In this document: positions 1 through 23,374 of the stretch, one piece after another | How the letters are laid out: each line of letters starts with the position of its first letter | Numbering within the stretch: position 1 is the stretch's first letter | From: a virus | Direction: 5' to 3' (one strand) | Length of the DNA: 23,374 bases | Virus record (IMG/VR): IMGVR_UViG_3300027963_000350 | Location: 1-23,374 of that record | Made by a program: the position numbers and the translations under genes | The notes under the pieces: model-generated | The model's database searches: none | What the model was told of the DNA's origin: nothing | The model's input: the letters and a program-made list of their open reading frames with translations, nothing else

Positions 1-961
1 TTTCATCTTTTCTCTCTGTGAAACGAGATTTCGAAGGTGCTTTTAAATAATCGACATAATCAATAACAATCATATCTGGTTTATGATCCATGTCCATACA
101 TTTCTGGATATGAGATTTAATTGTATTAATTGAAGCTCCTTTTGGTGGATATTCTTTTACAATTAATTTTCCTTTTAGTTTATCTACTATTCTCTCTACT
201 TCAGGTCTGTGTTTGTTTACTTCTTCGATTCCGTATCCTGTAAAGTAACAGTCAAATCGTTTACCTACATAATCCTCTCCAAGTTCTAATGTATAGTAAT
301 TTACGTTATAACCCATCATTACAGCATGTGCTGCTGCTGCAACCATCGTCCAAGACTTTCCTCCTCCAGGATTACCAAACATAATAATCAAATCTCCAGG
401 TCCGAATCCTCCTCCAATGGTTTCATTCATAATCGGCCAAGGAGTTGGTATAGTTGGTCTGTAGTTCTCTCTGTATCGGCTCTCTACATCCTTATTATAC
501 TCATGACCCATATTCTTATCCATACCAGCTCTCATAGCTCTTTCAATTAATCCTCTAATACCGTCAAAGTCTCCTTGGTTTAAAAGATCTGCTGAGTTTA
601 GTAATGCTGCTTTAAGTTCTTGATTTTTGGCAAAGGTAGTAAATTCTTCTACAACGTATGCTAAATCTTCTTGAGTTGCTTCGTAACAATTTCTCAACTC
701 TGATTTAACTGCTACTTGAAGAATATCATTCTCTACTTTTTGTAATTCGATTTTTAATGCCTCTAACGAAATTGTAGTATGATACTTATCATAATACTTA
801 ATAGTAGTTTCTAGAATCCATTTGTGAGCATCTGAATCAAAATAATCTGGTCGTAATAAATCTCTTGTGTTAAGCAAGAATTTTTTGTCTGTTAATAATG
901 CTCCCAATACTTTTAATTGAAAGCCTTTTCCGTAAGAAGATAATTTTGCTAATGATGTCAT
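1..961 (-). CDS. 41: Replicative DNA helicase, DnaB/T4 gp41 type (C-terminus cut by window edge)
   Basis: Predicted hexameric helicase that unwinds the replication fork using NTP hydrolysis. 320 residues are visible, beginning ATG at 961-959 (MTSLAKLSSYGKGF); the reading frame stays open to base 1. Residues 1-140 look like the helical N-terminal domain of DnaB-type helicases (GFQLKVLGALLTDKKFLL). The RecA-like motor follows, with Walker A GNPGGGKS at residues 196-203, a conserved glutamate in YTLELGE near 223-229, and Walker B MIVIDYVDYL at 297-306. DnaB and gp41 proteins are usually about 450-480 residues, so roughly a third is missing. It starts 20 bases after the RNase H stop and belongs to the same replication run. 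The call as a replicative helicase is firm; assignment to gp41 rather than another DnaB-family member rests on the T4-like neighbours. Confidence 0.92.
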   Translation of the reverse strand, partial: MTSLAKLSSYGKGFQLKVLGALLTDKKFLLNTRDLLRPDYFDSDAHKWILETTIKYYDKYHTTISLEALKIELQKVENDILQVAVKSELRNCYEATQEDLAYVVEEFTTFAKNQELKAALLNSADLLNQGDFDGIRGLIERAMRAGMDKNMGHEYNKDVESRYRENYRPTIPTPWPIMNETIGGGFGPGDLIIMFGNPGGGKSWTMVAAAAHAVMMGYNVNYYTLELGEDYVGKRFDCYFTGYGIEEVNKHRPEVERIVDKLKGKLIVKEYPPKGASINTIKSHIQKCMDMDHKPDMIVIDYVDYLKAPSKSRFTERKDE

Positions 962-981
962 GTAACTTATTTTATTATAAC

Positions 982-2004
982 TTATTTTTTATATGTTGAA
1001 AGCGGTCTGAATATTTCTAACCATCCTTCAACGTTTTTGTTTAGAGCTTCGATTTGATCTGCCTCTAACATGTTTAAAAAAGTAACAGCCTGTAAAGCAG
1101 GTATTGGCTCTTTTATTTTATCTAATATATGAACTATTTCGTAATCTCCCAACCTCGGCTCTAAAAGATTCATTAATTCATAGTTAGTTTTTACTTTATC
1201 CCAATCATACAGTATTTGTGCGAATATTTTCTTAGTCTGTAATTTTTCCTCACAAATTTTATGAATATCTTTTAATTCAAATAAAGGATCTTTTACTATT
1301 CCTGGAAATTCTTTTAAAAGCGTTTTAGGTCCTAATCCTTTTATACCTGTTAGGTTATCTGAATTATCTCCTAGTAATGCTTTCATGATTAGATAATTCT
1401 CAGGAATCATACCTAATTCTTCCTGTACCTCTTTTTTTCCATAAGTTTTTTTCTTGATAGGGGAATATACTTCTATATTTTCATCCACTATCTGTAAAAA
1501 ATCTTTATCAGAAGAAACAATCGTTACCTTTTTATTATTAGCTGCAAATTTTTGAGCTAAATAAGATATGGTATCATCTGCTTCTACCTTATCAATAGAG
1601 ATTAGAGTTATAGGTAAGCACTGTAGGTATTCAACCAATCGTCCCATTTGCATTGTCATGCTCTGGAATTCATCATCTTTATCATCGAATATTTCCCAAT
1701 TGGTAATCCTCTTAATATTCCTATTTGCCTTGTATTCGGGATCAATATGTTTCCTACTTGAGGAAGAAGCCTGTCCGTCAAATACGCAAATAATTCTAGT
1801 AGGGTCAATTGTCCTATTTAGAAATCCTAAAGATCTTAAGAAGCCAACAAGACCACCTGTGTGGTGGCCTTTTGGGTTCATTGATTGTAGCATTGCAAAA
1901 GACCTTATAAAGGTATTCATACTATCTACAATCAGTATATGGTCATTTAGCTTTCTATCTGGTTTTTGTTCGATTTTATTTAGTATGTCTAAATAACTAC
2001 TCAT
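982..2004 (-). CDS. rnh: RNase H / 5'-3' flap exonuclease (T4 Rnh-like, FEN-1/Pol I 5'-nuclease family)
   Basis: Predicted metal-dependent 5'-nuclease that removes RNA primers and flaps during lagging-strand synthesis. The 340 residues carry the acidic ligands expected of the family: D27 in LIVDSMNTFIRSF, D76 in CVFDGQASSSSRKH, E141/D143/D144 in VEADDTISYL, D166 and D168 in IVSSDKDFLQI, and D213/D216 in LLGDNSDNLTG. A helix-three-turn-helix DNA-binding segment follows (GIKGLGPKTLL, 220-230). T4 Rnh is 305 residues, so the length fits. The start overlaps the end of uvsX by eight bases (GATGAGTAG), which suggests translational coupling. The family call is firm. Whether it acts mainly on RNA primers or DNA flaps cannot be told from the sequence. 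Confidence 0.93.
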   Translation of the reverse strand: MSSYLDILNKIEQKPDRKLNDHILIVDSMNTFIRSFAMLQSMNPKGHHTGGLVGFLRSLGFLNRTIDPTRIICVFDGQASSSSRKHIDPEYKANRNIKRITNWEIFDDKDDEFQSMTMQMGRLVEYLQCLPITLISIDKVEADDTISYLAQKFAANNKKVTIVSSDKDFLQIVDENIEVYSPIKKKTYGKKEVQEELGMIPENYLIMKALLGDNSDNLTGIKGLGPKTLLKEFPGIVKDPLFELKDIHKICEEKLQTKKIFAQILYDWDKVKTNYELMNLLEPRLGDYEIVHILDKIKEPIPALQAVTFLNMLEADQIEALNKNVEGWLEIFRPLSTYKK

Positions 2005-3076
2005 CGAGCATCTCCATATCAGTCCTTACATCTTCTCCTACTTCAGCTTCGATTGTTACTGTAAAGTCTGTTGACCCTAAAGTATTTGCCCAAGATCCTT
2101 TATGTTCGTCTTTGTATGCATCAATTGCTTTCTTATCGTCAGCAATAAATCCGTGACTTGTCATAATGATTGCTCCTCTAGATTGTATTCCGTCGATATG
2201 GTTTTTCTCTATCTGAACTTTAGTTCTTTTAGCAAATTCATATTCCTTACCTTTATTAACGGCTTTGATCTTAGAAGTACCTGAGTTAGTAATATTTCCA
2301 AAGGTAATAATAACTGTAGCATCATACCACATAGTCTTTCCTCCTTTATTCTCCAATCGAGGTTGCCCCATTGGATGTTCAGGTTTTGCAGTCCAAACTT
2401 TATTAATAGCTACTAAAGTGTTTGTATACTTACTTGCTTCTTTTCTTGATAACATAATCTTCTGATTTACGTTATTTCCGAATTGAGTAGACATTGCTCC
2501 AGCATTCCATTCGTTATTATTCTTATTTGATCGTACTGATAAGTCACTTGGTACTGATCCAACTGAATCCCATAAGAATAGTAAGTCATAAGGAAGATTT
2601 CCTTTCTTCTGCTCGTCAATTAAGTCTAAGATATAAACTGCTACGTCTTCTATCGTGTTTAGAGTTCCTCTATCTGCGTATAAGAAAAATCCTTTATAAT
2701 CAGTTATTTCTCCTGTCTCTTCATCAACTACTTCTTGAACCTCAAGTCCCATCATTTGAGCGTGTGGCCATGACCATTTCATCTCTGTAATAATGAATAC
2801 TGGAAGTATCTGTTGTTTCTGTGCTTCAACTGCTGCTTCTAGAAGTAAAGTAGTTTTACCTGTATCAGAATGACCTCTTAGTAGGGTAATATGCCCCATA
2901 GGAATTCCTTTGAGAGATGTTACTTCAGTAAAAGCATCTGATACTTTAATCCAGTCTTGAGTTTTAAATTTTACTGAGGTATTTGAAAATCCTTTGTTCT
3001 TTTTAAAATTATCAAGACTAAAACCGCCTTTGATTATTTCGCTAGCGGTTTTAGGGGCTGTTTTTTTAACTGCCAT
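1997..3076 (-). CDS. uvsX: UvsX, RecA-like recombinase
   Basis: Predicted strand-exchange ATPase that forms filaments on single-stranded DNA for recombination-dependent replication and repair. The 359-residue protein has Walker A GHSDTGKT at 68-75 and Walker B LLFLWDSVG at 165-173. The catalytic glutamate region is FIITEMKWSWP (94-104), close to the TE(G/M) pattern of UvsX-like recombinases. Downstream, QFGNNVNQKIM and AINKVW resemble the loop and core elements of RecA. The C-terminus is acidic (VGEDVRTDMEMLDE), as in other RecA/UvsX proteins. T4 UvsX is 391 residues. The gene begins three bases after the gp32 stop and overlaps the nuclease gene, so the three are probably co-expressed. No mediator (UvsY) is visible in this window. 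Confidence 0.93.
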   Translation of the reverse strand: MAVKKTAPKTASEIIKGGFSLDNFKKNKGFSNTSVKFKTQDWIKVSDAFTEVTSLKGIPMGHITLLRGHSDTGKTTLLLEAAVEAQKQQILPVFIITEMKWSWPHAQMMGLEVQEVVDEETGEITDYKGFFLYADRGTLNTIEDVAVYILDLIDEQKKGNLPYDLLFLWDSVGSVPSDLSVRSNKNNNEWNAGAMSTQFGNNVNQKIMLSRKEASKYTNTLVAINKVWTAKPEHPMGQPRLENKGGKTMWYDATVIITFGNITNSGTSKIKAVNKGKEYEFAKRTKVQIEKNHIDGIQSRGAIIMTSHGFIADDKKAIDAYKDEHKGSWANTLGSTDFTVTIEAEVGEDVRTDMEMLDE

Positions 3077-3079
3077 TTC

Positions 3080-3928
3080 TTAGTTAAATAAATCATCAAA
3101 TTTATTTACTGTACTTTTGTTACCCTCTACTGCAGTCTCTAAAGTAAAATCAGTTTTATGATTTCCTAAAGTTGCTGATAAATCAGTCTCTTCTGCTACT
3201 GCTACTGGAGCTGCTGGTGCAATTGATTCTGCTGCAACTGGTGCTGCTGTTTCTACCTCTTCTCCTGGGTTAAGATACTCTTGTAATTTTTTCTTGATGT
3301 ATTCGTAGTCGTATTGAGTTTGTACCTCTAAAGCATTTGGTTGCTCTTTTAACCATAAATCAACTTGTGCATTATTGTCTGATAATGTTGTTTGCTTTGG
3401 TTTGATACGAACTGTAGTTGTTGGGAATTGACCTGGTCCTGCTGCTGGTGTATTCTCTACAACCATATCCCATCCACTCATCACATCTGTAAAGTCTCCA
3501 ATGTCTTCATCTTCTGCTAAAGCAAGTAATGCTTTGTAGATGTTAACTCCGAATGACCAAAGACGTACTCCTTTATCTTCTTCACCTCTTACAATAACAG
3601 GAGCAAAAAATCTTGATTTAGGAGATAACTTTCCAGATAATGACCAGTTGTCTTTATCAGAAGTCTTTCTTAATTCTTTTACAAATTCTTCGATTGGATC
3701 TTGTTTGCCGTAATTCGACAATGACATCATAGGGAACTTCCCGATGTTGTAGTGCAGTTTCAATTCTGTGAAAGGATCTGCAGCATTAAATGCTGAAGGA
3801 ACGATTCTAATTGTTGATTTTCCGTTTGCTGGTCTCCAATAGATCTTATCGAAGTCAACTTTCTCACGGTCTTGATTTCCGGTGCTGTTTAGAGCGGCCA
3901 ATTTAGCTTTGATAGCATTAATGTCCAT
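3080..3928 (-). CDS. 32: Single-stranded DNA-binding protein, T4 gp32-like, lacking the zinc site
   Basis: Predicted ssDNA-binding protein that coats unwound strands and recruits replication and recombination proteins. The 282 residues follow the gp32 layout: a basic N-terminal arm (MDINAIKAKLAALN), a core starting around VDFDKIYWRPANGKSTIRIVP (residues 24-44) and continuing through RFFAPVIVRGEEDKGVRLWSFG, then an Ala/Pro-rich flexible linker near 225-245 and an acidic tail ending KFDDLFN. T4 gp32 is 301 residues and binds zinc through three cysteines and a histidine; this protein contains no cysteine at all, so the core must fold without that site. It lies directly upstream of uvsX (three-base gap). 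The 65-base leader before it holds a TATAAATA element and a small hairpin. Confidence 0.88.
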   Translation of the reverse strand: MDINAIKAKLAALNSTGNQDREKVDFDKIYWRPANGKSTIRIVPSAFNAADPFTELKLHYNIGKFPMMSLSNYGKQDPIEEFVKELRKTSDKDNWSLSGKLSPKSRFFAPVIVRGEEDKGVRLWSFGVNIYKALLALAEDEDIGDFTDVMSGWDMVVENTPAAGPGQFPTTTVRIKPKQTTLSDNNAQVDLWLKEQPNALEVQTQYDYEYIKKKLQEYLNPGEEVETAAPVAAESIAPAAPVAVAEETDLSATLGNHKTDFTLETAVEGNKSTVNKFDDLFN

Positions 3929-3955
3929 AATGTAACTGATTTTAATTAAAACTTT

Positions 3956-3963
3956 TATTTATA
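3956..3963 (-). promoter_or_regulatory. TATAAATA promoter-like element upstream of the gp32 gene
   Basis: Read on the minus strand, this is TATAAATA, identical to the T4 late -10 element, ending 27 bases before the gp32 ATG. It is in the opposite orientation, relative to its gene, from the TATTTATAAT elements found before the structural genes. In such AT-rich DNA an eight-base match can arise by chance, so this is only a candidate promoter. Confidence 0.35.
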
Positions 3964-3974
3964 TAAGATAAGAA

Positions 3975-3990
3975 GAATATTTTAATATTC
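3975..3990 (-). other. Small AT-rich hairpin in the gp32 leader
   Basis: GAATAT, a four-base loop and ATATTC form a perfect 6-bp inverted repeat between the stop of the 151-aa gene and the gp32 start. The stem is weak (one G-C pair) and lacks a proper T-run in the minus direction, so it is not called a terminator. It could be a leader structure affecting gp32 translation, as T4 gp32 is autoregulated through its leader, but the sequence alone does not show this. Confidence 0.25.
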
Positions 3991-3993
3991 CAA

Positions 3994-4449
3994 CTATAAT
4001 TCTATTATTCTAAATAATTTTGTGTTGACTCTCTTCAATTCTGCTCCTTTAGTTAAAAGAATACAGTTTTGATAATCGTTCCAATTCACCTTGTAGTTTG
4101 TGTCTAAGATTCCTCCATTTAGAGACTCTATTAGACGGTTTAACGAATTGATTGTATATAGGGTATTTGATTCCTTTTTTCTATGTACTAAAATAGTATT
4201 TTCTAAGAAATTAGAAACATTTCCGAATTCTACATTGTAAGTGCAAATATATTCATCCTGGCTCTTTGAATAAAGAACGAAAATTTTGTTATAAATGATT
4301 TTGTATTTGGTCTGTATTGTACTTAGTATACCTTCTAGTTGTTGTTCAGAAGAAAAAGTACAAAATAACTTATTGCTCATGTCGGCTGCATTAAAATTAT
4401 ATTCGATATCATAATCGAACATTACTGGCGCTACATTATTTTGTATCAT
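3994..4449 (-). CDS. Conserved-looking 151-aa protein of unknown function between ssb and polymerase genes
   Basis: I do not recognise a characterised family. The 151-residue protein has no signal peptide or membrane segment. Its N-terminal half alternates hydrophobic and polar residues (KIIYNKIFVLYSKSQDEYIC) and looks like a mixed alpha/beta domain. The C-terminal half contains HRKKESNTLYTINSLNRL and YKVNWNDYQNCILLTKGAEL, which read like a compact conserved domain rather than random coding. Its position between the DNA polymerase and gp32 genes suggests a replication or gene-expression role, by context only. The start is ATG at 4449, immediately after a TATTTATAA motif, leaving almost no leader. 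T4 places regulators such as RegA near its replication genes, but I see no clear RegA signature here. Confidence 0.8.
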   Translation of the reverse strand: MIQNNVAPVMFDYDIEYNFNAADMSNKLFCTFSSEQQLEGILSTIQTKYKIIYNKIFVLYSKSQDEYICTYNVEFGNVSNFLENTILVHRKKESNTLYTINSLNRLIESLNGGILDTNYKVNWNDYQNCILLTKGAELKRVNTKLFRIIEL

Positions 4450-4459
4450 TTATAAATAG
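4450..4459 (-). promoter_or_regulatory. CTATTTATAA motif abutting the start of the 151-aa gene
   Basis: The minus strand reads CTATTTATAA directly before ATG. It matches the motif found upstream of several structural genes, but there the gap to the start codon is 13-28 bases. If it were a promoter here the transcript would be leaderless or start inside the gene, so this copy may be coincidental. Confidence 0.25.
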
Positions 4460-4468
4460 GTTTTTATT

Positions 4469-5794
4469 TTATAAAACTAAGTTACTACTGTATTTAAACT
4501 TTATAGGGTATTTTCCTCCCTGGTTCATTATTTTTTCTAAAGATTCTAATGTCTCCTTGCCATCTGACTTGTCAAAGTCAAATACAAAAGCATCATAAGT
4601 ATAGAGTGCTAATTTACTTTTCTTATCTTGAAGAAACATTAACACATCTTTTAATATAAGAATATTTCTTGAGGTTTCCAAGCTCTGCATCATGTAGTTC
4701 ATAAGCTTCTGCGGATGCATCTCTGGAAGGTCTTGTGTAAATCTCTTTCCTGATAACGGATCTTCTACATACCCTCTCTCTTGGTAATGCTGCCAAAGTC
4801 TATTTATATAATTCTGAATCTTCTCAAAGATTTCTAAAAAAGCATACTCAGGTGGAATCTTTCCATAAATTGCATGAAAGTTAATCTGCTTTGCTTTTGC
4901 ATATTCATCTTCGGCTATTTCATCTTTACCGAAGTAAAGTCTAGCCAATTGAACGTGAGCTGATTCATCTGTTAATTCATATCCTATTTGCTCGCATAAT
5001 AACCTTAAATGGTATCCATCGAAGTCCATTTCTACAAATACATCGTTCTGAGGAATAATAGCTTTCCTAAACTCAGGTGCTTTTGGTATTGCAGCAAAAT
5101 TTACTGAATTAAAAGCATTTGTTGGTCGAGAGGTTGTATTATAGAGATTATATGAGGTATAAATAATATTATTATCAATACTGTATACAGGATTGTTTGG
5201 TTTAAATAATTCTAGAAAGGATTGGTATGTTATTCTCAAACCAGCTCTCTCAATCATAAAGAAAACAGACGTTGCAGTTTTATTATAAAAATCAAAGCCA
5301 TTGGGTATTGCAATCTGCAATATCTTCTGTAATGACTTATAATTCTCTTCACATTTCTCAAATAACTTCGATATTGGAATTATAGCATTTATTTCTTTAA
5401 ATTCATGAAAGCGATTATAATACCAATTACAAGTTGAGTTAGATCTTGGTAATTCAAGTCTATTATAAGAAGTCATTGAATAAAGCAAGGAAAGATCTAT
5501 AACATCCTTTAGTATGAAGTGGTACATCAATTCTTTCTTATCAAACGTATAAAGTGTTGTGTATTCTTTTAATATGTCGGAGACACAATCTTTTGATAAA
5601 TTTAATCCTTCGTCATGGCTTATTGGAATAATAAATCCTTCGTGATAATCTAGAGGTCTTAAGTAAACTGCTACAGTAGTTGTGAGAAGTGGATGATAGT
5701 TATCATTTGAAGAAATGACTTCTACATACCCTCCTTTTGTACCTAAATTTTTTAGAAGCTGTATTTGCTCCTCTGTCTCTACTATATAAAACAT
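4469..5794 (-). CDS. Short family A (Pol I-like) DNA polymerase with degenerate exonuclease domain
   Basis: Predicted replicative DNA polymerase of 441 residues. The palm and fingers motifs of family A are visible. Motif A is VEMDFDGYHLRLL with the metal-binding D257. Motif B is AKQINFHAIYG with K302, F306, Y310 and G311, matching K758, F762 and Y766 of E. coli Pol I. Motif C is LYTYDAFVFDF with D401. Several usual residues differ: the steric-gate glutamate (E710) aligns with H262, R754 with Y298, and the HDE of motif C reads YDA. Residues 1-110 resemble the fold order of a 3'-5' exonuclease (FYIVETEEQIQLLKNLG, then DVIDLSLLYSM) but lack the DxE metal ligands. No 5'-nuclease domain is present; the separate rnh gene may supply it. 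A terminator lies just upstream, so it probably has its own promoter. Confidence 0.87.
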   Translation of the reverse strand: MFYIVETEEQIQLLKNLGTKGGYVEVISSNDNYHPLLTTTVAVYLRPLDYHEGFIIPISHDEGLNLSKDCVSDILKEYTTLYTFDKKELMYHFILKDVIDLSLLYSMTSYNRLELPRSNSTCNWYYNRFHEFKEINAIIPISKLFEKCEENYKSLQKILQIAIPNGFDFYNKTATSVFFMIERAGLRITYQSFLELFKPNNPVYSIDNNIIYTSYNLYNTTSRPTNAFNSVNFAAIPKAPEFRKAIIPQNDVFVEMDFDGYHLRLLCEQIGYELTDESAHVQLARLYFGKDEIAEDEYAKAKQINFHAIYGKIPPEYAFLEIFEKIQNYINRLWQHYQERGYVEDPLSGKRFTQDLPEMHPQKLMNYMMQSLETSRNILILKDVLMFLQDKKSKLALYTYDAFVFDFDKSDGKETLESLEKIMNQGGKYPIKFKYSSNLVL

Positions 5795-5821
5795 TTTCTA
5801 TAACCTTTTCTTTAATATAAG

Positions 5822-5847
5822 AAAAAAGGCCTGCATAAGCAAGCCTT
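5822..5847 (-). terminator. Intrinsic terminator after the baseplate gene run
   Basis: In the minus-strand RNA, AAGGCTTGC and GCAGGCCTT form a 9-bp stem around the loop TTAT, and the 3' arm runs into a stretch of six T. It sits a few bases after the stop of the 530-aa gene and before the polymerase start. One stem position is a G-U wobble in the minus-strand RNA but would be an A-C mismatch in plus-strand RNA, which supports termination of leftward transcription. Confidence 0.85.
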
Positions 5848-5850
5848 CTT

Positions 5851-7443
5851 TTATTTTCTTAAATCGAAATTTGCTTTTCGAGAATTATCTATACCAGTCT
5901 GCAAATCTTTCCTAACAACTACTTGTGTTTCTAATTCCACTTGGTCGAAGCCGGCTGGATCTTCTACTAGAAACTTATAATCTTTTATAAAGGTAGAAAT
6001 ACCTGGTATTTGTTTCTCTAAAGCTAAAATTGCTTTTTTATTTTTTGATTCTGCTCCTTCAAATGGATATCCATTAAAAACTTTATCTTCTGCTGGTCCT
6101 TTTATCATCCAGTCAACTTGTGCAAAATTTTGGGTAGGTAGAGCTAATTGTGCTTGTTGAAAATTACTCTTATCTAATTCTACAATTTTATTATCTTTTT
6201 TTGTTTGCATAAAGAATCTCTTTGTTGATCCTTTTTCTCTATCAGCACTACTCGCTTTTTTCTTAAAAAAACCTTGTAATGATGAAAACAGTAATGCTAA
6301 TGCTGGAGTTATTATTGTCTGCCCTTTTGTACCGGCAGGTATTAACTCTACTCCATTTTGATCTAAGTTACTTCCTGCGTAGTACTTGCTTTTGTATGCT
6401 GTAATATAAGGTCCTTTATAATCTTTTCCTGATATTTTTTCAACAAATTCTCCTCCTCTTGTAGACTTTGGTTTTGTTACTCTTGTTTTTGGCTGATATA
6501 CAACAGGAGTTTTCTTTACTGCAGCAGGCGGTGGTGCTGGGGTTACAGGCGGTGGTGGTGTTGCTGGCTTCGGTTTGTCTTTTGGACGATTTGGTGGTAC
6601 TGTTGTAAATTTAAAAGATCTAGTCTTTACCGAATACCCAGACTGGTATTTATCCTCTAAAGTTTCATCCTTTTTTACCTCGTCGTTAAAAATCTTCTCT
6701 GCTATATCATCGTAAATACGTTCCCAAATTTCCTTCTGTGTACTTTCTGTACCGTTTGTATAAAAAAGGTAACCTCCTGCAATATATGTTTTTCCATTTT
6801 TTATAGCCTTTCCACGTACACTCCTTGCTGATGAAAAATAGTCTGGAAATTCAACATCTGGTTCAGCTTCAGTAGTTCCTGTTATTACAGTTGCTTCCGT
6901 ATCATCTAGTGTTGCTGAGTTTCCTCCTGTATCTTGTTCAGTAACTGCTTTGTCTGGTATAACTGCATCTACCTCTACTACCATTAGGGAAGAATACGTC
7001 TTATCTGAATTACTATATAATTTCTCTTTAGTAATAACAGCTCCTTTTACGGTATAGTTTTGTGTATTTTGTTTTTTACCAAATTCCTGTATTGCATTAT
7101 TTTTTGCTATATTTTTTGCAAAATTCATATCAGGACTTTTTGCTTCTCCAAAAGCTAATTTACTTGCTTTATCTTCATTATACTTTGACCACTCTTCCCT
7201 AACTTGCTCTATTGTAGATTCTTTTGAAGATGGGTCTAGTTTGTAATGAGTTCCGTCTGGAGCTGTTATTCCTGATTCATCTATACTCTTTTTAAATTTA
7301 TCTAGGAAGGACTGTTCGGTTGGCTCTACAACAGTGTATCCATTTTTTCTAATAAAAGTTCCATCTCCAAATATTTGCACAGAGTAAGTCTCTCCTTGCC
7401 ATGAAGTTTTATAGGTAAATTCTTTTACTAAAATATCTGCCAT
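5851..7443 (-). CDS. Baseplate-associated structural protein with proline-rich linker, function unknown
   Basis: A 530-residue protein I cannot assign to a named family. Residues 1-280 contain two glycine/aromatic beta-like stretches (SVQIFGDGTFIRKNGY at 21-36, NGKTYIAGGYLFYTNG at 216-231), each followed by an acidic helix. Residues 283-308 are a proline/lysine-rich linker (PNRPKDKPKPATPPPPVTPA). After this comes GKDYKGPYITAYKSKYYAG (339-357), similar in style to the earlier stretches, and a C-terminal domain rich in charged residues. There is no signal peptide; the hydrophobic ALALLFSSLQGFF stretch near 381-393 is too short to call a membrane segment. It begins two bases after the hub gene stop and is the last gene before a terminator, so it is probably made with the baseplate proteins. 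A role in the baseplate or at its periphery is inference from position. Confidence 0.8.
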   Translation of the reverse strand: MADILVKEFTYKTSWQGETYSVQIFGDGTFIRKNGYTVVEPTEQSFLDKFKKSIDESGITAPDGTHYKLDPSSKESTIEQVREEWSKYNEDKASKLAFGEAKSPDMNFAKNIAKNNAIQEFGKKQNTQNYTVKGAVITKEKLYSNSDKTYSSLMVVEVDAVIPDKAVTEQDTGGNSATLDDTEATVITGTTEAEPDVEFPDYFSSARSVRGKAIKNGKTYIAGGYLFYTNGTESTQKEIWERIYDDIAEKIFNDEVKKDETLEDKYQSGYSVKTRSFKFTTVPPNRPKDKPKPATPPPPVTPAPPPAAVKKTPVVYQPKTRVTKPKSTRGGEFVEKISGKDYKGPYITAYKSKYYAGSNLDQNGVELIPAGTKGQTIITPALALLFSSLQGFFKKKASSADREKGSTKRFFMQTKKDNKIVELDKSNFQQAQLALPTQNFAQVDWMIKGPAEDKVFNGYPFEGAESKNKKAILALEKQIPGISTFIKDYKFLVEDPAGFDQVELETQVVVRKDLQTGIDNSRKANFDLRK

Positions 7444-7445
7444 CT

Positions 7446-10265
7446 TTAGAAGTCGTTTACAACGTAAATTGTTTTTAAATTATTATTTTTTATAAGTCTT
7501 ACTATTTCTGTCGCTTTTGCTAAATCTAATGCAATAGTTCCGTCTTTATTTCTAGTAGAAGAAACGATTAGACATCCCTCTGACCAACCTTCACTTTTTC
7601 CTGCATGGATTCTTATTCCTGCAAAATCTAAATTACCTGGTCCATCTACATTAACTCCTGATTTATCTGTACCTATTCTAGGAGCCACTTTTCCTTTTCC
7701 ATCCCCAAAATTAACTGCAATTTTTTGAATACTTGCTTTTCCAGTAGTATCTAAAGGCATGTTATATGGAACTTTCTTTAATGACAGTGTATCAGGTATT
7801 GCAGTCTCTGCTTTTACTTTTTTTGCTCTAATAGCATCTTCTACTGTAACTGCAACAAGTTTTTGGTTGTAGTATAGCGAACCAATAGTTCTTTTTACTG
7901 TTGCAGCTTCTCTTACTAATACCAGTCCTTTATGTTGTTTTAGTACTTCTTGCGTAAATGGTTTCATTTGAGAGATAGGTCTTACAGCTCCCGATACTAC
8001 TCCTCCTGTTTCAGCACCGCTACCGCCGCTTCCACCTTCTCCGCCTCCGCCACCGCCTCCGCCACCACCACCACCACTTGGTGGGGTTCCTTTTTTACCT
8101 GCTGCTTCAACTTCAGCTGCTGATGGTGTATCAATAGGGAAAAATTGTGTTGTTACACTTGTTTCCCATCTATTATTAATATCTATAGTGTGTTCAAGTC
8201 CTGTTATTAAGTAGCAAAATCTCTCTTGGTACTTATTTGGTAATATTCCAGAAGCTATTTTAAATGCTTCCATAATTTTGAATCCACCTATACCGTCTGT
8301 TTTAAATGATAACTCTACTGGTACGATTCCTGGTAGTGGTTTGCTTTGTTGTGTTCTATGTTTCTTTACTACATTCTCTAATGTCCATTCTGCATGCATA
8401 GTTTTAGCAGTTTTCATATCCTCTTCATCATACCCACTGCCGTTAAAGTCTTCAAAGAAGGTTTTTAAAGTGTCTATCCATTTTGCTTCTCGCTTTGCTC
8501 TATCATCTTCTACAGCTTGTACTCCATCTTTATTTTTATCAGAAGTATCTTTTGTAACTTTTACTCTATCTATTACCCCTGAGTTCCATTTTAGGATGTT
8601 TTCTACATTTTCAGAATAGTTTTGTGTTGTACCTTGTGCTGCAATTGCTATCTGACTTCCTATTTCATTTGAAATTTTACTACTGATACTTACATCAGTA
8701 AAAACACTTCCAAGTCCTGCTAATGTAAAGGTTGGCATTTGTGCAATCGTGTCTGCTGGTGTATTATTTCTGTCTATAATATACCAAGTACCTCCGTTAT
8801 CTTCTTCGTCATACATTGTACCTAGGTCATTAATTCCACCTAAAGCAGAGTTAATACCTTCTAGTAGTGATTCTAATATATCAGACATACTCTTATTTAA
8901 TTTTCCATCAGCGTCAAGTGCTTGATCTAGTACTGACTTCACATAAGCTGTTGTTACTAATATGTTTAAAACATCGTCATATGTACTTCCATCTGGAAGT
9001 GTTGCCAGGCTATCGTGAATTACTGTTACAACTCCGTATCCATTTGTATCTTTATTTTGAATTACACAAACAGTAGGGTCTACTGAAAAATGTTCTTCAC
9101 TGGATAGGAATGCTGATGATTTAGAATAATCTATATTAAACTTTGCATATGCTCTATCTGAGGTATTCTCAGCTTTTGTTCCATCTATTAAAGTAACACT
9201 TGTATTAAAGACGTCTAGTAAAGTTCTTAATGGAAACCAAGTCATTGGTTGATCTTTATCCCAGAACCATCTTTCAATCTCAACTGTTGAGTAGTATGCT
9301 CCGAAGTTTTGTAACCTTGCTCCTAAAGTTGGTGACTTCGCGGTAAAGGAAAAATTTGTAAACTGTACTAACTTTACCTCATCCATTTTAGAAAGAAAGA
9401 AATGAAGTACACTTTTACGTTCTTCTTTTCCTGTTTCTGAATCTGCTTCTTCAAACTCTGCTGGATCTAGTCTAAGTTGTGGATCAAAGCGTAGTGCTAA
9501 TGATTCTAAAATTTCTCCTGTTGATATAATAGATACACTACATTCATATCCTCCATTTGGTAGATAGGTCCAGGAGAAGTTTTTACAGGACCCTATCATT
9601 CCTTCGTAATTATAACAGCTTTTTGTTCTAATGTCAGCTATACCCTTTAAAATACTTGACATAGTAACTCCGTTAGCAAAAAAACCATTAGGTATTGTTT
9701 CTATAGTTGTTATAAGAGTTCCGGTATTATCAATATACATAGAATGTCCCCACTCTAGTAGCAGTGTAAATCCCGGTCTTAGATAGAGTTTTTCCATTAA
9801 TTCAAAATCCTCTAAAGTCCAGCATGTAAATTTAACCTCTGCCTCTCTTAATGTACCTAAACTATTTTTTGATTTAACAGTCATAGAGGTAATACCTGGC
9901 ATAGGTCTTATACCTGTACTCTCTTTCCTATTATTGTAAGCTGCAGATTCATCGTAATACCCAGATGTGTTTATACCTTCTCTTAATCCTCTATTTGGAT
10001 GAAGTACACCTCCCTGTAGTATGTTATATCCTGCATCGGTACTATCTCCTTTTATATCTAACCTACCTTCTTGTATTCTAAACCTTTCTTGTTCTGCTGG
10101 TGTTATAGTATTAACCGAGGAAGATAGCCTAACAAAGGCTGTCTTACCGTTGAGGTATAGTAAATCGTCGTTAGTTTTTCCTTGAGTCTTAGATACTACA
10201 GCTTGCCTTTTTTCCATTTGAGTTGCAACTGCAGCTGAAACTGGTGATCCTATGCCTCCTGCCAT
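7446..10265 (-). CDS. Baseplate hub protein (gp27-like) fused to a C-terminal DUF5675-like domain
   Basis: A 939-residue protein with three parts. Residues 1 to about 715 look like a tail hub: the early segment GIRPMPGITSMTVKSKNSLG is followed by a hydrophobic helix-strand region, and the end of this part (VPVELSFKTDGIGGFKIMEAF ... YLITGLEHTIDINNRWET) resembles the final beta domain of gp27-type hubs. Residues about 722-752 are a linker with an unbroken run of 12 glycines. Residues about 775-939 resemble DUF5675: TIGSLYYNQKLVAVTVED, TAIPDTL, then GIRIHAGKSEGWSEGCLIVS with H887, S895, G897 and C898. The His...Ser-x-Gly-Cys arrangement also recalls L,D-transpeptidase sites, which hints at cell-wall processing during entry, but this is unproven. 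The ATG overlaps the LysM gene stop by one base (TAATG). Confidence 0.85.
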   Translation of the reverse strand: MAGGIGSPVSAAVATQMEKRQAVVSKTQGKTNDDLLYLNGKTAFVRLSSSVNTITPAEQERFRIQEGRLDIKGDSTDAGYNILQGGVLHPNRGLREGINTSGYYDESAAYNNRKESTGIRPMPGITSMTVKSKNSLGTLREAEVKFTCWTLEDFELMEKLYLRPGFTLLLEWGHSMYIDNTGTLITTIETIPNGFFANGVTMSSILKGIADIRTKSCYNYEGMIGSCKNFSWTYLPNGGYECSVSIISTGEILESLALRFDPQLRLDPAEFEEADSETGKEERKSVLHFFLSKMDEVKLVQFTNFSFTAKSPTLGARLQNFGAYYSTVEIERWFWDKDQPMTWFPLRTLLDVFNTSVTLIDGTKAENTSDRAYAKFNIDYSKSSAFLSSEEHFSVDPTVCVIQNKDTNGYGVVTVIHDSLATLPDGSTYDDVLNILVTTAYVKSVLDQALDADGKLNKSMSDILESLLEGINSALGGINDLGTMYDEEDNGGTWYIIDRNNTPADTIAQMPTFTLAGLGSVFTDVSISSKISNEIGSQIAIAAQGTTQNYSENVENILKWNSGVIDRVKVTKDTSDKNKDGVQAVEDDRAKREAKWIDTLKTFFEDFNGSGYDEEDMKTAKTMHAEWTLENVVKKHRTQQSKPLPGIVPVELSFKTDGIGGFKIMEAFKIASGILPNKYQERFCYLITGLEHTIDINNRWETSVTTQFFPIDTPSAAEVEAAGKKGTPPSGGGGGGGGGGGGEGGSGGSGAETGGVVSGAVRPISQMKPFTQEVLKQHKGLVLVREAATVKRTIGSLYYNQKLVAVTVEDAIRAKKVKAETAIPDTLSLKKVPYNMPLDTTGKASIQKIAVNFGDGKGKVAPRIGTDKSGVNVDGPGNLDFAGIRIHAGKSEGWSEGCLIVSSTRNKDGTIALDLAKATEIVRLIKNNNLKTIYVVNDF

Positions 10266-10570
10266 TATCTCTTTTTATTAAACTGGTTGTATGCTTGTAG
10301 TATTCTATCTTTATCTGCTGGGATTCTTAATTGTACTCCTGGTTCAACTACTAATGATGCTCTTTCTGAATTATTAGCTGAAGCTATAATCCACCATAAC
10401 GTATAGTCGCTATAGAACTGTTGTGCTAATGTATCGTATCTGTCTCCTTCTGCAGAGATCACATAGAAGTCATTTTCAGACAAAGTAATTTCCGGATAGA
10501 TAGGATTGTTTATGTACTCTATTCCATCTGTTGTTCTTGATCTTGCAATATCTCTATATCTATTTGCCAT
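10265..10570 (-). CDS. LysM-domain baseplate protein (gp53/tail protein X-like)
   Basis: A 101-residue protein consisting mostly of a LysM domain at about residues 36-84 (YVISAEGDRYDTLAQQFY, then LWWIIASANN, then VEPGVQLRIP). In contractile tails such small LysM proteins (T4 gp53, P2 gpX, XkdP-type) sit at the hub or wedge and hold baseplate parts together. The order here, after the tape measure and immediately before the hub gene, fits that role. The C-terminal tail is basic (QAYNQFNKKR). The stop overlaps the hub start (TAATG), so translation is probably coupled. LysM recognition is firm; the exact counterpart in T4 is not. Confidence 0.85.
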   Translation of the reverse strand: MANRYRDIARSRTTDGIEYINNPIYPEITLSENDFYVISAEGDRYDTLAQQFYSDYTLWWIIASANNSERASLVVEPGVQLRIPADKDRILQAYNQFNKKR

Positions 10571-10574
10571 TTTT

Positions 10575-12752
10575 TTAACCTAAATAATTTTTTGCCGCTT
10601 CATTACTTGTAAAGTAGTGTTTTAATCCTGTTTGAGGAGCAAAATCATGAATTGGTTTAAATGATACTGAACATTGAAGTCCCATTGGTAATTCCTGTAC
10701 TCCTGATTCATTTCCTTCTGGTTGTTGCATTGCTATCTCCCAAGGCATGTCATCTATTAAACTATACTTTACAGAAGTAATTACTCCCGGTATTTGATCA
10801 AAATACGAACCAACTGTCAATCTAGCAAGCGTTCCTCTCATAAATCCTTCTCCTCCATAGGTCGGTGCTGTTGCTGATGCTAGATATACCATTTTTCTAT
10901 ATAATGGCTTCATCTCTGATCTTGTTGCTGCTGCTATTTTAAAAGAAACATTTATATCTCTGGAGAATCCTCCGTATGTATAGAAGTCTTCTGCTCTACC
11001 TACGTATTTATGTGATTCCCAATTTGCATTATAACTATCGTCAACAGAATCTATAAATGCTCTAAAGTATAGAAACTTAGTTCCGGATGGTGTTATTATC
11101 TCAAAATAGAATTTTGCAAGATCTCTAACATCATTTGGCTTTAATCCATCGATTCGTGAGTTACTAACATCTTGCTCATTTAACTTATCTACTTTATCCT
11201 TATCTACATATGTATAATCTGTTCTTAGAGAGGGAGCTCCTTGATTACCTAACCCTACTCTTCTTTCTTTGTTTATAGTATTTGCAGTATAATCGAGTGA
11301 ATAGGTAGCGGTACCTTTACTTCCTGATCTAAAATCTTGTAATTTTGGAGTGTATGTTATAGTCAACCCATCTCTACTAACTACATCTGCAGAACCTGTA
11401 TTTATTTGGTATGCTAGTTTACTTAGTGATACTAGCTTTGGAATACTAGTTTCCCCTATAGTAGCGCCTTGTGGGTATATATCCTCCCCGTTCCCATCTT
11501 GTAGGTCTTCCACAACAACTCCATGGTTACCATCTGTAGCATAATCGCTATTATTTAGTAAATAAAGCTCATTATGTCTTTCTCCAGAATTAGTAGATAC
11601 TCTTTTTCCTTTAAGTACTCTATCAATAATCTTATCTGTAGGACCTCCTGTATACGTACTAAACTCGCTGTACTTCTGTTCACCGTCATTAAGTCTATCT
11701 AGACCTGGGTCTTCTGGTGTAAGTATTACCGGTATTTCATTGCCCTCTTGTGCATTTAGTATTGAAATACTCGCAGAATGTCCTGTATACGTATTTGTAT
11801 ATGAATAAGATCCTGAGGATATATTATTAATTGAGTCAGGTGATATCCAATCTTTTGGAGCTACTTTATTTGATCTACTTTTTATTGAGTTTTGAAATGT
11901 ACCTACTCCTGGTGTAGCAGTTGTTTGTACACCTCTAGCTATAGTTGGACTAAGGTCTCCTAATTCCTTAGTAGCTGGTTTCCCAAAAGTAATAGGTTTT
12001 TTATATCCTACTGTTATTGGATTACCCTCTACAGCATTATACGCACTTAGCCTATTTGCATCATTTTCCGGTAAGGAAGCGTTTGGTTTTTCATTTGTAG
12101 AAAGAGTAGCTTCTCCGACTCCTTGAACTTTTGAATTATATGCAAATTTTGGTTCTACAGTAGCATCATTTGGATTAATGATAGCACCATTACTTACGGT
12201 ACTCCCTTGTGTAAAGAACTGTGATTCTACTACTCCGTCAATAGTCTTTCCTTGAAGTGCTAAAGGTGCTCCTTCAACTCCTCCTGCTCCAAAAAATTGA
12301 GCAAAGCCAGAGAATTGATTTCCATTTGTAGGCTGTAAGTAGGTATCTGTTCTAAATCCTTTTATAAAATGCGTACCTGTTCCGTTTACTGGTATTTGTG
12401 CTAAGGTAGATGCTGCTATTTTTAAAGTACTAACAACTGTCTTTCCTATTTGCTGTAGTACTGCTCCTGTTAGAGTTTTTCCTCCCTTTCGAGCTTTATT
12501 TATTTTATCACCGGCTCCTATTTGTTGAAGCTCTGCTTCATGTAGGAGGTATTTTATTCCTGGCTTATCAATAAGCATTTTGGCAATACGGGATGTATCG
12601 TCTATACGTTTTGTAATCTCTATAGCCACTTGATTACTTGAAGGCGGGTTGTCTATGTTTTTTGTAACATAGGGAGTATCGCTTCCAAGTGGCATAGTAG
12701 AGTACTTCAGACTTGTTAAATCAGTCTGTATGTTAATTAATCCGTTTGCCAT
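10575..12752 (-). CDS. Large tail/baseplate structural protein with tube-like C-terminal domain
   Basis: A 725-residue protein. Residues 1 to about 540 are low in charge and rich in Gly, Ser, Thr and Asn, with no motif I recognise. The last part, about 545-705, reads as a compact beta domain (KFLYFRAFIDSVDDSYNANW, KYVGRAEDFYTYGGFSRDIN, SYFDQIPGVITSVKYSL, DDMPWEIAM). This pattern of an opening strand, a Y-x-G-R segment and late strands is typical of tail-tube-fold proteins that link hub and tube. Because the gene lies between the tape measure and LysM genes, a tube-initiator or baseplate-tube connector (the place of T4 gp48/gp54) is the best guess. It starts 11 bases after the stop of the 77-aa gene, and four bases separate it from the LysM gene. 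Confidence 0.82.
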   Translation of the reverse strand: MANGLINIQTDLTSLKYSTMPLGSDTPYVTKNIDNPPSSNQVAIEITKRIDDTSRIAKMLIDKPGIKYLLHEAELQQIGAGDKINKARKGGKTLTGAVLQQIGKTVVSTLKIAASTLAQIPVNGTGTHFIKGFRTDTYLQPTNGNQFSGFAQFFGAGGVEGAPLALQGKTIDGVVESQFFTQGSTVSNGAIINPNDATVEPKFAYNSKVQGVGEATLSTNEKPNASLPENDANRLSAYNAVEGNPITVGYKKPITFGKPATKELGDLSPTIARGVQTTATPGVGTFQNSIKSRSNKVAPKDWISPDSINNISSGSYSYTNTYTGHSASISILNAQEGNEIPVILTPEDPGLDRLNDGEQKYSEFSTYTGGPTDKIIDRVLKGKRVSTNSGERHNELYLLNNSDYATDGNHGVVVEDLQDGNGEDIYPQGATIGETSIPKLVSLSKLAYQINTGSADVVSRDGLTITYTPKLQDFRSGSKGTATYSLDYTANTINKERRVGLGNQGAPSLRTDYTYVDKDKVDKLNEQDVSNSRIDGLKPNDVRDLAKFYFEIITPSGTKFLYFRAFIDSVDDSYNANWESHKYVGRAEDFYTYGGFSRDINVSFKIAAATRSEMKPLYRKMVYLASATAPTYGGEGFMRGTLARLTVGSYFDQIPGVITSVKYSLIDDMPWEIAMQQPEGNESGVQELPMGLQCSVSFKPIHDFAPQTGLKHYFTSNEAAKNYLG

Positions 12753-12763
12753 TTAGTTTAAGA

Positions 12764-12997
12764 TTAACCTGGTAAGTTAGCAATATATGGTAACTGTTGT
12801 CCAGATGGTGATATAGTTGGAGGTACTCCGTCTAAGTCTAAATTGGAAGGTACTGGCTGTTGTTGTGATTGAGCTGGGTTACCTGTAATAGAGTAAACGT
12901 CATGCAGAGTTGAGTTTGAATCTGCACTAGGTACTATTGCTGGAGTAGTTCCTGCTAATCCAAGATTTGATGTTGGTAATAAGTCTAATAATCCCAT
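12764..12997 (-). CDS. Small proline/serine-rich protein after the tape measure gene, function unknown
   Basis: A 77-residue protein with many Pro, Ser and Leu residues (MGLLDLLPTSNLGLAG at the start, SGQQLPYIANLPG at the end) and almost no charge. No domain, signal peptide or membrane segment is evident, and it may be largely extended. It is the first gene of the baseplate run: a TATTTATAAT motif precedes it by 19 bases and the 725-aa gene follows after 11 bases. It could be a minor virion or assembly component. It looks like a real gene because the surrounding minus-strand genes fit tightly around it and leave no other candidate there. Confidence 0.7.
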   Translation of the reverse strand: MGLLDLLPTSNLGLAGTTPAIVPSADSNSTLHDVYSITGNPAQSQQQPVPSNLDLDGVPPTISPSGQQLPYIANLPG

Positions 12998-13016
12998 TGT
13001 TGTGTGTTTTTAATTT

Positions 13017-13026
13017 ATTATAAATA
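13017..13026 (-). promoter_or_regulatory. TATTTATAAT motif, candidate late promoter for the baseplate run
   Basis: The minus strand reads CTATTTATAAT just after the tape measure stop and 19 bases before the 77-aa gene start. It is one of seven copies in this window, all in the same orientation to their downstream gene. Confidence 0.5.
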
Positions 13027-13032
13027 GTTTGT

Positions 13033-15828
13033 TTATTTAGATTTATATGTACCTAATACTTGTGCTTTACCTACTTTATTAGAATCCATATAAACATCCC
13101 CTCCTGCTCTTACTGCTGCAATCAGTTCTTCTAGTTTCTTTTCTACTGCTGCAAGAGATCCCTCTTCTCCTTTTCCTTTAGCTCCTCCTGCTGATTTATT
13201 TTCTCCTCCCATTCCTAGAGAAACTAAGGCTGGTGCTGCTAACGATAATGCTATTAATCCTCCTATTGCTGGTAGTGATGTAAGCCCTGCTAGAGCTACT
13301 GCTCCTAGTCCTGCTGCAATTCCAAATAAGGCCGGTCCTAGCAGTAGTAAAGGTCCAATACCTTCTGTTACTGAAGACATTAAAGTAACAAAGCCGCTTA
13401 CTATAACCGGTATTACTGATGCTATTCCTGCAAAGACTGCTGTTACTACTGTTCCAAATGCTTGAATACCTGGTGCTGCTAAATTAAGTGCATATCCTAA
13501 CCCTATTGCCGCTATTGTCAAAGCAGCTAATCCTACTGCACCAAATCCTGTCATCATAGCAGCTCCAAATGAATTTAATGCTGCTCCTAATGCTGTAAGT
13601 CCCGGTCCTGCAATGTTTCCAACTGCTGCGAGTACTCCCATTGATACTGCAAAAGCTCCTAATCCTATTGCAACATTAGTCCAATCTTTTATTTTTTCAA
13701 GTTCTTGAATTGCTTTTGCAAATATAAAAATACCTACTGCTGCTATGGCCATTGCTGCCGCTGCTTTTATTAAAGAGGTTGTATTAATTTTAGAAAAACT
13801 TTCCATCATACCTCCTCCGGCTCCGCCTCCGGTGGCTGCTGTTGATGCTGCTGCACCTGCTCCACCTGCTTTTCCTGAGAGATTAGATATCATTTTTCCT
13901 TGAGGAGAGTCTTTACTAAACAGTTTACCTGATTTAGATTTAACCATGTCTCCTGCTCCGTCTCCAAAAGCTCCTTTTAGTTTACTTATAGCTGATGTTA
14001 GTCCTCCTTTTTTAAATAAATCTGCAACCCCTAAAACGGCATCTTTACCGGCTTTGTACATTCCCCCAAATCCTTTAGCTACCCCTGTTAAACTACCTCC
14101 CAGTTTACCTACTGCTACTGCTCCAAGTAGTATGTACGGAACTAAAGGCATACTAAGTATATTTCCTATAAGATCTAGGATAGGTGCTAAAGCCCCTGCT
14201 ATTTTTTCCATTGCTGCAGCAAAGTTTTCTTGAGCATTAATTCTCTTCATATCCTCTGCATTCACCTTAGCTGCTGCTGAGGCTTGTTCTTCGGTCATTC
14301 CTGCTTCAAGTGCTTTGTTGTAAGCCATTTTTGCTAATTGATCTCTAGTCATTCCTAAAGACTTAGCGTATGCTTCTTGTGCAATTCTATTCATCTTACC
14401 GAATTCAGCAATGTCAGATGAATTTTTAAATAACTCTTTTGAAACCCCTTCTAGGTCATTATTTAAAGCAAGTTCCCTAGCTTTTTCTAAGTTAAGTTCT
14501 TTACCTGTTAATAACTCTGCTTCTAATTCGTCTGAAATAGATGATTCAAAATTTGTTAACGATCCTGCAATATTATCTACATCTTTTAATGATAGTCCAA
14601 GTCTTTGAGCTGCTGAAGCTGCTTTAGCTAATGCTTGCGGGTTATTTCCTAATGAAAGTTTTATAGATTCAGAAGTATTTGCTACTTCTCTTAATACTGC
14701 TCCTTGACTTACTGCTGCTCTATTTGCTCCATTAAATGCAGATGTCGTAGCTACTACACTCTTCACCATTCCGTCCACACTCTTACCTGAGGTTTGTGAC
14801 ATGACGGCAAGTCCTCCAGCTTCTTCAGCTGTAAGTCCCATTGTTTTCTTTAATGCTGCTGCTTGCCCTACTACCTTCTCTGAGAAGATGTTTTGAGCAT
14901 TCATACCGGTTTGCTTGGTTAGTTCACCTATTGTTTCTAGGTAATCAACTGCTGTGGCATAATTTGCTCCCCAGGAGGCGGCTGCTACTGCATTTTGTCC
15001 TGTGAGGTGTTGTACATCTACTGATGCTTTATTTATTTTAAGATATGTGTCAAAGATTTTCCCTATAACAAATTCAGGTTGCATTAACCCGTCTGCAAAT
15101 ATCTTAGCTGATCCTGCAGCAGCTTTACCCATGTATTGAAACTTAAGTGCTACAGTGTTTACATCATTACCTGCCTTCTTAATTTCTTCCCTTAACTCAT
15201 CTTTAAGTTTTGTGTTTAACTCATCTATCTCAGATGACATATGCCCAAACCCTAATGCACCAAGTAATTTATTAGTACTTGTAAGTAATGCACCAGTTGC
15301 TCCAACGGTTTTCTCTACTTTTTCTTCAAGTTCTAGACGTTTCTCAAGTTCTTTTAAAGCTTCTTTTTCTATAGCATACCCAGCTCTTCTAGCTTTGAGC
15401 ATTGCTTTTCCTGCTTCTGTTCTTCTTTCTTCTGCAGAAAGTGCCTGTACATTTCGTCTTAGATCATCAAAACTTATTTTTGCTTTTTCTTGTAGAGCCT
15501 TTAATTGCTTAGTATTAAATCCGTAAATACCTTGCTCTTCGTTTTTAAGCTTTTCTACAACAGATGTTAATCCCTGATATCCTTTCTTTGAGATACTTAA
15601 AGCAGTGTTTTGCTTTGACATTTCTGCAAGATTGGCTCTTAAGATAGAGGTAAGGTCAGTGAATGTAGTGTTTATTTCAGCTGCAGTGGCTTGAAGTCCT
15701 TTTAATGCTTCTTGGGCTTTTCCAAGCTCGTTTGCATTGAAAGGTGTTTCCATCTTTTTACCTAATTGCGCTCTTAGATCGGCAATTTGCTTATTAAGTT
15801 TATCTATATCTTGCGATTGATTTGGCAT
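13033..15828 (-). CDS. Tail tape measure protein
   Basis: A 931-residue protein expected to fix tail length and leave with the DNA during infection. The N-terminal part is coiled-coil-like and highly charged (IDKLNKQIADLRAQLGKK, then long Lys/Glu-rich helices to about residue 180). The middle is helical and alanine-rich (QAAALKKTMGLTAEEAGGLA). From about residue 545 onward several hydrophobic helices appear (LVPYILLGAVAVGKLGG, AAAAMAIAAVGIFIFAKAI, then a long Gly/Ala/Ile-rich stretch), which could insert in the inner membrane. No lysozyme or peptidase motif is visible. T4 gp29 is 590 residues; if length scales with tail length, this tail would be longer than that of T4. Position after the chaperone-like pair supports the call. 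Confidence 0.92.
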   Translation of the reverse strand: MPNQSQDIDKLNKQIADLRAQLGKKMETPFNANELGKAQEALKGLQATAAEINTTFTDLTSILRANLAEMSKQNTALSISKKGYQGLTSVVEKLKNEEQGIYGFNTKQLKALQEKAKISFDDLRRNVQALSAEERRTEAGKAMLKARRAGYAIEKEALKELEKRLELEEKVEKTVGATGALLTSTNKLLGALGFGHMSSEIDELNTKLKDELREEIKKAGNDVNTVALKFQYMGKAAAGSAKIFADGLMQPEFVIGKIFDTYLKINKASVDVQHLTGQNAVAAASWGANYATAVDYLETIGELTKQTGMNAQNIFSEKVVGQAAALKKTMGLTAEEAGGLAVMSQTSGKSVDGMVKSVVATTSAFNGANRAAVSQGAVLREVANTSESIKLSLGNNPQALAKAASAAQRLGLSLKDVDNIAGSLTNFESSISDELEAELLTGKELNLEKARELALNNDLEGVSKELFKNSSDIAEFGKMNRIAQEAYAKSLGMTRDQLAKMAYNKALEAGMTEEQASAAAKVNAEDMKRINAQENFAAAMEKIAGALAPILDLIGNILSMPLVPYILLGAVAVGKLGGSLTGVAKGFGGMYKAGKDAVLGVADLFKKGGLTSAISKLKGAFGDGAGDMVKSKSGKLFSKDSPQGKMISNLSGKAGGAGAAASTAATGGGAGGGMMESFSKINTTSLIKAAAAMAIAAVGIFIFAKAIQELEKIKDWTNVAIGLGAFAVSMGVLAAVGNIAGPGLTALGAALNSFGAAMMTGFGAVGLAALTIAAIGLGYALNLAAPGIQAFGTVVTAVFAGIASVIPVIVSGFVTLMSSVTEGIGPLLLLGPALFGIAAGLGAVALAGLTSLPAIGGLIALSLAAPALVSLGMGGENKSAGGAKGKGEEGSLAAVEKKLEELIAAVRAGGDVYMDSNKVGKAQVLGTYKSK

Positions 15829-15844
15829 CTAGTTTATATGTTTT

Positions 15845-15854
15845 AATATAAATA
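15845..15854 (-). promoter_or_regulatory. TATTTATATT motif, candidate promoter for the tape measure gene
   Basis: The minus strand reads CTATTTATATT, 16 bases before the tape measure ATG, in the short gap after the 95-aa frame. It differs from the consensus at one position. Confidence 0.45.
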
Positions 15855-15867
15855 GTTAAAGCTTCTA

Positions 15868-16155
15868 TTATCTAGAAGCTTTTGTACTATAATCAGGTGC
15901 TTTAATATGTCCATTTTGTAATACATTACTTTGTCCTGATGCTTTTTGTTGTGCTTTATTTTCACTTTCGTAATACTCAATCATACTTCTATGTACAAAT
16001 TTTCTTAACCATATAGGAAATTCGTAAACTGTCTCAAAAGAGTACCCTCCTTTCCCGTGAAATACTATATCATGGAGTTGATTAAAAAGGCTTCCTCTAT
16101 ACTCCGGCGTCAGGCCAAAGAAATGTAACCCCGATAGGAATATCAACCCCTCCAT
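15868..16155 (-). CDS. Second tail-assembly chaperone frame, 95 aa, overlapping the gp26-like gene
   Basis: A 95-codon frame (ATG at 16155) that overlaps the last 59 bases of the gp26-like gene. It contains FFGLTPEYRGSLFNQLHDIV and YEFPIWLRKFVHRSMIEYYE; the FPIWLRKF segment resembles a Y-x-x-(M/F)-P-(I/V)-x-L-R-x-F signature I associate with small tail-assembly proteins of T4-like phages, from memory. The C-terminal 25 residues are polar. In many phages the frame between the tube gene and the tape measure is read by ribosomal frameshifting to extend the first chaperone. It could also be translated independently from its ATG, which has no Shine-Dalgarno but neither do its neighbours. Both modes are plausible. 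Confidence 0.75.
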   Translation of the reverse strand: MEGLIFLSGLHFFGLTPEYRGSLFNQLHDIVFHGKGGYSFETVYEFPIWLRKFVHRSMIEYYESENKAQQKASGQSNVLQNGHIKAPDYSTKASR

Positions 16156-16837
16156 CTGGTCCGTCTTCTGGGAAGAATTTTAAATCAACATCTGGTTGAA
16201 TTTGATTTATATACTCTCTTAAAGCTCTAGAATCTCTTGCTAATAGGAAATTATCAACAAAATCTCTAATTGTCTTAGTTTCTGAATTTCCTTCAACTGA
16301 GGTAATCATTCTTTTAAGTCTTGTTGTAAGTTCTGCTGAAGAGTCTTTATGTATCTTTTTTAGACCTTTTACTTCCTGTTCTATTGCTTTTTCATCTCCA
16401 TGTGTTAGTAATTTAAAAGTAATATCTGTCTTTGTAGAAGGAGTTGTAAATGTAAATTCATTTTTTCCTTTTTCTAATAAAGAAAAATCAATTTCTTTAT
16501 TTTTTACTTCTGAAAGGTCTACTACTTCTTTTTGTCCTTTATACTCAAACTCATAGTCTTTTCCATATCCTAAAATACGGGAAGCAAGTAATATTGCATT
16601 TTTATCTCCTATTAGAAGATCTGAGTAAGTAATTGGTGTTACGATAAGAGATTGTAGTAATTTATCAATAACTACTCCTTGTTGAATGTAATTTTGATTG
16701 GTTAAAATGTCTTCTTCACGAGCTGTCATATACTTCATCTCAATTCTACCTTCTGATAAAGCAGAATCTTTTGAGTAAAGTAAACCTTTTGATGGCAATT
16801 CTACCATTTCGGTAGGAAATTTTTGCTTTTGTTCCAT
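16097..16837 (-). CDS. 26: T4 gp26-like tail assembly/baseplate protein (probable first tail-assembly chaperone)
   Basis: A 246-residue protein with the features of the T4 baseplate protein family (PF12322, gp26-like): FPTEMVELPSKGLLYS at the N-terminus, then EMKYMTAREEDILTNQNYI and KLLQSLIVTPITYSDLLIGD. Its C-terminal third holds charged helices and DFVDNFLLARDSRALREYI. T4 gp26 is 208 residues. In T4 genes 26 and 51 precede the tail genes 27-29; here the gene lies between tube and tape measure, the standard place of the tail-assembly chaperone that binds the tape measure. Its last 59 bases overlap the 95-aa frame, offset by +1 (equivalent to -2). It follows a terminator and a TATTTATA motif, so it probably starts a new transcription unit. 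Confidence 0.82.
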   Translation of the reverse strand: MEQKQKFPTEMVELPSKGLLYSKDSALSEGRIEMKYMTAREEDILTNQNYIQQGVVIDKLLQSLIVTPITYSDLLIGDKNAILLASRILGYGKDYEFEYKGQKEVVDLSEVKNKEIDFSLLEKGKNEFTFTTPSTKTDITFKLLTHGDEKAIEQEVKGLKKIHKDSSAELTTRLKRMITSVEGNSETKTIRDFVDNFLLARDSRALREYINQIQPDVDLKFFPEDGPDGGVDIPIGVTFLWPDAGV

Positions 16838-16865
16838 AAATTTTATTTGTTAGTAACTTTTTCTA

Positions 16866-16875
16866 TATATAAATA
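16866..16875 (-). promoter_or_regulatory. TATTTATATA motif, candidate promoter for the gp26-like gene
   Basis: The minus strand reads ATATTTATATA, 28 bases before the gp26-like ATG and just downstream of the tube terminator. A promoter is expected in this place if the terminator works, which gives this copy more weight. Confidence 0.5.
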
Positions 16876-16902
16876 TATGAAAAAAACTTTTTTAAAACAA
16901 CA

Positions 16903-16924
16903 AAGCCCGGCTACTGCCAGGCTT
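16903..16924 (-). terminator. Intrinsic terminator after the sheath-tube unit
   Basis: In the minus-strand RNA, AAGCCTGGC and GCCGGGCTT form a 9-bp stem with the loop AGTA, followed by TGTTGTTTT. It begins 22 bases after the tube stop. As in the terminator at 5822-5847, the one G-U wobble would be an A-C mismatch in the other strand's RNA, so it favours leftward transcription. Confidence 0.85.
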
Positions 16925-16946
16925 GTTAGTTTTATTTTGAATGGTA

Positions 16947-17435
16947 TTAGTAATTTAATACACAATAATCCATTGCAATTGAAATTCCTATTTCTACAAT
17001 TCCATCAGCAGAAGTCCAGTCGAATTGTCCAAAGTCTCCTTTTGTTAAAAAAGCTCCTTTAATAATCCATTCTCCTACTACATCTCCTACAGGTCCTAGA
17101 ATGTTTAAAGTTAAATCTTTTTTATAGAAATCTGAATATCCAGCTCTACCTGTTACTGATTCATATCCTAGACGAGCCCATTCCATTACTGCTTGAGCCC
17201 CTGAAGGTGTTATCGGTGAGTATAGAGTCATATCCATATCTTGCCACTCTCTTTTTCCTCTTATTTTTCTGTAAGAGTTGATGTGGTCAAGTTTGATCAT
17301 AGAATCTTGAAAGTTTGGTGCTTTCACATTCTTAACCATGAATGAAGGGATATTATCTATATACATTACAAACCTGTGCTGAACCATTGGTTCAAAGGCT
17401 CTAAACATTATTTCGTTTGGATCTAATACTGCCAT
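16947..17435 (-). CDS. 19: Tail tube protein (gp19-like)
   Basis: Major tail tube protein of 162 residues, nearly the length of T4 gp19 (163). It begins with MAVLDPNEIMFRAFEPMVQH and RFVMYIDNIPSFMVKNVKAP, then HINSYRKIRGKREWQDMDMT and YSPITPSGAQAVMEWARLG, an order typical of contractile-tail tube subunits. The C-terminal part (LNILGPVGDVVGEWIIKGAF, then the ISIAMDYCVLNY end) provides the late strands of the tube fold. It stacks in hexameric rings inside the sheath. It lies directly downstream of the sheath gene with a 43-base gap carrying a TATTTATAAT motif, and a strong terminator follows, as suits an abundantly made protein. Confidence 0.95.
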   Translation of the reverse strand: MAVLDPNEIMFRAFEPMVQHRFVMYIDNIPSFMVKNVKAPNFQDSMIKLDHINSYRKIRGKREWQDMDMTLYSPITPSGAQAVMEWARLGYESVTGRAGYSDFYKKDLTLNILGPVGDVVGEWIIKGAFLTKGDFGQFDWTSADGIVEIGISIAMDYCVLNY

Positions 17436-17454
17436 TTTTTATTTTACTTATTTA

Positions 17455-17464
17455 ATTATAAATA
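17455..17464 (-). promoter_or_regulatory. TATTTATAAT motif, candidate promoter for the tail tube gene
   Basis: The minus strand reads GATATTTATAAT, 19 bases before the tube ATG in the 43-base gap after the sheath gene. It is identical over 12 bases to the copy before the sheath gene. Confidence 0.5.
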
Positions 17465-17478
17465 TCTTTGTTTCTAAA

Positions 17479-19245
17479 TTATGCAAACGTAGCTCCTGTT
17501 GGTTCAATTGTAAAGTCTAATACTACGAATTCAATTGTTTTAGCTGGTTGAATGTAGATTTGTCCTATCAATTGATTTCTATCAATAGTATCAGGTGTGT
17601 TGTTTGATTCGTCCATTACAACTCTATATGCATATAGACCTTGACGTTGTACTACTGACTCTAAGTATGGATTTACTGTCGCTAAGAATTTATTTCTAGT
17701 AGTAATAGTGTTTTGTTCGAATACTAAGTTTCTTGCTTGGTCACCAATAAATTTCTTAAGAGCGATTAACAATCTTCTTACATTTACTCTATCTAATGCT
17801 GATGCTTTAGTCTGTAATGTTTTTTGTCCAAATACTGATATACCTGTTCCTGGGAAAGAAGCAATTGGGTTAACTTTTGCTGCATAAAGAATATCTCTAT
17901 CGTTTTTAGTTAATTTTCTTTCTGCTTGAATTACTCCTGAAATTCCTCCTCTTACAAGTCCTGCTGGTGCAAACCATGGTGCTGTTGCTGCATCTGTAAA
18001 TGCATATACTCCTGGTATTGTAACTCCTGCTGGTACCCATTCGTTCTTACCTGTGGCAGATCTCATTTGTAACCATGGCCAGTAAGATGCTCCGTAAGAA
18101 GTATTTAAGTTAGTTGATTCAGCTATTGTATTAGATACTGATGTTCCGTAGTTTACTAGGTCTACTACTGCGATACAATCTCCTCTATTTTCTGCTAAAG
18201 AAATTACACTGTCAATTGCTAAAGCTGCATTATCATTTGCATAGATTAATCCTGGTGTAGATATAATATTGAATTGATAATCATCTTTGTTTTGAAGCAA
18301 GCCTATTGCTTTTGTGTAATCTGCTGCTATTAATCCTTGTGCATTATTATCTGTAATATCTGCAAAAAGTCTAGCACCTGGCTTAACTTTTCCATTTGCT
18401 CCGTAGAATGAACCTGAACCTGTTATCGGTAATGATCCTGAGTAAGAAACTCCTGCGCTGTCTACATTAACAGTAACTCCGTTATTTCCTATATAGTTTA
18501 AGGTAGGTAGATTAACTGCTGATACTCTTACAAAATTTGATCTGTTTGGATAGTTTCCTGTTGATTGTAAGTAGTAAGTACTTCCGTCTGTACCAACACT
18601 AGTTGTTTGGTTACCTACAATTTTTTCAATATAGTTATCAGAGTTTGGATCTAAAGATACATTATTAAATGTTTCTAGAATAACTTTGTTATTTGAACTA
18701 TCATCTCCTTGTCTAATTAACAAGTTAAATGTACCTCGAGCATTGTTAACTCCTACTACCTCCCATCTTAAATTATCCGAAGATCCAGATACTAGTGATC
18801 CGTCTGTGTTTAGGTAACTTCCTGTACTGCCTGGTAACCCTGCTATAGAAGATGTTGCATTATTGTACAAGTCTCCTTGTCCTAAGGTTTTTAATTCAAA
18901 TGGCTGTAGTGCTTTGACTGATGCTGATATAAAGGTATTAGTTGCAGCTGTATAATTTACTGAAGCTGATACAACTCTAGTAATTAATGCTGTCTGTCCT
19001 CCTTGAGAAAAATAATTTTTAACAGCTAGTGAAGTTAAGAACTCATATGAATTTGAGCCTGAAGAAAATACAACTCCAAACTTTCTTACATAGTCGTTAT
19101 AAGAAGTAACAATTGTCGGGTTTTCTATAGGACCTTTTACTGTTGGTCCAATAAATGCTGCTCCTGCTGCGATTGGTGCTGGCTGTATAAAAGAGATATC
19201 ATTTTCTCTTGTATATACTCCTGGAGAAATAATTGCTTCTGCCAT
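17479..19245 (-). CDS. 18: Contractile tail sheath protein (gp18-like)
   Basis: Sheath subunit of 588 residues (T4 gp18 is 659). The N-terminus is MAEAIISPGVYTRENDISF, the classic opening of sheath proteins, followed by AAFIGPTVKGPIENPTIVTS and YFSQGGQTALITRVV. The variable outer domain (about 110-300) is rich in Ser, Asn and Gly. The conserved C-terminal part contains GDCIAVVDLVNYG, WPWLQMRSATGKNEWVPAG, APAGLVRGGISGV, FGQKTLQTKASALDRVNVRR and a final IYIQPAKTIEFVVLDFTIE strand that interlocks neighbours. The contracted sheath drives the tube through the envelope. Preceded by a motif and a hairpin in a 142-base gap, and followed by the tube gene. Confidence 0.96.
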   Translation of the reverse strand: MAEAIISPGVYTRENDISFIQPAPIAAGAAFIGPTVKGPIENPTIVTSYNDYVRKFGVVFSSGSNSYEFLTSLAVKNYFSQGGQTALITRVVSASVNYTAATNTFISASVKALQPFELKTLGQGDLYNNATSSIAGLPGSTGSYLNTDGSLVSGSSDNLRWEVVGVNNARGTFNLLIRQGDDSSNNKVILETFNNVSLDPNSDNYIEKIVGNQTTSVGTDGSTYYLQSTGNYPNRSNFVRVSAVNLPTLNYIGNNGVTVNVDSAGVSYSGSLPITGSGSFYGANGKVKPGARLFADITDNNAQGLIAADYTKAIGLLQNKDDYQFNIISTPGLIYANDNAALAIDSVISLAENRGDCIAVVDLVNYGTSVSNTIAESTNLNTSYGASYWPWLQMRSATGKNEWVPAGVTIPGVYAFTDAATAPWFAPAGLVRGGISGVIQAERKLTKNDRDILYAAKVNPIASFPGTGISVFGQKTLQTKASALDRVNVRRLLIALKKFIGDQARNLVFEQNTITTRNKFLATVNPYLESVVQRQGLYAYRVVMDESNNTPDTIDRNQLIGQIYIQPAKTIEFVVLDFTIEPTGATFA

Positions 19246-19269
19246 GTCTTATTTAATTAATTTTAATTT

Positions 19270-19279
19270 ATTATAAATA
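19270..19279 (-). promoter_or_regulatory. TATTTATAAT motif, candidate promoter for the sheath gene
   Basis: The minus strand reads GATATTTATAAT, 24 bases before the sheath ATG. The 12-base string is the same as that before the tube gene. Confidence 0.5.
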
Positions 19280-19312
19280 TCTTGGAATTTTGATAACCCA
19301 TTTCGATATACA

Positions 19313-19359
19313 GAGGGTTTCTGTTCTCTAATAAATAGGAAAGGAGAGTCGAAACCCTC
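19313..19359 (-). other. Large inverted repeat in the gap before the sheath gene
   Basis: GAGGGTTTC and GAAACCCTC form a perfect 9-bp stem 29 bases apart, with a possible inner CTCT/AGAG stem. The 142-base gap between the 92-aa gene and the sheath gene holds this structure and the TATTTATAAT motif. The minus-strand RNA has no T-run after the stem, so a classical terminator in the gene direction is unlikely; the plus direction is T-rich but broken. The loop contains CTATTTATTA on the minus strand, a near copy of the motif. An RNA processing or stability element, or a weak terminator, are both possible. Confidence 0.5.
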
Positions 19360-19387
19360 CTTATTCTTTATTCTACTTTATTGAGAA

Positions 19388-19666
19388 TTACTCTACTTCC
19401 TCTACTTCTACTTCTTCTACAGAAGGAATAAATTCTCCTTGTTGTAAATTGATAGATCCTTTTCCGTAAACACTTTCTAAATACTCAGCTAATGTTTTTT
19501 CTTCCTGCTCTAATTCTTTTAAATACTCTTCTGCGTTTTGTCTTCTTTGTTTTATTTGAATTTTAAATAATTCAATTTGTCCTAATTCTGAAGTAATTGC
19601 TTGACTTTTTGCTTGAAGGTCTTTAATTTGTTGTAACTCTTCTTGTGATAACTTTCTGTTTTCCAT
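19388..19666 (-). CDS. Small coiled-coil protein with acidic tail, function unknown
   Basis: A 92-residue protein. Residues 5-68 are almost entirely helical with heptad-like Leu/Ile spacing (LSQEELQQIKDLQAKSQAIT, FKIQIKQRRQNAEEYLKELE), so a dimeric or trimeric coiled coil is likely. The tail is strongly acidic and repetitive (VEEVEVEEVE). No enzyme motif is present. It sits between the fibre-side small genes and the sheath gene. It could be an assembly chaperone or a minor tail component; neither is shown by the sequence. Its start at 19666 follows the previous stop by 25 bases with no Shine-Dalgarno. Confidence 0.78.
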   Translation of the reverse strand: MENRKLSQEELQQIKDLQAKSQAITSELGQIELFKIQIKQRRQNAEEYLKELEQEEKTLAEYLESVYGKGSINLQQGEFIPSVEEVEVEEVE

Positions 19667-19691
19667 TTGTAACGTTTTGTTTAATTTTTAA

Positions 19692-20066
19692 TTATATGTC
19701 TGACGGGTCAGTTGTTTCTTGATTTTCTTCTACTACTTCCTCTACAACTGGTGCACTGTAAAGTGGTCCTGTTATTGTTGTAGGTGTAATGATTAAAGTA
19801 ATTTGTGCTTGTAGATTTTCTTGCATAGAAGGCACATCTAGTAATGATTCTAACCAACCTTCCACATCTGAAGCTGTTACATCATCAAATGGTGTAAAGT
19901 CTTGAGGATTAGGTTGACCTACTGCTGTTGCTCCGTAAGTTTCAGCTGTTACTCCATTTTCGTCTGTACCTCTGTATCTCCAGTGTACTGTTTGAATTAC
20001 ATCTTGTAATCCATCTAAGCTTACTGCTCTCTCTACTGCAGAGATTGTCCAATTGAATGTTATCAT
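19692..20066 (-). CDS. Small beta-rich protein with acidic tail, function unknown
   Basis: A 124-residue protein beginning MITFNWTISAVERAVSLDGL, then TVHWRYRGTDENGVTAETYG and DFTPFDDVTASDVEGWLESL. The W/Y-rich strands and the DVEGWLESLL helix resemble small proteins I recall near the structural genes of T4-like aquatic phages, but no function is known to me. The tail is acidic (VVEEVVEENQETTDPSDI), similar to the tail of the neighbouring 92-aa protein. Its leader overlaps the stop of the 77-aa gene and contains a TATTTATAAT motif 13 bases before the ATG. A minor virion or fibre-associated protein is a guess from position. Confidence 0.78.
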   Translation of the reverse strand: MITFNWTISAVERAVSLDGLQDVIQTVHWRYRGTDENGVTAETYGATAVGQPNPQDFTPFDDVTASDVEGWLESLLDVPSMQENLQAQITLIITPTTITGPLYSAPVVEEVVEENQETTDPSDI

Positions 20067-20079
20067 TGTTTTATATTTT

Positions 20080-20089
20080 ATTATAAATA
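20080..20089 (-). promoter_or_regulatory. TATTTATAAT motif, candidate promoter for the 124-aa gene
   Basis: The minus strand reads ATATTTATAAT, directly after the stop of the 77-aa gene and 13 bases before the ATG of the 124-aa gene. Confidence 0.45.
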
Positions 20090-20323
20090 TTATAACATAT
20101 TGGTTTCTGCTGTGTCTATAGAAATACCTGCTACAGAAAGGATATCATTCTCTAAAGTAAAGTCTTCTCTCATTTCTAAAGGAGTTCCTGATACTACTTC
20201 TGAAGTATCAATATCTAAACCGTATCCGGCTTGATCTACGTATACATTGTAAATTAAATTGTACTGTTCAGTAATTTCTACTGAAGTAAGAGTTTTGTCT
20301 GTTAAGAATTCTTTTAGTGTCAT
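20090..20323 (-). CDS. Small acidic protein downstream of the fibre gene, function unknown
   Basis: A 77-residue acidic protein (MTLKEFLTDKTLTSVEITEQ, ending SIDTAETNML). It has no membrane segment, signal or cysteine, and no family is recognised. It starts 12 bases after the stop of the delta-60 fibre gene with an A-rich leader (AAAAACAAAAACT before the ATG), so it is probably co-transcribed with the fibre. Many phages place a small fibre-assembly chaperone after the fibre gene. That role is possible here but rests only on position. Confidence 0.72.
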   Translation of the reverse strand: MTLKEFLTDKTLTSVEITEQYNLIYNVYVDQAGYGLDIDTSEVVSGTPLEMREDFTLENDILSVAGISIDTAETNML

Positions 20324-20335
20324 AGTTTTTGTTTT

Positions 20336-23300
20336 TTAATCTAATAATTCCATTGTTCGTGGTTGGTTTGATAAAAATGATCCTGATGTTCCTGTTGGAT
20401 CTATATTTCCGTTTGGTAGTATTTTTACATATCCTGAAACTGCTGAACCTGAATAGGAAGTAAAGTCTCCTCCTGCTACGTGTATATTTCCTAAATTGTC
20501 TACAACTATTTTACTGCTTAAGGAGTTAAAATTATTAAATCCTGAACCTGGGTTAAAAGTTGTATCTATACTGCCGTTGGTATTTAACCTTACTAGTCTG
20601 TTTACCCCTGAAGATCCTGAATATTGAGTAAAGTCACCTGCGGCAATTAGCTTGTTATCAGGTTGAAGTGCAGTTTTAATAACAGGTCCACTAAATCCTG
20701 GTCCTACAATATACGTATAATCTAAGTTTCCATTAGCATCTATTTTAGCTATATTTTCTTTTTCAGCTCCAGAGTAAAGCTGGAAAACTCCAGTTAATAT
20801 TGAAGAGTCGTCAGGTAAAGTGTTTATATTGAAAACAGGTCCATTTATTTGATTTTGAAGGAAAGTTCCATCAACAGTTAAGTTCGAGTTAAGTCTTAAT
20901 AGGTATCCAGGAGTTGTAGGAGTGTCCTGGTCATATGTTCCGCCTTCACCGTCATCGTAGGTAACTACTGCATTAGACTGAAAATCTCCTCCTATAAGAA
21001 CTTTACCGGTGGATTGTACTTGCATTGAGTAAATAGTATACCAAATGTATTGACCGCCACTACCAAATAGTCCATTTGAGTTAAATCTCCATGGGTTGGT
21101 TGTTGGAGAATATGGACTTGAATATCCTGCAAGAATTTGTCCATCTGATTGTGCAGTAAGTGTCTGTACAGTTCCGTTTCCAGTATAACTGCTTGTAGCA
21201 AGTAAGTTTCCTTGTTGACTTATCTTAAATAAATCTGAGGTGAAGGATGATCCTGAGTAGTATTGTGGATATTGACTTGAATTAAGCCAAATATCACCTG
21301 AGGTATTTTTTACTGAAGCAGCTGGTATACCTGATAGTTGATTTGTTGATGTATTTAAAAAACCTGTACCAGGATTAAATAAACTGCTAGTATTATTTGA
21401 CGAACTTTCAAAAGCTACTATACCGTTGTTATTTTGTTTAAAGACTGTAAATGGGCTTTGTCCTAGTAGAAATATATTATTTAAACTGTCTTTAGCTAAT
21501 GAAGTTACAGCAGGAGTTCCTGATGTTCCTTGTACTGTAATTCCATTAGCATCAAGACTACCGCTTGATAGGTATTTAAAATATCTATAAGGGTTGGAGT
21601 TTGGATAATGAAGAACATGAATAGAACCTGAATTGTCTATTAATAATTTCTCTGTATTTCCACTTAAAGAATTTACTCCTTGAGTAATATTAAAAGAAGT
21701 ATCTTGTGAACCGCTTGGATTAATTCTTACTATGTAGTAATTACCTGAACCTGAATATGAGCTAAAGCCTCCTCCTACGACTATCTTACCGTCATTTTGG
21801 AGTTGTAGGTCATATATACTACCAATAAATCCTGCTCCTTGATTAAAAGAAGTATCTTTTGAACCGTTTGAATTAATTCTTACCATATATAGGTTAGAAG
21901 AACCTGAGTATGTTGAAAAGGTTCCTCCTGCTAAAATTTTACCATCTGGTTGAATTTTTAAAGACCTTACAACATCTGATGTACTACTAAATCCGCTTAG
22001 CCCTACATTAAATGAACTATCTGCAGTTCCATCTTCATTCAATCTTAATATTCCATTATACCGAAAAGGGTAGGTTGTAAACTCTCCTCCAGTATAAATA
22101 CCTCCACTACTGTCCACTACTATTGCACGAACTGTTCCGCTATATCCATTATAGAATGAAGAACCTGTTATAATAGATCCGCTTGGAGATATTTTTACAA
22201 AATAATTTACTGTTGACCCTGAATAGGTTAGAAAATTACTCCCAACATATATGTTCCCGCTTGAATCTAATTCTAAAGCACTTGGTACAGCCCCAACAGA
22301 ATCAAATCCAGTTCCTACATTAAATGTAAGATCTCTTGTACCATCGGTATTTATTCTTGTTATTCTATTTACTGCAGAACTTGAATAGGAAGTAAATGCT
22401 CCCATTGCTATTATTTTTTGATCTGGTTGTATTTTTATATTAGTTACCCCTCCTCCGAAAAATCCTGCTGTTCCAATATTAAAAGAAGTATCTTTTGTTC
22501 CATTAGCATTTAATCTTACAATTGCAGGATTAGATGAACCTGAGTATGAGGCGAAATTTCCTCCTACTATTATTTTGTCATCTGCCTGTACTTGTATTTT
22601 ATAAACTGTAGAACTAAATCCTACTAGACCTTGTTGAAAGGTTGGGTCTAGTGTTCCATTTGTATTTAGTCTTGCAATATAGTTTGCATTCCTATAATTA
22701 CCGGTGAAAGTCCCAGCGTATACACTTGTATCACTATTTACTAGTATCGAAAAGACTTGACTGGTAAATCCTGATGCGCTAGGTGCACTGACGAATCCTG
22801 GAGTTCCTGGTGCTATTGAACCACTTGGAGATATTCTTACAAAATAATTTACTTGAGAACCTGAGTATGTGGTAAAGGTGCTTCCAGCATATATATTTCC
22901 AGTTGAATCTAATTCTAAAGCAGCTGGTTGGCCTGTTGCAGTATCAAATCCAGTTCCTACATTAAATGTAAGATCTCTTGTACCGTTTGGGTTTATTCTT
23001 GTTATTCTGTTTACAGCCGAACCTGAGTATGAGGTAAATGATCCCATTACAACTATTTTTTGATCAGGTTGTATTATAGCTCTATAGGTTGTATTATTAA
23101 GTCCTGCTGTTCCAATATTAAAAGTTGTATCCAAAGTACCATTTGTATTTATACGTCTAATTCTCTGTGCTGCTGAACCTGAATAAGTAGCATTTAATCC
23201 TACAACTATAATTTTCCCATCATTTTGAATTTGAGCGCTGTATTGATTTGCAGAAAATCCTGTTGTCCCCATATTGAAGGTGAAATCTTTTGTACCATCT

Positions 23301-23374
23301 GTATTTATTCTTACTATACGTGGAGAGGTTGATCCTGAGTAAGTAGTGGTAAATGCTCCTACTGCTACTATTTT
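20336..23374 (-). CDS. Giant delta-60 repeat protein, probable tail fibre/adhesin (N-terminus beyond window)
   Basis: At least 1012 residues are visible; an internal ATG at 23272 is not the start because the frame stays open to the right edge (KIVAVGAFTTTYSGSTSPRI) with the same repeat. The protein is a chain of about 15 units of 50-60 residues, each close to RLNxNGTxDxxFNxGxGF...Q.DGKI.VGG.F..YSGS. This is the delta-60/DUF5122 repeat, expected to form beta-propeller-like blades. A YSGS tetrapeptide marks most units; units near 23 kb and 22.3 kb are most alike. No signal peptide or transmembrane segment is visible. The end is NQPRTMELLD without a known attachment domain. Host-surface recognition is inferred from the repeats and position upstream of tail genes; a structural whisker or decoration protein is an alternative. 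Confidence 0.85.
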   Translation of the reverse strand, partial: KIVAVGAFTTTYSGSTSPRIVRINTDGTKDFTFNMGTTGFSANQYSAQIQNDGKIIVVGLNATYSGSAAQRIRRINTNGTLDTTFNIGTAGLNNTTYRAIIQPDQKIVVMGSFTSYSGSAVNRITRINPNGTRDLTFNVGTGFDTATGQPAALELDSTGNIYAGSTFTTYSGSQVNYFVRISPSGSIAPGTPGFVSAPSASGFTSQVFSILVNSDTSVYAGTFTGNYRNANYIARLNTNGTLDPTFQQGLVGFSSTVYKIQVQADDKIIVGGNFASYSGSSNPAIVRLNANGTKDTSFNIGTAGFFGGGVTNIKIQPDQKIIAMGAFTSYSSSAVNRITRINTDGTRDLTFNVGTGFDSVGAVPSALELDSSGNIYVGSNFLTYSGSTVNYFVKISPSGSIITGSSFYNGYSGTVRAIVVDSSGGIYTGGEFTTYPFRYNGILRLNEDGTADSSFNVGLSGFSSTSDVVRSLKIQPDGKILAGGTFSTYSGSSNLYMVRINSNGSKDTSFNQGAGFIGSIYDLQLQNDGKIVVGGGFSSYSGSGNYYIVRINPSGSQDTSFNITQGVNSLSGNTEKLLIDNSGSIHVLHYPNSNPYRYFKYLSSGSLDANGITVQGTSGTPAVTSLAKDSLNNIFLLGQSPFTVFKQNNNGIVAFESSSNNTSSLFNPGTGFLNTSTNQLSGIPAASVKNTSGDIWLNSSQYPQYYSGSSFTSDLFKISQQGNLLATSSYTGNGTVQTLTAQSDGQILAGYSSPYSPTTNPWRFNSNGLFGSGGQYIWYTIYSMQVQSTGKVLIGGDFQSNAVVTYDDGEGGTYDQDTPTTPGYLLRLNSNLTVDGTFLQNQINGPVFNINTLPDDSSILTGVFQLYSGAEKENIAKIDANGNLDYTYIVGPGFSGPVIKTALQPDNKLIAAGDFTQYSGSSGVNRLVRLNTNGSIDTTFNPGSGFNNFNSLSSKIVVDNLGNIHVAGGDFTSYSGSAVSGYVKILPNGNIDPTGTSGSFLSNQPRTMELLD
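22301..22342 (-). repeat. 42-bp perfect direct repeat, copy 2 (fibre gene)
   Basis: Identical to 22943-22984 and exactly 642 bases (214 codons) away, in frame. It encodes the GTRDLTFNVGTGFD stretch and marks the second copy of a four-unit super-repeat. Confidence 0.9.
22943..22984 (-). repeat. 42-bp perfect direct repeat, copy 1 (fibre gene)
   Basis: Identical to 22301-22342. Flanking protein also matches (SAVNRITRIN, ALELDSTGNIY versus ALELDSSGNIY, then YSGSxVNYFV(R/K)ISPSGSI), so a block of about four delta-60 units appears to have been duplicated in tandem. Confidence 0.9.

What the first reader, a model, noticed from the sequence alone, without database searches (positions are those of the whole stretch)
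16097..16155. Tail-assembly chaperone overlap with possible +1 (or -2) programmed frameshift
The gp26-like gene and the 95-aa frame overlap by 59 bp, offset by +1/-2, exactly between tube and tape measure, where many phages make a G/GT-type pair by frameshifting. The overlap contains two in-frame GGG G runs (GGA GGG GTT and ATC GGG GTT), each letting a glycine tRNA re-pair perfectly after a +1 slip. TTT C further on is a third option. Known chaperone frameshifts are mostly -1, with -2 in Mu-like phages and +1 rare, so this could be an unusual case in the T4 lineage. The mechanism is inference.
Basis: partly seen in the sequence, partly recalled or inferred. Interest (0 to 1): 0.65.

Follow-up and report, generated by a model that had tools for sequence, protein, structure and literature searches.

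The report
Phage tail chaperone using +1 frameshift
A Flavobacterium-type phage appears to make two forms of a tail-building helper protein by having some ribosomes skip one base at a fixed spot, and a large family of related phages keeps that trick while T4-like cousins appear to slip one base backwards at the same place.

Summary
The overlap is real. The 95-aa frame is almost certainly not a separate gene but the C-terminal part of a tail-assembly chaperone, reached from the gp26-like gene by a shift into the +1 frame. All 132 distinct relatives counted in the window's clade, plus 24 in an SP-15-like sister group, hold the C-terminal domain at the same +1 offset. The ATG at 16155 is not conserved: 76/132 have no ATG in that frame and 35/132 no ATG/GTG/TTG.

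In 19 relatives a +1-frame stop lies directly upstream, and gp26 can end 18 nt after the site starts, so the shift is confined to about 20 nt. The base before this TTT is never T in 132 loci (56 expected). Cyanophage, KVP40 and jumbo-phage relatives have T_TTT_TTC there, with the domain in the -1 frame.

The predicted gp26 fold's best PDB match is the HK97 tail assembly chaperone (weak). The tRNA mechanism, efficiency and products are inferred; there is no protein evidence.

The parts
16097..16837 (-). gp26-like ORF, 246 aa: short form (TAC-N / gpG-like) of the tail-assembly chaperone
   Evidence: phrog_150 2.8e-8; relatives match PF12322; predicted fold, pLDDT 91.6, best PDB match HK97 tail assembly chaperone
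16120..16123 (-). Proposed slip site TTT_C: P-site Phe codon TTT (16123-16121) and the next base C (16120); re-pairing on TTC
   Evidence: codon TTT in 129/132 relatives (TTC_TTT_T in the other 3), always followed by T or C; +1-frame stop directly upstream in 19 loci
16112..16123 (-). Nearly invariant block TTT CTT TGG CCT around and after the slip site
   Evidence: codon counts in 132 loci; CCT 131/132 against 33% of Pro codons elsewhere
16124..16124 (-). Base before the slip codon: never T in the +1 clade, T in the -1 relatives where the heptamer was located
   Evidence: 0/132 against 56 expected; -1 clade AGT/TCT/GGT/GAT/CAT/AAT
15868..16119 (-). C-terminal domain (T-like), 83 codons and stop, read in the +1 frame after the slip; fused product 322 aa
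   Evidence: homologous domain at +1 in 132 + 24 loci; FFGL conserved from the slip site on
15868..16155 (-).
   Evidence: ATG replaced by ACG in relatives about 91% identical (L007); no ATG in 76/132
16097..16123 (-). Dual-coding stretch: gp26 C-terminus in frame 0, start of the T domain in frame +1
16903..16924 (-). Terminator-like hairpin between the tube gene and the chaperone gene
   Evidence: consensus match only
15858..15882 (-). Terminator-like hairpin just after the T-domain stop
   Evidence: consensus match only
16947..17435 (-). Tail tube gene (context)
   Evidence: PF06841, phrog_4542
13033..15828 (-). Tape-measure-like ORF, 931 aa (context)
   Evidence: position; the ORF in the same place in phage immuto is annotated tail tape measure protein

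Best explanation
The two ORFs encode one tail-assembly chaperone in two lengths. Most ribosomes read the gp26-like frame to the TAG at 16099-16097 and make the 246-aa short form. A fraction slip one base forward with tRNA-Phe in the P site on UUU_C (16123-16120), re-pair on UUC, and continue in the +1 frame to make a 322-aa form that carries an extra helical C-terminal domain. As in the lambda gpG/gpGT model, the common part would coat the tape measure protein and the extra domain would recruit tube subunits. Shown here: the conserved +1 offset, no conserved start codon, confinement of the shift to about 20 nt, nucleotide-level conservation of the site, and relation to the T4 gp26/gp51 family. 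Inferred: the tRNA movement, direction +1 rather than -2, the efficiency, and the chaperone function.
For: T-domain at +1 in all 132 distinct loci counted in the clade and in 24 SP-15-like loci. No ATG in 76/132 and no NTG in 35/132 in the +1 frame. +1-frame stops directly upstream of the TTT in 19 loci and gp26 ends as early as 18 nt after it. TTT 129/132, CCT 131/132 against 33% elsewhere, base before never T. +1-frame FFGL conserved from the site on. T domains of +1 and -1 groups homologous, and T4 gp51 carries one. Fold resembles HK97 tail assembly chaperone and YqbN. UUU_C +1 slippage is experimentally known elsewhere (PMC3498833).
Against: No protein or reporter evidence. No stimulator was found: the downstream fold is a 4-bp hairpin without covariation, and the A-site codon CTT is not obviously slow. 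L169 breaks the frame rule. Four SP-15-like loci (L194, L198, L199, L204) lack TTT_Y. Fold matches are weak (E 0.31; Z 4-5).
Confidence: 0.82

Rival explanations
1. The +1 frameshift happens at the GGG_G runs, with glycine tRNA re-pairing.
For: The window has two in-frame GGG_G runs and its +1 frame is open from there.
Against: In-frame GGG_G is absent in 71/132 relatives and blocked by a +1 stop in 12 more; no aa conservation of the +1 frame before FFGL.
Confidence: 0.03
2. The 95-aa protein is translated separately from the ATG at 16155 or another internal start (translational coupling).
For: The window has an ATG preceded by purine-rich sequence; 40/132 loci have an NTG with an SD-like stretch; in the -1 relatives 73/80 cyanophage-like loci have an ATG at +11, and LR756511 has TAATG.
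Against: No start position is shared; 35/132 have no NTG at all up to 60 nt past the site; ATG 16155 is ACG in close relatives; conservation of the +1 frame begins at the TTT, not at a start codon.
Confidence: 0.06
3. The frame is reached by -2 slippage at codon 2 rather than +1 at codon 1.
For: The resulting frame is the same, and TTT TTT would allow re-pairing; -2 is known in Mu (PMC5009743).
Against: Three clade members with TTC TTT and several SP-15-like loci with TTC TTT CGT would have to re-pair on TCT; -2 predicts no pressure for codon 1 to be followed by a pyrimidine beyond the coding need.
Confidence: 0.07
4. +1 slippage at codon 2 (CTT_T or TTT_T), resembling the RF2 CUU_U slip.
For: CTT_T re-pairs on TTT as in RF2 (PMC10885494); 43 loci have CTT TGG.
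Against: Codon 2 is CTA in L034, L035 and L085; codon 1 is held at TTT although TTC would be silent.
Confidence: 0.1
5. RNA polymerase slippage on a T run, or sequencing errors, create the apparent frame change.
For: 83 loci of the clade have a run of 7 or more T.
Against: The window and 45 other loci have TTTCTTT or TTTCTA, with no run longer than three T, yet the same offset; the same offset in 156 sequences excludes error.
Confidence: 0.02

Closest known systems
Lambda gpG/gpGT and the widespread tail-assembly-chaperone frameshift (Xu, Hendrix & Duda 2004; reviewed in PMC5009743)
   Same: Position between tube and tape measure genes; short and long product; C domain without its own start
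   Different: Lambda shifts -1; here +1 on UUU_Y. The short form belongs to the T4 gp26 family, not to the lambda gpG family by sequence
T4 gp26 and gp51 (PF12322), chaperones of T4-like phages (Vladimirov, Gautam & Davidson 2022, title and citations only)
   Same: Same protein family; gp51 is an in-frame N+C form and gp26 an N form
   Different: T4 uses two genes, not one shifted mRNA
Poly-T -1 chaperone sites (cyanophage S-SM2, KVP40, PA5oct here; GTTTTT in Vandenendeviridae, PMC12846349)
   Same: Phe-Phe codons at the C-terminus of the short form; homologous C domain for the former group
   Different: -1 frame and T before TTT; in cyanophages and KVP40 a separate ATG is also available
UUU_C +1 class: influenza PA-X UCC_UUU_CGU and plant amalgavirus UUU_CGN (PMC3498833, PMC5052127)
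   Same: P-site Phe codon UUU followed by C; several SP-15-like members have UUU_CGU itself
   Different: Eukaryotic viruses; the window has UUU_CUU, without a CGN A-site codon
Listeria phage PSA tail gene and haloarchaeal HSTV-2 (PMC5009743)
   Same: +1 direction in tail genes
   Different: Listeria sites are at proline codons and extend the major tail protein; the HSTV-2 site was not compared here

Membership tests
Tail-assembly chaperone with programmed frameshift (G/GT type) | Gene pair between tube and tape measure genes | tested here: met
Tail-assembly chaperone with programmed frameshift (G/GT type) | Second frame overlaps the first, has no conserved start and keeps one offset across relatives | tested here: met
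   +1 in 132 + 24 loci; no NTG in 35/132, no ATG in 76/132
Tail-assembly chaperone with programmed frameshift (G/GT type) | Conserved slippery site | tested here: met
   TTT_Y in all 132 loci of the clade; 20 of 24 SP-15-like
Tail-assembly chaperone with programmed frameshift (G/GT type) | Chaperone fold | tested here: inconclusive
   2ob9 (HK97 chaperone) first PDB match, E 0.31, prob 0.82, Z 4.3; 3klu YqbN Z 5.2
Tail-assembly chaperone with programmed frameshift (G/GT type) | Both products made at a set ratio, binding tape measure and tube protein | not testable with these tools
   needs mass spectra and binding assays
T4 gp26/gp51 family (PF12322 / phrog_150) | Profile match | tested here: met
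   window protein phrog_150 2.8e-8; it does not reach PF12322 itself, but relatives L085 and SP-15 do (56.8 and 100.4 bits, cut-off 24.5)
UUU_C +1 frameshift class (PA-X type) | UUU in the P site followed by C | tested here: met
   16123-16120 in the window
UUU_C +1 frameshift class (PA-X type) | CGN codon in the A site | tested here: not met
   window has CTT; CGN occurs in the SP-15-like group
[quoted passage not shown]
   CTT is followed by TGG, not a stop; the triplet before TTT CTT varies (ACA, AAC, AGC...)

The most novel reading that the evidence does not exclude
In the T4 gp26 chaperone family the direction of programmed frameshifting has switched at one homologous Phe-Phe codon pair. 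A T before the pair gives T_TTT_TTC and -1; its strict exclusion leaves UUU_Y and +1, so one base largely sets the direction. The +1 form is fixed across a large clade (Flavobacterium immuto-like, Microcystis Mel-JY01, Bacillus SP-15, jumbo LR756508), which makes it a bacterial counterpart of the UUU_CGN class and an alternative to T4's two-gene solution.
Probability: 0.6. Interest if true: 0.72.

Novelty: new variant of a known kind. Interest (0 to 1): 0.6.

Why it matters
The G-to-GT frameshift was reviewed as conserved in long-tailed phages 'except T4' (PMC5009743). Here relatives of the T4 chaperone appear joined to their C domain by a shift, -1 in some lineages and +1 in others at the same codons. 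That is a natural experiment on what sets frameshift direction. It also explains a recurrent annotation error: in immuto and SP-15 the domain appears as a truncated 36-39 aa 'hypothetical protein', and in LIS04 it is missing. Whether the 2022 paper on T4-like chaperones already covers the +1 group could not be checked.

Tried and rejected
GGG_G sites: not conserved. Internal ATG 16155: not conserved. Downstream RNA structure: only a 4-bp hairpin without covariation. Pfam for the T domain: nothing useful. Solved structures by sequence: none for gp26 or T4 gp51. Fold search with the T domain alone: no useful match. L188 was first scored as -1, but its junction frame is +1 with an indel inside the domain. 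L169 remains an exception: its T domain is in the -1 frame and its stretch from TGG to the gp26-type TAG is 7 nt longer than usual (28 against 21 nt). tRNA genes in the window: none. The key prior paper (Vladimirov 2022) is not held.

Full report
What is in the sequence. On the minus strand the order is sheath (17479-19245), tube (16947-17435), gp26-like ORF (16097-16837), a 95-aa ORF (15868-16155) and a 931-aa tape-measure-like ORF (13033-15828). The closest cultured relative is Flavobacterium phage immuto (160 kb, 82% identity in this protein); the large ORF that follows there is annotated tail tape measure protein.

Comparison. A scan of viral contigs gave 80 loci. Two further scans with family alignments, one with the cyanophage protein and one of bacterial genomes, gave more. 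After removing identical junctions there are 243. A profile of the downstream domain assigns its frame without ambiguity in each. The window's clade has 132 distinct loci at +1, the SP-15/SagM-like group 24 at +1, and cyanophages, KVP40, Atu_ph07, PA5oct and RAS14 are at -1. The cultured +1 members are immuto, Microcystis phage Mel-JY01, Streptococcus phage SagM-GXN1, Bacillus phage SP-15 and Listeria phage LIS04, plus the uncultured jumbo genome LR756508.

No independent start. The ATG at 16155 is ACG in relatives about 91% identical (L007). From the last +1-frame stop to 60 nt beyond the site, 76/132 loci have no ATG and 35/132 have no ATG, GTG or TTG. Annotators of immuto and SP-15 placed a 36-39 aa ORF that starts inside the domain, and in LIS04 the domain is unannotated.

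Where the frame changes. Take codon 1 as the TTT at 16123-16121. In 19 loci a +1-frame stop lies directly upstream (the open +1 frame begins 2 nt before codon 1), and gp26 can end as early as 18 nt after codon 1 starts. All loci can share one site only inside that interval. There the block is TTT (129; TTC 3), TTT/CTT/CTA, TGG/TAC/TTC, CCT (131; CCA 1). CCT makes up 33% of proline codons elsewhere in these genes; its T is the middle base of the +1-frame leucine in FFGL, which is at least 90% conserved, so the +1 frame is already being read at codon 4. The shift is therefore at codons 1-3, and pairing favours 1 or 2. Codon 1 is preferred because it stays TTT although TTC would be silent, and because CTA at codon 2 (L034, L035, L085) leaves poor pairing after a slip there. 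The three TTC loci carry TTT_T at codon 2. The common rule is a TTT followed by a pyrimidine. Sequence counts are not independent, but in 47 representatives below 60% identity the numbers are TTT 46, CCT 47 and non-T before the site 47.

Direction. The base before codon 1 is never T in the +1 clade; codon usage predicts 56 of 132. In the -1 relatives where the heptamer was located, the codon before TTT TTC always ends in T (AGT, TCT, GGT, GAT, CAT, AAT), making T_TTT_TTC. In the cyanophage-like group 78/80 have the heptamer and 73/80 also an ATG at +11, so there a separate start is possible. On the careful gp26 tree all +1 members fall in one clade (support 89/62) that also holds L169, with the other -1 lineages outside it. 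A single change fits, but which state is older is not resolved.

The GGG_G hypothesis. An in-frame GGG_G within 39 nt upstream is missing in 71/132, and in 12 more a +1 stop follows it, so 83/132 have no usable run. It cannot be the conserved mechanism.

What the protein is. The window protein matches phrog_150 at 2.8e-8; relatives match PF12322, the family that holds both T4 gp26 and T4 gp51. The downstream domains of the +1, SP-15-like and -1 groups are homologous (HMM E-values down to 1e-12, HHalign 95-97%), and T4 gp51 is matched by the -1 group model at 6.6e-07. The predicted gp26 structure (pLDDT 91.6) has the HK97 tail assembly chaperone as first PDB match (E 0.31, prob 0.82), with YqbN first in the second look. 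These matches are weak, but agree with position and family. The downstream domain is predicted as three helices.

Mechanism. [quoted passage not shown] The window site UUU_CUU has the same P-site logic without the CGN codon; several SP-15-like members have UUU_CGU itself. No stimulator was identified: the downstream fold is a 4-bp hairpin without covariation. Terminator-like hairpins flank the pair (16903-16924 and 15858-15882), consistent with one transcription unit, but they are only consensus matches. Efficiency is unknown. Slippage by -2 is less likely because loci with TTC TTT would have to re-pair on TCT.

Exceptions. L169 has its domain in the -1 frame; its stretch between TGG and the gp26-type TAG is longer than in relatives, and a real variant cannot be told from an assembly fault. 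L188 reads +1 at the junction but is broken inside the domain. L194, L198, L199 and L204 lack TTT_Y and share CCC AGT, possibly a move to a proline slip.

Prior knowledge. Forms with -1, -2 and +1 of the tail chaperone shift are on record, +1 being rare (HSTV-2), and T4 is named as the exception (PMC5009743). [quoted passage not shown] title and citations only), and poly-T -1 sites are cited from it. What appears new here is the large +1 group within this family, the UUU_Y site, and the opposite rule for the preceding base. Since that paper could not be read, the claim of novelty is limited to 'not found in the papers searched'.

Noticed in passing
L194, L198, L199, L204 (SP-15-like group), codons before the gp26 stop: These lack TTT followed by a pyrimidine but share TTT/TTC AAT CCC AGT; the slip may have moved to CCC_A, as in the Listeria PSA proline sites.
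   Followed up: no
L084, L176-L178, L180, L184-L186, L191, L192, L195, L201, L202: SP-15-like relatives carry TTT_CGT at the homologous place, the same tetramer and A-site codon as influenza PA-X.
   Followed up: partly
L169, gp26 stop region: Only relative in the clade with the C domain in the -1 frame; the stretch after the slip site is 7 nt longer than usual.
   Followed up: partly
L086 (LR756511 jumbo phage), gp26 stop: The downstream domain starts at an ATG overlapping the gp26 stop (TAATG), a start-codon-based solution in the same family.
   Followed up: partly
L082 6854-6964; L087 4821-4940; L088 4730-4959: GenBank annotation of immuto and SP-15 gives the C domain as a 36-39 aa ORF from an internal ATG; in LIS04 it is unannotated.
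   Followed up: yes
window 7446-10265 (-): 939-aa ORF with a poly-glycine stretch and a C-terminal DUF5675 domain (PF18925 1.6e-08) in the baseplate/hub region.
   Followed up: no
window 20336-23272 (-): 978-aa ORF with 11 DUF5122 beta-propeller repeats next to the tail genes; possibly a fibre or adhesin.
   Followed up: no
window 4469-5794 (-): 441-aa ORF matching family A DNA polymerase (PF00476) in a phage that also has gp32-like and RecA-like proteins.
   Followed up: no
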